Assembly: GCF_026810225.1 (NCBI RefSeq)
Contig: NZ_CP113865.1
Span: forward strand, 1,508,001 to 1,572,000
Length of the DNA stretch: 64,000 nt
Origin: Caldicellulosiruptor morganii
Lineage (GTDB): Bacteria; Bacillota; Thermoanaerobacteria; Caldicellulosiruptorales; Caldicellulosiruptoraceae
Direction of reading: 5' to 3'
Shown here: positions 1 to 64,000 of the stretch, one piece after another
Numbering within the stretch: position 1 is the stretch's first letter
How the letters are laid out: each line of letters opens with the position of its first letter
Program-made: the position numbers and the translations under genes
The notes under the pieces: model-generated
What the model saw: the letters and a program-made list of their open reading frames with translations, nothing else
The model's database searches: none
What the model was told of the DNA's origin: nothing

Positions 1-478
1 GCTTTCTGATTTTCTCTCTTATTTCTTTGAGAACTGGTGATGCAGTATCCAAGATTTCATCTTCACTTAAAAATGTCCGGTCAATTCTGGATATTATCTC
101 TTTAAAATTCCCAAGCCTGCCTTTTATACTTTCAAGATAGTCAAAGTCCTGTGTATGCGAAAGATAAGATCGAATTTCATGAGAAAGTCTTAAAACTTTT
201 GCAATTTGCAAAATCTCCCGAGGATTTAAAGTTGCCCCCAGCTTTGATTTTTTAAGACCCGGCAGTATATTTTCAAACTCCAAAACTGGTGGATTTCCAT
301 ACTTCAGAACGTACCTGTAGCCCTCATCCACCTTGTTTAGTTCATTTTCAATGTTGGTAATATCTGCTGATGGTACAAGGTTTTCGAAGTATTCCTTTGC
401 AGGAGCTGACATTGCCATGTTCTTTAAAATTTCTATTATCCTGTCATACTCTAAAGCTTTTAGCGTCTTTTGGTTCAA
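1..478 (-). CDS. mutS2: Endonuclease MutS2, N-terminal part (cut by window edge)
   Basis: About 159 N-terminal codons are visible; the rest lies beyond the left edge. The translation, beginning NQKTLKALEYDRIIEILKNM, is the typical opening of MutS2: a short lead followed by a helical clamp/connector region with the LSHEIRSYL type of helix. MutS2 proteins are MutS-like ATPases with a C-terminal Smr nuclease domain; they act in suppression of recombination and, in Bacillus, in ribosome rescue. The start is probably the TTG at 478, because AAGAAGGGG lies just upstream and no in-frame ATG precedes it. The ATPase and Smr domains cannot be checked here. Confidence 0.85.
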   Translation of the reverse strand, partial: MNQKTLKALEYDRIIEILKNMAMSAPAKEYFENLVPSADITNIENELNKVDEGYRYVLKYGNPPVLEFENILPGLKKSKLGATLNPREILQIAKVLRLSHEIRSYLSHTQDFDYLESIKGRLGNFKEIISRIDRTFLSEDEILDTASPVLKEIREKIRK

Positions 479-545
479 CTTCCAAAACCCCTTCTTAATA
501 TGAAATTTGAACTCTCAAGTTTTAATTATACCACAAAACAAAAGC

Positions 546-577
546 GGGCTGTCTTCATATTTTCGTGAAAACAGCCC
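546..577 (-). terminator. Rho-independent terminator after the HEPN/MNT pair
   Basis: A 7-bp stem (GGGCTGT/ACAGCCC) is followed on the minus strand by GCTTTTGTTTT. It lies between the HEPN gene and mutS2, so it probably ends the proB-proA-MNT-HEPN transcript. Confidence 0.75.
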
Positions 578-592
578 TTGATACATTTTCTT

Positions 593-997
593 TTATTTTT
601 CTTTAAAATGCTCATAGATAAACCTTTCAACTTCTTTAATAAAAAACTCAGCATTCTTCAGTTGATTTTCTGCTTGGTCTCTTGATACCACATAAAAATC
701 ATCATAATCACATCTTTCTCTTAATTTAAATGCCGAAGCTACTATTTTATAGAGTTCCCCGTTAAATTTATCAGTATGAATAAAATGTTGATTAAAATAT
801 GAAATTACCCCTGAATGTCTTTTCGAATCAAATTTGTTTATTGCATTAACGGCTCGAATAGCATGAAATATTGCATAATAAGACCTATTAACAGAAGCTT
901 TGTAAAGTCCATTCTCATAATTTACTTTAGCAGATTTTAAATCCTCTTTGGCTTTTTCCAGACGGTAAAATGAAAGAGCTTTAGTATACTCATCCAT
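593..997 (-). CDS. HEPN-domain protein (putative toxin of a HEPN/MNT pair)
   Basis: This is a 134-residue helical protein of the HEPN family. It carries the basic/histidine motif R38-x6-H45 in VNRSYYAIFHA, the region that in active HEPN proteins forms the RNase site. HEPN proteins paired with minimal nucleotidyltransferases (MNT) usually behave as toxin and antitoxin, the MNT modifying the HEPN partner. The MNT gene lies directly upstream and its stop overlaps this start region. I take the ATG at 997 as start, with AAGGG upstream; a TTG at 1006 is also possible. This HEPN is of a different subtype from the two HepT-like proteins at 22.0 and 23.5 kb, which carry R-x4-H-x-Y. Whether it is an active RNase cannot be told. 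Confidence 0.8.
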   Translation of the reverse strand: MDEYTKALSFYRLEKAKEDLKSAKVNYENGLYKASVNRSYYAIFHAIRAVNAINKFDSKRHSGVISYFNQHFIHTDKFNGELYKIVASAFKLRERCDYDDFYVVSRDQAENQLKNAEFFIKEVERFIYEHFKEK

Positions 998-1337
998 ATA
1001 ATACAATCCCTTCGTTCTCTATGTTTTTATAGTAAGGTAAGATTTCTTTAAATTGCATATATCTCTGATAACTGATATCTACTATAGAAATTAATTTCAA
1101 GCTTTTGTATCCAATTTCACTTATTATTTCAACCAATTTATTTTCATAGTCTTTTAACACTTGCTCGTCCTCATCAACCAATACTGCTATATCAATATCA
1201 GATTCTTCATTTTGAGTTCCTTTAGCATATGAACCATAGAGGACTATCTTTTTTAGTTTATCACCATATAACCCTTTTAACTCTTCAACCACCTCATTGA
1301 TAATATCCTGGTACTTCTCCAGTTTGATATCACTCAT
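990..1337 (-). CDS. Minimal nucleotidyltransferase (MNT) of a HEPN/MNT pair
   Basis: This is a 115-residue nucleotidyltransferase-fold protein with the signature G35-S36-x10-D47-x-D49 in YGSYAKGTQNEESDIDIAV; the two Asp bind the catalytic metal. Such small MNT proteins typically transfer AMP to their HEPN partner and neutralise it. It overlaps the start region of the HEPN gene, so the pair is probably translationally coupled. It starts 22 bp after the proA stop, with GGGGCTGA upstream, and may share the proBA transcript. Confidence 0.85.
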   Translation of the reverse strand: MSDIKLEKYQDIINEVVEELKGLYGDKLKKIVLYGSYAKGTQNEESDIDIAVLVDEDEQVLKDYENKLVEIISEIGYKSLKLISIVDISYQRYMQFKEILPYYKNIENEGIVLYG

Positions 1338-1359
1338 AACAAATCAGCCCCAATTTACC

Positions 1360-2619
1360 CTATTTCCTTATCTGCCCGCTTCCATAGATAATGTATTTTA
1401 TAGTGGTAAGCTCTTTTAACCCCATAGGTCCTCTTGCATGAAGCTTTTGGGTGGAAATTCCAATCTCCGCACCAAAGCCAAATTCAAATCCGTCTGTAAA
1501 CCTTGTTGAGGCATTTACATACACTGCCGCTGCATCTACACAGTCCAGAAACTTTTGAGCATTGAAATAATCTCTTGTTACAATTGCCTCTGAGTGCTTT
1601 GACCCATATTTGTTTATATGCTCTATTGCTTCTTCTACGCTATCAACAACCTTCACACCCATTATTAAATCCAAATATTCTGTGTACCAGTCATCTTCAG
1701 TCGCCTGTTTTATTTCAATACCATTTTTACTGCAGATTTCAACCGTCCTGCTGCAACCTCTTATTTCAACACCTTTTGACATCAGTTCTTTTACAATCAT
1801 TGGCAAAAAGCTCTCTGCTATATTTTTGTGGACAATGAGCTTTTCGGCTGCATTGCAAACGCCGGGTCGCTGTGTCTTTGCATTAATTACAATGTCTTTT
1901 GCCATCTCAAAATCTGCGCTGCTATCTACAAACACATGGCAGTTACCAACACCTGTTTCTATCACAGGCACAGTTGCATTCTGGACAACTGTCTTTATCA
2001 AATTTGCTCCCCCGCGAGGAATTAAAAGGTCTAAATACTCGTTGAGTTTCATCATTGCAACTGCTGTCTCTCTTGATGTGTCTTCTACAATCTCTATGCT
2101 ACCTTCCTCAATCCCTGCTTCAATCAGCCCCTCTTTCATTGTCCTGACAAGCGCAATATTGGAATTGATAGCTTCCGAGCCGCCTCGCAAAAGAACACTG
2201 TTCCCTGCCTTCAAGCACAAGACAGCTGCATCGACTGTGACATTTGGTCTTGCCTCATAGATTATCCCAATTGCACCAATCGGCACTCTCTTTTGACCAA
2301 TCACAAGCCCATTCGGGCGCTTCCACATAGAAATAACTTCGCCAACCGGGTCAGGAAGCTTTATTACATCCTCAATACCCCTGCAAATTTGCTTTATTCT
2401 GTCTTCTGTTAACTTTAACCTGTCAAGAAGTGCTCCTTTGATGCCTTTTGATACAGCATTTTCCATATCTTTCTGGTTTTCTTGCAAAATAAAATCCATC
2501 TTTTCTAATATCTTTTGAGCTATACATGAAAGTGCCCTGTTTTTTTCATTTTCAGAAAGGTTCATGAGTTTTTTCGAAGCCTCTTTTACTTTCTGAGCCT
2601 TTTGAAGCAAATCGCTCAT
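1360..2619 (-). CDS. proA: Gamma-glutamyl phosphate reductase (proline synthesis)
   Basis: ProA reduces gamma-glutamyl phosphate to glutamate semialdehyde with NADPH, the second step of proline synthesis. The 419-residue protein is full length for the family. It shows the aldehyde-dehydrogenase-type catalytic Cys in TQRPGVCNAAEK (near residue 255), the GIIYEARPNVT segment and the C-terminal GFGAEIGISTQKLHARGPMG. I chose the ATG at 2619 because AAGGAG lies at good distance, whereas an upstream in-frame extension overlaps proB and lacks a ribosome-binding site. It follows proB by 8 bp, so the two form an operon. Confidence 0.96.
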   Translation of the reverse strand: MSDLLQKAQKVKEASKKLMNLSENEKNRALSCIAQKILEKMDFILQENQKDMENAVSKGIKGALLDRLKLTEDRIKQICRGIEDVIKLPDPVGEVISMWKRPNGLVIGQKRVPIGAIGIIYEARPNVTVDAAVLCLKAGNSVLLRGGSEAINSNIALVRTMKEGLIEAGIEEGSIEIVEDTSRETAVAMMKLNEYLDLLIPRGGANLIKTVVQNATVPVIETGVGNCHVFVDSSADFEMAKDIVINAKTQRPGVCNAAEKLIVHKNIAESFLPMIVKELMSKGVEIRGCSRTVEICSKNGIEIKQATEDDWYTEYLDLIMGVKVVDSVEEAIEHINKYGSKHSEAIVTRDYFNAQKFLDCVDAAAVYVNASTRFTDGFEFGFGAEIGISTQKLHARGPMGLKELTTIKYIIYGSGQIRK

Positions 2620-2627
2620 ATTTCTTT

Positions 2628-3434
2628 TCACTCCTTCTTTGATAAAAGTTCTTTGCATATAAAAAGTGTACCAACATCTTTCCCTGCCAGAATGTCTCTC
2701 AAAATAGAAGGATTTTCGCCATTTGCAATTACCATGGGAATCCCATTTTGCATTGCAATCCTGGCAGCTTCAATCTTGGTCTGCATACCACCTGTTGAGT
2801 TAAGACTACCAGCCCCTCCTGCAATGCTCTCTATGTATGAGTCAATTTCATAAACCTCTTTTATAAGCTCTGCATCACTGCTAAGTCTGGGGTCGCAAGA
2901 GTAAAGCCCATCAATGTCAGAAAGGATAATTAAAAGGTCAGCACCAATTATTGTTGCAACATAGGCAGACAAAGTATCATTGTCACCGAATTCAAGCTCT
3001 TCAATTGCAACAACGTCATTTTCATTCACAATCGGAATTGCCCCAAACTTAAAAAGCTGCTCAAACGTGTTTTTGACATTGAGCATCTTTTTTTCCTCAT
3101 CAACAACGTCCTTTGTCAATAGCACCTGTGCAACAACCACTCCATACTCGCCAAAAAGCTTTTCGTAAATCTGCATCAAAATGCCCTGTCCAATTGCCGC
3201 AAGAGCCTGCTTTTCCTGTGTTGTCTTGTGGTTTTTGGTAAGTCCAAGCCGCCCCAAACCAGATGCAACTGCACCGGATGTGACAAGCACAACGTCCCTT
3301 CCTTCATTCTTTATATCAGCAAGGACTCTTGCAAGTTTTTCCAGTCGTGAAAGATTTAGCTTGCAGGTTGGATATGTCACGGTACTTGTTCCAACCTTAA
3401 CCACAATTTTTCTGGCATCTTCAAAGTTTCTCAT
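2628..3434 (-). CDS. proB: Glutamate 5-kinase without PUA domain
   Basis: ProB phosphorylates glutamate with ATP, committing it to proline synthesis, and is usually feedback-inhibited by proline. The 268 residues cover the amino-acid-kinase fold: KVGTSTVT at the N-terminus, LVTSGAVASG, the IVNENDVVA substrate region and IILSDIDGLY. The C-terminal RNA-binding-like PUA domain found in many ProB proteins (about 370 residues) is absent, so this is the short form. It is followed at 8 bp by proA. Confidence 0.95.
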   Translation of the reverse strand: MRNFEDARKIVVKVGTSTVTYPTCKLNLSRLEKLARVLADIKNEGRDVVLVTSGAVASGLGRLGLTKNHKTTQEKQALAAIGQGILMQIYEKLFGEYGVVVAQVLLTKDVVDEEKKMLNVKNTFEQLFKFGAIPIVNENDVVAIEELEFGDNDTLSAYVATIIGADLLIILSDIDGLYSCDPRLSSDAELIKEVYEIDSYIESIAGGAGSLNSTGGMQTKIEAARIAMQNGIPMVIANGENPSILRDILAGKDVGTLFICKELLSKKE

Positions 3435-3452
3435 CCTGCAGCCCCCAAAGAG

Positions 3453-3755
3453 TTATTCTTTTTCTATTCTAAAATCATCAAAGGATTTGTTAAAATATAC
3501 TTTATACTTACCATCACCTTCGACAATGTAAACTTCAGTTTGCGTTGCCAGGTCAATATTGATTCGTGTGAGAAGTTCTTCCTGGATAATTTTAGCGATG
3601 TTTGGAATATAGTTTTTGGGATCATTTTCATCAAGACCTTTTATATAAATTGGAAGTTTCCCCTTTTGAGGTTTGTATATCTCCACACTGATAATCCCCG
3701 GTGACACAGGTTTGTCAGTAGGATACAGAAGTTTTACATTATAAAGTGCTTCCAT
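3453..3755 (-). CDS. Hypothetical 100-residue protein upstream of proB
   Basis: I do not recognise this protein. It is acidic/mixed, has no signal peptide or membrane segment, and is predicted alpha/beta (VYIVEGDGKYKVYFN at the C-terminus). It ends 18 bp before proB on the same strand, so it is likely co-transcribed with proBA. AAAGGGACA just upstream of the ATG could be its ribosome-binding site. Its upstream side faces the divergent thpR gene. Confidence 0.6.
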   Translation of the reverse strand: MEALYNVKLLYPTDKPVSPGIISVEIYKPQKGKLPIYIKGLDENDPKNYIPNIAKIIQEELLTRINIDLATQTEVYIVEGDGKYKVYFNKSFDDFRIEKE

Positions 3756-3876
3756 TGTCCCTTTCCCCCTGATAAAATTTAAATAGGTTTTTCTTTATTT
3801 TAATTCTACCAAATTGTATGCTGGTATTCAAAGATTTTTCTAAAATTTCTTTTGCAAGAAAGGAGAATAAACCAGT

Positions 3877-4431
3877 ATGCGAACATTTATTGGAATTGAT
3901 TTTCCAAAAAGTCTCAAAGAGCAAATAATCCAGGCACAAAGCTATTTAAAATCAATCAGCAAAAAGGGAAGGTGGAAGTATATTGATAATTTTCATCTTA
4001 CTTTGAAATTCTTAGGGGAGGTAGAGTATGACCATGTAGAAAAGATTAGAGAGGTTCTGGCAAAAAATCTTGAAGGTTTTTCTTCTTTTTCGCTCAGGAT
4101 CTTCTCATGTGGGTACTTCAAAGGAAGTAAAGATGTTTTGCGTGTTGTGTATCTAAAGCCGGAGGGCGATTTAGACAAGTTAAACACACTTTATCAAATA
4201 GTTGAAGATTCTCTTTATTCAATTGGATTTGATAAAGAAAAAAGAGAGTACACCCCGCACATCACAATTGCCCAGGATGTTATTCTGGATGAGTCTTTTG
4301 AAAAATTCAAACAGTATGTTGAAAACTATAAATTTGACCCAATTCCTGTTGAAAGTGTAATTTTGTTCTTGAGCGAAGAGATTGACAGAAAAAGAGTCTA
4401 CACACCACTTTTTGAGATAAAGTTAAAATAA
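3877..4431 (+). CDS. thpR: RNA 2',3'-cyclic phosphodiesterase (2H family)
   Basis: ThpR (LigT-type) proteins open 2',3'-cyclic phosphates on RNA and can join tRNA half-molecules in vitro. Both signature HxT motifs are present at normal spacing: H40-L-T in FHLTLKFLG and H128-I-T in YTPHITIAQ. The length (184) is usual. AAAGGAG upstream supports the ATG at 3877. It is one of the few plus-strand genes in the window and stands alone, divergent from the proBA operon. Confidence 0.93.
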   Translation: MRTFIGIDFPKSLKEQIIQAQSYLKSISKKGRWKYIDNFHLTLKFLGEVEYDHVEKIREVLAKNLEGFSSFSLRIFSCGYFKGSKDVLRVVYLKPEGDLDKLNTLYQIVEDSLYSIGFDKEKREYTPHITIAQDVILDESFEKFKQYVENYKFDPIPVESVILFLSEEIDRKRVYTPLFEIKLK

Positions 4432-4510
4432 GCAAGAAAAAATTTCAAATGAAAGGACTAAGGATTTAAATATGCAAAAGACAATATATTTGATATCAAA
4501 CCAGCTAATC

Positions 4511-4858
4511 TTATTGCTGTTCTTTACTGTCTTCCAAAATGATATTATTCCTTGCCAAACAATATATTATGCTTGCACTTAATACCATTAATTCCAAATA
4601 ACTTTTAGCTATCTTACTTCCATTCTCCTGCCCGCCTAAAACTAAATACACTTCAGCAGTATCCTTAATATTTTTGTAGCTTTCATTACACTTTTCTAAA
4701 AGTGTATCTAAAGGTTCACCTATAACAGATGTCGTAAAAGTAACCTTCTCTTTATAACCATTTTTTGTATACCTTCTACTACCAAAACTACGTGTCCATA
4801 CAAATATTAACAATACAGCCCTCACTATACCTACAACTGCCCCAACTAATATATTCAA
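4511..4858 (-). CDS. Hypothetical protein, probably 5'-truncated
   Basis: This open frame of 115 codons begins with a hydrophobic segment (VGAVVGIVRAVLLIFVW) and has a second hydrophobic stretch near the C-terminus. I do not recognise it. There is no convincing ribosome-binding site, and the frame opens (TTG at 4858) only about 10 bp from the remnant transposon end at 4868, which suggests the original 5' end was removed or replaced. Treat as a possible gene fragment. Confidence 0.35.
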   Translation of the reverse strand: MNILVGAVVGIVRAVLLIFVWTRSFGSRRYTKNGYKEKVTFTTSVIGEPLDTLLEKCNESYKNIKDTAEVYLVLGGQENGSKIAKSYLELMVLSASIIYCLARNNIILEDSKEQQ

Positions 4859-4867
4859 TACTGTTCA

Positions 4868-4952
4868 TGGTCATCTAATACTGTACAAGACTGCCCAAGC
4901 TTAGATGGCTGGGATATTTATAGTCCGCTCTTTACAAAGAGTGCCGTTCCCA
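4868..4952 (-). mobile_element. Solitary right-end remnant of an IS607-type element
   Basis: About 85 bp closely match the right end of the IS607-type element at 60488-60580, including TGGTCATCTAA, CAAGCTTAGA, GGCTGGG and TATTTATAGTCCGC, in the same orientation. In the complete copy this stretch spans the last codons of tnpB (ADYK-stop) and the transposon end. Here the tnpB body is absent, so it is a leftover end or a minimal relic. The rest of the gap (4953-5169) is AT-rich and shows nothing else I can name. Confidence 0.7.
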
Positions 4953-5169
4953 CAATCTATTTATACAAAGTTACAACAAAATTTTAATTATAATTTTAAA
5001 TTCTTTGTTTAAATTGCCTTCTCCCAAACTTCAAAAATAATCTCAAAAATTTTTAATTTTTTGTATAGTTTTTTTGACTTTTTTTTTTCTTCTTTTTCGT
5101 GTATAATATGTGTAAGAACTTTAATATCTTTGTATATACATACAGAAAAAAGTAAGGAGGGGTAAAAAT

Positions 5170-5421
5170 ATGTCAGAATGTCCCAATTTAAAAACATGTC
5201 CTTTCTTTAATGACAAAATGAGTAACATGCCTGCGATAGCTAACATTTACAAGAGACGCTACTGTTTAGGAGAAGGAGTAGGTAATGAAGGCTGTGCAAG
5301 ATGGATAGTCTATTCAAAGTTAGGCAAAGAATATATACCAGCCGATCTTTTCCCTAATCAAATAGAAAGAGCTGAACAAATTTTAAAATCATCAGGTGGA
5401 GAGATAAATAGGACAAGTTAA
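5170..5421 (+). CDS. Small cysteine-containing conserved protein
   Basis: The protein has 83 residues and a very strong ribosome-binding site (AAGGAGGGG). Four cysteines are arranged as C4-x5-C10-x21-C32-x9-C42 within CPNLKTCPFF, YCLG and CARW, a spacing that could bind a metal or an iron-sulfur cluster. The segment GKEYIPADLFPNQIERAEQIL is amphipathic helical. The overall look is of a conserved small clostridial family, but I cannot assign a function. Confidence 0.7.
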   Translation: MSECPNLKTCPFFNDKMSNMPAIANIYKRRYCLGEGVGNEGCARWIVYSKLGKEYIPADLFPNQIERAEQILKSSGGEINRTS

Positions 5422-5517
5422 GTTTGTACAGTTAAGCTTTATATTACTGTGTAAAATTTATAGTATAATTTTCTTAATGAAATAAATTGGCTGGATATAC
5501 TGAGGTTAAATATAGAA

Positions 5518-5778
5518 ATGCCGGAAATATCCCTCTTTTATGATATAAGAATTACAATGTATTATGATGATTATAACCCCCCTCATTTTCACGCAACATA
5601 TGCTGGATTTGAAGCAGAAATCGATATTTTAAATGCAAGGGTTATAAGAGGATTTCTGCCAAAAAGACAGCTAAAACTTGTACTGGCCTGGGCAGAAATT
5701 CACAAAGATGAGCTTATGCAAAACTGGGAACTTGCAGAAGACCACAAGCCACTGATGAGAATTAATCCATTGATGTAA
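5518..5778 (+). CDS. DUF4160 protein
   Basis: The 86-residue protein has the family's features: an N-terminal IRITMYYDDYNPPHFHATY (the PPHFH motif) and a C-terminal helix with LVLAWAEIHKDELMQNWE. DUF4160 genes are very often paired with DUF2442 genes, as here (next gene, 27 bp downstream). The pair has been suggested to be toxin-antitoxin-like, but that is inference from pairing and mobility, not shown by this sequence. Confidence 0.88.
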   Translation: MPEISLFYDIRITMYYDDYNPPHFHATYAGFEAEIDILNARVIRGFLPKRQLKLVLAWAEIHKDELMQNWELAEDHKPLMRINPLM

Positions 5779-5805
5779 GGCAACAGCTTACGAGGTGATT
5801 GGAGC

Positions 5806-6150
5806 ATGATGGAATATTACCCTGAGGTTGTTCAGGTTATACCGACAGAAGATTATAAAGTTTACGTTTACTTTGATGATGGCAGCATAAAACTTTTTGA
5901 TGCATCAAGCCTTCTTGAAAAGGGCGAATTTCAAAGACTTAAAGACAAAAAGTTTTTCATGGAAAGATGCACAGTGTTAAATGGCACACTTGCATGGGAT
6001 GTGAGCGGCAACTATGATGAAACAACCTGTCTTGATTTAGACCCTCTTGTTTTGTATCAGACCTGCCCTGAGGTGGAAGAACCAACATGGCTTTTTGAAA
6101 AGATTGAAAACGAATTTAACCAAAAGAATAACAAAGAAGGGGCTTTTTAG
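5806..6150 (+). CDS. DUF2442 protein paired with DUF4160
   Basis: The 114-residue protein has the DUF2442 pattern: PEVVQVIPTEDYKVYVYFDDG, a DASSLL segment and GTLAWDVSGNYDETTCLDLDP. It lies 27 bp after the DUF4160 gene with GAGGTG before its ATG, so the two are co-transcribed. Its stop codon lies inside a bidirectional hairpin shared with the flagellar operon coming from the other side. Confidence 0.88.
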   Translation: MMEYYPEVVQVIPTEDYKVYVYFDDGSIKLFDASSLLEKGEFQRLKDKKFFMERCTVLNGTLAWDVSGNYDETTCLDLDPLVLYQTCPEVEEPTWLFEKIENEFNQKNNKEGAF

Positions 6151-6158
6151 AAAGCCCC
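6139..6158. terminator. Bidirectional terminator between convergent operons
   Basis: An 8-bp GC-rich stem GGGGCTTT/AAAGCCCC with a short loop lies between the stops of the DUF2442 gene (plus) and the last flagellar gene (minus). T-rich runs follow on each side, so it can end both transcripts. Confidence 0.75.
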
Positions 6159-6622
6159 TATTCTTTCCTGTCAAAGCCGGATGGAAACTGGCTCTGTTTG
6201 TACTGTGAGTAGTCCTTCAGAGCCTCTTTTTTGTACCTCATGCTCTTTATTGTCTTTTTCAGCTCATCAAATTTTGATCGAATCAGAACATTATTTTTCT
6301 CATCAATGTCCTTTATAACCTGAAGTTTTTGCAAAATAGATGAGGTGAGGCTTTTTAGTAAAACACCTGTCTCTTTGTCTATGTCAGTTATCTCATCAAA
6401 GCTTTTGATATTCTTTGCCTTTTTTATCCCTTCAAATTCCTTTATAAACTCATCATCAATGGAATTTATCCTTTCAATTAGCTTTGCTTTTTTATCAACA
6501 ACTTCACCCAGTTCATCAAAATTGTCATTTAAAATATACTCCTGCTGAAGATTGGTAAGCTGCAAAAATTGGTCCACAAGCTTTTCCTTTTCCTCAAGAA
6601 GATTTATCAATTTTTCATACAT
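6158..6622 (-). CDS. FliT-position flagellar chaperone-like protein
   Basis: This is a 154-residue, almost entirely helical, charged protein with heptad-like repeats (EKLINLLEEKEKLVDQFLQLTNLQQEYI). It directly follows fliS, the place of fliT in Bacillus. FliT and FlgN family proteins are export chaperones for the filament cap and hook-junction proteins. Sequence alone does not separate FliT from FlgN-like proteins; the position after fliD-fliS argues for FliT. I chose ATG 6622 (AAGGG upstream) over a TTG nine bases earlier. Confidence 0.65.
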   Translation of the reverse strand: MYEKLINLLEEKEKLVDQFLQLTNLQQEYILNDNFDELGEVVDKKAKLIERINSIDDEFIKEFEGIKKAKNIKSFDEITDIDKETGVLLKSLTSSILQKLQVIKDIDEKNNVLIRSKFDELKKTIKSMRYKKEALKDYSQYKQSQFPSGFDRKE

Positions 6623-6636
6623 AAACCCCAACCCTT

Positions 6637-7014
6637 TTATTTGTTTTTCTGCTGTCTGGCAATCTTGATTGCCTCAGCCCAGGTGTTTCGCATCTCCTCA
6701 ACAATTTCAAGTGCTTCCTGCAGATATTTTTTGTCTTTTTTAAGATTTGCCTGAATAAGCCACCTGTATACAAAGTCATACAGGCTCATGAGATTTTTAG
6801 AAATCTCATAGCTCATATCAAGTGTTGACATAAGCTCTGTAATTATATTCTCTGCCTTGATTATGTTCTCATTTGCCCTGTCAAGCTTTTTCTCATCAAT
6901 TGCCTGCATGGCAAGCTTTATAAACCTTATACACCCATCATAAAGCATAAGCGTCAGTTCCTCGGGCGGCTTTGTCATTATAATCTGTTCCTGATATCTT
7001 GCTGCTGCATCCAT
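6637..7014 (-). CDS. fliS: Flagellin export chaperone FliS
   Basis: FliS binds the disordered C-terminus of flagellin and keeps it unfolded until export; in Bacillus it also affects the FliW-CsrA switch by sequestering flagellin. The 125-residue helical protein has the family opening YQEQIIMTKPPEELTLMLYDG and the LSLYDFVYRWL-like central helix. It lies between fliD and the fliT-like gene. Confidence 0.93.
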   Translation of the reverse strand: MDAAARYQEQIIMTKPPEELTLMLYDGCIRFIKLAMQAIDEKKLDRANENIIKAENIITELMSTLDMSYEISKNLMSLYDFVYRWLIQANLKKDKKYLQEALEIVEEMRNTWAEAIKIARQQKNK

Positions 7015-7063
7015 TGTACTTTCCTCCCTGCTCAGTAATTTTCTGATTTTATTTTACTTCTTA

Positions 7064-8632
7064 TTATCTTCCACTGAACTGCTGAGAAAGCCATGAACTT
7101 TGAGTGTTCATCTGGGCAATCAATCTCTCAAGCTGTGTAAACTGCCTGTAGTATCTATCTTCAATTCTCTTTAGTCTATCCTGCTCAGCATTCATCTGGT
7201 CTATAATTGTCCTCAGCTGTTTTCCTATTGAACTATTTGGATCATATGAACCTGTAAAATATGGCTTTCCTGCTTTGTTGTATATCTTCTTAAGAGTATC
7301 ATTTGCAATATTGTAAAGGCGCTGCAAAATCCCATCATCTTCATTGGAATTAGAATCAGAACCGGTTAAGGTAAAGAGTTTCACAAATGCATCAAAATTG
7401 TTTGCTATTGCATCTTTCAGCTTGCTCTCATCTTTTATATAAATCTTCCCTTCTTTGCTTTCAAAATAGCTAAAAGTCTCTATTCCCGCCTCTGAAATTG
7501 TATCAAGATTTGCTGGAAGCCCGGGAACCTGCTTGTAAAGGTAATATCTGACGTTGTCTAAAAAGCCAGATAAGATTGAATCACCATATAGAAGCCCTTT
7601 TTTTGCAGCATCTTCCCACTTTTGAATATCAGTGTCTTTCATCTGAGCTTTTTGCTCATCTGTCAGAGGCAAATAATCTCTGTTTCGTTTTTCTGTTATT
7701 TTACTGTAAATCTTGCTGACAAGGTCGTTGTATTTGTTTATAAATTCTTTGATATTGTTAACAACAGCATCCACATCTTTTGAGATGGAAAATGACTTAT
7801 ACTCATCTGCTGTAATTTTGTTCAGTGTAATGCTCATCCCATATACGTTTATTGTATTTGTTGCCGACCGAATAGGTGATTCGTTATTAAAGCTATCTTT
7901 AATAAACACTTTTGCATCTGTTCCGACTCCACTTGCAACCTCATTATCATCGCTTTTGTTCAAATCTCTCATAGTAAAGCTAATATTGCTACCCGTCTTC
8001 TGTGAAGCTATTATAAGCTTGTGCAGTGTTGAATCATAATAGGCTCTCAAACTCCCATCGCTGCTGAAAGCTGAATTTATTGCTTTTGCCAAATTTGCCC
8101 CAAATGTATCTACACTATCTGAAGGATTCCAGGTAAGTGTTATAGTCTTTGTTACAGTTGAACTGCCAACTGTCAAATCAATCTGCAAAGAAACATTATT
8201 ATTTGAATCTCTAACAATACCATTAAGTGTAGTATCACTAACAACTGCATTTGCAGGAGTAGCAAGCTGTTCAACTTTTATTTGATAATTCCCCTCTAAG
8301 ACATTTGCCGAGCCCACAACACCAATATACCCACTGTCAACAGCTTCACCGCTTGTTTTGTATTTTACAAAATTGCTCGAAAGTTTTAGATTAAATACAT
8401 AATCTTTAAAGCTGGAAATTGCACTTGCCATGTCCATATAATCCTGACGCTGCCACTCAAGTAGCTGCTTTTGCTGATAGAGCTTATTGTACTTTGTCTT
8501 TTCAATGCTCATCAAACCCTGTATGATAGAGTCGGTATCAAGTCCGCTTGCAAGCCCGCCAATTCTGGTGTAATACTTATATGTCGAATAAGGATTTGTC
8601 GAAGCTGTAGAACCTGTTGAATTGACATTCAT
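7064..8632 (-). CDS. fliD: Flagellar filament cap protein FliD
   Basis: FliD forms the pentameric cap at the filament tip and guides flagellin polymerisation. The 522 residues include the N-terminal RIGGLASGLDTDSIIQGLMSIEKTKYNKLYQQKQLLEWQ-type coiled region and the C-terminal LERLIAQMNTQSSWLSQQF, both diagnostic, with a variable middle exposed outside the cell. The length fits. It lies 15 bp downstream of flaG and 50 bp upstream of fliS. Confidence 0.95.
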   Translation of the reverse strand: MNVNSTGSTASTNPYSTYKYYTRIGGLASGLDTDSIIQGLMSIEKTKYNKLYQQKQLLEWQRQDYMDMASAISSFKDYVFNLKLSSNFVKYKTSGEAVDSGYIGVVGSANVLEGNYQIKVEQLATPANAVVSDTTLNGIVRDSNNNVSLQIDLTVGSSTVTKTITLTWNPSDSVDTFGANLAKAINSAFSSDGSLRAYYDSTLHKLIIASQKTGSNISFTMRDLNKSDDNEVASGVGTDAKVFIKDSFNNESPIRSATNTINVYGMSITLNKITADEYKSFSISKDVDAVVNNIKEFINKYNDLVSKIYSKITEKRNRDYLPLTDEQKAQMKDTDIQKWEDAAKKGLLYGDSILSGFLDNVRYYLYKQVPGLPANLDTISEAGIETFSYFESKEGKIYIKDESKLKDAIANNFDAFVKLFTLTGSDSNSNEDDGILQRLYNIANDTLKKIYNKAGKPYFTGSYDPNSSIGKQLRTIIDQMNAEQDRLKRIEDRYYRQFTQLERLIAQMNTQSSWLSQQFSGR

Positions 8633-8647
8633 ACCCTTTCACCACCT

Positions 8648-9052
8648 TTACTTTCGCTCATCAACAAATATGCCCGCAAGCTCCCACAACTTTGCAATTA
8701 TGTCCAAAATCTTCTCTGGTGGAATTTCACGAATAAGCTCATTTGTCTCTTTGTCATATACCTTCACAACTATTTCATGTGTCTCTTTGTGTATTGAAAA
8801 CTCAAGCCTTGTATACTTTGCCTCAAAAGCTTTATTTGCCTGATTTATCATCTTTATGAGAGTGTCTTCATCTATTTCTTTTTTGCTGTTTTTATTCTCT
8901 AATTTATCATAAACCTCATCTTTATTTATACTCTTTTCTTCCTGAAGGTTAGCCTCAATGTTCTCAGGCTTAACTTTACTTTCTTGAATTCTTGGCACTG
9001 CATTTGATATATCAATGGTCTTGACTCCAATTCCATCAACAACCATTTTCAA
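8648..9052 (-). CDS. flaG: FlaG family flagellar protein
   Basis: The 134-residue protein has a polar, probably disordered N-terminal half and a conserved C-terminal FlaG domain with LEFSIHKETHEIVVKVYDKETNELIREIPPEKILDI. FlaG proteins influence filament length; the molecular role is not settled. It heads the flaG-fliD-fliS-fliT string and has a sigma-D type promoter directly upstream. Confidence 0.9.
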   Translation of the reverse strand: MKMVVDGIGVKTIDISNAVPRIQESKVKPENIEANLQEEKSINKDEVYDKLENKNSKKEIDEDTLIKMINQANKAFEAKYTRLEFSIHKETHEIVVKVYDKETNELIREIPPEKILDIIAKLWELAGIFVDERK

Positions 9053-9083
9053 GTTCCCTCTCTTTAGAGTATTTCTCTATATA

Positions 9084-9111
9084 TTATCGGTGGGAAAAAG
9101 AAAAAAGTTTA
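9084..9111 (-). promoter_or_regulatory. Sigma-D (sigma-28) type promoter of flaG-fliD-fliS
   Basis: On the minus strand TAAA (9108-9111) and CCGATAA (9084-9090) are separated by 17 bp, with the -10 element about 30 bp before the flaG start. The flagellin promoter at 20308-20335 has the same elements and the same 17-bp spacer, and flgM has a near copy. Confidence 0.8.
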
Positions 9112-9154
9112 ATAAGTAAACTGGGACAAAACACAATTTTAATTGTTTACAATC

Positions 9155-9496
9155 TCAAAAACAAGAATTGTCACGAATTTTTAATAAATTTTCTCGACCA
9201 TAAAATTCCAATAAATTTAAACCTTCTACTCGATCAAACTTTTTAATTTGGTTTTTTAATCTCTCAATACTTGCCATTGTAACGCAACCAACAACAGCTT
9301 TGAGATTTGCCTCCTGAAGTTTCATTGCTAAAAAAGCTAAAAACTTGATAACTTCTTCATCAAATAAATCAGGTCCAACTTTTGTTTCATAGAATTCACC
9401 ACATATACCATTCCACGCTGCAATATCAACCGTCTTTCTCTCCTCAGTTGATATTAGTTCTCCTTTTATCTTAACACCACATCCTTGTGAAACTAT
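9155..9496 (-). pseudogene. Gene fragment, unrecognised
   Basis: An open frame of about 113 codons runs down to a TGA at 9155 but has no plausible start at its 5' end, where a stop at 9497-9499 closes it. The translation (VDIAAWNGICGEFYETKVGP, LAFLAMKLQEANLKAVVGC) looks like real protein sequence. It sits immediately downstream of the 74-residue frame at 9510-9734, in another reading frame, so the two may be halves of one frameshifted gene. No family recognised. Confidence 0.45.
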
Positions 9497-9509
9497 TTAA
9501 CCCGGGATG

Positions 9510-9734
9510 TTATATTTTTTCTTTTTTCTCTTTTGTAGCTTCAAATCTTAGTGCAACATACATATTGCCATTTTTATTATCAGCAACTTCACTCCAACTT
9601 TTTACTTCGATCAAAAATGGAATATCTTTAATTTTACTTGCTTCTATTTCTTTTAATTTTTCTGCCTTTAACCTTATTAACTCAGTCTTAACAAGCTGAA
9701 TTGGATGAAAAATAATATTCTCCCAATTTATCAT
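9510..9734 (-). CDS. Hypothetical 74-residue protein, possibly 5' half of a broken gene
   Basis: It starts with a good ribosome-binding region (GGGAGTGAAGTAA before the ATG) and opens MINWENIIFHPIQLVKTELI, with LIEVKSWSEVADNKNGNMYVALRFE later. No family recognised. It overlaps the 3' end of the 192-residue frame upstream. The frame ends in a run of AAA/GAA codons just before the fragment at 9155-9496, so the original product may have been longer. Confidence 0.45.
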   Translation of the reverse strand: MINWENIIFHPIQLVKTELIRLKAEKLKEIEASKIKDIPFLIEVKSWSEVADNKNGNMYVALRFEATKEKKEKI

Positions 9735-10263
9735 TTACTTCACTCCCATAAATTGTTTTATAATATAAATAAAAACCTGCATTTGAACTGCAGGTTTTTA
9801 CAATACTATCTTTGTTGATTTTTTCAAATTCAAATACATCAGGCAAATCAAATACCAGTTCAGATTTTAAATTAAAATCAAATTTCTCCGAAAGTCTATC
9901 AATTACACTTTTTGATATTCCATAAAGCCAGTCAATTACTTCAACAAAATCACCACTTTTATATGCATCTTCCAAATAGAAAATATAATAATCAATTACC
10001 GCTTCAAAATTATCTATAAACTCTCCATATGCCTCAACCAAATCTATTAAATTTAAAATATAGTCCTTACCTTTTTCCTCAAACCATTCCCTTAATAATT
10101 TCTTCTCTTCCTCCGCTACTTCAGAACAACTTTGAATAAATTTAAACATTTCAAAATAAATCTTCAAGAACTCAATAAGTTTGAAAAAATTTGGGTTTTT
10201 GTCCTGTGAAAAATTCTTTAATCGATAAATTATTTCATTAAAAGCATTAAAATTTGCTCTCAT
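9688..10263 (-). CDS. Hypothetical helical protein with a suspicious C-terminus
   Basis: The open frame encodes a 192-residue, helical, acidic and aromatic-rich protein (FFKLIEFLKIYFEMFKFIQSC; EFIDNFEAVIDYYIFYLEDAY). No family recognised. I chose ATG 10263, with GAAGG upstream. A terminator-like hairpin with a T-run (9773-9797) lies inside its last 35 codons, and the next gene's start and ribosome-binding site lie inside its end. The last part is therefore probably not native and the true gene may be 3'-truncated. Confidence 0.5.
   Translation of the reverse strand: MRANFNAFNEIIYRLKNFSQDKNPNFFKLIEFLKIYFEMFKFIQSCSEVAEEEKKLLREWFEEKGKDYILNLIDLVEAYGEFIDNFEAVIDYYIFYLEDAYKSGDFVEVIDWLYGISKSVIDRLSEKFDFNLKSELVFDLPDVFEFEKINKDSIVKTCSSNAGFYLYYKTIYGSEVNDKLGEYYFSSNSAC
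9773..9797 (-). terminator. Terminator-like hairpin inside an open frame
   Basis: The minus-strand stem AAACCTGC/GCAGGTTT is followed by a T-run. It falls within the 3' part of the 192-residue open frame, which suggests that the frame reads through a former gene end. Confidence 0.55.
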
Positions 10264-10534
10264 AATTTTCACCTTCTAAATCAAATATATAATTAATTAT
10301 GACACAACGCTCTTTTAATTATATGCATAAAAATATAAAAAGGTCAACCAAAATTTTATTAATGCCACATACCAAGTTTATATTAAATTATAACTTCTTT
10401 TTTAATTGTATACAAAAAAGATTTTCCTTAAACCTATTATTTACCTTATGAAAAAGCTTAAAAAACCATTCATCATTTAAGCTTAATTTTTCACTAAACA
10501 AATATTTCTGGATTTAAGCCCCATAAAATTTTAA

Positions 10535-10666
10535 CTATGTAAAAAACAAAACTATATCCTTAATTAGTCTTTTTATTGCTTCACACAAAAGGTTTCTCAT
10601 CTTCTCAAAATTATCTTTATATTCTTTCATCAAATTATCTAATTCTTCACAATAACTCATAATCAT
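10535..10666 (-). CDS. Small 43-residue protein
   Basis: A short frame starts MIMSYCEELDNLMKEYKDNF and ends in a hydrophobic tail (RLIKDIVLFFT), preceded by TAAGGTGA. It is helical and charged and could be a small helper or antitoxin-like protein, but nothing identifies it. The flanking stretch 10273-10534 is AT-rich without a recognisable gene. Confidence 0.35.
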   Translation of the reverse strand: MIMSYCEELDNLMKEYKDNFEKMRNLLCEAIKRLIKDIVLFFT

Positions 10667-10742
10667 TCACCTTACCCACAACAAAAGCTTTTTTGGCTAT
10701 TGAGTTGCTTGCTAAGAAGATTCCCAAACCAAATGTATCGTC

Positions 10743-10853
10743 TCATCTTCTTTTGTTTTTGTCCCTTCTCTTTTCCAAAACATAGTTTTCTAAAACAAAA
10801 AAGCCATTCAGTCTAAAATACCAGTAAGCAAGTTTTTCAGCGTAGTTTCTCAT
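10743..10853 (-). pseudogene. Truncated N-terminus of an unidentified protein
   Basis: A 36-codon frame with GGAGAGAAAAAAG before the ATG reads MRNYAEKLAYWYFRLNGFFV and stops after a basic stretch. The opening looks like the start of a longer globular protein, so this is most likely a truncated gene in the decayed island 9.1-13.2 kb. Confidence 0.4.
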
Positions 10854-10908
10854 CTTTTTTCTCTCCTTATAAACTTATAAAAGAAAGCTTAAACTCTAAT
10901 GGCAACAT

Positions 10909-11556
10909 TTACATTTCCTCTTCACTTTCAACCGGCGGAAGTAAATTGATAAACCTTGCCAGACATAGTAATGTCATGAATAAACCGGTTATGTTTTCAA
11001 AAAATATTAAGTTTACAATAGTAGAATTTCTCCCGCCTGCAATTTGTTCTATTTCATCTGCATTGAATATTGCAACATTTAATATATTTGCGCGAATAAA
11101 ATCCCAGATAGAACTATTATCAGGAAAGTTTCCGCCTATCTTCAAAAGACAAATCATCATTGCTGAATACCACAGCATGATCTCAACAAAATTATGAAGA
11201 AGCAATATAACTGTTCTCGTTACAGATTTTATCGAATATTTTTGATTATTTTTTTTGGCTCTTATTCTATCGAAAAACAAAACATTTACCTGATACACTA
11301 TTATTTCAAAAACCCTCAAAACTCCATAAGTTAAAATTATCCAAAAGATAATTTTAAAACAGGAATTTATATAATATGTTGCAACTACAGCCAAAAAAGA
11401 AAAAAGTAGATTCCCCAATACCCATGCATCAACTAAAAAATAGCCCATATTTTTTGCAATCTTTCTAATCCAGTAAAATATTGAAATTTTGCTTAAGTAA
11501 TAAAAAATTCTTTCCCAAAAAGTGACTATAAAGCTGTCACTAAAGTTTTTGCTCAT
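10909..11556 (-). CDS. Four-helix membrane protein, channel-like, partner of the cyclase-like gene
   Basis: This 215-residue protein has about four membrane segments: near residues 43-66, 68-90, 113-135 and 183-205. The last, in IFFENITGLFMTLLCLARFI, resembles the inner pore helix of two-helix potassium-channel-type proteins (pattern G-x4-L-x3-LARFI), preceded by a long loop where a selectivity filter would lie. The loop here (NADEIEQIAGG) has no TxGYG filter. The start is ATG 11556 with GAGGTG eight bases upstream. It lies 40-50 bp downstream of the cyclase-like gene, so the two look like a signal-maker and membrane effector. The channel similarity is inference. Confidence 0.6.
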   Translation of the reverse strand: MSKNFSDSFIVTFWERIFYYLSKISIFYWIRKIAKNMGYFLVDAWVLGNLLFSFLAVVATYYINSCFKIIFWIILTYGVLRVFEIIVYQVNVLFFDRIRAKKNNQKYSIKSVTRTVILLLHNFVEIMLWYSAMMICLLKIGGNFPDNSSIWDFIRANILNVAIFNADEIEQIAGGRNSTIVNLIFFENITGLFMTLLCLARFINLLPPVESEEEM

Positions 11557-11604
11557 GTGTGACACCTCAACTGTTTAACTTATAAAATCTCATCAGAGCA
11601 AATT

Positions 11605-12441
11605 TTATTGTTTATTTGAATTATTATTTCCATATAATAACTTATATAGACCATCTTTGAAATTAACATATATTTGATCCATATCTTTAGTTTCTTTATT
11701 TTCTCCATCCTGCGATACTTGTCCACTATTCCTCTCTTTATTTCCTACTCGCAATTGATGTAACTCGGTATAATATTTATCAATTTCTCTTATCTTTTCA
11801 CTATCATCTTCATCCAACATCCAGTAAACCCTAAAACAATCCTTTAAGCGCTCAGATTCATTAATTTTTTTAACAATAAGTCCATCTTTATTCCTAAAAT
11901 TACTATTCTTACAATTATTAAAAAGATTAATACCGCTTCCACTTATATTGCAAATAAATTCTCCACCTACAGCATACTTTTCACAAAGCTCAAAAGCTTT
12001 TAAATAACCTTCTCCGTAAATAAAGTTTTTATCAATACGTTCATGCTCCAATCTATTTTGATATACAAAGTTACCGTAATAAACTCCAACAGATAATAAT
12101 TCTCTCTTTTCTAAAAAACTTCTGCACATATTTTTTAAACATAAAAGTAAATCTGCTAAGGCAGCTTTTAAAACATTTTTCTTTTTTGCTGGTTCATCAA
12201 TATATCTATATCCTTTGCAAAAACTTACATATATAATGCCACAGTCAGATACAAAAATCCCATTTAGAGAATAACATTTTGAATAATTTGTAGGATTAAA
12301 GTTTTTCAGCTCCCGGTAGCCTATAGAATAAAAAGAACCTAAAATTTCTTTCGCTTTCTCTTCATCCTTACACAAAATCTTTTTAAAACCACTTATATCA
12401 ACAAAAGCTACAAAAGTTTCTCCGTTAAAATCTTTTAACAA
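11605..12441 (-). CDS. Class III nucleotide-cyclase-like protein
   Basis: The roughly 278-residue protein matches the cyclase homology fold: FVAFVDISGF with a first metal-binding Asp (D15), SDCGIIYVSF with a second (D66), and SVGVYYGNF followed by YGEGYLKAFEL, the place of the usual G-x3-N-x3-R helix. The transition-state Asn and Arg of classical adenylate cyclases appear replaced (Leu and Glu), so substrate or activity may differ. There is no membrane or sensor domain. The start is probably TTG 12441, since GAGGTGG lies six bases upstream. It is followed by the channel-like membrane gene, an arrangement recalling the cyclase-effector (Pycsar) anti-phage systems. Confidence 0.65.
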   Translation of the reverse strand: MLKDFNGETFVAFVDISGFKKILCKDEEKAKEILGSFYSIGYRELKNFNPTNYSKCYSLNGIFVSDCGIIYVSFCKGYRYIDEPAKKKNVLKAALADLLLCLKNMCRSFLEKRELLSVGVYYGNFVYQNRLEHERIDKNFIYGEGYLKAFELCEKYAVGGEFICNISGSGINLFNNCKNSNFRNKDGLIVKKINESERLKDCFRVYWMLDEDDSEKIREIDKYYTELHQLRVGNKERNSGQVSQDGENKETKDMDQIYVNFKDGLYKLLYGNNNSNKQ

Positions 12442-12557
12442 AATAATCCACCTCAACTTTTTATTATAACTTAAGTTGTTTAAGAAATTACTTCACCATT
12501 ATTGTAACTACATAAAATTACAAAATATTACATGCGTATTTAGAAAATTGCAGTTTC

Positions 12558-13137
12558 TTAAGTGGAATACATTAACTCTATAAAATAATTAACCATTATC
12601 CAGTCAACGTGTCTTTTATATGTTCTAAAACCTCTTAGCCGTACTTGTTCTAAATTATATTCTCCTTTCAGCTTCCCAAATAATCTTTCAATCTTTATCC
12701 TTTGTTTATATAACCTTTGTCCTTCTTTACTTCTTAAAAATTCTATGTTTTTTGCTCTCAGAATATTTTTCACATTGTTGAAATCCTTACTATTTCTCTT
12801 ATTTATTCCCGCTACAAACTTTATTCCAAGTCTATCAGCCACATCAAATCACTTTGCACAATCATAACCTGTATCTGCTAATATTACATCAGGTCCAAAT
12901 ATCTTAGCTTCATACAAAAGTTCTACCGCTTTACTATCATGAATATTTGCACATGTCAACCACTATACTATCGGTATGACCTTATCTTCAACTGTTGCTA
13001 GCACATGTAATTTATACCCATTGTAAAAACCTAAACTAATACATTTTCCTACTCCTGCTTCTCTATCACCCCTCGAGCTTCTCAAAGGCGTAGAATCTAT
13101 AGCACAAACTTCTGTCTGGTGGTCTATTTCTCTTAAA
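12558..13137 (-). pseudogene. Degenerate DDE transposase (IS4/IS5 superfamily)
   Basis: Read on the minus strand, the frame carries the transposase motifs AIDSTPLRSSRG (first Asp), ILADTGYD (second Asp) and IERLFGKLKGEYNLEQVRLRG (Glu). It is interrupted by two in-frame stops (after VIPI and before FDVADRL). The 94-codon piece at 12558-12842 is its intact C-terminal part. The N-terminus is missing. It marks past insertion activity in the island between flaG and the flagellin glycosylation genes. Confidence 0.8.
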
Positions 13138-13181
13138 AAAAACTTTTAACTATAAATACTTATGTAGATATACTACAAAAG

Positions 13182-13757
13182 TCATTCCATAATAAGTTCT
13201 TCTCCATTCGTAAACCATTTTATTAAAGGTTTTTCATTAAATTTTTCACAAACATAAAATCCAATAAACACACCATATTTATAATTCAGGCTTCCATTGC
13301 CTCTAGATGTATATTGCTTTAGCTTATATATATCCCATTCAATATCTGAAGTATTTGAGGAGTTTATTTTCTTTACTTCAACAATAAGCAAATTAAATTT
13401 ATTCACCTTTCTCCTGTGAACAATTATATCTGGATATACACTAACTTCATTATGATTAGTATTAAAATTGGTTCTTTCGTTGTATTTATTATAAATATTT
13501 TCAATTACTTTCCGCCCACTTTCATGTTCTTCATTCCCATTATATTCACAATCTACGTCAAACCATTGTCCAAATAACCACTCTATGTATACAGCAAGTC
13601 GATGTGTAATTGCTCTCTCATGTAATCCCTTTTTTAATAAACACGATTCCTTTTTAAGAAATATATCAATTGCTTTATCCAAATATATTTTTAACAGTTC
13701 GGGACAATCCTCAAAAAGATTAAAAATGTCTGTCAGTGTTTTGCTGTTATTATTCAT
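13182..13757 (-). CDS. PD-(D/E)XK nuclease-like protein
   Basis: The 191-residue protein shows a nuclease-type core: an early HERAITHRLAVYIE helix (E47), then PD110 in VYPDIIVHRR and E127-x-K129 in LLIVEVKK. This order is that of PD-(D/E)XK enzymes, found in restriction, repair and mobile-element functions. Its substrate is unknown and it has no methyltransferase neighbour. It stands between a dead transposase and the glycosyltransferase fusion. The stretch 13758-14024 upstream is AT-rich and holds no gene I can see. Confidence 0.65.
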   Translation of the reverse strand: MNNNSKTLTDIFNLFEDCPELLKIYLDKAIDIFLKKESCLLKKGLHERAITHRLAVYIEWLFGQWFDVDCEYNGNEEHESGRKVIENIYNKYNERTNFNTNHNEVSVYPDIIVHRRKVNKFNLLIVEVKKINSSNTSDIEWDIYKLKQYTSRGNGSLNYKYGVFIGFYVCEKFNEKPLIKWFTNGEELIME

Positions 13758-14024
13758 ACTTAACTATTCCTCTCCTTTGTAACTTTCTATAAATTTAAAT
13801 TTCTATAAATTCAATAAATTTTAAAACCACATAATTATCTCTTAGTATTCCTTTAACTTGCCACTTTTACAATCGTTAATTTTATATCTATTGTATAAAG
13901 CTGGTAATTTACAAGATAATATCTTTAGAACGAAAATAAACTAATTTTATTTTTATTAATTGTGTGTACCGTAAATATAGATAATCAATATATTTTATTC
14001 AAAAAGTTATTCCCAATAAATATT

Positions 14025-16577
14025 TTATTCCAATTCTTTATTAGTAAAAACTACAATGGTTCTATTGTCCCCTTGTGTTGTTTTCCATTTACCCAATATC
14101 TCATAAGGTACACCAAAATGATCAAGTAGTTCCTTTTCAGTTTTAAAATATTTTTTAACTTCCTTAATCCAACTCTGTCTGTATATTCCTGATTCTTCTG
14201 CATGTCCTGTATCAAAAATAAGATATTTACTTTTTCTTAAGAGTTTATAAAAAACTTCATCCGCCTTTTCCTTTCCATAATTGTAAAATATATGATGATA
14301 AACGCTTAAAAATAAAATTACATCAGCAGGAAATGGTAAATCATCCTTTACAATATCAAGCTGAATAAAATTATAATCATTAGGTAACATTAACTCTTCT
14401 CTAGAAGAAATATCAATTCCCAAAACATTGATTCCGTACTTAATAAAACCATAAGATAATTCACCTCGATTACACCCCACATCGATAAGTAGTTTTGGCT
14501 TAACTTTTAAAACAAATTTTTCCACTATAGATTTTTTATTTTCATCAATATAACTTTGATATTTCCCATCAAAAGCTCCTATATAATTTTGTGCAATTTG
14601 CTCCTTATAAAATTCCAAATTTTTCTCCATATATGGAGCCCAATAAGCTGGTAATAATGATATAATCTGTCCTCTTTCTTTATCCAAAAACGAGTTTTTT
14701 AATACATAAACTGGAATATTATCAAAACCCAAATACTTTGCAATAGCAACTCTATGCCGTCCACTAATAACCCAAAGTTTTATATGATCTGGAATTCTAA
14801 CACTAACTGTTTTACCATTAGAAAAAGTTAAACCTTTTAAATGTCCGTCGTTTATGAAAGTAACAATTGGTTTTTTTATTAATCCATCCCGTTTAATTAC
14901 ATTAAACAATTGAATAAACCTGTCTATAATTATTTCAGGTTTATTTAAATAATAACCTTTCTTGTAAACATCAAGTAAAAAAGCATAATATAATGTTTTC
15001 TGATAAGGAACACCTTTATCAATAAATTCATATAAAAAATCTAACATATATCTAATATTATCGTGCAAAAGCATATCAGGTGACAGATAATTTGTTAAAT
15101 AATTGTATTTTCCCAACTTATATTCCAAGTCTTCTTCATATCTTTGAACATCTACTGACATGTTTACTGAAATTGGATCAATGACAATAATATTGGTTTT
15201 ACTTATAGTGATACTTTCTTTGGAATAATACATTTCTATATCTTTATTCTGCTTGTTTGATATTAATTCTTGTAACAAACCTTTAATTTTAATATTCTGT
15301 TGCTTAAGAGAGTAATTTGCCTCAATAAATGCTCTATATTTAGCAGAATCATAATCTTCAGATAATATCATTTCTACAGCCTCATCAATTGTATCCCATA
15401 TTAGATACGAAGGATATATCTCTCTTGCTGCCACAAAATTATGTATCACTGGTTTTATTCCTTTTGCCATTGCTTCCATAATACTCATATTTTGAGACTC
15501 CGAAATGCTACAACATAAAACATAATTTTTATCTTCTAACCATGAATTTATATCTTTTTGCCATCCATCGAATATTACATGCTCCTCTAAACCCATTTCT
15601 TTAAGCATATATTTAAAATACATCATGTTTTCTTCATCTTGAAATTCCCCTGCAATGAATAAACGATATCTTTTATCAATTCTTCTTAATTTACTAATTA
15701 TCTGCAATAACAAATTGGGAGACTTTCTATAATTTAAATAACCAACATAAGCTAAATTGAAACCTTTCTCTCTTTTCCTAAAATTGTAATCTTCCATACG
15801 AATACCATTTGGTATAACACTACTTTTATTTTTAATATTACCTTTCAATTTTGAATTTACAATATCAAAAATATGAGATGCCACAAATATTACTTTATCT
15901 ATATTTTCCCATTCAACTTTAAATATATAATTTGTGAATGCTTCATACCTATGAATTCGGCATATTAACTTTTTCTCTCTCGCAAGCTCATGCCTGCTCC
16001 CATATATCACAAGCTCATCACACCACTCAAACCAACAAATATCAGCCCATTGCATACCTTCGTCAATTTGTTTAAAGTCAGTTACAATAATTTTTCGGAC
16101 AAAGTATTCATCCATTAAGCCTAATATAACGTCCTCTATAAAACTATCCAAACCAGCTTTAACAAAGAAAGATATCTTAGTATCGCTAACAGACGAAGCA
16201 ATATTTTCATGAACTTTTAATTTCTCTAAAACATCTTTCTTTTCTTCCTCAATCTTTGAAAACTCCAATGCTCTTTTGAAGTATCTTATTGCTGTTTGTA
16301 TATCTCCTTCGGATTCAAAAACACACCCCAAATTAAAGTACAAATCAGAATATGTGGAATCTATCAATAAACCTTTCTTGAAAATTTCTTTTGCTTTATC
16401 CAACTCATTTTTCGCATAATAAATAACACCTTTAAAAGAAAGCATTTCCACATCATTTAGTACTACTTTTTCGTATTGACGGATAATCTCTAAAGCATAA
16501 TCTAAATCGCCTTTTTCTATAAGGTCTTTTAACATGCTTTTTATCCTTGTTATTCTATTTAAAATCTCTTTACTCAC
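14025..16577 (-). CDS. TPR - glycosyltransferase - ParB-like - methyltransferase fusion
   Basis: An 850-residue protein with four parts. Residues 1-125 hold tetratricopeptide-like helices (YSDLYFNLGCVFESEGDIQTA). About 135-440 form a GT-B glycosyltransferase of GT4 type with SVIPNGI, LAYVGYLNYRKSP and an E-x7-E motif (E360, E368). About 565-630 hold a ParB/sulfiredoxin-like segment with VISGRHRVAIAKYLGF. About 690-845 form a SAM methyltransferase with motif I DVGCNRGELSYG (699-710). It follows the GT2-TPR gene downstream of hag, so it probably modifies flagellin by adding a sugar and methylating it. The sugar, and the role of the ParB-like part, are unknown. Confidence 0.75.
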   Translation of the reverse strand: MSKEILNRITRIKSMLKDLIEKGDLDYALEIIRQYEKVVLNDVEMLSFKGVIYYAKNELDKAKEIFKKGLLIDSTYSDLYFNLGCVFESEGDIQTAIRYFKRALEFSKIEEEKKDVLEKLKVHENIASSVSDTKISFFVKAGLDSFIEDVILGLMDEYFVRKIIVTDFKQIDEGMQWADICWFEWCDELVIYGSRHELAREKKLICRIHRYEAFTNYIFKVEWENIDKVIFVASHIFDIVNSKLKGNIKNKSSVIPNGIRMEDYNFRKREKGFNLAYVGYLNYRKSPNLLLQIISKLRRIDKRYRLFIAGEFQDEENMMYFKYMLKEMGLEEHVIFDGWQKDINSWLEDKNYVLCCSISESQNMSIMEAMAKGIKPVIHNFVAAREIYPSYLIWDTIDEAVEMILSEDYDSAKYRAFIEANYSLKQQNIKIKGLLQELISNKQNKDIEMYYSKESITISKTNIIVIDPISVNMSVDVQRYEEDLEYKLGKYNYLTNYLSPDMLLHDNIRYMLDFLYEFIDKGVPYQKTLYYAFLLDVYKKGYYLNKPEIIIDRFIQLFNVIKRDGLIKKPIVTFINDGHLKGLTFSNGKTVSVRIPDHIKLWVISGRHRVAIAKYLGFDNIPVYVLKNSFLDKERGQIISLLPAYWAPYMEKNLEFYKEQIAQNYIGAFDGKYQSYIDENKKSIVEKFVLKVKPKLLIDVGCNRGELSYGFIKYGINVLGIDISSREELMLPNDYNFIQLDIVKDDLPFPADVILFLSVYHHIFYNYGKEKADEVFYKLLRKSKYLIFDTGHAEESGIYRQSWIKEVKKYFKTEKELLDHFGVPYEILGKWKTTQGDNRTIVVFTNKELE

Positions 16578-16616
16578 TTTTTAATCCCACTCCTCAAGTA
16601 CAAATTGAAACAATAA

Positions 16617-18932
16617 TTAATTTAGATTCCGATACAATTTACGTTGTAAATACACTATTTTGTCTTCTATTTCTTTATCTTTTACAAAATTAAGCAACTT
16701 TCTATATTGTTCTAAAGCTTTCAAGTCATCACCCATAAGTTCATAAACATAACCCAGATTATAATTTAAATTATCATCTTCAGGATACAACTTTAAACCA
16801 TTTTTTAGCAGGGAAACCGCAGATGCAAAATCTCTCTTATTTATCTTAATCATTGCTCTCAAACTATAAATATCTGGATCACTTTTTACTAATTTCTCGT
16901 ATTCGTCTACCAATCTTTCCGCTTCTTCTAAAAAACCCTGGTCAACTAACCCCTTTATCTTATTTTTTACAACATTTTTATACATTTCAAATTCGGCATT
17001 AAAGAATTTAGAATCAGCCACTTTGTTAGCAGACTTTTCAATTAGTTTTTTTATACCATCTGCCATATAAGGGTATATTTCTACTGCTTTTCTAACATAT
17101 TCTTTTCTCTTCTCTAAATCATGTTCTCTTATTATTAATCGCACAAATGCAAAAAATCTATCGTTATCAAAGCGAATAATTTCCGGATTTTTTTCTAAAA
17201 TCTCTTCTCTGTATATTTTCTCAATATACTGAATTCCAGTATCAATATAACTATTAAAAACTCTTTCAAAAGGTATATCAATTTTCTTTTCATAGTAAAC
17301 ATTTAAGACCTGATGATATAACAACAATTTCTTTAAAAAAATATTAATATTTTCACCGAATTTTTCTATCTGGCTTTCAAGAGCAGTTATCCATTCTTCA
17401 ATACTTTCGAAATATTTTTTTGCTAAATACTCCACAAAAACAATCCATTTGTCGTTGCTTATTTCCTCAATTATACTTAAAACCTCCAACTTCATTACTA
17501 ATGAATAATATATAATATCTGCATAGTAAAAAGGTAACATATCAAAATTTTCCTTTTCAAAAAACATTTGAAGTATCTTTTTTGCATTTTCAAGCTTTCC
17601 TTCTATAAAATCGAATCTTACATTGTTCAAAGCACCATACAAACTATCATCTTTCATAAAAACTTCACTATAGCTTAAAAATAATTTTTCATTGTTTCTT
17701 TCCAAAAGATTAAATTCAATATTAGCAATAATTTTGTCAAGCCATTCGTTGCTTTCTTTTTTTAATTGTTGGTAATAAGCAAATAAATCTTCTATTTTTA
17801 CATTTTCAAAGCAAATTCTAATTATAAGCTTTAAAGCTTCATCTATCACACTTTTACTTCTTACTTTACAAGCAAAAGAAAGAGCTTTATCATATTCTTC
17901 TTTCTCTTTATAAAGCTTGGCTAAAATCATATAAACCTCATCTTTTAATCCAACCGTAAACAATTCTACACTTGGATTTTTTGTAATTTTCAAATCAGAA
18001 AACTTTTCAAGCAATTTTAGATAACTAATAAAATCTTTAATTGCATAATTTTCTCTCTTTTTCATTAAATTAATTTTAGCCCGATAATAATACAAATCAA
18101 TAAATTCAGGTTCTAACTTAATACCTTCATCACAAACTTCAAAAGCCTTATCTATTTCATTATTTGCTATATAACACTTTACAATATGTTGATATAAAAA
18201 CAAAAAATGAACTCTAAACTCAAAAGGTATTCTTTTCTGCATAAGCTCGTAAGCTTTTTCAGCAACTTCTAAAGCTTCTTTATAATCTTTATGCATTAAG
18301 TAAGAAGCTGAAAGCTGATAAAGATAGTAAATATTTTCTGGTTCTTCTTCTAATTTCTTTTTTAAAAGAGCAGAAGTTCTTTTGAATTTTTTTTCTACCA
18401 ATTCATTATCAGTAGATATATAACCATAATGAATTAACATAACATCAAGGTGTTTCACTGGACCTTTCGATTTAGGTAAGTTGTGTATAAAACCTTCATA
18501 ACAAAATGTTCCATCATTTCTAAAAAGTCTTTCTGAAGCAACAATTGAGAAATTGTCATTCTCAATATCAAGTAAATTCTTTACTAAAATTGTAATTGTA
18601 TTATAATCCTTACTTTCTTTACTACACAGAAAATTATATAAAATTTTTCCGTCTTCTGCTCTCAATTCTTCATCAGCATCAATTATAAATATCCACTCAC
18701 CTTGAGCCTTTGATATACTAAAATTCCTTGCTGCAGAAAAATCATTTTTCCATTCATAAAAATAAACCTTTTCTGTATACCTCTTCGCAATTTCAACTGT
18801 TTTATCAGCTGAACCAGTGTCCACAATAATCAATTCAACATCTTTATTTTCTGTCAATTCTTTTAAAGAGTCTAAACATCTCGGTAAATTTTTTTCTTCA
18901 TCTTTTACTATCATGCATATACTTAATAACAT
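16617..18932 (-). CDS. GT2 glycosyltransferase with long TPR tail (probable flagellin glycosylation)
   Basis: The 771-residue protein begins with a GT2 domain: LLSICMIVKDEEKNLPRCL, VDTGSADKT and the DxD-type motif at D85-A-D87. A long helical tail of tetratricopeptide-like repeats follows, ending in SDPDIYSLRAMI, ...LNYNLGYVYELMGDDLKA. GT2-TPR proteins next to flagellin genes commonly add O-linked sugars to flagellin; TPRs would hold the substrate. It lies about 85 bp downstream of hag, beyond the hag terminator, and 39 bp upstream of the fusion gene at 14025. Confidence 0.8.
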   Translation of the reverse strand: MLLSICMIVKDEEKNLPRCLDSLKELTENKDVELIIVDTGSADKTVEIAKRYTEKVYFYEWKNDFSAARNFSISKAQGEWIFIIDADEELRAEDGKILYNFLCSKESKDYNTITILVKNLLDIENDNFSIVASERLFRNDGTFCYEGFIHNLPKSKGPVKHLDVMLIHYGYISTDNELVEKKFKRTSALLKKKLEEEPENIYYLYQLSASYLMHKDYKEALEVAEKAYELMQKRIPFEFRVHFLFLYQHIVKCYIANNEIDKAFEVCDEGIKLEPEFIDLYYYRAKINLMKKRENYAIKDFISYLKLLEKFSDLKITKNPSVELFTVGLKDEVYMILAKLYKEKEEYDKALSFACKVRSKSVIDEALKLIIRICFENVKIEDLFAYYQQLKKESNEWLDKIIANIEFNLLERNNEKLFLSYSEVFMKDDSLYGALNNVRFDFIEGKLENAKKILQMFFEKENFDMLPFYYADIIYYSLVMKLEVLSIIEEISNDKWIVFVEYLAKKYFESIEEWITALESQIEKFGENINIFLKKLLLYHQVLNVYYEKKIDIPFERVFNSYIDTGIQYIEKIYREEILEKNPEIIRFDNDRFFAFVRLIIREHDLEKRKEYVRKAVEIYPYMADGIKKLIEKSANKVADSKFFNAEFEMYKNVVKNKIKGLVDQGFLEEAERLVDEYEKLVKSDPDIYSLRAMIKINKRDFASAVSLLKNGLKLYPEDDNLNYNLGYVYELMGDDLKALEQYRKLLNFVKDKEIEDKIVYLQRKLYRNLN

Positions 18933-18970
18933 TCCTACCCACCTATTTCTGTATCAATTTTAAAATAAAA

Positions 18971-18996
18971 CAAAAGGGGAGAAAACTCCCCTTTTG
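18971..18996 (-). terminator. Flagellin gene terminator
   Basis: An 11-bp stem CAAAAGGGGAG/CTCCCCTTTTG with a TTTT loop and a T-rich tail lies directly after the hag stop. It separates abundant flagellin mRNA from the glycosyltransferase genes. Confidence 0.9.
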
Positions 18997-19016
18997 CTGT
19001 AACTATTTTACACGCT

Positions 19017-20234
19017 TTACCTTAACAACTGAAGTACTGCCTGCGGCAGCTGATTTGCTTGTGCAAGCATTGCTGTTGCAGCCTGCATTAAGATATTATT
19101 TTTTGTATAATTCATCATCTCTTTTGCCATATCAACATCTCTGATTCTTGACTCAGAAGCAGTCAAGTTTTCAGAAGCTGTTCCCAAGTTGTTGATTGTA
19201 TGCTCAAGTCTATTCTGGTATGCACCAAGTCTTGAACGCTGTTCTGATACCTTTGATATAGCATTGTCCAAAACAGCTATAGCTGCGCTTGCTGCATATT
19301 TTGTGTTAACTTTTATAGTATTACCATTATTATCGATTACACCTAAGTCTATTCCTTTCATACTGTCAATTCCTATTTGCATTGTTTGCCCTGTATTCGC
19401 ACCAATCTGTGTTGTAATAGCCTTTGAAGTATCTGTTTGAGCATCTTGATATGCTGTTAATGTCAATGTAATACTTTCACCTACTTTCATATTATCAATA
19501 TTCTGAAGTTTTAATGTAACCGCACTTGTTGCTAAAACAGTGTCCTCAAATTCTACTATTAATGTAATACCACTTACACTCAAGTTTACTCCTACAGTTG
19601 AACCTGTACCATTTGCAATTTTATTACCGAAAGAATCGCGAATCTCAAAATTGCCATATGTGGTTCCAGTACCAATTCTTACAATTGTAATAGCACCATT
19701 TACTTTAGAGCCATTCTGAATTGCAGCTTCGGATACAACCTGTATATCATCCGATGTTAGAGAACTATTGTTATTGATACCATACGTACCATTAACAGCT
19801 GGTTTTATTCCTATCACTGTTCCGTCAAGTAGCTTTTTTGTATTAAACTCAGTTGTGTTAGCAATTCTATCAATTTCACTAACTAATTGATCTACCTCAT
19901 TTTGAATAGCATTTCTGTCAGCATCGGTGTTTGTATCATTTGCTGCTTGAACTGCAAGCTCTCTCATTCTCTGTAAGATTGAGTGTACTTCATTTAGCGC
20001 ACCTTCTGCCGTCTGGATAAGAGAAATTGCATCCTGCGCATTTCTCTGAGCTTGGTTCAAACCTCTTATCTGGCTTCTCATTTTTTCTGAAATTGCCAAG
20101 CCAGCTGCATCATCGCCAGCTCTGTTAATTCTCATACCAGATGAAAGTTTTTCAAGTGACTTTGCTAAAGCGTCATTGTTGATTGTTAGCCTGTTATAAG
20201 TATTTAGCGCCTGAATGTTGTTATTAATACGCAT
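19017..20234 (-). CDS. hag: Flagellin
   Basis: Flagellin forms the filament. The 405-residue protein has both conserved helical ends: MRINNNIQALNTYNRL with LSSGMRINRAGDDAAGLAIS at the N-terminus, and ASENLTASESRIRDVDMAKEM ending in AVLQLLR at the C-terminus. The central part (about 140-330) is Ser/Thr/Asn-rich, surface exposed and a likely glycosylation target for the two enzymes downstream. Transcription is from a sigma-D promoter; translation is probably repressed by CsrA at the leader hairpin. A single flagellin gene is seen in this window. Confidence 0.97.
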   Translation of the reverse strand: MRINNNIQALNTYNRLTINNDALAKSLEKLSSGMRINRAGDDAAGLAISEKMRSQIRGLNQAQRNAQDAISLIQTAEGALNEVHSILQRMRELAVQAANDTNTDADRNAIQNEVDQLVSEIDRIANTTEFNTKKLLDGTVIGIKPAVNGTYGINNNSSLTSDDIQVVSEAAIQNGSKVNGAITIVRIGTGTTYGNFEIRDSFGNKIANGTGSTVGVNLSVSGITLIVEFEDTVLATSAVTLKLQNIDNMKVGESITLTLTAYQDAQTDTSKAITTQIGANTGQTMQIGIDSMKGIDLGVIDNNGNTIKVNTKYAASAAIAVLDNAISKVSEQRSRLGAYQNRLEHTINNLGTASENLTASESRIRDVDMAKEMMNYTKNNILMQAATAMLAQANQLPQAVLQLLR

Positions 20235-20266
20235 CTTACAACACCCTCCCTGAAATTAATTTTTTT

Positions 20267-20286
20267 GCTTCACGTCCCTGTGAAGC
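20267..20286 (-). promoter_or_regulatory. Putative CsrA-binding hairpin in the flagellin leader
   Basis: The leader RNA contains a perfect 7-bp stem GCTTCAC/GTGAAGC with loop AGGGAC. The segment ACAGGGACGT matches the CsrA consensus ACARGGAUGU with one change and presents GGA in the loop. A second GGA lies in the ribosome-binding site AGGGAGGG about 25 nt downstream. This two-site layout is the same as that of the Bacillus hag leader, and csrA and fliW are encoded 3 kb upstream. Confidence 0.8.
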
Positions 20287-20307
20287 TTTATTTTGTTTTC
20301 AATAAAA

Positions 20308-20335
20308 TTATCGGTAGGATGGTTTTGTGAGTTTA
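20308..20335 (-). promoter_or_regulatory. Sigma-D type promoter of flagellin
   Basis: TAAA (20332-20335) and CCGATAA (20308-20314) on the minus strand are 17 bp apart, about 75 bp before the hag start codon. This leaves room for the CsrA hairpin in the leader. Confidence 0.88.
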
Positions 20336-20355
20336 TAGGGTAAAGAAAAATTTTT

Positions 20356-21798
20356 TTACCTTCTCCCAAACAAATACATAAACACAAAAGCCGGAATCTT
20401 TATAATTGGAACTTTCGTATCAATATCAACCTTGCCAAAGTCTTCTGCTCTCTTTGTGACAAGCACAGCTGAGATTATATCTTTTTCTTTCTGGCACATC
20501 TCTACAATTGCATTACCTGTGCTAAGAGTGCTATCTTCTCTGAACTTTACCTCAATCAGGCTCTTACCATTTGGAAACTCAACTACCACATCAATCTCTT
20601 TTTGATTATCACTCGACTTTCTAAAATATCCTATTTTTGCATTTGTTTCACTGTAGAAATTATATATATGTTTAAAAATTGCTGTTTCTACTGTAATTCC
20701 AAGTTCCTTGCTATCTGTAAATAAATTATCTATCATCAAAACTGCATTTCTGATAGCCGGGTCAGAAATATATATCTTGGGTTTTGCCTTAAAAATTTTT
20801 TTGCCACCTAATTCAACTGGGAAACTTCTGTAAATTAAATTTGCATTTTCAAGTAAGTGAATATAATTTTCTATTGTGGTCACTGATACATTTTCAATCT
20901 GCTTGCTGATAGTTGCAATGTTTATCACACTTGCAGAGTTAAAACACAAATATAAGAAAACTTTTTCTAACACTGTCAAGTTTCTAACATTAAACAGTGA
21001 AGGAATATCTCTTTTGATGACCTTATCCACCACATCTTCTCTTAAAATTCTCTGAATTAAAAACCAATCTTCTGAAAATACAAATTCAGGAAAGCCCCCG
21101 ACCATTAAATATCTGCCAAAATACTTTTGCAGAGGCATAAGCAAAAAAACAAGTTCAGAAATTTGATGGGCATTTAAATTTGAAAGATCTTTTAAATCTA
21201 AATCTGGTAAGTTCTTTGGTCTTTCCTGGGCATCAAGTATTTCACAAAATTCATAAAACGAAAGAGTTGGAACAGAAACGACTGTCCAGCGACCAACACC
21301 ACTTTCTTTCACTCCTTCAATAAGTTTTGGTGAAGCAAAGCCTGTAGCAACAATTTCCCATTTTGGTTTTGTATCGTAATATACTTTTAACCACCTGTCC
21401 CAATCGCCTGCGTATTGAATTTCATCTAAAAATATATAAGCTTCTTCTGACTGGTTAATGTTCAGTTCATAAAGGGTCAAAATTTGATCAAATGAACAAA
21501 GCTTTAATAAAGGATGATCAAACGAAACATACAGCATTTTTTTAGGATTAACTTTATCCTTTAAAAGCGACTCTATTATCTGGTATAATATAGTAGTTTT
21601 GCCTACACGACGTGCACCTGAAAGTATAATATATCTTCTGATAGTTGGATGATTTAGCAGGCTAAAAACTCTATGGTATGCCATTCTCTTTACAGATTTA
21701 GATAAATCTTGTGGAAAGTAGCCGTCTCTCCACCAGGGATTATAAGAGTATAAAATTCTCAAAATGTTTTCTGAGCTTGTTATTGACAATTTCATCAC
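20356..21798 (-). CDS. AAA-type ATPase with C-terminal DUF4143 domain
   Basis: The 480-residue protein has a Walker A motif (LSGARRVGKTTIL), Walker B/sensor region (YIFLDEIQYAGDWDRWLKV), and a C-terminal DUF4143 part with a nuclease-like D...E-x-K pattern (EIDVVVEFPNGKSLIEVKFRE). These ATPases are widespread, highly mobile and of unclear role. Its gene is inserted between csrA/MNT-HEPN and hag, a junction where Bacillus has nothing. The start is uncertain: GTG 21798, ATG 21795 or TTG 21789, the last best spaced from AGGGGTG. The 33-bp repeats directly upstream may be its operator. Confidence 0.85.
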   Translation of the reverse strand: MMKLSITSSENILRILYSYNPWWRDGYFPQDLSKSVKRMAYHRVFSLLNHPTIRRYIILSGARRVGKTTILYQIIESLLKDKVNPKKMLYVSFDHPLLKLCSFDQILTLYELNINQSEEAYIFLDEIQYAGDWDRWLKVYYDTKPKWEIVATGFASPKLIEGVKESGVGRWTVVSVPTLSFYEFCEILDAQERPKNLPDLDLKDLSNLNAHQISELVFLLMPLQKYFGRYLMVGGFPEFVFSEDWFLIQRILREDVVDKVIKRDIPSLFNVRNLTVLEKVFLYLCFNSASVINIATISKQIENVSVTTIENYIHLLENANLIYRSFPVELGGKKIFKAKPKIYISDPAIRNAVLMIDNLFTDSKELGITVETAIFKHIYNFYSETNAKIGYFRKSSDNQKEIDVVVEFPNGKSLIEVKFREDSTLSTGNAIVEMCQKEKDIISAVLVTKRAEDFGKVDIDTKVPIIKIPAFVFMYLFGRR

Positions 21799-21820
21799 CC
21801 CTATTTTATATTATAACACA

Positions 21821-21901
21821 TACTTTAAATTTTTATCCCAAAAATATAAAGTATACTTTATATTTTTAAGCTAATTTTTTAAAGTATACTTTGTATTTTT
21901 G
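21821..21901. repeat. Three 33-bp-spaced AT-rich repeats upstream of the DUF4143 ATPase
   Basis: TACTTTAAATTTTTA (21821), TACTTTATATTTTTA (21854) and TACTTTGTATTTTTG (21887) recur at exactly 33-bp spacing. At the second and third copies the junction forms the palindrome AAAGTATACTTT (21848-21859 and 21881-21892). Spacing of three helical turns places the sites on one face of the DNA. They look like cooperative protein-binding sites in the promoter region of the ATPase gene. Confidence 0.7.
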
Positions 21902-21940
21902 AAAGCATATTTATTAGATTGTCCTGCCAATAAAAACAAA

Positions 21941-21964
21941 AAGGCAGGTTTTTCTGCCTGCCTT
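21941..21964 (-). terminator. Terminator of the flgM-csrA-MNT/HepT operon
   Basis: The stem AAGGCAGG/CCTGCCTT is followed by TTTTTGTTTTT on the minus strand, just after the last HepT-like gene. It marks the end of the long flagellar operon before the ATPase gene. Confidence 0.85.
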
Positions 21965-21975
21965 AAAGTAATTAA

Positions 21976-22395
21976 TCAAATTCCACAGTATTCTATAAAC
22001 TTACTTAAAATTAATTCTATATCAGCTAATTTATTTTTAAATATATTGTATACAACATGCAAATCTATTTTGGCATATTCATGGGCAATTATATTTCTAA
22101 ACTGAATCATAGACCTGAAAATCTGCATCTCATTTTCATTTAATATCTTTGCACGTTTTAAAATAACAGGTATATCGCTATAAGCTGAAGGTTCTCCTAA
22201 ACCGTTATCTGAAATAATGTGATTCCCTATGTCAATAAGATTTTGGACAATCAAAAACAGATTGAAAACCACAACATCTTGAGCTATTTCATCTTCTAAA
22301 AATTGTTCTAATGTAAAATTTGAAAACAGTCTAATTTTTTTTAAACTTGCCTTTATACTCTCAATCTTTTGAGTTAAAATCTCTCTCTTTACCAT
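21976..22395 (-). CDS. HepT-like HEPN protein, copy 1 (putative RNase toxin)
   Basis: The 139-residue HepT-type protein has the full R-x4-H-x-Y motif: R100, H105 and Y107 in FRNIIAHEYAKID. In characterised MntA/HepT pairs HepT is an RNase and MntA adds AMP units to the tyrosine of this motif, switching it off. I chose ATG 22395, inside the 3' end of the MNT gene, over a longer frame that overlaps more. It closely resembles copy 2 at 23531-23950, with the motif at identical positions and a shared VQNLIDIGNHII segment (QNLIDIGNHII in both). Confidence 0.9.
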   Translation of the reverse strand: MVKREILTQKIESIKASLKKIRLFSNFTLEQFLEDEIAQDVVVFNLFLIVQNLIDIGNHIISDNGLGEPSAYSDIPVILKRAKILNENEMQIFRSMIQFRNIIAHEYAKIDLHVVYNIFKNKLADIELILSKFIEYCGI

Positions 22396-22801
22396 GCAAA
22401 AAATACTCCCTTTGATAAAGTGCACAAATTTCAAGGTATCTCTTTTTGTCCATGTATTCATAAAAGTTTTTTACTCTAACATCAACATATAAATCATGAT
22501 CTTTGTCAATTACCAATATACCATCACTAAAAACCTCATGCTTCAAAAGAGGATCAGCATCATTCAAAATAACAAAGTCCACTTTTTTATTCAGAATCTT
22601 TTCAAGATGCTCTTTTGTATCAAGTTGATATAACAGATCTTCGGTTGCGTCTTTGCTTTTTTTGATGTATGCAGCAACATCAATGTCGCTTGATTTGTTG
22701 GCATTTCCCCTTGCATATGAACCAAAAAGATATGCAAATATAACCTTATCATCCTTCTCAAAATATTCTCTCAAAATCTTTACAATCTCATCTTTCACCA
22801 T
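22361..22801 (-). CDS. MntA-like nucleotidyltransferase, copy 1 (putative antitoxin)
   Basis: The 146-residue protein has the minimal-nucleotidyltransferase signature G27-S28-x10-D39-x-D41 in FGSYARGNANKSSDIDVAAYI and a VDFVILNDADPLLKHEVFSDG segment typical of this subgroup. It probably adenylylates its HepT partner. Its start overlaps the csrA stop by 14 bp and its stop overlaps the HepT start, so csrA, mntA and hepT are translationally coupled. That places this toxin-antitoxin module inside a flagellar regulator operon. Confidence 0.9.
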   Translation of the reverse strand: MVKDEIVKILREYFEKDDKVIFAYLFGSYARGNANKSSDIDVAAYIKKSKDATEDLLYQLDTKEHLEKILNKKVDFVILNDADPLLKHEVFSDGILVIDKDHDLYVDVRVKNFYEYMDKKRYLEICALYQREYFLHGKERDFNSKD

Positions 22802-23030
22802 CTTTTAATAGTCCTTTCAAATCTTTGATTCTAATTAGTCTTTCTTTGCCCTGCAGTGCTTCAAGATTTTCGTTTTTGAGCTCTTGAAGCAGTTCATATC
22901 GCAAAACCTTGACGTTTTTGGGTGCATCTATTCCAAGCTTTACGCTATCTTTTTCTATGCTTATAACCATTACTATTATATCCTCTCCAATTAGAATCTG
23001 CTCACCTTCTTTTCGCGAAAGAACAAGCAT
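22788..23030 (-). CDS. csrA: Carbon storage regulator / translational repressor CsrA
   Basis: CsrA is a dimeric RNA-binding protein that represses flagellin translation in Bacillus by covering the ribosome-binding site. The 80-residue protein has the conserved MLVLSRKEGEQILIGEDI, IVMVISIEKDSVKLGIDAPK and a C-terminal helix. It lies 12 bp after fliW, the usual pairing. Its likely target, the hag leader hairpin, is at 20267-20286. Confidence 0.96.
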   Translation of the reverse strand: MLVLSRKEGEQILIGEDIIVMVISIEKDSVKLGIDAPKNVKVLRYELLQELKNENLEALQGKERLIRIKDLKGLLKDGER

Positions 23031-23042
23031 CTTCTGTATACC

Positions 23043-23501
23043 TCATTTCTGTGAATTTGGATCCAAGTTTTCAAAAAGGTAGTATCTTATAGGATATCTT
23101 TCATCATCCAAAAGATACTGCATACCCTTTCTTCTGTTTACATTAATAATAACCGGGGCTTTTAGATTCACTCTTGTTTGCTTTACATCCTCTGAAATTA
23201 CAACAATGCAAAAGACTGCAACATCTTGTGAAGACTCTATTTCCAGTTTCTTTACAATATCATCCGGTATGTCAAATTCATAATCTGGCTTTATTTCAAA
23301 AGGATTTATCAGCACAAATGCAATGTCTTTGTCTTCAACAGACTGAAGCCAGTAAAATGGGCTTTCATCTTCTTTGACAATTACAAACTTTTTCAGGTTC
23401 TCAAACGCAGGAATGCCATCTTCAAAAAATATAATACTGTCTTCACTGACTTCAAGCTCGCCAAAAACTCTTGATTTTACAACTGATTTTTGCACAACCA
23501 T
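23043..23501 (-). CDS. fliW: Flagellar assembly factor FliW (CsrA antagonist)
   Basis: FliW binds CsrA and relieves repression of flagellin; free flagellin in turn binds FliW, giving a three-partner homeostatic switch. The 152-residue protein shows the family opening with FGELEVSEDSIIFFEDGIPAFE and FYWLQSVEDKDIAFVLINPF. It immediately precedes csrA. Confidence 0.95.
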   Translation of the reverse strand: MVVQKSVVKSRVFGELEVSEDSIIFFEDGIPAFENLKKFVIVKEDESPFYWLQSVEDKDIAFVLINPFEIKPDYEFDIPDDIVKKLEIESSQDVAVFCIVVISEDVKQTRVNLKAPVIINVNRRKGMQYLLDDERYPIRYYLFENLDPNSQK

Positions 23502-23530
23502 TTTAAATCTCCTCTTTATTGATATATTGT

Positions 23531-23950
23531 TTATAGATTTGCATACTTTATAATCTCATCAATAATTCTATTTATATCATCAATACCATTAATTAGAATA
23601 TCATAAACTTTTGCCAGATCAATTTTAGAATATTCATGAACAATTATATTGCGAAAAGAAATCATTTTCTTAAAAATTAAAGCTAAACTTTCTGAAATAA
23701 CCTTTTCTTTTGATAGAATCTGCGGAATCTCACCATAATAACCCGGTGTTTCAAAAACATCATCGGCTATTATATGATTTCCTATGTCTATTAGATTCTG
23801 TATTGCCAAAAAAAGATTGTGAACGACTATGTCCTGAGCATCCTGATCCTTTTTGAATTCTTCAAAACTCATATTCTGAAATCTTTTTATTCTATTTAGG
23901 CAAAACACTATCCTATCTATTTTCTCACTGACAAGTGCCTTTTTTACCAT
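23531..23950 (-). CDS. HepT-like HEPN protein, copy 2 (putative RNase toxin)
   Basis: The 139-residue protein is a paralogue of copy 1, with R100-x4-H105-x-Y107 in FRNIIVHEYSKID. It follows and overlaps its MntA partner (26 bp) and ends 29 bp before fliW. It lies between the yviE-like gene and fliW, which are direct neighbours in Bacillus, so the pair is an insertion into the conserved string. Confidence 0.9.
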   Translation of the reverse strand: MVKKALVSEKIDRIVFCLNRIKRFQNMSFEEFKKDQDAQDIVVHNLFLAIQNLIDIGNHIIADDVFETPGYYGEIPQILSKEKVISESLALIFKKMISFRNIIVHEYSKIDLAKVYDILINGIDDINRIIDEIIKYANL

Positions 23951-24368
23951 TATCTGCTATCCTCTCTTTTATATACATCATCTTAATCTTCATAATATGC
24001 AGCCAGTCCTGATAGTAATAGAAACTCATCTTTTTAAAATTTACTAACCTATCATGGTCTTTTTCAATAATCAAAATGCCTTCTGAAATTACTTCGTGTC
24101 TCAAAAGCGGTGAAGCCTGATTCAAAATTACAAGGTCAACTTCTTTTCTTAGAATGTCTGAAATACCTATCATATGTTTGATCTGAAATTCCAATAACCT
24201 TTTAGAATCATTTGCCAGTTCCTCATCTACATATACAGCAATGTCAACATCGCTATTTTCATTTGCTTTCCCTTTTGCATACGACCCAAACAGATATGCA
24301 AATACAATGGTATTTTCTTTTTCAAAACATTCCTTTAAAACTTCCAAAATCCTGCTCTTTTCAATCAT
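23925..24368 (-). CDS. MntA-like nucleotidyltransferase, copy 2 (putative antitoxin)
   Basis: The 147-residue protein has G28-S29-x10-D40-x-D42 in FGSYAKGKANENSDVDIAVYV and the VDLVILNQASPLLRHEVISEG segment that parallels copy 1. Its ATG overlaps the stop of the yviE-like gene by 4 bp (ATGA type), the mark of translational coupling to the flagellar operon. It is the likely AMP-transferring antitoxin of HepT copy 2. Confidence 0.9.
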   Translation of the reverse strand: MIEKSRILEVLKECFEKENTIVFAYLFGSYAKGKANENSDVDIAVYVDEELANDSKRLLEFQIKHMIGISDILRKEVDLVILNQASPLLRHEVISEGILIIEKDHDRLVNFKKMSFYYYQDWLHIMKIKMMYIKERIADNGKKGTCQ

Positions 24369-24742
24369 ACTCTCACATCAACCTTGCCCATCTCAAAATC
24401 TATATAAACTTTGCCACCTTCAAAGTAAATTTGCGGGCGGCTTTTGGGAATGACATCCACGTTGTAGTCATACTCAGGAAATGCTTCTTCAATGCAGATG
24501 TCAATTATAGGCTGACCGCCATCTTCTATCCTTGCAAGCCTGTTTCCATTTTCTGCTGTCTTCTGTATATACCTTAAAACCTGTTCATATCCCTGCTGGG
24601 CGCTTTTACGAACCAGGTAATCTGTTGAGCCCAGATTTACCTCTTCCCAGCACCTGTCCTGGTTTATTTTTACCTTTAAATGTTCCTGATGAAGATTGAC
24701 TTTTACAAAAGTCTGGTGAATTTGAATCTGTACAATTTTCAT
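24365..24742 (-). CDS. YviE-like (DUF6470) flagellar-operon protein
   Basis: The 125-residue protein lies in the place of yviE between flgL and fliW in Bacillus and has the family's features: N-terminal VQIQIHQTFVKVNLHQEH, a GSTDYLVRKSAQQGYEQVLRYI helix and a C-terminal PQIYFEGGKVYIDFEMGKVDV. Its function is not known. It overlaps mntA copy 2 by 4 bp. Confidence 0.8.
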   Translation of the reverse strand: MKIVQIQIHQTFVKVNLHQEHLKVKINQDRCWEEVNLGSTDYLVRKSAQQGYEQVLRYIQKTAENGNRLARIEDGGQPIIDICIEEAFPEYDYNVDVIPKSRPQIYFEGGKVYIDFEMGKVDVRV

Positions 24743-24781
24743 ATTTTATGCACACCTTTTTTTTGGGCTTTTACTTACGAC

Positions 24782-25729
24782 TTAGAATCTCAGAAAATCC
24801 AATAGTGTTGGTGGCAGAATCTGTGCACCTGTTTGAAGTGCTGCTCTGTAGACATTCTCTGCTGTTTTGAGCTTCATTATTATCTCTGCCATGTCAACAT
24901 CCTCGTTGTTAGAAAGCAAAGCAGTAAAGTTCACATTGTCGTCACTCAGCCTGTTTTTAATAAGCTCAAGCCTGTTCTGAAGTGCTCCAACATCGCCACG
25001 CTGAGCAACAACATTGTCTATATGCCTGTCCAAATCACTCAGAAGAGAATTAACTGTATTAACATCACCGCTATTTAAAGCATTGATTAAATTGTCCAGA
25101 ACTTTGAACAAGTTCCCTTTGTTTTCGTCTGCCTCACCCTGAATGTAGAAAACCTGATTTGCCGTTTTGTTTATTTCAATGAAGTTTGCCTTCATAACCT
25201 CATACTTTATGATATTCTTGCCTGTTGCAGGGTCAACCGGATAGCCACCAGATGACGAAAAATCACCTGTGTCTGAAAAAGACCCATCATCTTTCAGCGG
25301 CGCTGTATCTGTTTTAAAACCAGAGAAGATATACCTTCCTGCATAGTTGGTATTCCCAACCTGAATAATGTGTTCTTTAATCTGCGAAACCTCTTTGGCA
25401 ATCTGAGCCATGTCTTCTTTTGTGTTTGTACCATTTGCACCCCTTACAGCAAGCTCTCTTATCCTTTGCAGTGACTCTGTTATATCCGCAAGTGCACTTT
25501 CTGTTGTATCAACCCAGGATGTAGCATCATCCACATTTTTCTGAAGCTGCTCTATCTCAGAAACGTCAGTTCTAAGCCTCAGTGACCTTGCAGTTATCAC
25601 AGGGTCATCAGATGGATACCTGATCTTTTTGCCTGTTGCCATTTTAAACTGCAAATCATCAAGCCTTGCAAGGTTTTTGTTGAGGTTTATAAGAAAATTA
25701 TTCACCATCATATTGTTTGTTATTCTCAT
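24782..25729 (-). CDS. flgL: Flagellar hook-filament junction protein FlgL
   Basis: FlgL (HAP3) joins the hook to the filament. The 315-residue protein has a flagellin-like N-terminus (MRITNNMMVNNFLINLNKNL, with MATGKKIRYPSDDPVI) and a flagellin-like C-terminal helix (AEIIMKLKTAENVYRAALQTG). It lies 29 bp downstream of flgK. Confidence 0.94.
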   Translation of the reverse strand: MRITNNMMVNNFLINLNKNLARLDDLQFKMATGKKIRYPSDDPVITARSLRLRTDVSEIEQLQKNVDDATSWVDTTESALADITESLQRIRELAVRGANGTNTKEDMAQIAKEVSQIKEHIIQVGNTNYAGRYIFSGFKTDTAPLKDDGSFSDTGDFSSSGGYPVDPATGKNIIKYEVMKANFIEINKTANQVFYIQGEADENKGNLFKVLDNLINALNSGDVNTVNSLLSDLDRHIDNVVAQRGDVGALQNRLELIKNRLSDDNVNFTALLSNNEDVDMAEIIMKLKTAENVYRAALQTGAQILPPTLLDFLRF

Positions 25730-25758
25730 ACCAAACTCACCTCAAATGCTTTTTAAAA

Positions 25759-27339
25759 TTATCTTCCCACAAGCCCGAGCCTGTTTATTAAAACATCCAG
25801 CATCTCATCAAATGCATTTATCATCCTTGCTGATGCCTGAAACCCGTGCTGGTATTTTATCAAATTTGTCATCTCTTCATCTATTGAAACACCGGATAGA
25901 GCCTGGCGACGATTGTCAAGCTGGGTGACCATTACCTTTTGGTTTTCTGCAAAGTTCTTTGCACCCTGTGCATCAACACCAAGGTTTGAGATTAAAGACT
26001 TTAAAAAGTCTTCAAACTTGCCTTCTCTAAAGATTGAAGTGTCATTTCTAAGCTTTAGAAGCTTAACAACAAGGTCATTGCCACCCGGAAGATTCTCTTT
26101 GTCAGTTGTTGTTGCTATGTTGTTCAAATCATTCATAATATCATCTGAAACTTTAATATACCTTGCATAGAAAAATGTCTGACCAACAGGCGGCTCGAAA
26201 AAGTTTATACCTGTTTTTTGACCGTTTAAAGACCATCCCAGTGTATGAAGTTTATTGAACTTTTCAATAAGCTTTCTTGCAAACTCATTGAGCCTGTTTA
26301 AATAATGTGGAATGCCGGTAAATTTGTTTGAATTTGGTATATTAGCAATAAAATTGCCATTCTCATCTTTACTTTCGTCAAGTCCACCAGCACCATCTCT
26401 CATATCTAAAAGTCCTTTTAGCTCGCCAGACTTTATATTCAAAACCTGCCCGGTATCCTTCCACATAACAACAAAAAGCCCAGGAACATCATACAGGTTC
26501 TGCTGCGAAAGTGGGTCGTCAGGGTTAAATCCTGCTGGCAGACCGTTTGAATCAAAACTGCTTTTTCTCATGATTTTCGATTTATCTGTCTCAAGCTCGT
26601 AAACTGTGAAGTGATTCACAAGAGTCTCCCCACCGGCTATCTGGACAATGAATCTACCATCTTTATCTTCATATGCTGTTGTGTCAACAATTTTTGAGAG
26701 CTTATCTACCAGAAGATTTCTCTGGTCGCGAAGGTCGTTTGCCTTCTCGCCACGAAGCTCCAGTACAAAAATCTGCTGATTCAGGTCTGCTATCTGATGA
26801 GCAATACTGTTTATATCAAGGATTCTATCATAAATCTGGTCATTTAGCTCACTTTGCAAGTCTTCAAGCTGTTTGTACATCTTGTGAATTGTGTCTGTCA
26901 GTGCAGATGCCCTCTGGCGTACCAGTGCTCTGACAGTCAAACTCTCCGGATTTTTAGAAAGCTCCTGCAAGCTTGAGAAAAACTGGTCTATGACGCTTGA
27001 AAGTCCAGTGTCACTTGGTTCGTTGAAGATTGATTCTATAAAATTTAGGTTGTCAGCTTTTATTTCATACTCGCCCTGGCGGGAGTATTCGTTTCTGTAC
27101 TGCATATCCAAAAACATGTCTCTAATCTGCACAAGGTTCTGAACATCTGCACCCATGCCAACCTGAAATTTTGGATCATAAAAACCCACCCTGCTTGCTG
27201 GTGCAACAGATTTTACATTCAGAACCTGTCTTGTATATCCCGGTGTTGAAGCATTTGCAACGTTGTGTGATGTAACCTCAAGCCCTTTTCTGTTGACAAA
27301 TATACCTGTTCTTGCTATTTCAAGCCCGTAAAAAGACAT
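25759..27339 (-). CDS. flgK: Flagellar hook-associated protein FlgK
   Basis: FlgK (HAP1) is the first junction protein between hook and filament. The 526 residues include the N-terminal FYGLEIARTGIFVNRKGLEV and THNVANASTPGYTRQ motif, and the C-terminal VSIDEEMTNLIKYQHGFQAS and ARMINAFDEMLDVLINRLG, both family-typical. It lies between flgN and flgL. Confidence 0.95.
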   Translation of the reverse strand: MSFYGLEIARTGIFVNRKGLEVTSHNVANASTPGYTRQVLNVKSVAPASRVGFYDPKFQVGMGADVQNLVQIRDMFLDMQYRNEYSRQGEYEIKADNLNFIESIFNEPSDTGLSSVIDQFFSSLQELSKNPESLTVRALVRQRASALTDTIHKMYKQLEDLQSELNDQIYDRILDINSIAHQIADLNQQIFVLELRGEKANDLRDQRNLLVDKLSKIVDTTAYEDKDGRFIVQIAGGETLVNHFTVYELETDKSKIMRKSSFDSNGLPAGFNPDDPLSQQNLYDVPGLFVVMWKDTGQVLNIKSGELKGLLDMRDGAGGLDESKDENGNFIANIPNSNKFTGIPHYLNRLNEFARKLIEKFNKLHTLGWSLNGQKTGINFFEPPVGQTFFYARYIKVSDDIMNDLNNIATTTDKENLPGGNDLVVKLLKLRNDTSIFREGKFEDFLKSLISNLGVDAQGAKNFAENQKVMVTQLDNRRQALSGVSIDEEMTNLIKYQHGFQASARMINAFDEMLDVLINRLGLVGR

Positions 27340-27366
27340 ATCTTTTTCAACTCCTTTTGAAAATTT

Positions 27367-27855
27367 TTAAAGCTTTATGTCAAACATATTCTTTTTTGTG
27401 AGCTTGCTTTGCCCGTCTTTCTGGTAAGTTGTGTCGTCGGTGAAATAGGATGAGACTAAATTTGTCATAAAATCTATGTATTCAAGCGAACTTTGAATAA
27501 GGCTCAAATTCAAATGATTTACCCTTTTTATCTCCTCAACAAGCTTACCTATTGAACTTTTTAACTCAATCAGCCTCTTTTGCTGAACACCGTCACAAAG
27601 CTCTATAAGGTCATCAAGTGATGAAACCTCTTTATTTTTTCCTTTCAAAAGTTCGGCAATCAACCTCTGTCGCGCTTCTTCCAACCTTTTTATCTCATCT
27701 GCCTTCTGTTTTTCGAAAGTAGATTGTTCTATAAGGGCTGAGATGTTGTTCTCAACTATGAATTTTGTTTTGGAGCAAAATAACTCAAGTATCTCTTTTA
27801 AAATGCTTTGCTCTTTTTCCAGAATTTCAATTACACCATTTACATTCTGGATCAT
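27367..27855 (-). CDS. flgN: FlgN-like export chaperone
   Basis: FlgN-type proteins are cytoplasmic chaperones for FlgK and FlgL. This 162-residue protein is helical and rich in Glu/Lys/Leu (ILEKEQSILKEILELF; LLKGKNKEVSSLDDLIELC) and lies directly before flgK, as yvyG does in Bacillus. Assignment is by position and helical character. Confidence 0.8.
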   Translation of the reverse strand: MIQNVNGVIEILEKEQSILKEILELFCSKTKFIVENNISALIEQSTFEKQKADEIKRLEEARQRLIAELLKGKNKEVSSLDDLIELCDGVQQKRLIELKSSIGKLVEEIKRVNHLNLSLIQSSLEYIDFMTNLVSSYFTDDTTYQKDGQSKLTKKNMFDIKL

Positions 27856-27904
27856 AAAAAATCAACTCTTTCCTGTAATAAATTTTCTTTATAATAAATA
27901 TAAA

Positions 27905-27929
27905 GGCTGCCAAAATTTTTAAAGCAGCC
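27905..27929 (-). terminator. Hairpin between flgM and flgN
   Basis: A 6-bp GC stem GGCTGC/GCAGCC is followed by TTTATATTT on the minus strand. It could be a weak terminator that lowers expression of the downstream genes relative to flgM, or an mRNA-processing hairpin. Confidence 0.5.
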
Positions 27930-27947
27930 ATTTAAAAATTCTTTGCT

Positions 27948-28235
27948 TTAGAACTGTTTGGTTTGTTGTTTATATTCTCTTATCAGCTTTTCCACAACGT
28001 CCTTTGCACTTACACTGTAGGTGCCTGACTCAATTTTGCTCTTTATCTCATTTACTTTTTCCTCTCGAATATCAGGTGTTGATTTTATGGCATTCAGAAT
28101 TGTCTGAAAATCCCTTGCCTCGCTTGAGATTTCAAGCTTATCTGCATTTTTTACATCCTGTTTTTTTTCTACCCTGTTCACTTTTGTGCCACTGCTGTAT
28201 ATCTGGAATATCCTCATTCTGTCTTCTATTCTCAT
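27948..28235 (-). CDS. flgM: Anti-sigma-D factor FlgM
   Basis: FlgM binds and inhibits the flagellar sigma factor until hook completion allows its export or release. The 95-residue protein has a disordered N-terminus and a conserved C-terminal region (ADKLEISSEARDFQTILNAI, PDIREEKVNEIKSKIESGTY, VSAKDVVEKLI). It is preceded by its own sigma-D type promoter, giving feedback control. Confidence 0.92.
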   Translation of the reverse strand: MRIEDRMRIFQIYSSGTKVNRVEKKQDVKNADKLEISSEARDFQTILNAIKSTPDIREEKVNEIKSKIESGTYSVSAKDVVEKLIREYKQQTKQF

Positions 28236-28277
28236 GGAATATCCCGCCCTTTGCTTCTTTTAACATCTTCACTTAAT

Positions 28278-28305
28278 ATATCGTTAGAAGTTGCAAAAAA
28301 GTTTA
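28278..28305 (-). promoter_or_regulatory. Sigma-D type promoter of flgM operon
   Basis: TAAA (28302-28305), a 17-bp spacer and ACGATAT (28278-28284) lie about 45 bp upstream of the flgM start. The match to the -10 is weaker than at hag and flaG, but the geometry is identical. Confidence 0.72.
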
Positions 28306-28313
28306 ACAAAAAA

Positions 28314-28754
28314 TTATCTTTTTTCGTCATCCTTAAACTCTTTAGAAAGGTATCTATAGCCGCCTTCTTTTTTCTTAGCAAACTCCTCATTTTTCTTCAT
28401 GCTCTCTTTTAGCTTGTTATCATCAAGATAGCTCAAAAACTTTGTTCCAACCTCTCTCTTGCACTCCTCACAAAGTCTGCCCGTTTTTATAGCCTTCCCA
28501 CATCTTTCACACTCCAAAATGATATTGCTCTCACCCACAATCTCAAGCCTTTCTTCTTTTAAAAATCTCAGGATCTTCTCAGGTGACACACCCGTTGCAC
28601 TGGATACCTCCGGCAGCGTCGCACCCGGATGATCATACAAATAATCCTTTACCTTTTTAAAATCCTCTTCCTCTTCTTTCCTGCACTGAGGGCAGATAGG
28701 ACTTCCATCATACAGGTAAAGCTTACCGCACCTTCTGCAATTTCTCACATTCAT
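28314..28754 (-). CDS. YvyF-like flagellar-operon zinc-ribbon protein
   Basis: The 146-residue protein has two zinc-ribbon knuckles (CRRCGKLYLYDGSPICPQC at the N-terminus and CERCGKAIKTGRLCEEC in the middle) separated by a helix-turn-helix-like segment (TLPEVSSATGVSPEKILRFL). It lies between comFC and flgM, exactly as yvyF does in Bacillus. It may be a DNA-binding regulator of flagellar genes, but this is not established. Confidence 0.82.
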   Translation of the reverse strand: MNVRNCRRCGKLYLYDGSPICPQCRKEEEEDFKKVKDYLYDHPGATLPEVSSATGVSPEKILRFLKEERLEIVGESNIILECERCGKAIKTGRLCEECKREVGTKFLSYLDDNKLKESMKKNEEFAKKKEGGYRYLSKEFKDDEKR

Positions 28755-28767
28755 TTAACACAACCCC

Positions 28768-29487
28768 CTATTTTAATCTTCCTGATGGTTTTGTTATCGC
28801 CAAAACGGATACGTACACCCTGCTTGCACCGCTTTTTAACAAAACCTTTGAACACTCATTTGCAGTTGCACCCGTTGTGAAAATATCATCAACAAGCAAA
28901 ATGGTCTTTTCTTTTATATATTTTTCATACCCGTTTTTAACCACAATTTTATCTTTTATCTCTCTTTTTCTCTCCTGTCTTGAGAGGTTGTAAAAAGGCT
29001 CTGTAAAATAGGTTCTCTTCAGAGCATCAAGTAAAGGTATCTTCAGTATCTTTGAAATATTCTTCGCCAGTAAATATGAATGGTTATACCCTCTTTTCAA
29101 ATACCTCTCATAACTAATTGGTACAGGAATTACAATATCAAACTTTATATTTCCACTTTTTACTTTATCCACCATTAAGTTTGAAAAGGTTATGGCATTC
29201 TGGCAAAAGCCTCTGTATTTGAAAAGATGAATACCTCTTCTAACAACACCGTCGTAATAGAAAACAGGAAAGACCTTTTCAAATGAAAAGTTTTCTCTCT
29301 GGCAGCTCGGGCAAAGGTTTAAAATAAAATCGCCAACTGGCACTCCACATTTTTCGCAGGTTTTGCCCTGGATAAATTTGATGAACTTCCTGCACTCATT
29401 GCACGGATCAACCCCTACCCTGCCGCAAAATGAACAGCGAGCAGGAAAGAAAAACTGAATTAGTTTTTCCATCTTTTTAGATTTCAA
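28768..29487 (-). CDS. comFC: ComF family phosphoribosyltransferase-like protein
   Basis: The 239-residue protein has an N-terminal zinc-binding part with four CxxC pairs (CSFCGRVGVDPCNEC, CEKCG, CPSC) and a C-terminal phosphoribosyltransferase fold with the PRPP loop ILLVDDIFTTGATANEC. ComFC proteins take part in DNA uptake and transformation. It heads the comFC-yvyF-flgM string, with the yvyF-like gene 13 bp downstream. Confidence 0.9.
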   Translation of the reverse strand: MKSKKMEKLIQFFFPARCSFCGRVGVDPCNECRKFIKFIQGKTCEKCGVPVGDFILNLCPSCQRENFSFEKVFPVFYYDGVVRRGIHLFKYRGFCQNAITFSNLMVDKVKSGNIKFDIVIPVPISYERYLKRGYNHSYLLAKNISKILKIPLLDALKRTYFTEPFYNLSRQERKREIKDKIVVKNGYEKYIKEKTILLVDDIFTTGATANECSKVLLKSGASRVYVSVLAITKPSGRLK

Positions 29488-29663
29488 GCTTTACAGTAGT
29501 TTTATCTATATTAAACCACAAAGAAATAGAAAATTCCAGACTTTAAAAAATAAAAGACACGCTTTTTAGAATTTTTGATTGCGTTTTAGAAAGGAATTTT
29601 GAGTTCCATATAGTTTAAAACTTTCATCGTATTTCCTTCACATCCTTTCACTTTACAAAAATT

Positions 29664-29993
29664 TTAGCTCAAAGCCTCTTCAATAGTTGTATATTTTTTT
29701 ATCAGCTTTTCTATTCCACAAGTTGAAAGAAGCCTGTTAATATAGCTTGAGCTGCAAACCAGAACAAGCTCTTTTGCAAACGCTCTTGCAGTCTTGAACC
29801 TCCCAACCAGAAAACCAACACCTGATGAGTCCATAAAGGTAAGCTCAGAGATGTCAATCACCACTTTTTGCACCTCAGGGCTTACTATTTTCATGTCAAA
29901 CCTTACCCTGAATTTGTCAGCATTGTGCTGGTCAAGTTCACCTTTTATTTTTAAAATAAGTGTTCCCTCTATCATTATTGATTCAAAATCCAT
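29664..29993 (-). CDS. STAS-domain anti-sigma-factor antagonist
   Basis: The 109-residue SpoIIAA/RsbV-like protein shows a strand-rich start (DFESIMIEGTLILKIKGELD) and the conserved phosphorylatable Ser in ELTFMDSSGVGFLVGRF. Such proteins free sigma factors by binding an anti-sigma kinase when unphosphorylated. No kinase gene lies beside it, so its partner is elsewhere. The gap to comFC (29488-29663) shows no gene. Confidence 0.88.
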   Translation of the reverse strand: MDFESIMIEGTLILKIKGELDQHNADKFRVRFDMKIVSPEVQKVVIDISELTFMDSSGVGFLVGRFKTARAFAKELVLVCSSSYINRLLSTCGIEKLIKKYTTIEEALS

Positions 29994-30116
29994 TATTTCG
30001 CACCCCGTTTTAAATGTTATATTACTTCTAATTCTATATTACCCCAAAAAATCCTTCAGTATTTTATGTAATATTTTGTCAAATTAGAATTTATTGCTTG
30101 CAATGTGCAAAATAAA

Positions 30117-30149
30117 AACCCCTCAGCAGCTTTTTGCCACCGAGAGGTT
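30117..30149 (-). terminator. Terminator after tRNA-Gly
   Basis: A roughly 10-bp stem AACCTCTCGG/CTGAGGGGTT with a 13-nt loop is followed by TTTTATTTT on the minus strand, directly after the tRNA 3' end. Confidence 0.8.
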
Positions 30150-30162
30150 AGCTTTTTTTATT

Positions 30163-30236
30163 TGGAGCGGGTGATGGGAATCGAACCCACGCTGCCAGCT
30201 TGGAAGGCTGGTGTTCTACCATTGAACTACACCCGC
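30163..30236 (-). tRNA. tRNA-Gly (anticodon TCC)
   Basis: The minus strand folds as a complete cloverleaf: acceptor GCGGGTG/CACCCGC, anticodon stem CCAGC/GCTGG with loop CTTCCAA (anticodon TCC), T-loop GGTTCGATTCC, discriminator T and an encoded CCA. It is a single-gene unit with its own strong promoter and terminator. Confidence 0.97.
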
Positions 30237-30265
30237 TTTTTTTAACCGTCCATCAGACAATAAAC

Positions 30266-30294
30266 ATTATAATATCTAAAATAATGATTGTCAA
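30266..30294 (-). promoter_or_regulatory. Sigma-A promoter of tRNA-Gly
   Basis: On the minus strand a perfect TTGACA (30289-30294), a 17-bp spacer and a perfect TATAAT (30266-30271) lie about 30 bp before the tRNA 5' end. Confidence 0.9.
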
Positions 30295-30340
30295 TAGTTA
30301 TAAGAAGAATATATTCTGTTTTTCTCTCGTAAAAACAAAA

Positions 30341-30384
30341 GCCACAAGTACAGGTTAAGTAATTTTCCTCAACCTGCCTGTGGC
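30341..30384 (-). terminator. Terminator of the purK-purE-transporter operon
   Basis: The long stem GCCACAGGCAGGTT/AACCTGTACTTGTGGC (minor mismatches) is followed by TTTTGTTTTT on the minus strand, about 50 bp after the transporter stop. Confidence 0.82.
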
Positions 30385-30432
30385 AATGTCATCGACTCTA
30401 AATTAACATAGGGTAAGTATAAAACCCTGCTT

Positions 30433-31629
30433 TTAACTTTTTCTTAATTGTTTTAGTCCATAAAAGGCAATTATTATACCGATTATTGATAGTATAGAGG
30501 TAATATAAAAATTAAACATATAACTTCCGGATATATCCCTCACAGACCCTGAAATCAAATTTCCTAAAATAGCTCCTACACCATAACCTGTGAAAAGAAG
30601 TCCATAATTTTTACTATAGTGAAGCAAGCCGAAAAACTTCGCAGTCGCAGTCGGTGCTATTGAAAGCCAGCCACCTAAGCTCAGCCATAGCATGCAAAAG
30701 GCCATTATAAAAAGAAGCTTGCTCCCTTCTTTTACAAATAACATCCCCAAGGAAGAGAAAAATATGACTGCAAAATTAATCAAAGCGGCATATCGTGGTG
30801 ATATCTTATCTGTTAAAAATCCAAACAGTGGTCGACCAAGCCCATTAAATATTGCAAAGATTGAAACTGACAAGGCTGCCATTTCAGGTGTCAGTTTTAC
30901 AATCTCCTGGGCAACAGGACTTGAAATTCCAATTGCCATTAAGCCACTGAACGTACCTATCACAAAGCACAACCATAAGTACCAAAAGGTAGAACTTTTT
31001 AGCATTTCAGAAGGTGTAAAATTTTGTATAGAACCATTTATCTCTTCACTTATTTTTTCATTAGGCTCTTTCTCTTTTCGATTCGGAAACCTGAAAAATA
31101 ATGCCAACAATATTATTACGATAAAAAATATTACCCCTAACACCCTGAATGTTACGAAAGGTCCGAAATGGGTAATTAATCTTCTTGCAATAGGTGCTGT
31201 TACAATCGGAGACATTCCAAAACCAAGGACGGTAAGTCCAACAGCTAACCCCTTTTTATCTTCAAACCACCTTGTTGAAACTGCAATTGGCACACCATAG
31301 GCAATCCCAACTCCACTTCCAGCTATTACTCCATAGCCTATTGTTATCATCGGCAAATTGTCCGAAAAACCAGCAAAAAGCCATCCAATTCCTACTAATG
31401 TTCCTCCTACCATTGCAACAACTCTGGGACCATATCTATCAATATATCTTCCAGTAATAGGCATAAGCAATGCATAAAATACCAAAAAGAACATATAAGG
31501 TAAACCACTTTGAGTTGCGCTCAAATCCAAAGCCTCTTCTAAAGGTTTTCTGAACACACTCCAAGAGTAAACCGAACCAAGACATATGTTCATAAGAACT
31601 CCAAGCAAAATATAAACATTTCTATCCAT
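30433..31629 (-). CDS. MFS transporter, oxalate/formate antiporter (OFA)-like
   Basis: This is a 398-residue, 12-segment membrane protein of the major facilitator superfamily. Its opening ([20 protein letters not shown]) and [17 protein letters not shown] loop are typical of the OFA group, which exchanges small carboxylates; the substrate cannot be read from sequence. The start is ATG 31629, with AAAAGGAAAC upstream, overlapping the purE stop; a longer frame inside purE is not used. It probably shares the purKE transcript. Confidence 0.85.
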
Positions 31630-32149
31630 TTTGTTTCCTTTTGAGATACTCTTCATACCCTGCATCCTCCAGATCCTTTGCCTTTTGCTCAACCTCATTT
31701 CTCATCTTTTCTTTATACTCAGCTATTTTCTTTCTTATCTCAGGATACTTTATCCCAAGAATCTCAGCAGCCAGAATCCCGGCATTTTTAGCATTGTTGA
31801 TTGCAACTGTTGCAACAGGAACACCCGCCGGCATCTGGACAATCGATAAAAGAGAATCAAGCCCATTCAAAGAAGAAGTCTTTACTGGAACTCCAATAAC
31901 TGGTAAGTTCGAAATTGAAGCAACCATTCCAGGAAGATGTGCAGCACCGCCAGCACCAGCCACAATCACCTCAATTCCCCTTGCCTCTGCCTCCTTTGCA
32001 TATTTGAACATCCTCTCAGGTGTTCTGTGAGCAGAGACAATTGTCATCTCATACTCAACTCCAAAATCCTCTAAAACCTTTGCTGCCTCTTTCATAACAG
32101 GCAAATCTGAGTCGCTTCCCATAATTATTCCAACAAGTGGCTTTTTCAT
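31622..32149 (-). CDS. purE: N5-carboxyaminoimidazole ribonucleotide mutase PurE
   Basis: PurE class I moves the carboxylate of N5-CAIR to carbon 4 in purine synthesis. The 175 residues include [23 protein letters not shown] and the [14 protein letters not shown] loop, all diagnostic. Its start overlaps the purK stop by 4 bp, coupling the two partner enzymes. Confidence 0.97.
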
Positions 32150-33309
32150 CCAATTTTCACCTCCGATTTTATTTTCAATATTTCCTTTACCTTCCTTGCC
32201 TTTTCTATAGCTCTTTCCTGGTCATTGTCAACTACTGTCACATGCCCCATTTTTCTGAAAGGTGCAGTTAATTTTTTGCCATAAAAGTGAAATGATACCC
32301 CTTCTATTGAAAGTGCCTCTTCCAAGCCTTCTATTAGAGGTGTTCCTCTATATCCTTCCTCACCCAAAAGATTTATCATCACAGCAGGAGATAAAAGCTT
32401 TGTAGAGCCAAGCGGCAAACCACAGATTGCTCGAAGGTGCTGTTCAAACTGACTTGTTATACATGCTTCTATGGTATAGTGGCCTGAGTTATGAGGTCTT
32501 GGAGCAATCTCGTTTATTAAAATTTTTCTGTCCTTTGTCAAAAAAAGCTCAACTCCAAACACGCCAACACTCTGGAGTGTTTCAACCGCCTTGATTGCTA
32601 TCTTCTTTGCTTCATCCTCTATATCCTTTTCAACTCTTGCCGGTACAATGAGCATATCAAGAATGTTTGCAGCCTCATCAAAAACCATTTCTACAACCGG
32701 ATATGAAACTACATCTCCTTTCTGGTTTCTTGCAACAATTACTGCAAGCTCCTTTTCTACATCTACAAACTTCTCTACATAGGATTCTGTTTTGAGAATT
32801 TTGTCCATGCTGCGGCTGTCTTTTATAACCACAACTCCCCTGCCATCATACCCACCTTTTGTGGCTTTTTGAACAAGCGGGAAACCAAAGCTTTCAAAAA
32901 AAGATATATCAAAGCTCTCTACTTTCTCAAACTTTGGAACAGGAAGACCAGCTTCTTTCAATACCTGTTTTTGCCTCAATTTGTCCTGGATTATTTCTAA
33001 GCAATATGGAGATGGCAGAATATTGTATCCTTTGTTGTAAAGCTCTTTCAAAGCTGCTGTGTTAATATGCTCAATTTCATAAGTTGTAACATCGCTTTTT
33101 TTAACAAGCTCTTTTAATTTTTCTGGATTGTAAAAATCACTTACAATGATTTCGTCAGAAACTGACGCTGCAGGGCACTCGGCGCTCGGGTCCAAAGAGA
33201 TAACATAAAATCCCATTTGTTTTGCTTTTTGAGAGAGCATTTTTCCAAGCTGTCCACCGCCAATTATACCTATTTTTTTAAGAGGATATCCAAAAACTTT
33301 TTTGTCCAT
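32146..33309 (-). CDS. purK: N5-carboxyaminoimidazole ribonucleotide synthase PurK
   Basis: PurK uses ATP and bicarbonate to make N5-CAIR for PurE. The 387-residue ATP-grasp protein shows [28 protein letters not shown] and [18 protein letters not shown]. The operon holds only purK, purE and a transporter; other purine genes are not in this window. Confidence 0.96.
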
Positions 33310-33361
33310 ACTTTTCCCCCATCTCTCCTTTTTGAAGTGTATCTAAAACATCAAAAAAAAG

Positions 33362-33408
33362 CCTCCCCATAGAATTAAGAATATTTTATCTTCAATTCCA
33401 TGAGGAGG
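33362..33408 (-). terminator. Terminator of the DUF4914 gene
   Basis: A long imperfect stem begins CCTCCTCATGG on one side, pairs with CTATGGGGAGG on the other, and is followed by CTTTTTTTTG on the minus strand. It lies between the DUF4914 gene and purK. Confidence 0.8.
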
Positions 33409-33430
33409 TCAACAGGCTTTGAAGTATTTT

Positions 33431-35299
33431 CTACTTTATCAACGAAACATAATCTTCTAAGCTTCCATCATCCAAACAACACTCTATAATTTGTCTGCCA
33501 AGAGGATGCAAATCCAGCGTTTTGAATTTGACAATTTCTTTCTTGAAGAAATCTGTCAAAATCTTTGCACCTTCCATATATCCTTCTTCACCCACTTCCG
33601 GCTGAAGATCAACCTGAAGTAAAAACTTTGGAATATATGTCCCTTCAACCTTCATGTACTCAAGGGCATAACCTAAAATCGGTAGTTTTGCTGGTTTTAA
33701 CTGGTCAGGTCTCAGTCTCACATTTCCTCTTTTTGCTAAATACTCTCTTGTAATCCATTGAGGCATAAAACCAACTTTATATGCACCAATGTATTGATTT
33801 GGAATGAGAATATACTGAGTTCTTGTAAACTGCAGTATCTGCTCTAAAAGAAGGTTTGCCTGCTTTACCATAAGTCCTGTTGCAAATGGCCAGTAAGAAC
33901 CAACACCTTCAGAGCTCAAAGCTTCAGCCTGTGTTATGCTTGGGTTGGCATGGCCACGGGGGCTGACAAGCCTCCATAGCCATGCCAGTGCAGGTGGTAG
34001 AAGGTGAAATATGCCCACTATTCCATATGTGGGTTTTGACTTTGTGCAAGGTGGTGTTCTTATGCCAAAACTTCGTATGTCAACCTCAACAGGTTCATCT
34101 ACAATGTTAGGTATGAACCTGCGAGGAAGAATCACCCTTGGATTGGGGCAGGGTTTGCCCGGTTCATCCATAGTATGCTCCCAAATGAGGCAGGTTGAAC
34201 CCGGTACACCCTCTAAGTTCAAGAAAATAAGAGGTTCTGGCGGATGAATGCAAAGTCTTTCTAATTGTGGATCTGTACCATAATGCGGAATATTGTCAAG
34301 TCGTACAAACCAGCCCTGTTCTGCATCTTTTACAACCATTTTTGAACCTTTTTGAAGGCTTGGATGTACAAGGGCTATGTCATCTGTAACAGGATGAATT
34401 TCACACGACTCTTTTATCTCAAGGTATATTCTCTCTTTTGTAATAATGTTTTCGCCCAAAAGAACCCTGTTGTCTTTTTCTCTGTGCATCTGCTGGCACA
34501 TCTCGCTTTTGCCGCCACCACTTGCTCCCTCGTGCATGATTGTTATGACATTGTCATATGGTGTTACAATTCTGACAGTTGAGGCGTGCGCAGCCACCCA
34601 GCCTTCCATCTCGCCAATGTTAAGAAGTACACCATATACACCCTTTTTAGCACTTGGTCCCGGATATAGATTATACGAAAATATCTCATGAACACCGTTT
34701 ACCCTATTGTGAACCACTACTTGTTTGCCGTTAAAATGTGTATGTCTGAATGGTGGAGCAACATAAATTACAGCTTTTGGTTCAAAAACCTCTATTTTCT
34801 CAAACTCACTTCTGGGAATAAAGCCCTGAATATCGGCAAGTGCAAAACCAAAAAATGCAGCATTAACAGGTGCTATTACAATCGCAGGATAACCGTGCTC
34901 TTTTCCACCAGCATAAAAACCATATACAATTAGTTCCTGTTTCTTTAACCATTCAAATGTTTCTTTCCTGAGCTCTTCAAAGTTATCTCCGTAGATATCC
35001 TTATACCTTGGCTTATCAGTCTCGCCTTCATCACCAATAATTAAACTATCAGGGTCTCTTCGTCTCATGTATACGTCCGGATAATTAACAACAATACCAT
35101 TTTTGCACCTTGTAACAACTGCCTCAACTACTTCACCCTTGCCTTCAACCTCGTATTTGACCTCAAAAGTCATATTGTCTTTTCCACCAAGTGACAGGTC
35201 AACAAAATCAAATCTCTTTTCAGGCATGGTTATCCTCTTGCAATTATTTAAAATATCAAAAACTTCATCTTTTACCTTTAAGTTTAATAACCTATTCAT
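33431..35299 (-). CDS. DUF4914 protein with a PEP-carboxykinase-like P-loop
   Basis: The 622-residue protein matches the DUF4914 family in length and in motifs: a P-loop GASGGGKS at 258-265 and HGYPAIVIAPVNAAFFGFA. The P-loop with Glu following (KSEM) recalls PEP carboxykinase and HPr-kinase folds, so a nucleotide-dependent kinase or carboxykinase-like reaction is plausible but unknown. The N-terminal MNRLLNLK lies directly after a ribosome-binding site (GGAGGTAT). It follows the hypothetical gene at 35326. Confidence 0.85.
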   Translation of the reverse strand: MNRLLNLKVKDEVFDILNNCKRITMPEKRFDFVDLSLGGKDNMTFEVKYEVEGKGEVVEAVVTRCKNGIVVNYPDVYMRRRDPDSLIIGDEGETDKPRYKDIYGDNFEELRKETFEWLKKQELIVYGFYAGGKEHGYPAIVIAPVNAAFFGFALADIQGFIPRSEFEKIEVFEPKAVIYVAPPFRHTHFNGKQVVVHNRVNGVHEIFSYNLYPGPSAKKGVYGVLLNIGEMEGWVAAHASTVRIVTPYDNVITIMHEGASGGGKSEMCQQMHREKDNRVLLGENIITKERIYLEIKESCEIHPVTDDIALVHPSLQKGSKMVVKDAEQGWFVRLDNIPHYGTDPQLERLCIHPPEPLIFLNLEGVPGSTCLIWEHTMDEPGKPCPNPRVILPRRFIPNIVDEPVEVDIRSFGIRTPPCTKSKPTYGIVGIFHLLPPALAWLWRLVSPRGHANPSITQAEALSSEGVGSYWPFATGLMVKQANLLLEQILQFTRTQYILIPNQYIGAYKVGFMPQWITREYLAKRGNVRLRPDQLKPAKLPILGYALEYMKVEGTYIPKFLLQVDLQPEVGEEGYMEGAKILTDFFKKEIVKFKTLDLHPLGRQIIECCLDDGSLEDYVSLIK

Positions 35300-35325
35300 T
35301 TAAAAAATACCTCCTATTTAAAATT

Positions 35326-35775
35326 TTAGTTATTCTCGATAAACTCTATTTTCTCAATAACAAGTTTCAGGATATATCTGTAATCGTCAATGTTTTCTTT
35401 TGCCTGCCTGATGTCTTCAGCATTATCTTTAAAAAACTCCACAATATAACCTTCAAGACACTGGAGAACAATCTTCAAATCTTTGAGAAAGTTTTTGTCT
35501 TTGTTTGTATAGAAGGTAAGGGTTTTTGTGTTGAGACGAAATACATCCAGAAGAACAATTGGCAAAGCCCATACATCAACATAACTTCCATCCCAGAAAT
35601 ACTTGTAAAAAAAGCTTGCTAAAAAAGGATTAGTTTCACAGTATTCTTTAAAAAACTTTTCTATAAGTATAAAAAACCTCTTTCTTGTCAAAAGCTTAGA
35701 TAGCAAATCCTTTGTTTTGTGGAGGTTTACTTCATAAATTTCTGCAAACAAATCATATACCTCCTTATTTAACAT
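35326..35775 (-). CDS. Hypothetical 149-residue helical protein
   Basis: I do not recognise this protein. It is helical, rich in Phe, Lys and acidic residues (LLTRKRFFILIEKFFKEYCE; DNAEDIRQAKENIDDYRYIL). ATG 35775 has GAGG seven bases upstream. An AAGGAGG eight bases before an in-frame TTG at 35751 offers an alternative start. It lies between a strong terminator and the DUF4914 gene, and probably forms a small operon with it. Confidence 0.55.
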   Translation of the reverse strand: MLNKEVYDLFAEIYEVNLHKTKDLLSKLLTRKRFFILIEKFFKEYCETNPFLASFFYKYFWDGSYVDVWALPIVLLDVFRLNTKTLTFYTNKDKNFLKDLKIVLQCLEGYIVEFFKDNAEDIRQAKENIDDYRYILKLVIEKIEFIENN

Positions 35776-35801
35776 TTATAACCTCACCGGAGCAACAAAA
35801 A

Positions 35802-35845
35802 AGGCCAATATTTGCAAAGCCGGTTTGCTCTGCAAATATTGGCCT
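35802..35845 (-). terminator. Strong terminator with 14-bp perfect stem
   Basis: A perfect inverted repeat (GGCCAATATTTGCA and its complement, 35803-35844) is followed by TTTTTTG on the minus strand. It separates the DUF2294 gene from the 149-residue protein gene. Confidence 0.85.
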
Positions 35846-35893
35846 ACCTTGCAACTGGCTATTTCAATAGCCCTTTGCTCGGTCTGCCAGCCT

Positions 35894-36253
35894 CTATTTC
35901 AAGCGCTTTTCCAAGTTTTCATTCAAAGTTACAACTATTACCTTTTCTCCGTTTGTAGTATTCACATCAGAGTATATTCCCGCAATATCCACATCTATAA
36001 CTTCTTTTATAAGTTTTCCCAACTCATCTTTTGCACTTTCAAATAAAGTTGATCTTACCTTCTTGATAAGCTCAACTCCCTCTTTCGTCTGGGCAAGCTT
36101 CTTTTCAGTAGGACTTAAAAAACCAACAAGCCTTATAACTATTATATCTTCTGTAATTATTGTCTTTATCTGTTTAGGACCTCTGCCCACATACTCCATC
36201 TCAAACTTGCTGACAACTTCACTGATTTTTGCCTCTATCTGCCCTTTTGTCAT
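35894..36253 (-). CDS. DUF2294 domain protein
   Basis: The roughly 119-residue protein has the DUF2294 pattern: KGQIEAKISEVVSKFEMEYV, GRGPKQIKTIITEDIIVIRL and LTPxE-like SPTEKKLAQTKEG. Function unknown. I chose ATG 36253 over a GTG six bases earlier. It appears to be a single-gene transcript ended by the strong hairpin at 35802. Confidence 0.8.
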   Translation of the reverse strand: MTKGQIEAKISEVVSKFEMEYVGRGPKQIKTIITEDIIVIRLVGFLSPTEKKLAQTKEGVELIKKVRSTLFESAKDELGKLIKEVIDVDIAGIYSDVNTTNGEKVIVVTLNENLEKRLK

Positions 36254-36440
36254 AACCATTCGTCTGTTACTGTACGTTTATCTGGTTATTAGTATAGCAA
36301 AATGAAATTTGAATGTCAAGATTATTCAAAAAATTTTTTGTGTAAAGCTTTAACAGGTTGATACTAAAGCTATTTTTGAAAATCAAGCTTTAAATTTTGC
36401 AAGTTTGAAAGTTTATTTTTTCATAGTCAAATAAACAAAA

Positions 36441-36473
36441 AAGTGCTGCTTACAACAAGTGTGGACAGCACTT
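36441..36473 (-). terminator. Terminator after the hcp remnant
   Basis: The stem AAGTGCTGT/GCAGCACTT (one mismatch) is followed by TTTTTTGTTT on the minus strand, about 20 bp after the hcp stop codon. It was probably the original hcp terminator. Confidence 0.78.
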
Positions 36474-36490
36474 AGAAAGCATACTGAATA

Positions 36491-36616
36491 TTATTTTTTG
36501 TTTAAAATTTCATTCAGATCATTTTCAGGATTAGATATTGGCTTTATGTTGAACTTTTCAACTAAAACCTGCAGAATGTTTGGTGATACAAAGGCTGGAA
36601 GTGACGGTCCTAATTG
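36491..36616 (-). pseudogene. hcp: 3' remnant of hybrid-cluster protein / hydroxylamine reductase
   Basis: About 41 codons remain, reading [20 protein letters not shown] and ending NEILNKK-stop. This is the C-terminus of the hybrid-cluster protein (Hcp), which normally has about 550 residues. The frame is open and ends normally, but the rest of the gene has been replaced by an IS200/IS605 element. The matching N-terminus lies at 38333-38442. Confidence 0.85.
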
Positions 36617-36711
36617 ACCTACTCCCCGCCTCACAGAGGCGAGGATTCTCTTGGTAGCTCAGTTTAGGCTACCTTCCCAGTAGAACAGTTTTTATCCCAT
36701 GGATGGGTGTT

Positions 36712-37923
36712 TCATTCTACCGGGCAACGCAGGTGTGAGGTGTATCTCACACCCACGGGGCAGGCCAACAGCCCTACTACCAGAGATTTTATCCCTGTAT
36801 ACTTTCTGTAGATGTTTATCGCTCCTACTCCATCCCTGTGATACCTAAACCCACAACTCTTGCATTCATAGTTTCTATCCAATGGCTTGTTCTTACTACC
36901 ACACACAGGACAGGTTTGCGATGTCATGTTCTCTTTCACATATACAACCTCTATACCTGCAAATTCAGCTTTCTGTTCTATCATCATGCTTATTTTTCTG
37001 AACAACCATTGGTGTACTTTCTGACTTGCCACTTTATTGCTATTTTTCTTGCTATCCCTTATGCCTTTTACCTCACCCATAACTATTGTTGTGATACCAT
37101 TTTTTACACAGTACCCAATAAGATGAGATGTATATTTTCCCAACACATCTCTTATTTGGTTTGAAAGTCTTCCCAATAGTTTTTTCTTTGCTCTTTGGAG
37201 TTTTACCCACCTCTTTGAACCTTTCTTACATCTTGATAACTTACTCTGCAACTCTGCAAGTTTCTTGTTCCTGTATCGCAAAATGGAGTTTAAAACCCCT
37301 CCATTGTACAAGGCTACCTTCTTACCATCAAAACATACCATCGGGTGTATTACTCCAGGGTCTATTGCCAGCACATTACCTTTTTGTCCTCTATCCTTTT
37401 TCCTTCCTGCAATTTCAACAACTACATGAACATAGTATTTGCCTTTATCTGCATGATAAAGTAGCTCTGCATACTTGGGTTTTATACCAAGTCTTACACC
37501 ATCTATAACTATCCTCTCTGCACCTTTCATGTTTACCAGAATTAAATTGTCCCCTTCCAGATTAATTGCTGAGTTTTTAAAACACACCTTGTTGTATTTC
37601 TTGTTCCTGTACGGTAGTCTAATCTTTGAAGCATTTTTATTTTTCTTTTTTGCCTTTTTGATTTTTCGCAATGTAGCAGTGTAGTTTGTCCATGCCTGCT
37701 GGTATGCCGCCTGCTTGCTCTGACTGTGCAATATAAAACTCTTCTGGTGTATCCACCACTCCATGTACTTATAGAACGTCTTTTGCTTTATCCTTAGTCC
37801 TTTCCTGTTCATCTTCTTAAGAAAACTTACAGCTTTGGAGTAGATTTTCCCTGACTGCATTGAAAGCTCTTTTGCTAAATTCTGATATTCATTTGGAACT
37901 GGCAGAATATATGTCTTATCCAT
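36712..37923 (-). CDS. tnpB: TnpB RNA-guided nuclease (IS605 OrfB family)
   Basis: The 403-residue TnpB has the RuvC catalytic acids in LAIDPGVIH, VMGEVKGI and HRDGVGAINI, plus a zinc finger with CPVC and CKSCG. TnpB proteins are guided by an RNA made from the right end of the element and cut DNA to help retain the transposon. The gene looks intact although the neighbouring tnpA is broken. Its ATG overlaps the tnpA stop region. The guide-RNA scaffold would lie at about 36617-36720, with the guide taken from the hcp remnant. Confidence 0.9.
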   Translation of the reverse strand: MDKTYILPVPNEYQNLAKELSMQSGKIYSKAVSFLKKMNRKGLRIKQKTFYKYMEWWIHQKSFILHSQSKQAAYQQAWTNYTATLRKIKKAKKKNKNASKIRLPYRNKKYNKVCFKNSAINLEGDNLILVNMKGAERIVIDGVRLGIKPKYAELLYHADKGKYYVHVVVEIAGRKKDRGQKGNVLAIDPGVIHPMVCFDGKKVALYNGGVLNSILRYRNKKLAELQSKLSRCKKGSKRWVKLQRAKKKLLGRLSNQIRDVLGKYTSHLIGYCVKNGITTIVMGEVKGIRDSKKNSNKVASQKVHQWLFRKISMMIEQKAEFAGIEVVYVKENMTSQTCPVCGSKNKPLDRNYECKSCGFRYHRDGVGAINIYRKYTGIKSLVVGLLACPVGVRYTSHLRCPVE

Positions 37924-38290
37924 CTTCTTTTACCTTCTTCCATTGTGCTTCTATATATTTTTTTATTGTCTCAGAAGACACATTGCCTGCTGTTGCAACA
38001 AAATATGCCCTTGTCCAGACTGAACCTTTCTGCTTATACTGAGGAAATTTTTGACCTATTCTGCGCCCAGTAGTACCTTATTATAACATTGACAAGTTGG
38101 CTTGGTGAATACCTTGGAAGTGCTGAGATAAATAAATGGATATGGTCAGGCATTATCTCAAGCGCTAAAATGTCAAACTTATATGCTTTGGACAGTTCTT
38201 GTATTGTTTCTATAATTTATCCTGCCATTCTCAAAAATTTGATTCAATTATATCATATTCGGTTCTCATTTTCAATAATTGCATTCATCC
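37916..38290 (-). pseudogene. tnpA: Degenerate Y1 (HUH) transposase TnpA
   Basis: Translation in two frames gives LALEIMPDHIHLFISALPRY (the HUH metal motif) and then, after a frameshift near RYYWAQ/RTTGRRIG, FVATAGNVSSETIKKYIEAQ with the catalytic Tyr. The N-terminal part is largely deleted and stop codons precede the HUH motif. The catalytic residues can still be recognised, but no active protein can be made. Confidence 0.85.
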
Positions 38291-38332
38291 CCGCCCTGAA
38301 AGGACGAGGCTTTCTGCAAAAATTTTTGTAAA

Positions 38333-38442
38333 TCCTGCAGGTTGGCAACTCTGCTGTCTTTCCCACAAACACCAATCTTTGTGCAGCCCTTCCCACCTGC
38401 TGTCTGTTCACACTGAAAACAAAACATCTCTGTTTGAATCAT
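38333..38442 (-). pseudogene. hcp: 5' remnant of hybrid-cluster protein / hydroxylamine reductase
   Basis: From ATG 38442, with a strong GGAGGTGTG upstream, about 36 codons read MIQTEMFCFQCEQTAGGKGC and TKIGVCGKDSRVANLQD before the transposon end. The FCFQCEQTA-x-GxGC motif is the N-terminal iron-sulfur ligand region of Hcp, which reduces nitric oxide or hydroxylamine in anaerobes. The remaining 470 or so codons are missing. It lies directly downstream of the ferredoxin-type gene. Confidence 0.88.
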
Positions 38443-38490
38443 TTAAAAACACACCTCCAGAAATTTTTTAATAATCTTTTTACCCAAAAT

Positions 38491-39216
38491 TTAATCTTTT
38501 ATACCACCATCGGTGGTAATTGTAACCTCTGAATAAGGCACAATCTTTTGTGCCTGAATCATAGCCTTTTTAACTATATTTGCAATACCGGTGCAGCATG
38601 GCACTTCCATTTTGACAACTGTTATGCTCTTAATATCATGGTTCAGAATTATCTCCAAAATCTTTTCATAGTAGTAATCAATATCATCAAGCTTTGGACA
38701 CCCTATGATTGTGATTTTCCCTTTCATAAAATCTTTGTGAAAAGAAGCATATGCATATGCAACACAATCAGCTGCAATGAGAAGATGGCTACCTTCGAAA
38801 AACTTAGCATATGGATTAACAAGAGCAAGCTGCACTGGCCAGTTAATAAGCTCAGATAAGTCTTGCACATCCTGCACCGAAGGTTTTACAACTTGAGAAG
38901 ATGCAGCAGTTTCTTTTTTCTCAATTATCCTCTCCTGAGAACCCGGACACATACATGAAATTTCTTTCTTGTGTTTAGTTTGTTGAATTCTCTCTTCTAC
39001 AGCCTTTTCATTAAAAGGTTTTACATCTGCCTCAATTATCTCGATTGCCCCTGTTGGACAGACTGGAAGACAGTTTCCAAGTCCGTCACAGTACTCTTCA
39101 CTCACAAGTCTTGCCTTGCCATTTACAAGCTCAATTGCACCCTCATGGCAGGCGTTTACACACAGCCCGCAACCATTGCACTTTTCTTCATCAATCTTGA
39201 TTATCTTTCTTACCAT
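38491..39216 (-). CDS. Ferredoxin-domain protein, probable Hcp electron partner
   Basis: The 241-residue protein begins with two [4Fe-4S] motifs (CNGCGLCVNACHEG and CDGLGNCLPVCPTG), has a third Cys cluster (CMCPGSQER) in the middle, and a C-terminal domain with MEVPCCTGIANIVKKAM. Such proteins accompany hcp in many anaerobes. ATG 39216 has GAGGG ten bases upstream; a TTG six bases earlier is possible. It is now upstream of a destroyed hcp gene, so its partner is gone unless another hcp exists. Confidence 0.82.
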   Translation of the reverse strand: MVRKIIKIDEEKCNGCGLCVNACHEGAIELVNGKARLVSEEYCDGLGNCLPVCPTGAIEIIEADVKPFNEKAVEERIQQTKHKKEISCMCPGSQERIIEKKETAASSQVVKPSVQDVQDLSELINWPVQLALVNPYAKFFEGSHLLIAADCVAYAYASFHKDFMKGKITIIGCPKLDDIDYYYEKILEIILNHDIKSITVVKMEVPCCTGIANIVKKAMIQAQKIVPYSEVTITTDGGIKD

Positions 39217-39278
39217 ACCCAATCATCCCTCTCTGTTTAGTTGCAATTATATTTTATATGGTTTAGAATATATTTGCG

Positions 39279-39292
39279 GTAACATGTGTTAC
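39279..39292. promoter_or_regulatory. Palindromic operator between ferredoxin gene and Crp/Fnr regulator
   Basis: The perfect inverted repeat GTAACA-TG-TGTTAC lies in the divergent intergenic region, 30 bp from the regulator ATG and 63 bp from the ferredoxin start. Its size and form suit a Crp/Fnr-family dimer, most likely the adjacent regulator. Confidence 0.75.
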
Positions 39293-39321
39293 AATTTTGA
39301 ATTTTGAGGTGAGAAATTTTT

Positions 39322-40002
39322 ATGAACTATTCAAAGCTATCCGAAACAAAATTATTCAGGGGAATTGAAAAAAGTAGTATTGAGAGGCTTTTGAGCGATT
39401 GCAATGTAGTTCAAAAGAGTTTTGAAAAAGATGAGATAATCGTATTTGAAGGAGATGAGTGCACGTCAATAGGAATAATACTTGAAGGATTGGTGGACAT
39501 CAAAAAAGTTTTATCTTCCGGCAAGGAATATACAATAACAACTCTGTATCCTGGAGACACATTTGGTGAAGCTGTAATATTTTCCTCTTCAAATACCTTT
39601 CCGGCAATGGTCATTGCAAAGTGCAGAACTGTTATTTTATTTCTGTCAAAAGAATCGATTATCAACTTAAGCAAAAAAAGTGAAAGGTTTTTGTATAATT
39701 TCCTGAACATACTGTCAGATAGAATTCTGCTTCTTAACTCAAAGCTAAAAGAATCAACATTTATAACCCTGCGTCAAAAGATATGCAATTTTTTGCTTGA
39801 AGAGTACAAAAAGCAAAAAAGCTTTAAGATAAAGCTTCCACTTTCAAAGTATGAACTTGCAGAAAAGTTTAACGTGCAAAGACCTTCTTTGTCAAGAGAG
39901 CTGATAAAAATGAGAGAAGAGGGACTTATAGATTTTTGGGGAAAGGAAATCTGGATTAAAAATTTAGAGAAGATTGAAGATTACCTGTTTGAAAGTAGTT
40001 AA
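39322..40002 (+). CDS. Crp/Fnr-family regulator, HcpR-like
   Basis: The 226-residue protein has an N-terminal cyclic-nucleotide-binding fold (EIIVFEGDECTSIGIILEGLV; YPGDTFGEAVIF) and a C-terminal winged helix (KYELAEKFNVQRPSLSRELI). The regulator is divergent from the ferredoxin-hcp operon, the usual place of the nitrosative-stress regulator HcpR. I see no obvious iron-sulfur cysteine set, so sensing may use heme or another ligand. Name given by context. Confidence 0.8.
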   Translation: MNYSKLSETKLFRGIEKSSIERLLSDCNVVQKSFEKDEIIVFEGDECTSIGIILEGLVDIKKVLSSGKEYTITTLYPGDTFGEAVIFSSSNTFPAMVIAKCRTVILFLSKESIINLSKKSERFLYNFLNILSDRILLLNSKLKESTFITLRQKICNFLLEEYKKQKSFKIKLPLSKYELAEKFNVQRPSLSRELIKMREEGLIDFWGKEIWIKNLEKIEDYLFESS

Positions 40003-40065
40003 ATCAAAGGAATTAGACAAAGAAAGCGGCTGCCACTTTAATGCATTTGTGACAGCTTCTTTCTT

Positions 40066-40968
40066 TTATTCAAAAAGCGCATCAATAAACTCCTTTGGTT
40101 CAAACATCTGAAGGTCATCTATCTTTTCACCAACTCCAATAAACTTCACAGGAATCTTTAGTTCATCGCAAATAGAAACCACTATCCCACCTTTTGCTGT
40201 ACCATCAAGTTTAGTTAGTACAATCCCTGAAATATTAACTGCCTGGTTAAATTCCTTTGCTTGAACAAGACCATTTTGACCGGTTGTGGCATCAATCACA
40301 AGTAGCGTTTCCTTTTCAGCCTCTGGCATCTGCTGATTTATCACACGGTCAATCTTTTTAAGCTCCTCAATTAAGTTTTTCTTTGTATGAAGCCGCCCTG
40401 CCGTGTCAACTATCAAAACATCCGCTTTCCTTGCTCTCATTGCCTGAATGCCATCAAATACAACTGCTGCAGGGTCAGCACCCTCGGTATGCTTTATAAT
40501 ATCACAGCCCACTTTTCTTGCCCAGATCTCAAGCTGGTCAATTGCAGCCGCCCTGAATGTGTCCGCAGCAGCAATTATTACTTTTCTGTCATTTGACTTC
40601 AGCAAATTTGCTATCTTGCCAATTGAGGTTGTTTTCCCCACTCCATTTACTCCCACCATGAGAATTATCAGCGGATACTTTTCTTTGAGCCTGTTTGGCA
40701 GATTTATAATGCTGAACATCTCATCCTTCAAAAGTTCTTTAACAGCCTGACTATCTGAAATTTTTTCTCTTTTTACCCTTTCCTTCAGGTTTTCTATGAT
40801 TTTTTGAGATGTCTTCACACCCACATCAGACAGCACCAAAATCTCTTCAAGCTCATCAAATAACTCGTCATCCACCTGTTTGAAGCTTTTTAAAAGACTT
40901 TCAACCTTTTCAGTAAAGTTCTTCTTTGTCTTTGAAAGCCCTTCTTTCAATCTATCAAAAAAGCCCAT
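40066..40968 (-). CDS. ftsY: Signal recognition particle receptor FtsY
   Basis: FtsY is the GTPase receptor that docks the SRP-ribosome complex at the membrane. The 300-residue protein has the NG domain with GVNGVGKTTSIGKIA, DTFRAAAIDQLEIWA, DTAGRLHTKKNLIEEL and TKLDGTAKGG. The acidic N-terminal extension of enterobacterial FtsY is absent, as usual in Firmicutes. ATG 40968 follows AAAGGATGAGG and lies 14 bp after smc. Confidence 0.96.
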   Translation of the reverse strand: MGFFDRLKEGLSKTKKNFTEKVESLLKSFKQVDDELFDELEEILVLSDVGVKTSQKIIENLKERVKREKISDSQAVKELLKDEMFSIINLPNRLKEKYPLIILMVGVNGVGKTTSIGKIANLLKSNDRKVIIAAADTFRAAAIDQLEIWARKVGCDIIKHTEGADPAAVVFDGIQAMRARKADVLIVDTAGRLHTKKNLIEELKKIDRVINQQMPEAEKETLLVIDATTGQNGLVQAKEFNQAVNISGIVLTKLDGTAKGGIVVSICDELKIPVKFIGVGEKIDDLQMFEPKEFIDALFE

Positions 40969-40982
40969 CATCCTCATCCTTT

Positions 40983-43900
40983 CTAAACATTTTCTAATTT
41001 CAGTGAAAGCACCTTTGACACACCCTGCTCTTCCATTGTAACACCATAGAGAATATCCGCAATCTCCATGGTGGGTTTCCTGTGAGTAACAATTATAATC
41101 TGGCTTTGATTATTCAGATTCTTAATAAACTGTGCAAATCTCTGAACATTTGCTTCATCCAAACTTGAGTCAATCTCATCCAAAATGCATAAAAGAGAAC
41201 CTTTAAAGATTAAAAATGCAAACAGGAGCGCTATTGCAGTTAAAGCTTTTTCACCACCCGAAAGAAGGCTGATATTCTGAAGTTTCTTGCCGGGCGGTTT
41301 TACATCAATATCTATCCCATACTCTTCGCTGCTTTGAATAAGCTTTAAATCACAGCTACCACCATTGAACAGTTCTTTGAAAGTCTGTGAAAATATAATC
41401 TTTATTTTTTCAAAATTTTCTAAAAATATGTTTTTCATATTTCTGTCAAGATCATCAATGAGATTTTTAAGCTCCCTGCTGGTCTTTTCCAGATCTTCAA
41501 TCTGCCTTTGCAAAAACTCTACTCTCTCATTCAGTCTCTTTTCCTGCTCTATTGAATAGAGATTGACATCTCCAAGCTGACCAATTGCCAAAGAAAGACT
41601 CTCAATCTCCTCTTCTTTTTCCTCTGACCATACAATTTTTTCATCCGGTAAGTATATCTTTTCACTGAAAAGATTAAAATACTTTTCGGACACAGTCTCA
41701 ATTTGATTTTCCAGATTATTTTTCTCAATCAAAAGGTTACTTAGACTTTGCTGCCCTGTTTGAATATCTTCTGAAATTTTGCTGAGCACTTGAGCATTCT
41801 GTGTATGAATATCAGATACTTCCAAAAACTCTTTTTCCAATCTTTCAATCTCATCTTTTTGCCTATCTATTAGCTGTTTTTTTTCTTCTATTTCAGAAGA
41901 AACCTCATCAATTTGCCTTTGTAAGTCCTTTATCTCCTCTTCACATTTTATCTTTTGCTGATCTTTTTTTGCTTTTTGATCACTCAAATTTTTTAAGGTC
42001 TGCTGAGCAGTTTCAATTTTGTGTCTTAAGATAGAAATTTCGGCTTCTATCTGATTTTTTTCCTCTAAAACCTTTCTGTACTCACCATCAAGCATATTGT
42101 GCTTCTCTTTCAGCAATTTTATATTTGATTTTAATTCTGATATAACCTTCTCCAATTCTGATTTTGAATCTTCTAATTTCTGCAAATTTATTCTGGTATG
42201 CTCTACATCAGTGTGTAAGCTTTCTATTTGATCATTTATAACCCTTCTTTCATTTTCAAGGGAAATCTTCTTTTGATTGAGCTGCTGCTTTTTGTATTCA
42301 CACATGTCAATGTCTTTGTTAATACTGTCAATTTTGGAAATTATCTCTTTTATTATACTTTCCTTCTTTTCTTTTTCTTGAATTAATATTTGCTGAGCCT
42401 GACTTTTTTCCGAAATCTCTTTTTCAAACCTGTCAAGCTCATGAGCTAAATTTAAAACCTCCGATTCCAGCTCATTTATCTCAGCTTTTCTTTCAAGCAA
42501 AGAAAAATCTGTCTTTCTCTCACCGCCGACAAAAATCCCACCGGGGTTTATAAGCTCACCAGAAAGAGTTACACATCTTGCTCTGTACAAAGCCAATCTT
42601 TGATACTCAATAGCACTGTCAATAGTATCAAAGACAAGAGTTCGTCCTGACAACAGTTCTATAACCTTTCTAAACTCCTCTTTTGTCTCTATAAACTCAT
42701 CTGCAAATCCAAGAAAACCTTCTGCTTTTATCTCTTCTTTTGAAGACAAAATTGCTACCGTCTCGACCGGAACAATTGTAACTTTGCCAAGCTTTTCGTC
42801 CTTTGCAATCTTAATTATGGTTTTTGCATCATCTTCATTCTTAACAACAAGATGCTGAATTGCACTGCCGAGGGCTGCTTCAACTGCCCTTACATATTGC
42901 CTTTTCACATTTATCAGGCTTCCAACAGTTCCATACAGGTTAACAGGCAGGTTTTTTACCCTTCTGAATACCTCTTTTATGGTTTTACTGTACCCTTCCA
43001 AATTCTCCTCCATTGCTTTTAAGACATTCAGTTTTTCCTGTTTGTTGATAATCTCCCGCAAAATAATACTCTGCCTGTCTTTTAGATCCAAAAGCTCTTT
43101 TTCTTTTTTCTCTATACTTGCTTTAATCCTATCGAGCTCTCTTGAGAGCTTTTCTTTTTCAGCTTCTACTTTGGCTTTCTGAGCTTTTTTTTCTGCATCT
43201 GATTTATCCAAAGTATTTTGCTCTGCTATTATTTCCTTCTCTTCGTCATCTATTCTATTTTTTCTTTCAAGCAATGCACCTTCGAGATGTAAAATACCAT
43301 TTAGCTTCTGGGTGTTTTTTTCAATTTGAGATATTTTCTCAATTAGCTCTGCTTCTTTGCTTTGAATCTCATTCTCAATTTTAAAAATGCTATTCTCTAC
43401 ATCTTCCAATTCCCGTAAAATCTCTTCCTGCTTTTTTGTAACCCCACTGTAAACTGTATCCTTTTGCGAAAGTCTTTCTTTTAAATCCAGCAAAATCTCT
43501 TCTGTGCTCTTGCTTTCTTCATCAATCTCTGCAAGCTCACCCAGGATACTTTCAACAATCTGATACTTACTTTCAAGCTGTTTTTTTAAAAATTTCAGCT
43601 TTGAGACATCTTCGGCAAGTTCACTTTTAAGACTGCCAAAAATCCCCTTAGCACTTTCAAGCCGCTCGGACAACAAGTCAAGCCGGGATTTATACTCGTT
43701 TAATTTCCCTTCAACTTCATGTTTATCATTTTCGAGTTTTTTTAGTTCTGTTTGCAGCTTTTCAAGCTCTTTTTTTACAGAAGTATAGTTTTCATTTGCC
43801 AGCTTATAGTTGTAAAGATATTTTTCTCTTTTTAAATCCAATAGTTTTTTGTTCAGGTTTATATATTCTTTTGCTTTTTCAACCTCCGGGGATATCTCTT

Positions 43901-44507
43901 CAAGCTGAGATTTCAGCTCAAAAATAACATCCTGAAGCCTAAGTATGTTCTCATGCGTGTTTTTCAGCTTTCTTTCTGCTTCTTCTTTTCTGTATTTGTA
44001 CTTTGTAATGCCACATGCCTCTTCAAATATCTTATATCTTTCAAATGGTCTTGCATTTATTATCTCATCAACCCTGCCCTGCGAGATAACTGAATATCCA
44101 TCCCTGCCAAGACCTGAATCAAGAAAAAGCTCATAGATGTCCTTTAACCTGCATGCAGTTTTGTTTATAAAAAACTCACTTTCACCGCTTCTGAAAAGTC
44201 TTCTTGTAATTACAACCTCTTCAAAATCAATAGGCAGCAAACCATCCGAGTTATCAAAGCACACAGAAACTTCTGCAAACCCCTGCGATCTTCTTTTTTC
44301 TGTGCCGGCAAAAATCAAATCTTCAATCTTTCCGGCGCGCAAAACTTTAAGGCTCTGCTCGCCCAAAGCCCATCTAATTGCATCTGTGATATTGCTCTTG
44401 CCACAGCCGTTTGGTCCAACTATTGCAGTAATTCCTTTTTCAAACTCTATCCTTGTCTTTTCACAAAAAGATTTAAAACCATATATTTCAAGCCATTTTA
44501 TGTACAT
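40983..44507 (-). CDS. smc: Chromosome partition protein Smc
   Basis: Smc is the condensin ATPase that organises the chromosome. The 1174 residues have the canonical layout: Walker A GPNGCGKSNI near residue 32, a long coiled coil, a hinge around NLYGTVGSLINVKRQYVRAV, a second coiled coil, and the C-terminal signature LLSGGEKALTAIALLFA with Walker B ILDEIDSSLDEANV. It follows the radical SAM and rnc genes at a distance because spoVS and pst genes intervene, and is followed by ftsY. Confidence 0.97.
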   Translation of the reverse strand: MYIKWLEIYGFKSFCEKTRIEFEKGITAIVGPNGCGKSNITDAIRWALGEQSLKVLRAGKIEDLIFAGTEKRRSQGFAEVSVCFDNSDGLLPIDFEEVVITRRLFRSGESEFFINKTACRLKDIYELFLDSGLGRDGYSVISQGRVDEIINARPFERYKIFEEACGITKYKYRKEEAERKLKNTHENILRLQDVIFELKSQLEEISPEVEKAKEYINLNKKLLDLKREKYLYNYKLANENYTSVKKELEKLQTELKKLENDKHEVEGKLNEYKSRLDLLSERLESAKGIFGSLKSELAEDVSKLKFLKKQLESKYQIVESILGELAEIDEESKSTEEILLDLKERLSQKDTVYSGVTKKQEEILRELEDVENSIFKIENEIQSKEAELIEKISQIEKNTQKLNGILHLEGALLERKNRIDDEEKEIIAEQNTLDKSDAEKKAQKAKVEAEKEKLSRELDRIKASIEKKEKELLDLKDRQSIILREIINKQEKLNVLKAMEENLEGYSKTIKEVFRRVKNLPVNLYGTVGSLINVKRQYVRAVEAALGSAIQHLVVKNEDDAKTIIKIAKDEKLGKVTIVPVETVAILSSKEEIKAEGFLGFADEFIETKEEFRKVIELLSGRTLVFDTIDSAIEYQRLALYRARCVTLSGELINPGGIFVGGERKTDFSLLERKAEINELESEVLNLAHELDRFEKEISEKSQAQQILIQEKEKKESIIKEIISKIDSINKDIDMCEYKKQQLNQKKISLENERRVINDQIESLHTDVEHTRINLQKLEDSKSELEKVISELKSNIKLLKEKHNMLDGEYRKVLEEKNQIEAEISILRHKIETAQQTLKNLSDQKAKKDQQKIKCEEEIKDLQRQIDEVSSEIEEKKQLIDRQKDEIERLEKEFLEVSDIHTQNAQVLSKISEDIQTGQQSLSNLLIEKNNLENQIETVSEKYFNLFSEKIYLPDEKIVWSEEKEEEIESLSLAIGQLGDVNLYSIEQEKRLNERVEFLQRQIEDLEKTSRELKNLIDDLDRNMKNIFLENFEKIKIIFSQTFKELFNGGSCDLKLIQSSEEYGIDIDVKPPGKKLQNISLLSGGEKALTAIALLFAFLIFKGSLLCILDEIDSSLDEANVQRFAQFIKNLNNQSQIIIVTHRKPTMEIADILYGVTMEEQGVSKVLSLKLENV

Positions 44508-44600
44508 GGTTCAGATCTTCCCCCATAGTATTTAAAAAAACAATAATTATTTTAGCAAAAATACAGCGAATTTGCTACATTCTTATGACACAATAAAAAA

Positions 44601-44622
44601 GCAGGTAGTTTTTTCTACCTGC
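44601..44622 (-). terminator. Terminator of spoVS
   Basis: The 8-bp stem GCAGGTAG/CTACCTGC with an AAAAAA loop is followed by TTTTTTATTG on the minus strand, between spoVS and smc. Confidence 0.85.
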
Positions 44623-44648
44623 CCTTAAATTAAATACCCTTGATATTA

Positions 44649-44909
44649 TCACCTTGCCTGTACTATGAACTTGATTGCAGTTCTCTCTTCCCCATCGATG
44701 TCAATCTCCGAAAATGCAGGGATTACAATCAAATCAATACCATTTGGTGCAACTTTACCCCTTGCAATTGCAATAGCCTTAACAGCCTGATTTACAGCAC
44801 CTGCCCCAACCGCCTGAAGCTCGGCACATCTCTTTTCTTTTATCACAGCTGTCAGGGCACCTGCCACCTTCTGTGGTTTTGATGTAGCAGCAACTTTTAG
44901 AACTTCCAT
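44649..44909 (-). CDS. spoVS: Stage V sporulation protein S
   Basis: SpoVS is a small nucleic-acid-binding (Alba-like) protein needed for late sporulation in Bacillus but conserved also in non-sporulating bacteria. The 86-residue sequence is almost canonical: MEVLKVAATSKPQKVAGALT, AVIKEKRCAELQAVGAGAVN and QAVKAIAIARGKVAPNGIDL. It has its own ribosome-binding site (AGGAGG) and terminator, so is probably a single-gene unit. Confidence 0.96.
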   Translation of the reverse strand: MEVLKVAATSKPQKVAGALTAVIKEKRCAELQAVGAGAVNQAVKAIAIARGKVAPNGIDLIVIPAFSEIDIDGEERTAIKFIVQAR

Positions 44910-45022
44910 CCTTTCATATACCTCCTGAATACGTTGTTGTGATAATTTGCTTAATTACTTAGTTATATAATTCTACATTATTTATAAAATTCCTTCTTGA
45001 AAAGTAGAAAATTTTTTAAATA

Positions 45023-45862
45023 TCAGTGCCCCAAAATTTTGCTGTATCTTCTAATTATCGCATTGGCACAGGTGTTTATAATAAGTACAAGAACAATTAA
45101 AAGGGTTGCTGTAGCATAGGAGTTAACTTTTGAAATACCCTCGGAAGAGAGAATATACAGGTGTATGGCCATTGTCCTTGCAGGACTAAATATGCTGGTC
45201 GGGAGATTCAAAGAACTTCCTGCAGTCAAAAGCACTGCAGCTGTCTCACCGATCGCCCTTCCAACACCCAGAATTACACCTGTCAAAATACCTGGCATTG
45301 CAGGTGGTACAACCACTTTTGCAACTGTCTGCCATTTTGTGGCACCAAGGGCAAGGCTGCCTTCTCTGAAGGACATAGGGACTGTCTTTATCGCTTCCTC
45401 AGATGTTCTTATAATGGTGGGCAAAATCATTATGGATAAAGTCAGTGCGCCGGATAAGATTGACCACCTGAACCCAAGGGCAATGACAAAAAAAGCAAAA
45501 CCGAAAAGTCCATAGATAATTGACGGAATGCCAGCCAGGGTTTCTGTGCCAAATCGAATGAGAAAAAGAATTTTTCCTTTTTTAGCATACTCTGTAAGAT
45601 AAATTGCTGCCAGCACACCAACCGGTGCAGCAATAGCTACTGCAAGGATTGTAATGTAAATTGTACCTACTATAACAGGGAAAATTCCTCCACTTTTTCC
45701 CATATCCTCGGGGAACTGGGTAATAAACGACCATTTAATACCCTGTATTCCGTTTACTATAATGTGAAACAATATCGCAAAAAGAATGGCTACTGTTATT
45801 AATGTAAATGTTCCTATAATAGCAAAGACAAAACTTTCTACTATCCTATTTTTCTTTATCAT
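45023..45862 (-). CDS. pstA: Phosphate ABC transporter permease PstA
   Basis: PstA is one of two permeases of the high-affinity phosphate importer. The 279-residue, six-segment membrane protein has ETLAGIPSIIYGLFGFAFF and the coupling loop LREG-like SFREGSLALGATKWQTVAKVVVP. It overlaps pstC by 4 bp. The pstB and phoU genes expected after it are absent; spoVS follows. Confidence 0.94.
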   Translation of the reverse strand: MIKKNRIVESFVFAIIGTFTLITVAILFAILFHIIVNGIQGIKWSFITQFPEDMGKSGGIFPVIVGTIYITILAVAIAAPVGVLAAIYLTEYAKKGKILFLIRFGTETLAGIPSIIYGLFGFAFFVIALGFRWSILSGALTLSIMILPTIIRTSEEAIKTVPMSFREGSLALGATKWQTVAKVVVPPAMPGILTGVILGVGRAIGETAAVLLTAGSSLNLPTSIFSPARTMAIHLYILSSEGISKVNSYATATLLIVLVLIINTCANAIIRRYSKILGH

Positions 45863-46713
45863 CTTCCTTCACCAACTTTTTTAGCAATTGCATTGGCAAG
45901 CGTATTTAAAATCATGATAATTACAAAAAGCACTATACCGGTTGCAAACAGTGCCTGAGCATGTTTGCCGGATGCATAACCCATCTCAATTGCAATATTG
46001 CCTGTAAGTGTTCTCACCTGATCAAATATGCTCCCTGGAATCTTAGGACTGTTACCTGCAACCATAATCACTGCCATTGTCTCGCCAATTGCCCTTCCCA
46101 TACCCAATATAATCGATGCTATTATACCCGACTTTGCAGCGGGCAAAATAACTCCTTTTATTGTCTGCCAGTGGTTTGCACCAAGCGCCAGAGACCCTTC
46201 CTTATACTCCTTTGGGACAGACCTTATCGAAACTTCGGATATGTTAATGATAGTTGGAAGAATCATAATACCCAGGATAATTGATGAAGCCAGAACCGAA
46301 AAGCCTGACCCACCAAACATTTTTCTTATAAGCGGCACAATTACAACAAGCCCGTAAAATCCATACACAACAGAGGGAATGCCTGCAAGAAGCTCAACAA
46401 ACGGTCGGATTAGCCTTGTAATCTTTTCACTTACAAGCTCACCCAAAAATATGGCGGTTGCAATACCAATCGGAACACCTATTACAATTGCACCCAGAGT
46501 TACATATATAGATCCAATTATCATTGGGAGTATACCAAACCTGCCACTGAGCGGTGCCCATTTTGTACCAAGGATAAAATTAAAAAATCCATATTCTTTG
46601 ATTATCGAAAACCCCTCTTTGAATATAAACACTGTTATCAAAAGTACAGAGATAACAGAAACGGCAGCGGCTAAAAACAAAATTAACTCAATTGCTCTGC
46701 TTTTCTTCGGCAT
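45859..46713 (-). CDS. pstC: Phosphate ABC transporter permease PstC
   Basis: The 284-residue permease partner of PstA has VELLAGIPSVVYGFYGLVVI and KEYKEGSLALGANHWQTIKG. It lies 36 bp after pstS and overlaps pstA, forming pstS-pstC-pstA. Confidence 0.94.
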   Translation of the reverse strand: MPKKSRAIELILFLAAAVSVISVLLITVFIFKEGFSIIKEYGFFNFILGTKWAPLSGRFGILPMIIGSIYVTLGAIVIGVPIGIATAIFLGELVSEKITRLIRPFVELLAGIPSVVYGFYGLVVIVPLIRKMFGGSGFSVLASSIILGIMILPTIINISEVSIRSVPKEYKEGSLALGANHWQTIKGVILPAAKSGIIASIILGMGRAIGETMAVIMVAGNSPKIPGSIFDQVRTLTGNIAIEMGYASGKHAQALFATGIVLFVIIMILNTLANAIAKKVGEGR

Positions 46714-46749
46714 ACTATCCTTCTCCCAAGTCGAAATTATTTCAAAATC

Positions 46750-47565
46750 TTACTTCACTTTTATATAGTGGTGCTTTTCTACAATAGCCTGCCCTTCACC
46801 GCTGAGTGCAAAGTCAATAAAGTCTTTTACAAGTCCTGCTGGCTTGTCTTTTGTAAGGAATAAAAACGGTCTTTGTATTTTATACTTTCCGTTTTTAACA
46901 TTCTCCTCGGTAGCGTCAACACCTTCAATGCTCACAGCCTTAACAGTTGAGTCAACTATCCCAAGAGATATATAGCCAATTGCATTTGGGTCCTGAGAAA
47001 CTGATTGCTTTACAGCACCATTTGATGACTGCACAACTGCAGAATCTGTTATGCTTTGCCCTTCCATGACAAGCTCCTCAAATGCGCCCCGTGTACCCGA
47101 CCCTTCTTCACGTGTTACAACAACAATTTGAGCGTTTTTTCCGCCAACATCCTTCCAGTTTTTAATTTTGCCTGAATAGATATCTCTTATCTGCTGCAGG
47201 GTAAGGTTTTTGATCGGATTTTGAGGATTTACAACAACCGCTATTCCGTCAATTGCAATTTTAAACTCGTTCAGTCCTTTCTCCTCAGGTTTCAGATCTC
47301 TCGAAGATGTTCCAATGTCCGCAATACCTTCTCTTGCAGATTTTATGCCGACCGCAGACCCACCACCCTGAACCTCAATCTTCACATCAGGGTGTTTTTG
47401 CATATATGCCTTTGCCAGATCGTCTGCCAGAGGCTGAACAGAAGTAGAACCGGCAACAACAATAGACTTTTTAGAAAAGGGAGATTGCACATTGCTTTTG
47501 CAGCCAAACAATATTACACTCAACATGATCATTACTAAAAGCAGAATGCCAATCTTTCTGGTCAT
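46750..47565 (-). CDS. pstS: Phosphate-binding lipoprotein PstS
   Basis: PstS captures phosphate outside the membrane for PstCA. The 271-residue protein has a lipoprotein signal with the lipobox ILFGC (Cys near residue 22), then VVAGSTSVQPLADDLAKAYM and the phosphate-binding REEGSGTRGAFEE loop. A PhoP-box-like repeat array lies about 90-130 bp upstream. Confidence 0.94.
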   Translation of the reverse strand: MTRKIGILLLVMIMLSVILFGCKSNVQSPFSKKSIVVAGSTSVQPLADDLAKAYMQKHPDVKIEVQGGGSAVGIKSAREGIADIGTSSRDLKPEEKGLNEFKIAIDGIAVVVNPQNPIKNLTLQQIRDIYSGKIKNWKDVGGKNAQIVVVTREEGSGTRGAFEELVMEGQSITDSAVVQSSNGAVKQSVSQDPNAIGYISLGIVDSTVKAVSIEGVDATEENVKNGKYKIQRPFLFLTKDKPAGLVKDFIDFALSGEGQAIVEKHHYIKVK

Positions 47566-47655
47566 TTTTTCACTCCTTATTAAAATTTGAAGTTTTACTT
47601 TAATATATTTTTACCCTTTGAAGCTATTCCTATATATCCAATTTTACAATGCCAA

Positions 47656-47694
47656 TGTTAAATCAACTTAAAATGAATGTTAAATCTATGTTAA
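47656..47694 (-). promoter_or_regulatory. PhoP-box-like direct repeats upstream of pstS
   Basis: On the minus strand TTAACA-type hexamers occur four times, as TTAACA, TTAACA, TTAAGT and TTAACA, at 10-12 bp steps (forward-strand starts 47656, 47666, 47678, 47689). This is the form of Gram-positive PhoP boxes (TTAACA repeated with about 11-bp period). The array partly fills the short gap after the radical SAM gene. Confidence 0.8.
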
Positions 47695-47699
47695 AAAAC

Positions 47700-48725
47700 T
47701 TATAGCCCTCTTATATCAACAACCATCTCCCTATCACCGGTCAAAATCCTTATTGTATTTTCGTCCTCATGGTCAGTAAAAATTTCTATGTCCTGAAAAC
47801 CATACTCTTTTCTCAGGCGTTCAATATTTCTCTTCTTATTGCCAATGAGCTTTGAGAAGTTTTTTGGATGTACAAAAATACTGAGCTTTTTTAAGCTTCT
47901 GCTCATAAATAAAGCTGTTATCCTTCTAAATATTATTTCAGAGTCGACAAGCTCACCCAAAGAGGGGTGAAATGGTCCTGCAATTACCCTGGCGTTATAA
48001 TTTATCTCTTCTGTGGGCTGAAGACCGGTTCTTATCACTTTCACACCATTTGCCATAAAGATTTCTTTCATATAACTGCTAATTAAAATAGCATCTTCCA
48101 AAGATAAAGGCTGATACTCGCCTCTTCTGTACATCTCTGCAAGGTATGTGTCCTCTATAACAAGTGTAGGGTAGATTCTTGCAATATCAGGTTCAAAGCT
48201 GCACACAATCTCGGCACTCTTTATATCCTTTTCTTCTGTTGAGTTCGGAAGCCCAACCATAAGCTGAACACCCAGTGTAAAACCAAACCACTTTATAAGC
48301 TTTGATGCTTTTGCTGAATCCTCAGCAGTGTGTCCTCTTTTTGAAGCTTTAAGAACATCATCAAACATACTCTGAATGCCAAGCTCTATAGTCTTTACTC
48401 TGTAATCTTTCAAAAACCTTAGAATTTCTTCATTTATAAAATCCGGTCTTGTGGAAATTCTGATACTTTTTACCCTTTCAAATCTTCTGGCAAGTTCAAG
48501 AAGTCTTTTTTGCATATTAAAACCAATTGCTGTAAAGTTTCCTCCATAAAATGCAAGTTCTACATCTTCACCTTCATTTTTCTTAAGCCCTTCTTCTATC
48601 TGGCGTTTTATCCTTTCAAGGGTCACTTCTTCTTTCTCACCTGAAATTATCTTCTGGTTGCAAAAGATACACTTAAAAGGGCAGCCGTACTGAGGAATAA
48701 AAATAGGAAGAATTCTGTACTTCAA
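47700..48725 (-). CDS. Radical SAM protein (Elp3-like group)
   Basis: The 341-residue protein has the radical SAM cluster motif C-x3-C-x2-C in YGCPFKCIFCNQK, GGNFTAIGF, and ELGIQSMFDDVLKASKRGHT. This type is found between rnc and smc in many Clostridia; its substrate is unknown, and tRNA modification is a guess from the Elp3-like catalytic part. It overlaps rnc by 4 bp, so the two are translationally coupled. Confidence 0.85.
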   Translation of the reverse strand: MKYRILPIFIPQYGCPFKCIFCNQKIISGEKEEVTLERIKRQIEEGLKKNEGEDVELAFYGGNFTAIGFNMQKRLLELARRFERVKSIRISTRPDFINEEILRFLKDYRVKTIELGIQSMFDDVLKASKRGHTAEDSAKASKLIKWFGFTLGVQLMVGLPNSTEEKDIKSAEIVCSFEPDIARIYPTLVIEDTYLAEMYRRGEYQPLSLEDAILISSYMKEIFMANGVKVIRTGLQPTEEINYNARVIAGPFHPSLGELVDSEIIFRRITALFMSRSLKKLSIFVHPKNFSKLIGNKKRNIERLRKEYGFQDIEIFTDHEDENTIRILTGDREMVVDIRGL

Positions 48726-49396
48726 TCCTCTATCACTCCCATTTTTTTCAGTGCCTTGAATGCTGCATCCTGCTGCGCCTCCTTTTTACTGCTGCCAAAC
48801 CCTTCTGATATTTTGTCCTGACCAATGTAGAGTTCTGATTTGAATTTCAGCAGGTTACTTTCGTGGTTTTCATAATCTATATATCTAATTTTCTCATTTT
48901 TCCCCTTCTGGATTATCTCCTGAAGCTTTGTTTTGTAATCATAAAAGAGTTTCCCCTCAGCAGCTTTTTTTATAAACGGCTCCAAAAGTTTTATAACTAT
49001 CTTCTCAATTGTCTCAAAGCCTGATTCCAAAAAAATACCGCCAAATATAGCTTCAAGCACATCTGACCAAATTGATCTGTTGTTTTCAAAGCCTTCCTCT
49101 TTCTCATGCCTTCCAAAGATAATATACTTTTTAAGATTTAGTTTTTCGGCAACCTTTGAAAGCGTCTCGCTGCATACAATTGCCGCACGCAGATTTGTAA
49201 GCTCGCCTTCGGAAAGATGCGGAAAATGCTCAAAAAGATATTTGCTCACCACAAGCTCTAACACAGCATCTCCTAAAAATTCAAGCCTTTCGTAAGAATT
49301 TTCACTGCTATGAGTTGCTGATTTATGAGTCAGTGTAAGCTTTAAAATTTCCTGATTTTTAAATTTATAGCCCATCTTTTTCTCTATCTCTGTCAT
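48722..49396 (-). CDS. rnc: Ribonuclease III
   Basis: RNase III cuts double-stranded RNA in rRNA and mRNA processing. The 224-residue protein has the catalytic signature ERLEFLGDAVLELVVSKYLF, and a C-terminal double-stranded-RNA-binding domain (DYKTKLQEIIQKGKNEKIRY, GSSKKEAQQDAAFKALKKMG). The ATG at 49396 (MTEIEKKMGYKF) with GAGGTGCAAGGTG upstream is preferred over a longer frame. Confidence 0.95.
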   Translation of the reverse strand: MTEIEKKMGYKFKNQEILKLTLTHKSATHSSENSYERLEFLGDAVLELVVSKYLFEHFPHLSEGELTNLRAAIVCSETLSKVAEKLNLKKYIIFGRHEKEEGFENNRSIWSDVLEAIFGGIFLESGFETIEKIVIKLLEPFIKKAAEGKLFYDYKTKLQEIIQKGKNEKIRYIDYENHESNLLKFKSELYIGQDKISEGFGSSKKEAQQDAAFKALKKMGVIED

Positions 49397-49445
49397 CACC
49401 TTGCACCTCATTGCACTTTTTTCAATAAAAAACATCCAAAAACAT

Positions 49446-49483
49446 AAATGCCCCAATCACAAGCATATCCAATTGGGGCATTT
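49446..49483 (-). terminator. Terminator after fabF
   Basis: The 12-bp stem AAATGCCCCAAT/ATTGGGGCATTT is followed by ATGTTTTTGG on the minus strand, directly after the fabF stop. It separates the fatty-acid operon from rnc. Confidence 0.8.
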
Positions 49484-49487
49484 AAAA

Positions 49488-50726
49488 TTATTCTTCATAT
49501 CTTTTCAAAACAATCACTGCATTGTGTCCACCAAAACCAAATGAATTTGTCATTGCATACTTTATATTTTTCTCTTTCCCCTGATTTACTGTATAGTCCA
49601 GATCACATTCCTCATCTTTTGTAGCATAGTTTATGGTCGGTGGAACAAACCTGTCATACACAGCCAGAGCCGTAATCAAAGTCTCAACAGCTCCTGCTGC
49701 ACCAAGCCAGTGCCCTGTCATTGATTTTGTGGAGCTAATTGAAAGCCTGTATGCATGATCTCCAAAAACCTTTTTTATAGCAAGTGTTTCAAACTTGTCA
49801 TTTAAAGGTGTGGATGTTCCATGTGCGTTTATATAATCAATCTCCTGAGGTTCAATTCCTGCGTCCTTTATGGCTTTTTGCATAGCAAGCATGGGGCCTT
49901 CGCCCTCCGGGTCAGGTGCTGTTATATGATATGCATCATCTGATGCTCCATAGCCAGCAACCTCGGCATATATCTTCGCACCGCGCTTTTTTGCATGCTC
50001 AAGCTCTTCCAAAATCAGTATTGCTGAACCTTCGCCCATTACAAATCCATCTCTGTCTTTGTCAAAAGGTCTGCATGCTGTTTGCGGATCAGGGTTTGTC
50101 GACATTGCTTTCATAGCACAGAATCCTGCAAACGAAAGCGGAGTGATTGCTGCCTCTGCCCCGCCTGTAATTATAACATCAGCATCTTCTCGTTGAATCA
50201 TCTTAAAAGCCTCACCAATGGCATGGGCAGATGACGCACATGCTGTTACTATTGTCTCGTTAACTCCTTTAAAACCATATGTTATGGCAATATGTCCTGC
50301 TGCAATGTTTGCTATCATCATCGGAACAAAAAACGGGCTTACCCTTGATGGACCTTTTTCCCTCAGAATGTTTGCCTGTTCTTCCAGTGTTTCAATCCCG
50401 CCAATACCACTTCCAATGACAACACCAACCTTTGTCTTATCGACATTCTGCAGGTCCAAGTTGCTATCCTCTATGGCAAGCTTTGCCGCTGCCAGTGCAA
50501 AGTGAGTAAATCTGTCCATTCTTCTTGCTTCTTTTTTGTCTATGTAATTTGTCGGGTCAAAGTCAACAATCTCTGCTGCAACCTTTGTTGGATAGTTTGA
50601 AATGTCAAATTTTTCTACAACCTTGATACCATTTTTTCCAGACTTTATTGCGCCCCAGAATGTATCTATATCAAACCCAAGTGAGGATATAACACCAAGC
50701 CCGGTTATTACAACTCTTCTTTTCAA
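49488..50726 (-). CDS. fabF: 3-oxoacyl-ACP synthase II
   Basis: FabF condenses malonyl-ACP with growing acyl-ACP. The 412 residues contain the active-site Cys in [14 protein letters not shown] and the two His in [12 protein letters not shown] and [13 protein letters not shown]. It is the last gene of the fapR-fab operon. Confidence 0.97.
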
Positions 50727-50767
50727 TGCACCTCACGCCTCCTAAATCTCAAAGTTTGAATACTTTA

Positions 50768-50798
50768 CCCCTGCTTTTTTCTTTATCAAAAGCAGGGG
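50768..50798 (-). terminator. Hairpin between acpP and fabF
   Basis: A perfect 11-bp stem CCCCTGCTTTT/AAAAGCAGGGG lies between acpP and fabF, without a clear T-run after it. It may be an mRNA-processing or stabilising hairpin that raises acpP over fabF levels, or a weak attenuator. Confidence 0.5.
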
Positions 50799-50809
50799 CA
50801 AGTACCTTT

Positions 50810-51046
50810 TTATTGATGCTCTTCAATGTATTTTACTGCATCAGCAACTGTTCTGATTTTCTCTGCGTCTTCATCTGGAATTTCAATGTTGAACTCCTCT
50901 TCAAGTTCCATAATAAGTTCAACAATGTCAAGTGAGTCTGCTCCGAGGTCATCCAAAAATGATGACTCAGGTGTAATTTTGTCCTCTTCAATGTCAAGCT
51001 TGTCTGCTATAATCTTTTTTACCTTTTCAAAAATTTCGCCACTCAC
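50810..51046 (-). CDS. acpP: Acyl carrier protein
   Basis: AcpP carries the acyl chain on a phosphopantetheine arm. The 78-residue acidic protein has the attachment motif DSLD (Ser38) in [19 protein letters not shown] take the GTG at 51046 as start ([11 protein letters not shown]), since GGAGG lies eight bases upstream; the in-frame TTG 15 bases earlier overlaps that site. Confidence 0.96.
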
Positions 51047-51118
51047 AAAAAACACCTCCAAAAATTTAGAATTTTAAAATTTTTAGATCTTTGAAAATGA
51101 CCACCATAAAGAATATTA

Positions 51119-51865
51119 TTACATAATCATCCCACCGTCAACAACAATAACCTGCCCGGTTACATACGATGATAAACTTGATGCCAGAAACAGTGCAACA
51201 CCGGCAACTTCATCAGCTTCGCCAAATCGACCAAGTGGGATGGAAGAAAGCATTGCCTCTTTCACCTTTTCACTTAAAACATCTGTCATGTCAGTTTTTA
51301 TAAAACCAGGCGCAATTGCATTTACTCTAATATTGCGAGAGGCAAGCTCTTTTGCAAGCGATTTTGTAAGCCCTATAATGCCAGCTTTTGAAGCAGCATA
51401 ATTTGCCTGTCCTGCATTTCCTGTAATCCCTACAACCGACGAGATATTTATGATGTTACCCTCTCTTTGCTTTACCATAAGCTTTGCTGCTGCTTTTGCA
51501 CATAGAAAAGCACCTTTCAAGTTAATGGCAATCACCCGGTCAAACTGCTCTTCATCCATTCTAAGAATCAAGCCATCCTTAGTAATCCCGGCATTGTTTA
51601 CGAGTATGTCAAGCTTTCCAAATTCACTTTCTATTTGTGAAAACATAGCATTTACTTCTTCTGAACTGGAAACATCGCACTTAATTGCAAGTGCTTTTAC
51701 TCCCAGCTTTTCTATCTCTTCTTTCAGGCTCTGTGCCTGAGACTCACTCGAGGAATAGTTTATAACCACATCTGCCCCATTCTGCGCAAACTTTAAAGCT
51801 ATCGCCCTTCCAATTCCTCTTGATGCACCTGTTATCAGGGCTACTTTACCTTTTAAAAGCTGCAT
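51119..51865 (-). CDS. fabG: 3-oxoacyl-ACP reductase
   Basis: FabG reduces 3-oxoacyl-ACP with NADPH. The 248-residue short-chain dehydrogenase has the cofactor motif TGASRGIGRAIA, NNAGITKDG, Ser in INISSVVG and the YAASKAG catalytic pair. It lies between fabD and acpP. Confidence 0.97.
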   Translation of the reverse strand: MQLLKGKVALITGASRGIGRAIALKFAQNGADVVINYSSSESQAQSLKEEIEKLGVKALAIKCDVSSSEEVNAMFSQIESEFGKLDILVNNAGITKDGLILRMDEEQFDRVIAINLKGAFLCAKAAAKLMVKQREGNIINISSVVGITGNAGQANYAASKAGIIGLTKSLAKELASRNIRVNAIAPGFIKTDMTDVLSEKVKEAMLSSIPLGRFGEADEVAGVALFLASSLSSYVTGQVIVVDGGMIM

Positions 51866-51904
51866 GACAATAATTTCCTCCTGTTTTAAAGTTAATTGTT
51901 TTTT

Positions 51905-52816
51905 TTACAAATTTTTTATATCCTCTACTTTATTTATATTTACTATCTTCAAATCCCTCTTTATCTTCCTGACAAGTCCGCTCAAAACATTTCCCGGTCC
52001 TATTTCAATAAATGTATCAAACCCGTCTTCCAATAACTTGTTTACACATCCAAGGAAATTGACTGTGGTATACACCTGCTTTTCCAGAAGATCCACAATA
52101 TTGTCCTTTGTTACATACTGGGCAGTAACATTTGACAGAACCGGTATTTGAGGTTCTTTTATATCAATCTCCAAAAGATGTTTTCTCAACTTTTCTCCAG
52201 CACCTTTTATTAGACTGCAGTGAAACGGTGCTGAAACATTCAGCTCTATACATCTTTTTGCGCCCTTTTGTTTTGCTATCTCCATTGCAAAATAGACAGC
52301 ATCTTTGTGCCCGGAGATGACAGTCTGGTCAGGTGAATTTATATTTGAAATCTCAACGGTGCCTCTGGTACTCGCTTCTCTGCAAACTTCTTCTACGGCA
52401 TCAACTGTAAGACCAATCACAGCAGCCATTGCACCAATTCCTTCTGGTACTTCATTTTGCATATACTCGCCTCTTTTTGAAACAAGCCATACCGCCGTCT
52501 TAAACTCAATAGCCTCTGCCACAGTCAATGCCGAGTACTCACCTAAGCTCTGACCAAAAGCAGCATCCGGCTTTATCCTGTCCCTGATTGCTTCATATAT
52601 CGCAACTGAAGTTGTTAAAATTACCGGCTGGGTTATTTTTGTAAGTTTCAGCTCTTCTTCAGGACCGTTGAATATAATATCTTTCAAATCAAAGCCAAGC
52701 GCTTCATTTGCCAGATCAAAAACCTTTTTGGACTCTTCAAAGTTTTGATAAAAGTCAAGTCCCATTCCAACAAATTGCGCACCCTGACCGGGAAACATAA
52801 CTGCAACTTTTCCCAT
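51905..52816 (-). CDS. fabD: Malonyl-CoA:ACP transacylase
   Basis: FabD loads malonate onto ACP. The 303-residue protein has the Ser nucleophile in FGQSLGEYSAL, the Arg region after it and the conserved His in SAPFHCSLI. It starts 23 bp after fabH. Confidence 0.96.
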   Translation of the reverse strand: MGKVAVMFPGQGAQFVGMGLDFYQNFEESKKVFDLANEALGFDLKDIIFNGPEEELKLTKITQPVILTTSVAIYEAIRDRIKPDAAFGQSLGEYSALTVAEAIEFKTAVWLVSKRGEYMQNEVPEGIGAMAAVIGLTVDAVEEVCREASTRGTVEISNINSPDQTVISGHKDAVYFAMEIAKQKGAKRCIELNVSAPFHCSLIKGAGEKLRKHLLEIDIKEPQIPVLSNVTAQYVTKDNIVDLLEKQVYTTVNFLGCVNKLLEDGFDTFIEIGPGNVLSGLVRKIKRDLKIVNINKVEDIKNL

Positions 52817-52838
52817 TAGCCTTTCACACCTTCCTTCC

Positions 52839-53825
52839 CTATATCCATTTAATAACAGTAGATGCCCATGTCAAGCCTCCACCAAATCCAACCAGAACTA
52901 CTTTATCCCCTTTTTTAATCCTTCCTTCTTCAACTGCTTCGTCAAGAGCGATAGGAATTGAAGCAGCAGATGTATTACCATACTTGTGAAGGTTGACAAA
53001 AACCTTTTCCATAGGTATTTTTAATCGCTTTGCTGCACTCTCTATTATTCTTATATTCGCCTGATGTGGAATAAATACGTCTATGTCAGATGAAGAAAGT
53101 CCAACCTTTTCCAGCACCTTCTCAACCGCATACGGCATAATCTTTACAGCAAATTTATAGACTTCATTGCCGTCCATATAGATTTTTCTAAAGTTTGGAC
53201 TTTCTTTTGCCTGAGAAAAGCTCGTATCGCTAAGTCCTACAGCGTGACAGTAAAGCAAAGACCCGTTTTCGCCGTCCGAGCCAAGCTCAAAACCCAAAAC
53301 ACCCTCCTCATCGCTTCTGCCAAGAATCACAGCGCCAGCACCATCACCAAACAGCACGCATGTTGACCTGTCAGACCAGTTAGTTATTTTAGAGAGTGCT
53401 TCTGCCCCTATTACAAGTGCATTTTTGCAAAATCCATTCTGGATAAACTGGGTGGCAATGGCCATAGAATAAATAAAACCTGAACATGCAGCCGAAACAT
53501 CGAAAGCAAATGCATTTTTGAGCTTCAGTTCTTTTTGAACAAGACAGGCTGTTGAAGGAAAGAACATCTCAGGTGTTACTGTCGCAACAATCACAAGGTC
53601 AATGTCATCGGGTGAGATGGAAGCTTTTTGTATTGCATTCTGGGCAGCCCTCACTGCCAGATCAGTTGTAGAAGTCTGCCCATCAACAATTCTTCGCTCT
53701 TTTATGCCCGTCCTTTGGGTTATCCACTCATCCGAAGTATCAACCATCTTTTCCAGGTCATAATTGGTAAGGATTCTATCCGGGACATATCTGCCGGTTG
53801 AGATAATCCTAACATTTTGAGCCAT
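52839..53825 (-). CDS. fabH: 3-oxoacyl-ACP synthase III
   Basis: FabH starts fatty-acid synthesis by condensing acetyl- or branched acyl-CoA with malonyl-ACP. The 328-residue protein has the catalytic Cys in [13 protein letters not shown], His in [10 protein letters not shown] and Asn in [10 protein letters not shown]. It lies 2 bp after plsX. Confidence 0.97.
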
Positions 53826-53827
53826 TT

Positions 53828-54832
53828 TCAGACCTCACTTTCTGCGGTGATCTCTTCTTTAAGCAGTTCCAAAACATTATTTTCATAAAATGCTTTTGCC
53901 TGGTTTATACCATTGAAAATTGCCTGCCCATCAGATGAGCCATGGCACTTAATTATAATGCCATCTATGCCCAAAAGAGGAGCTCCTCCTACTTCCTTGT
54001 AATCATACCTGCCTTTGAGTTTTTTAAAATATGGTTTTAACAAAAGTGCTCCTATTTTGGCTTTAAAGCTTGATTTTGCAATATCTTTTAACAAATCAAA
54101 AAAGAGAAGTCCAAAGCCTTCTGTGAGCTTCAAAACAATATTGCCCACAAATCCATCACAAACAACTATATCTGGTGGTGAAAATGGCAAAACTCGTGCT
54201 TCTACATTTCCCACAAAGTTTATGTTCTTTGCATTTTTAAGAATCTCATACGACTGTTTGGAAAGCTCATTACCCTTGTTTTCCTCTGTGCCTATGTTCA
54301 AAAGTCCTACTGCAGGGTTGTTCTTCCCAATAATTTTGCTGACATACACAGTTGCCATCTGGGCAAACTGTAAAATGTTTATTGGTCTGCAATCTGTATT
54401 GGAACCAACATCAATCAAAAGGTACTGACCATCTTTATATGGAAGTTTTGTTGTAAGTGCCGGCCTGTCTATACCCTGAATCCTTCCAACTATCAAAAGC
54501 CCGCCTGCCATCAGCGCACCTGTACTTCCAGCCGAAACAAATGCGTCTATTTGCTTTTCTTTTAAATATTTCAGACCAACAACAATTGATGAATCTTTTT
54601 TCTGTCTTATCGCCCTGACAGGTTCATCATCAAACTCTATCTTTTCTCTGCAGTCAACTATCTCAACCCTTGAAAGGTCTTTTATTTTCTCTACACACAC
54701 CTTTTCAATCACATTTTTATTTCCAAAAAGAACAACACTGTCCTGACTATTTTTGTCAAGATACATTGCAACTCCTTCAATAACCGAAGATGGCGCATTA
54801 TCTCCGCCCATTGCATCAATTCCTATCTTCAT
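53828..54832 (-). CDS. plsX: Phosphate acyltransferase PlsX
   Basis: PlsX makes acyl-phosphate from acyl-ACP for phospholipid synthesis. The 334-residue protein begins [20 protein letters not shown], with [20 protein letters not shown] and [19 protein letters not shown] 54832 lies inside the 3' end of fapR with AGGAG upstream, so the genes overlap by 17 bp. A longer frame starting at 54886 lacks support. Confidence 0.95.
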
Positions 54833-55424
54833 AAGTCCTGCACTCCTGTCCGGTGTTCTCCTTATTTTCATCATCGGTTGCAACAAGTATAAACTTACCC
54901 CTGAAAACCTCTTCGCTGTTTCTTTTGATAAACACCCACACTATATACTTGTTGTTCCTCTTCTTTTTAAGTTCTGCCCTGGCAACAAGCCTGTCGTTTG
55001 CAAATACAGGCGTTTTGTATTTTATATTAGCAACACCTATCAAGGCTGCCTTTGCATCAATAACAGACATTGCCACAGACTCTGCAAACGCATAGATATG
55101 CTGCCCCTTTACCATTTGAGAATTAGAAAATGTCATCCATAGCTGTGGCTCAAATGTAGCAATAGCATAGTTTTCAAGCTCTATGTCAATTATCTCACCA
55201 ACAACATCCCGTGGAGAAATTGTTTTAAGCTTCCCAAGGCTTTCTTTTGCCATTTCTTTTATTCTTTCTCTTACCTCTTTGATGTCCAGAATAGCCCTGT
55301 CAAGCCTGATTGTTTGAACAGAACAACCAAACTCCTCGGCAAGTTCTTCATCTGTTATAAATGGATTCTCCTTTATCCTCTGCAGAAGCAGTCTGTGTCT
55401 TTCCTTTCTGGATAGTTTTGCCAT
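54816..55424 (-). CDS. fapR: Fatty-acid synthesis repressor FapR
   Basis: FapR represses fatty-acid and phospholipid genes and is released by malonyl-CoA. The 202-residue protein has an N-terminal helix-turn-helix (TDEELAEEFGCSVQTIRLDR) and a C-terminal hot-dog effector domain (GQHIYAFAESVAMSVIDAKA). It is the first gene of the operon and probably controls itself through the double operator just upstream. Confidence 0.95.
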   Translation of the reverse strand: MAKLSRKERHRLLLQRIKENPFITDEELAEEFGCSVQTIRLDRAILDIKEVRERIKEMAKESLGKLKTISPRDVVGEIIDIELENYAIATFEPQLWMTFSNSQMVKGQHIYAFAESVAMSVIDAKAALIGVANIKYKTPVFANDRLVARAELKKKRNNKYIVWVFIKRNSEEVFRGKFILVATDDENKENTGQECRTYEDRN

Positions 55425-55441
55425 ATTTTTATCACCATGAT

Positions 55442-55471
55442 TTAATATTTGATATTAATATCAGGTATTAA
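55442..55471 (-). promoter_or_regulatory. Two overlapping FapR operators
   Basis: TTAATATCAAATATTAA (55442-55458) and TTAATACCTGATATTAA (55455-55471), read on the minus strand, are two 17-bp palindromes that share 4 bp. The second matches the known FapR site TTAGTACCTGATACTAA closely. They lie just downstream of the -10 box, so binding would block transcription. Confidence 0.85.
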
Positions 55472-55485
55472 ATTCTTATGCCAAT

Positions 55486-55514
55486 ATTATATAAAAATAT
55501 GAGTTAATTTTCAA
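55486..55514 (-). promoter_or_regulatory. Sigma-A promoter of the fapR-fab operon
   Basis: TTGAAA (55509-55514), a 17-bp spacer and TATAAT (55486-55491) on the minus strand. The expected start point is near 55479, about 8 bp before the first FapR operator. Confidence 0.82.
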
Positions 55515-55524
55515 CAGCAAAAAA

Positions 55525-55543
55525 GCCACTTTTTGAAAGTGGC
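55525..55543 (-). terminator. Terminator after galU
   Basis: The stem GCCACTTT/AAAGTGGC (overlapping the loop) is followed by TTTTTTGCTG on the minus strand, right after the galU stop. Confidence 0.8.
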
Positions 55544-55553
55544 CAAAATGCTT

Positions 55554-56462
55554 CTAAACTTGATCCAATTCCTTTAACTTTTCTTTATAATTCTTGGCAT
55601 TGACCAGAGTAGCAAGATAATTGTAAAAATCTTTTCCAATGTCCTCTCTTGAAAGTGCAATTTCAACCGTTGCCTGCAAAAATCCAAGCTTATTCCCAAC
55701 ATCATATCTTTTGCCTTCAAACTCATATGCATACATTGCTTCTTTTTTGGACAGTTCTCTCAAAGCATCAGTGAGCTGAATCTCACCGCCAACTCCTTCT
55801 TTGGTATGCTCCAAGATGTTTAAAATTTCAGGCGTAATTATGTATCTTCCCAAAACGGCAATGTTAGAAGGCGCATCCTCTTTTTTGGGCTTTTCAACAA
55901 GGTCTTTCACTTTGTAAACCCTGTCTTCAATCTGTTTCCCTGAAACAATACCATACTTGCTAACATCATCATAAGGAACCTTTTGAACACCCAGAATTGT
56001 GGTTCTGTACTCCCCATACACCTCAATCAGCTGCTTTAAACAGGGTTTTTCAGAGATTATTATGTCGTCACCCAAAAGAACTGCAAATGGTTCGTTATCA
56101 ATAAAAAGCCTTGCACAGTAAACCGCATCGCCAAGTCCTCTTGGCTCTTTCTGGCGGATATAATGAACATTGTAATCGGCAATCTTTCTTATCATTTGTA
56201 AATTGTCATAATCTTTTTTGTTCTCAAGCGCAACCTCGAGCTCAAACGACTTGTCAAAGTGATCTTCAATAGCTCTTTTCCCTCTACCAGTTACTATTAA
56301 AATGCTCTCTATACCTGACTCCAGAGCTTCTTCAACTATGTACTGAATTGTTGGCTTATCAACAATCGGCAGCATCTCTTTTGGCTGAGCTTTGGTGGCA
56401 GGTAAAAATCTTGTGCCAAGCCCTGCTGCGGGAATAATTGCTTTTTTGATAAGTCTTTTCAT
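55554..56462 (-). CDS. galU: UTP-glucose-1-phosphate uridylyltransferase
   Basis: GalU makes UDP-glucose from UTP and glucose-1-phosphate for cell-surface sugars. The 302 residues contain IPAAGLGTRFLPATKAQPKE, the PRGLGDAVYCAR segment, VLLGDDII and VEKPKKEDAPS. It stands alone, framed by terminators. Confidence 0.95.
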   Translation of the reverse strand: MKRLIKKAIIPAAGLGTRFLPATKAQPKEMLPIVDKPTIQYIVEEALESGIESILIVTGRGKRAIEDHFDKSFELEVALENKKDYDNLQMIRKIADYNVHYIRQKEPRGLGDAVYCARLFIDNEPFAVLLGDDIIISEKPCLKQLIEVYGEYRTTILGVQKVPYDDVSKYGIVSGKQIEDRVYKVKDLVEKPKKEDAPSNIAVLGRYIITPEILNILEHTKEGVGGEIQLTDALRELSKKEAMYAYEFEGKRYDVGNKLGFLQATVEIALSREDIGKDFYNYLATLVNAKNYKEKLKELDQV

Positions 56463-56549
56463 CCTTTTTCACCCTCTTCAAAATTTTATATAATGAATAT
56501 AACCTTAACTTTACAGTATTCATTATACCATATCTCATAGCAAAAAAAT

Positions 56550-56584
56550 AAAGCACAACCATCTTTGGAAAACGGCTGTGCTTT
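56550..56584 (-). terminator. Terminator after the DUF1292 gene
   Basis: The 11-bp stem AAAGCACAGCC/GGTTGTGCTTT (one G-T pair) is followed by ATTTTTTTGC on the minus strand. Confidence 0.8.
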
Positions 56585-56597
56585 ATTTTTCTCTTGC

Positions 56598-56900
56598 TTA
56601 CTCTTCGTCCTCTTCATCGTACATATCGAAGTCTTCATCATCAAAGCGGGACTGGAAGATTTCAAATACATTCTCAAGCTCTTCCTCATCTTCTACGCCA
56701 ACATAGACTTCTTCACCGTCTCTGTCTTCAATCCTGAGAATTACAACTTCTGCTTCCTCGTCTTCCTTTTCTATCTCTTCCAAAGGAAGAAGCACTATAT
56801 AGTCATTCCCATTGTAATTGACCTTATCAAGCATCTCAAATGAAATTTCTCTTCCTTCCTCATCCACCAGTGTTACAACATTATCTGCAAACATATCCAT
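56598..56900 (-). CDS. DUF1292 acidic protein
   Basis: The 100-residue, very acidic protein has the DUF1292 core (VTLVDEEGREISFEMLDKVN; NDYIVLLPLEE; VVILRIED) and an Asp/Glu tail. These small proteins are common in Clostridia and of unknown role. It is probably transcribed alone, with AGGTG before the ATG. Confidence 0.88.
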   Translation of the reverse strand: MDMFADNVVTLVDEEGREISFEMLDKVNYNGNDYIVLLPLEEIEKEDEEAEVVILRIEDRDGEEVYVGVEDEEELENVFEIFQSRFDDEDFDMYDEEDEE

Positions 56901-56985
56901 CTTTTTTTCACCTCTTTTCTAAATATAGATTATTGTAATACAAAAATTGGCACATGTCAACATCAAATTTACCTGCAATATATTA

Positions 56986-57303
56986 TTATCCCCACCAGAT
57001 CTCATCATAACCATCGTCATTATCTTTTGGTGCCTCATAAAAATCCACAAAACATGTTTTGCCGGATACTGTATCAATCAGTTTTAGCCTGAACATAAAA
57101 TCAGGGTGTTCAATTCTGTCAACAGCGTCATAGTCACGACTGTTCTCATTTGCCATTACAAAACCGTAAGTGTTCAAATCAGATATAACCTCTTCAATTT
57201 CTCTTTCAAAATCAATATCAATCTCCGGAATATTACCTTCTCTTAAAAGTTTCGAAACCTCTTCAATCTCACCTGTCTGATATCTAAATCCTCTTTTTAT
57301 CAT
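56986..57303 (-). CDS. Hypothetical 105-residue acidic protein
   Basis: I do not recognise it. It is acidic, without membrane segments, and strand-rich (FMFRLKLIDTVSGKTCFVDF), ending GYDEIWWG. ATG 57303 has GGGG ten bases upstream; a TTG six bases earlier is possible. It lies between the epimerase gene and DUF1292, on the same strand. Confidence 0.6.
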   Translation of the reverse strand: MIKRGFRYQTGEIEEVSKLLREGNIPEIDIDFEREIEEVISDLNTYGFVMANENSRDYDAVDRIEHPDFMFRLKLIDTVSGKTCFVDFYEAPKDNDDGYDEIWWG

Positions 57304-57376
57304 TTTCAAACTACCCCTTTTTTCAATGTAAGTTTTATTCTTTTAACAATATAATGATACCCGAAAAAAGCTCCTA

Positions 57377-58294
57377 TTAAACCGACCTGTCTTTAAAATA
57401 TTCTATTGTTATCTGCAGCCCTTCTTTTAGCTGGTATTTGGGTGAAAATGAAAAAGCACTTTTTAACAGACTATTGTCAAGACAGCTATGATCAATATCA
57501 CCCTCTCTTTTTGGAGCATATATTGCATTTTTTTTATACCCCGTCAGGCTTGATATCATTTCAAACAAATCATTTACAGACGTCCTTGTATTGGTGCTCA
57601 AATTAAATATCCCTGAAACAGAATTTTCAAGCACAAGGCAGTTTGCCTCGGCAACATCTTCCACATATATAAAATCCCGTGTCTGGTTGCCATCGCCAAA
57701 AATAGTCACATCCTTAGCATTTTGCATTCTCTCGCAAAATATTGCCACAACTCCGCCTTCTCCAAAAGGGTCCTGCCTTGGTCCATAGACATTTGAATAT
57801 CTGAAAATAACATATTCAAAACCACAGCTTTCTGCAAATCTTTCTATATACTTCTCTGCTGAAAGTTTTGATATACCATAAAAAGACAATGGATCTTCGG
57901 GATGCTTTTCATCTACTGGAAGATACTTTGGCTCACCGTAAACCGCAGCTGATGACGCATAGACAAATTTTTTAACACTGTACTTTCTGCAATAATTAAG
58001 AAGGTTCACGGTACCCAGAATGTTTACACTGCAATCCAAAAGTGGATCTTCCATTGATTTTGACACGCTCACCTGCGCCGCCTGATGAATACAGAATTCA
58101 ATTCTGTTTTCCTTGAATATATCTTCTAAATCATCTCTGATGTCACGTTTGTAAAATTTGGCTTTAGGATTAATATTCCTGGCATTACCAGAAATCAGGT
58201 TATCTACAACAACAACGTCATAGCCCCTTTCAATCAACCTGTCCACGATATGCGAACCAATGAAACCCGCTCCACCTGTCACAAGGACAGCCAA
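57377..58294 (-). CDS. NAD-dependent sugar epimerase (UDP-glucose 4-epimerase-like)
   Basis: The 305-residue short-chain dehydrogenase of the extended type has the cofactor motif TGGAGFIGSHIVDRL, the catalytic SSAAVYG and YGISK (Tyr-x3-Lys) and RYSNVYGPRQ. It may convert UDP-glucose (made by the nearby galU) to UDP-galactose or act on a related sugar. The exact substrate is not readable from sequence. Confidence 0.88.
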   Translation of the reverse strand: MAVLVTGGAGFIGSHIVDRLIERGYDVVVVDNLISGNARNINPKAKFYKRDIRDDLEDIFKENRIEFCIHQAAQVSVSKSMEDPLLDCSVNILGTVNLLNYCRKYSVKKFVYASSAAVYGEPKYLPVDEKHPEDPLSFYGISKLSAEKYIERFAESCGFEYVIFRYSNVYGPRQDPFGEGGVVAIFCERMQNAKDVTIFGDGNQTRDFIYVEDVAEANCLVLENSVSGIFNLSTNTRTSVNDLFEMISSLTGYKKNAIYAPKREGDIDHSCLDNSLLKSAFSFSPKYQLKEGLQITIEYFKDRSV

Positions 58295-58411
58295 AAAAAT
58301 CCGCTCCTTTTTAAAAAATTCATAAAAAAAGTATATCTCTATTTCCGCTTGAATGCAAACTCTGATATAATTAACTTGAAAAAGTTTTAGAAGGAGGCAA
58401 CAAAATTTATT

Positions 58412-59002
58412 ATGAACACCAAAAAGGTATTTTTGTACGGATTACATATCCTGAAAAATCACTTTCTTACAACAGTTATATTCATTGCTTTTATGTATCT
58501 GTATTTTACACTTTTCAGGGGGACAACTTCACAGCTAATAAGTGGAATTGTCATTTGTCTTCTGTATTTTTACGGAAATTTTTCGAGTGCAAGATATCAT
58601 GCAAAGAAAAAAGATGCGCTTTCTTTGCCGGCTGCTATAATATCAATTTTAATTGCCTCTCTTCCTACCCTGACCTTAGCTTATCTTGCTTCTGCAAATG
58701 TCTCTTTAAATGAAAAAGGACTTTTACAAACTCATTACCTCAACGTTGCTTACAGGCTCTGGAATTCACCATTTATTGGTATTTTTTCGTTTGCTGACGA
58801 GATGGCAAAAAAAGCACACACAACCACACCAATTGTAATATCCTACTGGATAGCCGCAGCTTTCATGCCGGTGGCATCATTTAAAGGCTACCTGCTGGGT
58901 ATTTTAGAAGCAAAAGGAATACTTAAGCTTCCAGAATTGACTTTACTTCCAAAAAAGAAAAGCCAGAACAAAAAGCAAGGCAAAACCGGGAAATCCTATT
59001 AA
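58412..59002 (+). CDS. Membrane protein of unknown function
   Basis: The 196-residue protein has about four to five hydrophobic segments (FLTTVIFIAFMYLYFTLF; LISGIVICLLYFYG; AAIISILIASLPTLTLAYLA) and a basic C-terminus (KKKSQNKKQGKTG). AGAAGGAGG precedes its ATG by about 15 bases. Its 3' end overlaps the opposite-strand bofA gene by 60 bp. No family recognised. Confidence 0.65.
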   Translation: MNTKKVFLYGLHILKNHFLTTVIFIAFMYLYFTLFRGTTSQLISGIVICLLYFYGNFSSARYHAKKKDALSLPAAIISILIASLPTLTLAYLASANVSLNEKGLLQTHYLNVAYRLWNSPFIGIFSFADEMAKKAHTTTPIVISYWIAAAFMPVASFKGYLLGILEAKGILKLPELTLLPKKKSQNKKQGKTGKSY

Positions 59003-59131
59003 TGTACCAATGGCAAGATTGACAACGTTAAAGCCTATATGAAGGTTGTATTGATCAAACAGCAGATTGAAAAACAAAATGAAAAGACATGTAAATAGAA
59101 ATCTAACAAGCAAACTCACTGTTAATTTCAT
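58943..59131 (-). CDS. bofA: BofA-like protein (pro-sigma-K processing inhibitor family)
   Basis: The 62-residue membrane protein has two hydrophobic segments and the conserved NLAIGTLIGFPGFALLFVLA, close to the BofA pattern N-x-G-x-x-G-xPG. In Bacillus BofA holds SpoIVFB inactive during sporulation. It occupies the usual clostridial place after recR and a DUF2508 gene. The protein is short compared with Bacillus BofA (87). Confidence 0.75.
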   Translation of the reverse strand: MKLTVSLLVRFLFTCLFILFFNLLFDQYNLHIGFNVVNLAIGTLIGFPGFALLFVLAFLFWK

Positions 59132-59190
59132 CCTGCAGATTAAAAACCCCCATAAATTTTCCCAAACCTATTTTATGTAAAATCATAAAC

Positions 59191-59225
59191 AAAAAGAACC
59201 CTCTTTTTTATTGAGGGTTCTTTTT
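59191..59225 (-). terminator. Terminator overlapping the end of the DUF2508 gene
   Basis: The 13-bp stem AAAAAGAACCCTC/GAGGGTTCTTTTT overlaps the DUF2508 stop and is followed by GTTTATG. It probably separates recR-DUF2508 from bofA. Confidence 0.8.
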
Positions 59226-59459
59226 TAGCAATTTGTAAAGGTAGTTGAGCCACTTTTCAGCAAGTATCTGTTGATAGATAGCAATTTCAATCAAATCCTG
59301 GTCAGAAGAATAATTGAAAAGAGTATTGGCACTCTCCAGAAGTCCTTTTACATATCCAATTAAGTATTCATAATCTTTTTCTATCTGTCCTTGAATCTTT
59401 TCACAAAGTTCTTCTTTTGACAGCTGACTCAACACCACATTCAAAACTTCCATATTCAT
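59208..59459 (-). CDS. DUF2508 (YaaL-like) protein
   Basis: The 83-residue helical protein has a DQDLIEIAIYQQILAEKWLNY segment typical of DUF2508, found between recR and bofA in many Firmicutes (yaaL in Bacillus). Function unknown. No clear ribosome-binding site precedes the ATG; instead TATAAT lies five bases upstream, which hints at an alternative start or leaderless expression. Confidence 0.75.
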   Translation of the reverse strand: MNMEVLNVVLSQLSKEELCEKIQGQIEKDYEYLIGYVKGLLESANTLFNYSSDQDLIEIAIYQQILAEKWLNYLYKLLKKNPQ

Positions 59460-59523
59460 TCTATATTATACAGCCTGAAATATTTCTGTTATATATTATG
59501 CTCCAACATTTGCTTTGATAAAC

Positions 59524-60120
59524 TTATATTTCTTTTCTTCCTTCTATTGCTTTGAGAATTGTTACCTCATCTGCATACTCAATATCACCACCAACAGGAA
59601 TTCCGCGGGCAATCCTTGTTACTTTTATGCCCATTGGTTTTATAAGTCTTGCCAGATATGAAGCTGTCGCCTCACCATCTACGTCAGGATTTGTGGCCAG
59701 AATTACTTCCCTGACAGTTGTATCAGCAAGCCTTTTGAGAAGTACATCAATTGTCAACTGTTCTGGATATTTACCTTTGAGCGGCGATATTGCACCGTGC
59801 AACACATGGTAAAGCCCTTTGTACTCCTTCACTTTTTCAAGTGCCACAACATCCTGCGGCTCCTCAACAACACAGATTATGCTCCTGTCTCTTTTCTCAT
59901 CACTGCATATATGACAAATATCACCTTCTGTAAAGTTGCAACATATCTTGCAAAGTTTTGTGCTGCTTTTAGCACTCAAGATTGCATCCGCAAGTGCCCT
60001 GACATCTTCATTTTTCATATTGATGATATAAAAGGCAAGCCTCTGTGCAGTTTTTTGACCAATACCGGGTAGTTTTTCAAGCTGCTGGATAAGTTTTGAT
60101 ATAGCATTTTCTTTTTGCAT
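59524..60120 (-). CDS. recR: Recombination protein RecR
   Basis: RecR works with RecO to load RecA at gaps. The 198-residue protein has a helix-hairpin-helix ([20 protein letters not shown]), a [16 protein letters not shown] zinc finger and a TOPRIM domain ([30 protein letters not shown]). It lies 17 bp after ybaB, the usual pairing. Confidence 0.96.
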
Positions 60121-60137
60121 ACTCCATCAACCTCATC

Positions 60138-60479
60138 TTAAAAAAGACCTGGAAGTCCGAAACCCGCTACCTTTTGCATCTCATCTTCTATCATCTTTTC
60201 AACTTTTCTAATCGCCTCATTCACACACGCAACAATCAAATCCTGAAGAGTTTCAATATCATCAGGGTCGACAACCTCTGGCGAAATTTCAATACTTTTG
60301 ATTTCTTTTTTACCATTTATAACAACTTTTACAGCACCGCCACCGGCAGTAACCTCAAGCTCTCGCTGAGCAATCTCCTCCTGGAGCTTTTCAATCTCTT
60401 CCTGCATTTTTTTTGCCTGTTTTTGAAGTTGATTTATATTAAAACCTCCACCAAGTCCAGGAAACCTGTTTTTTGCCAT
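60138..60479 (-). CDS. ybaB: YbaB/EbfC nucleoid-associated protein
   Basis: The 113-residue DNA-binding protein has FNINQLQKQAKKMQEEIEKL, the ARELEVTAGGGAV-like QRELEVTAGGGAVKVVINGK, and PEVVDPDDIETLQDLIVACV. Start is ATG 60479 (MAKNRFPG). The longer open frame upstream is transposon sequence. An IS607-type element ends eight bases before the ATG and has split its ribosome-binding site, leaving only CAGG. Confidence 0.94.
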   Translation of the reverse strand: MAKNRFPGLGGGFNINQLQKQAKKMQEEIEKLQEEIAQRELEVTAGGGAVKVVINGKKEIKSIEISPEVVDPDDIETLQDLIVACVNEAIRKVEKMIEDEMQKVAGFGLPGLF

Positions 60480-60534
60480 GTTTTTTACCTGGTCATCTAA
60501 ACTGTGCAAAACTGCACAAGCTTAGACGGCTGGG

Positions 60535-62109
60535 CTATTTATAGTCCGCCCTGATCTGCGGAGTGCTCATTCCCAGCAGGCGGTATTTAAGCACTCCTAT
60601 AGCCCCTGCCTTTAAGTGGCAGGAACTCACGCCGATTTTCGGTCCCCCCACTTGCCCTGAAACCAATATCCGCTTCAGGACAGACATATCTCGCAATACC
60701 CTGTCAGGGGAGAGTGGCGTCACCACCGCTACCCTGAGAACTCGCCAGAGATTGTAGCCTGCACTACAGCTAATCGCACTTGTTCCATCCAGTGGTGCAG
60801 ATAGCCTCCCTGGCTCACTCCCAGAGCTTTGTATCTTACGCATTACATATTCAATCTCTTTGATTTGCCTTTTTCTCAAGTTGGCATTTTTAACTTCTTT
60901 TCTTACATACTCTTTCAGCTCTTCTAAACTGCTTACATCAAGACTATTTAAAAGCTTCATGTAGTTTGCAGGTATCCTCTCTTTTTTCCCAAGTCCTCTT
61001 CTTGCTATCACATATGCGCTTGCAACATCTTTGCTTATCATAAACTGCGGTGCGAACTTGAGCATCCCTATCACCGATGTGTATGCAGGATTTGCTTCTA
61101 TAACCTCTATCCCTTCTCGTTTTGCTAAAATCCTGATTTTGTCAAGAAGCGACCTGTAACTGAAAAAGTGTCTTATCCGTCTTGATTTTCTGCCCGAAAA
61201 GTCACCTCTTGTTCCTTTGTCTTTTATATTCAGCCTCTCTATCACAATAGCCTTTCTTTTCTCTCTTGCTATCTTTACAATCTCATGTGCATACTGCCAT
61301 CTGTAATACTCTCTTTTGTCATGATTTCCACTTTCAAGCTCCGGCATTGGAATCTTGCCATAGCTTATAAACTGTCCGCTCCTGTCCACCTCTACCCATG
61401 CCATGTGATTGGGATATGCATTTGTATCTATACCTATAGCACCATTTTCTCTGGTGATTTCTGTCGCCGGAAAGAGTTCTTCTGCTGAAAAGTAAGCATA
61501 CACATTCCCATTCTTGAGTTTTAGCTCTACCGAATAAGGCACTCCAAGGGCAGCAATCTCCTGTAAAATTTCTCCTCTGTCTTTGCCTTTCTTGTAACCA
61601 GCTGATAATCTTGCAAATATATACTTTCTATCTCCTACATTTATCCTCAAAAATGTGCCACTTTTATTTACCACAATCCTCGTGTTCAAGTTTCCTTTCT
61701 TGCTTCTGTCTCCTCTTGAATATAAATTTCCTTTCCTTTTTTCCTGCCACTCAATTTTGAGTTTTTTATAAGGCTTGCCGTTTATATGTCGTTTTTTGAG
61801 CTTTTCAAAAAGCTGCCTGCCACCAAAGATAGCTTTCCTCGGGTCTTCTCCTCTTTGCTTGCAGGACTCTAAAACAGCTTTTGCTTTCATTATTGCATCA
61901 TCTACATATCTTGAGTTCAAATCAAAAATCCCTTGCAAATCTTTTTTAAGGCTATTTCTATCATAGCCTTCTAAAAGTCTTTTGTATGCAAATCTCATGC
62001 ATGAAGACCATCTTCTCATAAGCTCAAATACCTTTTGCTTGTCTTCATAACTTCCAAAAATTAGCTTAGCCTGAACTGTTACCACGTCTTTTTGCACCTC
62101 TTTGCCCAT
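60535..62109 (-). CDS. tnpB: TnpB nuclease of IS607 type, lacking the usual zinc finger
   Basis: The roughly 524-residue TnpB has the RuvC acids in AIGIDTNAYPNHMAWVEV, AIVIERLNIKD and SKDVASAYVIARRG. Between the last two, where usual TnpB has a CxxC zinc finger, the sequence NPAYTSVIGMLKFAPQFMIS has no cysteines. A long C-terminal extension follows. It belongs to a distinct zinc-finger-less TnpB lineage. The start is probably ATG 62109. Guide RNA would come from the element's right end, giving a guide within the ybaB start region. Confidence 0.85.
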   Translation of the reverse strand: MGKEVQKDVVTVQAKLIFGSYEDKQKVFELMRRWSSCMRFAYKRLLEGYDRNSLKKDLQGIFDLNSRYVDDAIMKAKAVLESCKQRGEDPRKAIFGGRQLFEKLKKRHINGKPYKKLKIEWQEKRKGNLYSRGDRSKKGNLNTRIVVNKSGTFLRINVGDRKYIFARLSAGYKKGKDRGEILQEIAALGVPYSVELKLKNGNVYAYFSAEELFPATEITRENGAIGIDTNAYPNHMAWVEVDRSGQFISYGKIPMPELESGNHDKREYYRWQYAHEIVKIAREKRKAIVIERLNIKDKGTRGDFSGRKSRRIRHFFSYRSLLDKIRILAKREGIEVIEANPAYTSVIGMLKFAPQFMISKDVASAYVIARRGLGKKERIPANYMKLLNSLDVSSLEELKEYVRKEVKNANLRKRQIKEIEYVMRKIQSSGSEPGRLSAPLDGTSAISCSAGYNLWRVLRVAVVTPLSPDRVLRDMSVLKRILVSGQVGGPKIGVSSCHLKAGAIGVLKYRLLGMSTPQIRADYK

Positions 62110-62657
62110 ATATCCTCGCTGCAAAGGACGTGACTATTGCTGTTAAATCTTCTGCCAATTCTTTATTTACGTCTTCTTCATTTTCCTTTCCGTTCAAAAC
62201 TATAAGCTCTATTCCAAAGCTTTCCATGAAAAATTTAAGATACTCAAACCCAAATCTCGCAAGCCTGTCAGGATACTCCACTACCACTTTCTCAACTTCT
62301 CCTCTCCTAATCTTGTTCAAAAGTTTTAACAGTCCCCTTCTGTTTTCGTTTATCACTTGCTATCTCAGATATTGTCTCATGCTGCCACCCATGAAGCTTA
62401 GCATACTCTTCAAGTCTTCTAATTTGGTTTTTAAGGTACTCTTCTTGCTTTTTTGTTGATACCCTTGCATACAAAATGGCGTTTGGCTTTGGTTTCTCCT
62501 CTACCATACCCAGTAGTTTTTCTATGTCTTCTTTTTTATACCTTCTTCTTCCCTTTGGTGTCCCAAGTAGAGTTATTAGCCCTTCTTTTTCCCAGTTTAT
62601 TAGCGTTCTCCTGTTGTTACCATATATTTCCTTAACCTTTTGCACACTTAGTAACAT
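62066..62657 (-). pseudogene. tnpA: IS607 serine recombinase TnpA, frameshifted
   Basis: The N-terminal frame (62307-62657) has a MerR-like helix-turn-helix (VKEIYGNNRRTLINWEKEGL) and the catalytic Ser in ILYARVSTKKQ. The remainder (INENRRGLLKLLNKIRRGEV to ...YGQRGAKRRGNSSG) continues in another frame at 62066-62356. The shift lies at EIAS/INENRRG, where the conserved SG-x-NENR region has lost two bases or gained one. The transposase is therefore probably inactive. Confidence 0.88.
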
Positions 62658-62676
62658 TTAACATCACCCAGTCAAA

Positions 62677-62705
62677 ATTATACCTTTTTGCATTGTTATT
62701 TTCAA
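62677..62705 (-). promoter_or_regulatory. Sigma-A promoter inside IS607, driving tnpA
   Basis: TTGAAA (62700-62705), a 17-bp spacer and TATAAT (62677-62682) on the minus strand lie about 20 bp before the tnpA ATG and point towards tnpA, tnpB and ybaB. It could now also drive ybaB-recR. Confidence 0.82.
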
Positions 62706-62747
62706 CTGTTGCACACCTCCCCATCTTTGCTACAAAATACTCATATA

Positions 62748-64000
62748 TTATACAATAAAAATTTTGGACCCTTCCATATCTTTTTTTACAACTATTCTCT
62801 GGTCAAATGCATCCATCAAATCTTCGATATGAGTTATCACAAGTATTGTATCAAACTGGTCCTTGATCTGGTTCAAGCACTCTATTATATGGTCTTTCCC
62901 TTCTTCATCCTGTGAACCAAAGCCCTCGTCTAAGATTAGCATCCTGATTGAAGCACCGGCTCTTTTCAGAAGCACTTTGGCAAGCGCTATCCTGATTGCA
63001 AAGTTGATCCTGAAAAGTTCGCCACCCGAAAAAAGCTCATAGTTCCTTGTACCGTTTATATCCGAAATCTCTATTTGAAGGGTCTCTATTGTTTTCCCGG
63101 AAGCTGTCTCTTTCTGTGTTTTAAAGTCAATTGAAAAAGCACCATCTGTCAGGAGCTTTAAAAGCCTGTTTGCTTCATCTCTGATAAGCGGCAGAGTGTT
63201 GGCAATTATCTCATTCTTTATCCCATCAGGACCGGTTACATCAATGATGATATCGTAAATCTCTATCTCCTTTTTCAGCTCTTCAATCTCTTTCTCAAGC
63301 GAAGTTACTTTTTGTTCTGCCTGTTTTGCCTGTTCAAGTCTTTGCTCAAAAATACCCATTTCTTTCATTGTGGAAGACAATTTAGCTTCAAGCTCTTTTA
63401 CCTTTGCCTCATAGCCATTTATACTGGTCTGTATTTCTTTCAGCTTCTCTTCCGGAGAATTAGAAGACATCTGCAAAATGTCTTTTTCTATCTCTTCAAG
63501 CTTCTTTTGAAGCTGCAAAGCTTCATTTTGATATTCATTGAGATTCTTTTTAAGATTTTCTGCTTTAACCTTCTTTATCTCTATCTCCTTTAAAAGTTTC
63601 AAATACACCTCAAGCTCTTTTGCTTTTTGAAAAACGCGTTTGTAATTTGCTTCATCAAAGTTCAGTTGATAGAGCTTATTGTTCAAATCCTGAAGTTTTT
63701 TTGTAAGTTCAATTACCTCAGCATCAAAAGTATATATCTTTTCCTGACTCTGCTTTATGGAGTTTTGCAAACTCTCTATATTTTTATATTTCTGATCTAT
63801 CTTTGCCTTTAAGTTTTCAAAAAGCCCATGAAGTCTCTTCTCCTTTGAACGCAAAATATCCTCCTGCTTTACCTTCTGTTCAAGCTGTTCTATATCTTTT
63901 TTGAGCTTTGACAGCTCTTCACCCAGCTTTTCTTTCTTTTCTTTGTATTCTTTTCCCTGAGTTGCTATTTCCCTTTTTATGTGCTCTTTTTCCTCTTCAC
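62748..64000 (-). CDS. sbcC: SbcC/Rad50-like ATPase, C-terminal part (cut by window edge)
   Basis: The frame is open to the right edge, so the ATG-like start at 63854 is not the true start. It encodes a long coiled coil, then the ABC-ATPase C-terminal half with signature NYELFSGGELFRINFAIRIA and Walker B RMLILDEGFGSQDEEG, then VITHIEDL. SbcC with SbcD processes DNA ends and hairpins. The stop lies about 25 bp before the original ybaB ribosome-binding site, so sbcC-ybaB-recR was probably one operon before the transposon came in. Confidence 0.85.
   Translation of the reverse strand, partial: EEEKEHIKREIATQGKEYKEKKEKLGEELSKLKKDIEQLEQKVKQEDILRSKEKRLHGLFENLKAKIDQKYKNIESLQNSIKQSQEKIYTFDAEVIELTKKLQDLNNKLYQLNFDEANYKRVFQKAKELEVYLKLLKEIEIKKVKAENLKKNLNEYQNEALQLQKKLEEIEKDILQMSSNSPEEKLKEIQTSINGYEAKVKELEAKLSSTMKEMGIFEQRLEQAKQAEQKVTSLEKEIEELKKEIEIYDIIIDVTGPDGIKNEIIANTLPLIRDEANRLLKLLTDGAFSIDFKTQKETASGKTIETLQIEISDINGTRNYELFSGGELFRINFAIRIALAKVLLKRAGASIRMLILDEGFGSQDEEGKDHIIECLNQIKDQFDTILVITHIEDLMDAFDQRIVVKKDMEGSKIFIV

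Follow-up and report, generated by a model that had tools for sequence, protein, structure and literature searches.

In Bacillus subtilis, translation of the flagellin gene hag is controlled by a two-site switch: CsrA on both leader sites keeps the ribosome out, FliW detaches CsrA but does not compete for the RNA, and cytoplasmic flagellin occupies FliW (PMC6529632, PMC7652899 and PMC6070490). Of the two B. subtilis sites, BS1 covers A51–A55 and BS2 covers C75–G82, over the Shine-Dalgarno (PMC8523840), while FliW antagonism acts at the CsrA C-terminal extension, and a CsrA bridging range of 10–63 nt, with an optimum above 18 nt, is cited (both PMC7652899). In Campylobacter jejuni, the two sites of the flaA leader are separated by 21 nt (PMC4894983). 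Here, we compare with these systems the flagellin leader in a window of 64,000 nucleotides from the 2.48-Mb, one-contig genome of the thermophile Caldicellulosiruptor morganii. We are highly confident, from sequence comparison, that this leader belongs to a FliW–CsrA–Hag flagellin homeostasis module, and we describe a second, apparently undescribed stem-loop in the flagellin leaders of many relatives.

Organization of the hag leader

Encoded on the minus strand, hag starts at an ATG at 20234. Moving upstream from this ATG come the Shine-Dalgarno, which reads CAGGGAGGG, a short linker of A and T, the BS1 hairpin, 21 nt of A/T-rich sequence, CCGATA and TAAA. The features, all on the minus strand, are as follows:

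19017..20234, minus strand: hag, flagellin of 405 aa (Flagellin_N and Flagellin_C; NCBIfam flagellin Hag over cut-off)
20245..20252, minus strand: candidate CsrA site BS2, CAGGGAGG, overlapping the Shine-Dalgarno (CAN-type context enriched in flagellins)
20267..20286, minus strand: candidate CsrA high-affinity site BS1, 7-bp hairpin GCTTCAC-AGGGAC-GTGAAGC (conservation, covariation, shuffles)
20274..20279, minus strand: BS1 hexaloop AGGGAC, of the form ANGGAN (loop conservation)
20309..20314, minus strand: sigma-D -10 element CCGATA (sequence and order-wide conservation)
20332..20335, minus strand: sigma-D -35 element TAAA (order-wide conservation)

The sigma-D-type arrangement TAAA-N17-CCGATA occurred in all 13 genomes of the order, and in every one the -10 element and the hairpin were 21 nt apart, in agreement with the sigma-D promoter that the first-pass annotation had placed in this leader. 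We infer that the hag transcript starts a few bases 3' of the -10 element. Just downstream of hag, two large genes (14025-18932) appeared by eye to be glycosyltransferase-like with repeats, possibly serving flagellin glycosylation.

The candidate CsrA hairpin is conserved in its loop and covaries in its stem

The perfect leader hairpin with a loop matching the CsrA site, as originally proposed, proved right in both sequence and coordinates. When the 120-nt hag leader was shuffled by dinucleotides 5000 times, an equally good GGA-loop hairpin arose 3 times, and the hairpin was predicted in the context of the leader, the fold of which had a z of -3.4 (0 of 200 shuffles equally stable); across 93 flagellin leaders, the shuffle test gave P > 0.05 in 17. 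Five ANGGAN hairpins exceeded the threshold in the 64 kb, both strands taken together, and BS1 scored highest among them.

Conservation was followed from the genus outwards. The 20-nt hairpin was unchanged in all 12 genus genomes, with variable flanking bases. In the sister genus, represented by one genome, a single C-to-T stem change keeps a U-G pair. Beyond the genus, 168 of 192 distinct leaders (drawn from eighty named flagellin loci, other genomes of the class and a phylum sample, with the overlap between named loci and phylum sample removed) had a hairpin with a GGA loop, either ANGGAN or slightly longer, at the same place, and the other 24 had no recognizable CsrA hairpin. The loop A and GGA were invariant in 64 distinct rows, partly by selection (72 of the 93 leaders entered the tabulation of loops and spacings, selected because they have the A, the GGA and three or more inner pairs, positions that are thereby fixed). 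The stem changed in a compensated manner: across 44 aligned leaders of Bacillota (alignment A2, consisting of the window, G012, the row of which is without the left arm, and 42 of 59 distinct named rows), the five stem pairs were 98.1% paired, a percentage raised by the choice of rows that pair at 3 inner positions, and cells with double changes numbered 87 (23.9 in shuffles), with pairing falling to 41–46% when partner columns were slid by 1–3. In two leaders of one family (L204 and L208), the GGA hairpin seemed by eye to overlap the Shine-Dalgarno rather than to lie upstream of it.

A covariance model of the leader (R1) found the hag leader as its top match in all 12 genomes of the genus, scoring 38.7 bits in the window's genome, where the next best match reached 23.7. 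Among the weaker matches (at most 23.7 bits in the window's genome), no common recurring place was seen in the 12 genomes (for G000, scoring covered 150 of the 1708 candidates). In G008, a second match scoring 29.8 bits (G008:C1:1854293-1854343, L193) lay at a distance from the flagellin gene. An Rfam search returned tRNA alone in the window and no match at the flagellin leaders of 14 relatives. The BS1 hairpin is predicted to weaken with heat, its energy of -9.2 kcal/mol at 37 °C shrinking to -2.2 at 70 °C, to about -1.1 at 75 °C and to roughly 0 by 80 °C. In a thermophile, BS1 would accordingly be near melting unless CsrA or salt stabilizes it, and at growth temperature the free hairpin may differ from the bound one.

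A candidate second CsrA site at the Shine-Dalgarno

Most Shine-Dalgarnos contain GGA, and the second GGA that the first-pass annotation had noted there, present as CAGGGAGG, would for that reason be weak evidence when taken alone. Its context is more CsrA-like than that of other genes: CANGGAGG, with CAN ahead of GGAGG, stood at the Shine-Dalgarno in 67 of 73 flagellins (limited to those with GGAGG in the counted range) versus 26 of the 204 other genes with GGAGG in the same DNA (P = 3e-35). By eye, 10 of the 26 have the start of a second flagellin. In these counts, the discriminating part of BS2 is the preceding CAN rather than the GGA. The two GGA motifs are 28 nt apart in the window (19–33 nt, median 24, in 72 leaders), which falls within the 10–63 nt bridging range (PMC7652899) and fits the two-site bridging initially suggested.

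We weighed two other explanations of these motifs. The hairpin could be an intrinsic terminator of the plus strand, or a bidirectional one, with an accidental loop GGA. Read on the plus strand, it is followed by TTTATTTTGT and passed the terminator pattern (1 found versus 0.1 expected), but no plus-strand gene ends there, A rather than T follows the hairpin in the direction of hag, and relatives keep the ANGGAN loop, not the T-run, while the stem sequence changes freely. We consider this explanation extremely improbable, and give very little more credence to a second GGA that serves as Shine-Dalgarno alone, such that CsrA, if acting, would bind only the hairpin. The general presence of GGA in Shine-Dalgarnos, exemplified by the 204 other genes, speaks for that view; the CAN enrichment in flagellins speaks against it, as does the measured BS2 of B. 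subtilis, from C75 to G82 (PMC8523840). We retain the reading of both motifs as probable CsrA sites.

Two look-alike sites elsewhere in the window were rejected as chance occurrences. At flgK (27348-27367), the Shine-Dalgarno lies in a 7-bp hairpin with loop AAGGAG, an arrangement not conserved across the genus (12 flgK leaders), and fliS (6637-7014) has CAGGGAGG as its Shine-Dalgarno, which is not conserved in the 12 other genomes of the order (13 fliS leaders).

Protein partners and the putative switch

The window also encodes the proteins of the switch, and the fliW, csrA and fliS genes listed in the first-pass annotation all scored over profile cut-offs:

6637..7014, minus strand: fliS, flagellin export chaperone (TIGR00208 over cut-off)
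22788..23030, minus strand: csrA, with C-terminal extension (CsrA over cut-off)
23043..23501, minus strand: fliW, directly upstream of csrA (FliW over cut-off)
27948..28235, minus strand: flgM, anti-sigma-D factor (TIGR03824 over cut-off)

One FliA/WhiG-type sigma factor (sigma-28) scored over cut-off outside the window, at genome positions 1924626-1925282. The fliW gene ends 12 nt before csrA on the same strand, and csrA is single-copy in the genome; across the order, 13 genomes had one csrA apiece. CsrA (80 aa) aligns over residues 2-78, C-terminal extension included, with the CsrA of the FliW–CsrA structure 5dmb, and FliW matches 5dmb_A (E = 9e-31). Residue 43 of this CsrA is L, with H at that position in structures 1t3o, 5dmb and 7yr6, and R44, mutation of which alters CsrA RNA binding (PMC7652899), is present. 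Across 40 sampled genomes (28 with the hairpin and 12 without, picked by eye and largely in list order), FliW and CsrA were each found in all 28 genomes that have the hairpin and in 6 of the 12 that do not (Fisher P = 2.4e-4 on FliW counts), the hairpin being found only where FliW and CsrA exist. Flanking fliW-csrA are two HepT/nucleotidyltransferase pairs (21976-22801 and 23531-24368) with mutual identities of 45% and 48%, a toxin–antitoxin-like pair that is duplicated on either side of the flagellin regulator. By eye, the genes at 593-1337 look like another such pair.

The assignment of the leader to the FliW–CsrA–Hag module draws on the CsrA C-terminal extension, the adjacency of fliW and csrA, BS1, BS2 within bridging distance and the sigma-D promoter. 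Weighing against it are the predicted near-melting of the hairpin at high temperature, the L at CsrA residue 43, the 24 leaders in which no hairpin is recognizable and the occurrence of FliW in half of the sampled genomes that have no hairpin. What the DNA itself shows is the promoter, the two sites with the way they are conserved and covary, and a gene for every protein involved; CsrA binding, bridging, FliW antagonism and feedback we infer from work on B. subtilis and C. jejuni. By that analogy, sigma-D would transcribe hag, and a CsrA dimer would place one RNA-binding face on the AGGGAC hairpin and the other on the CAGGGAGG Shine-Dalgarno, blocking ribosomes; free FliW would bind the CsrA C-terminal extension and take CsrA off, allowing hag to be translated, until a build-up of cytoplasmic flagellin held FliW and CsrA repressed again. 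The earlier view that the whole Bacillus-type switch is intact in this thermophile is supported, where intact refers to its sequence components. A well-studied flagellin feedback switch that is widespread in related bacteria would thereby extend to a thermophilic genus, with a clean definition of its sites: an ANGGAN hairpin, 19–33 nt and CANGGAGG.

A second stem-loop in the flagellin leaders of relatives

Beyond the genus, 59 of the 192 distinct leaders contained a further stem-loop, the loop of which is a six-base palindrome. It follows the sigma-D -10 and precedes the CsrA hairpin, in L036, L060, L233, L254 and L279 among others. It was absent from the window's leader and from its genus, and 21 nt alone separate the -10 element from BS1 in the window. 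The palindrome varies by lineage, with CGGCCG the commonest and GGGCCC, GCGCGC, CCCGGG, TGGCCA, GTGCAC and GAGCTC also seen, such that self-complementarity is kept, and the stem sequence is free (51 distinct stems). Palindromic loops occurred in 56 of 88 distinct upstream hairpins (one of the 56, AAATTT in L081, being an unrelated repeat of the window itself upstream of the promoter and not the element), compared with 12.0 on average, and never more than 23, when the loop letters were permuted 2000 times; other windows of the same DNA had them in 64 of 1430 hairpins (4.5%). The element was present in 28 of 46 leaders non-identical to those that had suggested the idea, and in 13 of 31 once CGGCCG was removed. 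Among the 80 named loci, 27 hairpins with CGGCCG fell in flagellin leaders. Elsewhere, 733,550 bases yielded 9 records, and two second flagellin leaders, each counted on both strands, account for 4 of these.

Single flanked non-Watson–Crick positions in the stem, read on the mRNA strand, were G-U in 21 cases and A-C in 4 (P = 5e-4), an excess that points to an RNA element rather than a DNA operator. A purine stood 5' of the palindrome in 55 of 62 cases and 3' of it in 47 of 62 (one of the 62 being the genus repeat), and the stem began 4–40 nt after the -10 in 49 of the 52 stems with a recognizable -10. The leaders of 14 relatives gave no Rfam match for this element, and no description of it was found in the available portions of the literature searched; it is apparently undescribed.

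We offer, as a tentative proposal to which we assign somewhat less than an even chance, that many Bacillota flagellin leaders contain two RNA modules, with a purine-flanked palindromic loop near the 5' end that pairs two flagellin mRNAs by a kissing loop; such dimers could set transcript stability, clustering or the response to CsrA and FliW, and the window's genus would have lost or never had this module, keeping the CsrA half. It is also possible that the palindromic loop is read by a symmetric protein or pairs with another RNA. If the palindrome does pair flagellin mRNAs, it would represent a rare cellular case of regulated mRNA dimerization in bacteria. PMC6529632 leaves open by what means CsrA reduces the level of hag transcript and for what reason FliW binds the leader of hag, and the second element might bear on both questions, a link that is speculative because B. 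subtilis-type leaders (L027 and L080) are without the element.

Comparison with known systems

In its six-base GC-rich palindrome within an apical loop, the second hairpin of the relatives resembles the palindromic kissing loops of a retroviral genome element and oskar mRNA (PMC7357161), a likeness confined to the relatives, as the window and its genus, unlike those RNAs, have no such palindromic loop. As to the CsrA sites, the Clostridioides difficile fliC leader similarly has two predicted sites, TGACAAGGATGT and CTAAGGAGGG (PMC8523840), although its second site, unlike that of the window, is without the CAN context. The C. jejuni flaA leader shares an ANGGA hexaloop hairpin, a second GGA at the ribosome site and FliW as antagonist (PMC4894983), but its second site lies in a hairpin, whereas no local stem similarly holds CAGGGAGG in the window. 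Relative to Bacillus tequilensis (L080), a close relative of B. subtilis with an 11-bp stem and an 8-nt loop, the window's hairpin has 7 bp, a hexaloop and a GC-richer inner stem. Overall, the leader is like that of B. subtilis hag, in which a sigma-D-dependent flagellin gene carries two CsrA sites and fliW lies next to csrA.

Follow-up and report, generated by a model that had tools for sequence, protein, structure and literature searches.

Organization of the locus

The window (the whole stretch of DNA analyzed in this work, 64 kb in length) comes from a genome of 2.48 Mb that is assembled as a single contig. On the minus strand the genes fliW, csrA, mntA and hepT are followed, in this order, by a gene for an AAA_14-DUF4143 ATPase, and an array of repeats is located between the terminator-like hairpin of hepT and the ATPase gene. 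The features used in the analysis are as follows (positions are those of the window):

20356-21798, minus strand: AAA_14-DUF4143 ATPase gene, 480 aa (PF13173, E 5e-31; PF13635, E 1e-28)
20764-21015, minus strand: predicted winged helix-turn-helix of the ATPase (aa 262-345), a candidate DNA-binding domain with a conserved basic wing
21807-21834, minus strand: site A, AAAAATTTAAAGTATGTGTTATAATATA, with a single half-site AAAGTAT at 21820-21826
21810-21815, minus strand: -10 box TATAAT, preceded by TGT (extended -10), of the putative promoter of the ATPase gene
21840-21867, minus strand: site B, perfect 28-bp palindrome AAAAATATAAAGTATACTTTATATTTTT with 14 of 14 dyad pairs, the putative operator core
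21873-21900, minus strand: site C, the outermost, 33 bp upstream of B; palindromic AAAAATACAAAGTATACTTTAAAAAATT with 9 of 14 dyad pairs
21941-21964, minus strand: terminator-like hairpin AAGGCAGGCAGAAAAACCTGCCTT followed by a T-rich tail, 3' of hepT

The ATPase gene is likely to start from the TTG codon at 21789-21787, which matches the ATG of the Thermoanaerobacter orthologues. The terminator-like hairpin after hepT is also visible in the orthologues from the genus, and it appears to separate hepT from the ATPase promoter. A second HepT-MntA pair is present at 23531-24368, beyond fliW-csrA, and thus two such pairs flank fliW-csrA in the flagellin locus.

According to TRF, the array (21820-21900) has a period of 33, 2.5 copies and 81% matches, and its score of 99 is the highest in the window, compared with a maximum of 65 for periods of at least 10 in 30 dinucleotide-preserving shuffles of the same DNA. 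The repeat search places the copies at 21808, 21841 and 21874, i.e. in two steps of 33. An earlier note on this DNA had described three copies in exact 33-bp phase, with a palindrome at two of the junctions, over the promoter of the DUF4143 ATPase gene. All of this is borne out: in addition to the phasing, the window contains AAAGTATACTTT only twice, at 21848 and 21881, both within the array (0.02 occurrences are expected from the base composition), and the -10 box is overlapped by site A. The genome as a whole contains one PF13635 gene and one array, the latter being the single location of TAAAGTATACTTTA.

Read on the gene strand, the three sites are unequal: B is a perfect palindrome, C an imperfect one, and A a half-site, the second half being replaced by the -10 region TGTTATAAT. 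Between sites B and A there is a step of 33 bp, and between A and the -10 box downstream of it a gap of 4 bp; no clear -35 box is seen in the ATPase promoter. A candidate promoter on the plus strand (TTGACA-18-TATATT, 21783-21812) was rejected, as its TTGACA is missing from most orthologues, and the count of promoter-like sites in the array region is that expected by chance. A function of the array at the RNA level was also rejected, because the array is upstream of the -10 box of its own gene and should therefore be absent from the ATPase transcript.

Conservation of the sites in orthologous promoters

The earlier note had proposed to look for the same repeats before related ATPase genes, and they are indeed kept there. 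The orthologues were drawn from the genus, the class, the phylum and from named genomes. In all 18 distinct orthologous promoters (58-100% protein identity) the distance from B to A is 33 bp, the gap between A and TATAAT is 4 bp, and site B matches the consensus at 22-28 of its 28 positions, while the distance from TATAAT to the start of the frame varies from 17 to 21. One more orthologue (L044, 58% identity) exhibits the same arrangement by eye; it was not aligned by the script and was left out of the 18. In four orthologues (L023, L024, L025, L043) the 58-bp block from B to the -10 box is 74-81% identical, compared with 24-32%, i.e. saturation, at the fourfold-degenerate sites. Since this identity has been kept in spite of the saturation, the promoter block comprising B, A and the -10 box is under purifying selection.

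The third site has a different distribution. In eight promoters of the genus, site C matches at 21-24 of 28 positions; in Thermoanaerobacter and Caldanaerobacter it is degenerate (15-19 of 28), and beyond these two genera it is unrecognizable in most relatives. As C is well kept only inside the genus, the minimal conserved unit comprises the two sites B and A, with a good third copy as a feature of the genus. Among the more distant relatives, two (L053 and L055, in the 45-49% identity class) have AAAGTATA adjoining the -10 box, 33-34 bp from an upstream site, and three others of 45-49% identity (L045, L050, L052) retain a B-like site that matches at 21-22 of 28 positions. In a further four relatives below about 50% identity (L046, L048, L051, L054) operator sites do not rise above those in shuffles of their own sequences.

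Palindromic sites that overlie the promoter of a gene and are conserved together with that gene present the picture of an autorepressor operator. One could also consider an array for an activator, or a promoter architecture (an UP-element or curved AT-rich DNA) that boosts a promoter devoid of a -35 box, as suggested by the lack of a clear -35 box here, by the A/T-rich tracts phased near the helical repeat and by the fixed distance from B to the -10 box. However, neither curvature nor UP-elements need a GTATAC-centred palindrome kept to the extent observed for site B, and the placement of site A over the -10 region is typical of repression; we regard this explanation as distinctly unlikely.

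Genomic neighborhood

Throughout the genus the ATPase gene occupies one syntenic place, fliW-csrA-[mntA-hepT]-ATPase-flagellin, where the square brackets enclose the pair that may be missing; in other genera it is located elsewhere, and no neighboring gene is constant across genera. The ATPase gene had been called mobile, a description that fits the comparison between genera and fails within the genus. In four loci (L009, L011, L012, L102) csrA directly precedes the ATPase gene, the mntA-hepT pair is missing from that place and the operator is intact. Likewise, the operator is intact in three loci (L019, L023, L024) with no relative of MntA or HepT within about 5 kb. One Bacillota MAG (L025:7225-8865) has, about 2-3 kb downstream of its first ATPase gene, a further, incomplete one (60% identical) along with relatives of MntA/HepT.

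These observations bear on the part of the earlier note that considered control of the array by the adjacent MntA/HepT proteins, a type VII toxin-antitoxin pair whose genes are directly upstream in the window. The array is not tied to the pair, as would be expected of a toxin-antitoxin operator, but persists in the two sets of loci just described; moreover, the terminator-like hairpin intervenes between hepT and the array. MntA/HepT are thereby ruled out as the regulators, and we assign almost no probability to the binding of the array by this pair.

Occurrence of the operator in the class

We searched 37 genomes of the class for the operator. In 21 of them there are exact matches to the 18-mer AAGTATACTTNATATTTT, in every case at the ATPase gene, at its C-terminal remnants, or (in G030) at a contig edge where the ATPase gene would continue. 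In one genome (G033) the array that carries it is parted from the ATPase gene by an insertion with IstA/IstB-like ORFs (L107:4263-6793). When as many as 3 mismatches are tolerated, the two-site pattern turns up in 24 of the 37 genomes, compared with none for a reversed control pattern. It occurs away from the gene at two places: in G021:C25 (L094:1970-2060) a two-site array precedes a gene for an SNase-domain lipoprotein, with no ATPase gene, and in G026 (C1:286890; L129 around 1500) there is a relic array with no gene. At both places B and A are still 33 bp apart and site A is nearly a full palindrome. The remaining genomes without the ATPase, among the 37 scanned, lack the pattern. Given this near-exclusive occurrence, the operator appears to belong to the ATPase gene. 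In one assembly (G017:C1; L103, L104) 7,881 bp near the contig start are identical to the contig end; it is probably an untrimmed circular assembly, in which the "second" ATPase copy is likely to be the overlap.

Four genomes of the genus (G001, G003, G006 and G008; L096-L099 and L015-L018) share a deletion that fuses the array to the last ~150 codons of the gene, i.e. the PD-(D/E)XK part; all but one of these copies contain in-frame stops or frameshifts. The arrays survive, and the domains for the ATPase and the winged helix are gone. In G003, G006 and G008 the arrays are 90-91% identical to that of G001 and the gene fragments 85-86%, a gap too small to indicate selection either way. In another genome (G009, L102:1890-3000) an insertion with a transposase-like ORF interrupts the ATPase gene after about codon 57. 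Such frequent loss of the ATPase gene is in keeping with a gene that is costly or of the defence type.

In all the gene-less or truncated copies (the remnants in the genus, G021:C25 and G026) site A reads approximately AAAGYAYACTTT, almost a full palindrome, compared with AAAGTATGTGTT in the same region of the intact ATPase genes. The palindromic form of site A in these copies could go back to template-switch correction of an imperfect palindrome after the promoter had become dispensable, or it could be inherited from an older version of the site. It also invites another reading, in which recombination rather than control of transcription accounts for the conservation of the array, which would mark either the end of a mobile unit or a hotspot for deletions. 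Between genera, homology begins near site C and ends at the stop codon, and the gene-less or truncated copies of three lineages (G001/G003/G006/G008, G021 and G026) diverge right after A, the very site that is nearly a full palindrome in them. On the other hand, there is no matching site at the other end of the ATPase gene and no transposase, the relation to the -10 box is fixed, and the gene is syntenic throughout the genus, which makes this reading highly improbable. A comparison of the G026 relic with empty sites revealed no clean boundary, as the place is variable in relatives.

The persistence of arrays in the four genomes now devoid of the ATPase core, together with the additional array before the lipoprotein gene in G021, speaks in favor of a host-encoded regulator other than the ATPase that would bind the operator and control the ATPase gene; 28-bp palindromes would suit many repressors of the MarR, GntR or TetR type. 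However, such a regulator would have to maintain the same 28-bp site across several genera at almost one place per genome, would have no exact site at its own gene, and is not to be found in any constantly present neighbor. We therefore consider it rather unlikely, although by no means negligible, and return below to autoregulation by the ATPase.

Predicted structure of the ATPase

The protein matches the AAA_14 and DUF4143 profiles and, according to PADLOC, seven PDC-S01 models (best E 2e-58), on which basis it is presumed to be a candidate anti-phage defence protein. Among its conserved motifs, GARRVGKTT and [LF]DEIQ correspond to Walker A and B, and EID and E[VA]K to the PD-(D/E)XK signature, so that a Walker A/B ATPase is fused to a PD-(D/E)XK domain of the EID...E-x-K form. 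No homologues were found in viral contigs, and plasmid and phage records contain only distant relatives, with about 31% identity or less. A sequence search of the PDB yielded nothing beyond chance-like matches to designed PPR proteins.

In the AlphaFold2 model (pLDDT 87, pTM 0.86) the ATPase core is followed by a winged helix and then by the region with the PD-(D/E)XK signature. The predicted succession of an AAA+ core and a winged helix is that of STAND proteins; no C-terminal sensor repeats are seen in the model, and the C-terminus has a nuclease-like fold. The ATPase core aligns with RPP1, CED-4, 2QEN and SSO1545 (2FNA) with Z scores of 15-17 over 256-290 residues, and the top Foldseek matches of the model are DNA-bound Orc1/Cdc6 structures. 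The predicted winged helix comprises helices 274-286, 294-300 and 306-318 and a wing at 322-344, and attains a pLDDT of about 82 when modelled alone. For the most part, the structures most similar to it are bacterial repressors (MarR/MepR, Fur/PerR, IscR and BlaI/MecI), along with other winged helices that bind DNA; the similarity is modest (Foldseek E at best 0.018, Z at best 8.6). Winged helices of STAND/NLR proteins often have intramolecular roles, and a shared fold does not by itself establish a function. Judging from the model, it is plausible that the ATPase binds DNA via its winged helix.

A proposed model of autoregulation

Since the neighbors differ across genera while the operator stays, the ATPase itself is the simplest candidate for the regulator. 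The earlier note had offered autoregulation by the ATPase or by the HEPN/MNT proteins; the latter drop out for the reasons given above, and the former stands as the best remaining candidate. We believe that autoregulation by the ATPase, most likely repression, is the best explanation of the data and probably, though far from certainly, the correct one. Counting against it are the weaker or different sites in relatives below about 50% identity and the arrays in the four genomes without the ATPase core.

According to this model, the ATPase would bind each palindrome as a dimer or larger oligomer, through its winged helix (aa about 262-345). The 33-bp spacing corresponds to about three helical turns. 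Neighboring sites would thus face almost the same side of the helix, and the occupied site B (and, in the genus, also C) could help to fill the weaker half-site A. As site A overlaps the extended -10, its occupation would shut out RNA polymerase, and the ATPase gene would thereby be held at a low level by negative feedback. It is tempting to speculate that a change in the nucleotide or oligomeric state of the ATPase, e.g. upon sensing an invader, releases the promoter. What the data show are the sites, their spacing, their conservation and their near-exclusive occurrence; which protein binds, in which direction it acts and that infection releases it are inferred. A more far-reaching possibility, which we put forward tentatively and consider doubtful, is that a STAND/NLR-like nuclease-ATPase serves as its own transcription factor, forming an oligomer on the array over its promoter, and that one and the same change of state would both trigger the effector and switch the expression of the ATPase gene.

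The operator in the wider DUF4143 family

Below about 50% identity the sites are weak or different, and palindromes of this kind are missing from the promoters of most other DUF4143 subfamilies, so that the promoter operator is not a rule for the whole family. No common motif was found upstream of 26 DUF4143 genes from the wider family. Direct repeats with a score of at least 17 precede 3 of these 26 genes, compared with 1 of 110 controls (Fisher p 0.02, with a threshold picked after seeing the data), while for promoter repeats overall the counts (8 of 26 and 23 of 110) are not clearly different. The evidence for promoter repeats as a general trait of DUF4143 genes is suggestive at most. The three promoters with strong direct repeats each have units of their own, different in sequence: three units of about 24 bp, GACAAAyACTTGAATTAAAAA, in L162, three units of about 23 bp, TGAAATnnnGCCAAA, in L163, and two TTTATAGTATACTATAAA-like sites in L178.

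Comparison with known systems

A functional precedent is RptR, a repressor of its own phage-defence operon that acts via three palindromes in phase, which cover the -10 box (PMC12255303). RptR is a dedicated 9-kDa repressor encoded by the first gene of the operon, and its operator is built of the 6-bp palindrome TAGCTA in 9-bp repeats (PMC12255303). The operator described here resembles it in having three phased palindromic repeats that overlap the -10 box, although the sequences are unrelated: the palindromes are 28 bp long and 33 bp apart, TAGCTA, 9-bp repeats and an rptR gene are lacking, and the stretch from the array to the ATPase gene does not encode any small repressor. Plasmid iterons also come to mind, as the repeats are phased and close to the gene of an ATPase presumed to bind DNA, and the array had been described as iteron-like; this likeness holds for the spacing, but the array is chromosomal, its sites are palindromic and no replication initiator gene adjoins it. 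With hepT, mntA, csrA, fliW, flagellin and the ATPase as the neighboring genes, iterons or a replication origin were rejected.

The protein itself can be compared with three groups. Its ATPase and PD-(D/E)XK layout is that described for PDC-S01, which ranks fourth among defence systems across prokaryotes, with validation pending for most PDCs (PMC12988326). We found in the literature no operator described for PDC-S01 and no study of the regulation of the AAA_14-DUF4143 family; a gene of the AAA_14/DUF4143 type in Thermus thermophilus changes its expression with the presence of a plasmid (PMC4406477). The predicted core of an ATPase and a winged helix is shared with STAND/NLR and Orc1/Cdc6 ATPases (2QEN, 2FNA, CED-4, RPP1; 2V1U, 2QBY), but the sequence identity is 10-18%, and a C-terminal PD-(D/E)XK domain replaces the repeats or effector domains. 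Finally, IniR is a STAND-type regulator that binds a promoter and whose ATPase domain has been compared with SSO1545; in contrast to the ATPase considered here, it binds DNA with a distinct domain at its C-terminus, and the operon under its control is a different one, iniBAC (PMC5760070).

The operator points to a testable DNA-binding role for a candidate defence ATPase. If the ATPase binds it, the family would gain a DNA ligand, a readout of the nucleotide state and a way to ask about the trigger of release. With respect to the known systems, a phased palindromic operator is of a familiar kind, and what is new is its owner, an uncharacterized and very common candidate defence ATPase.
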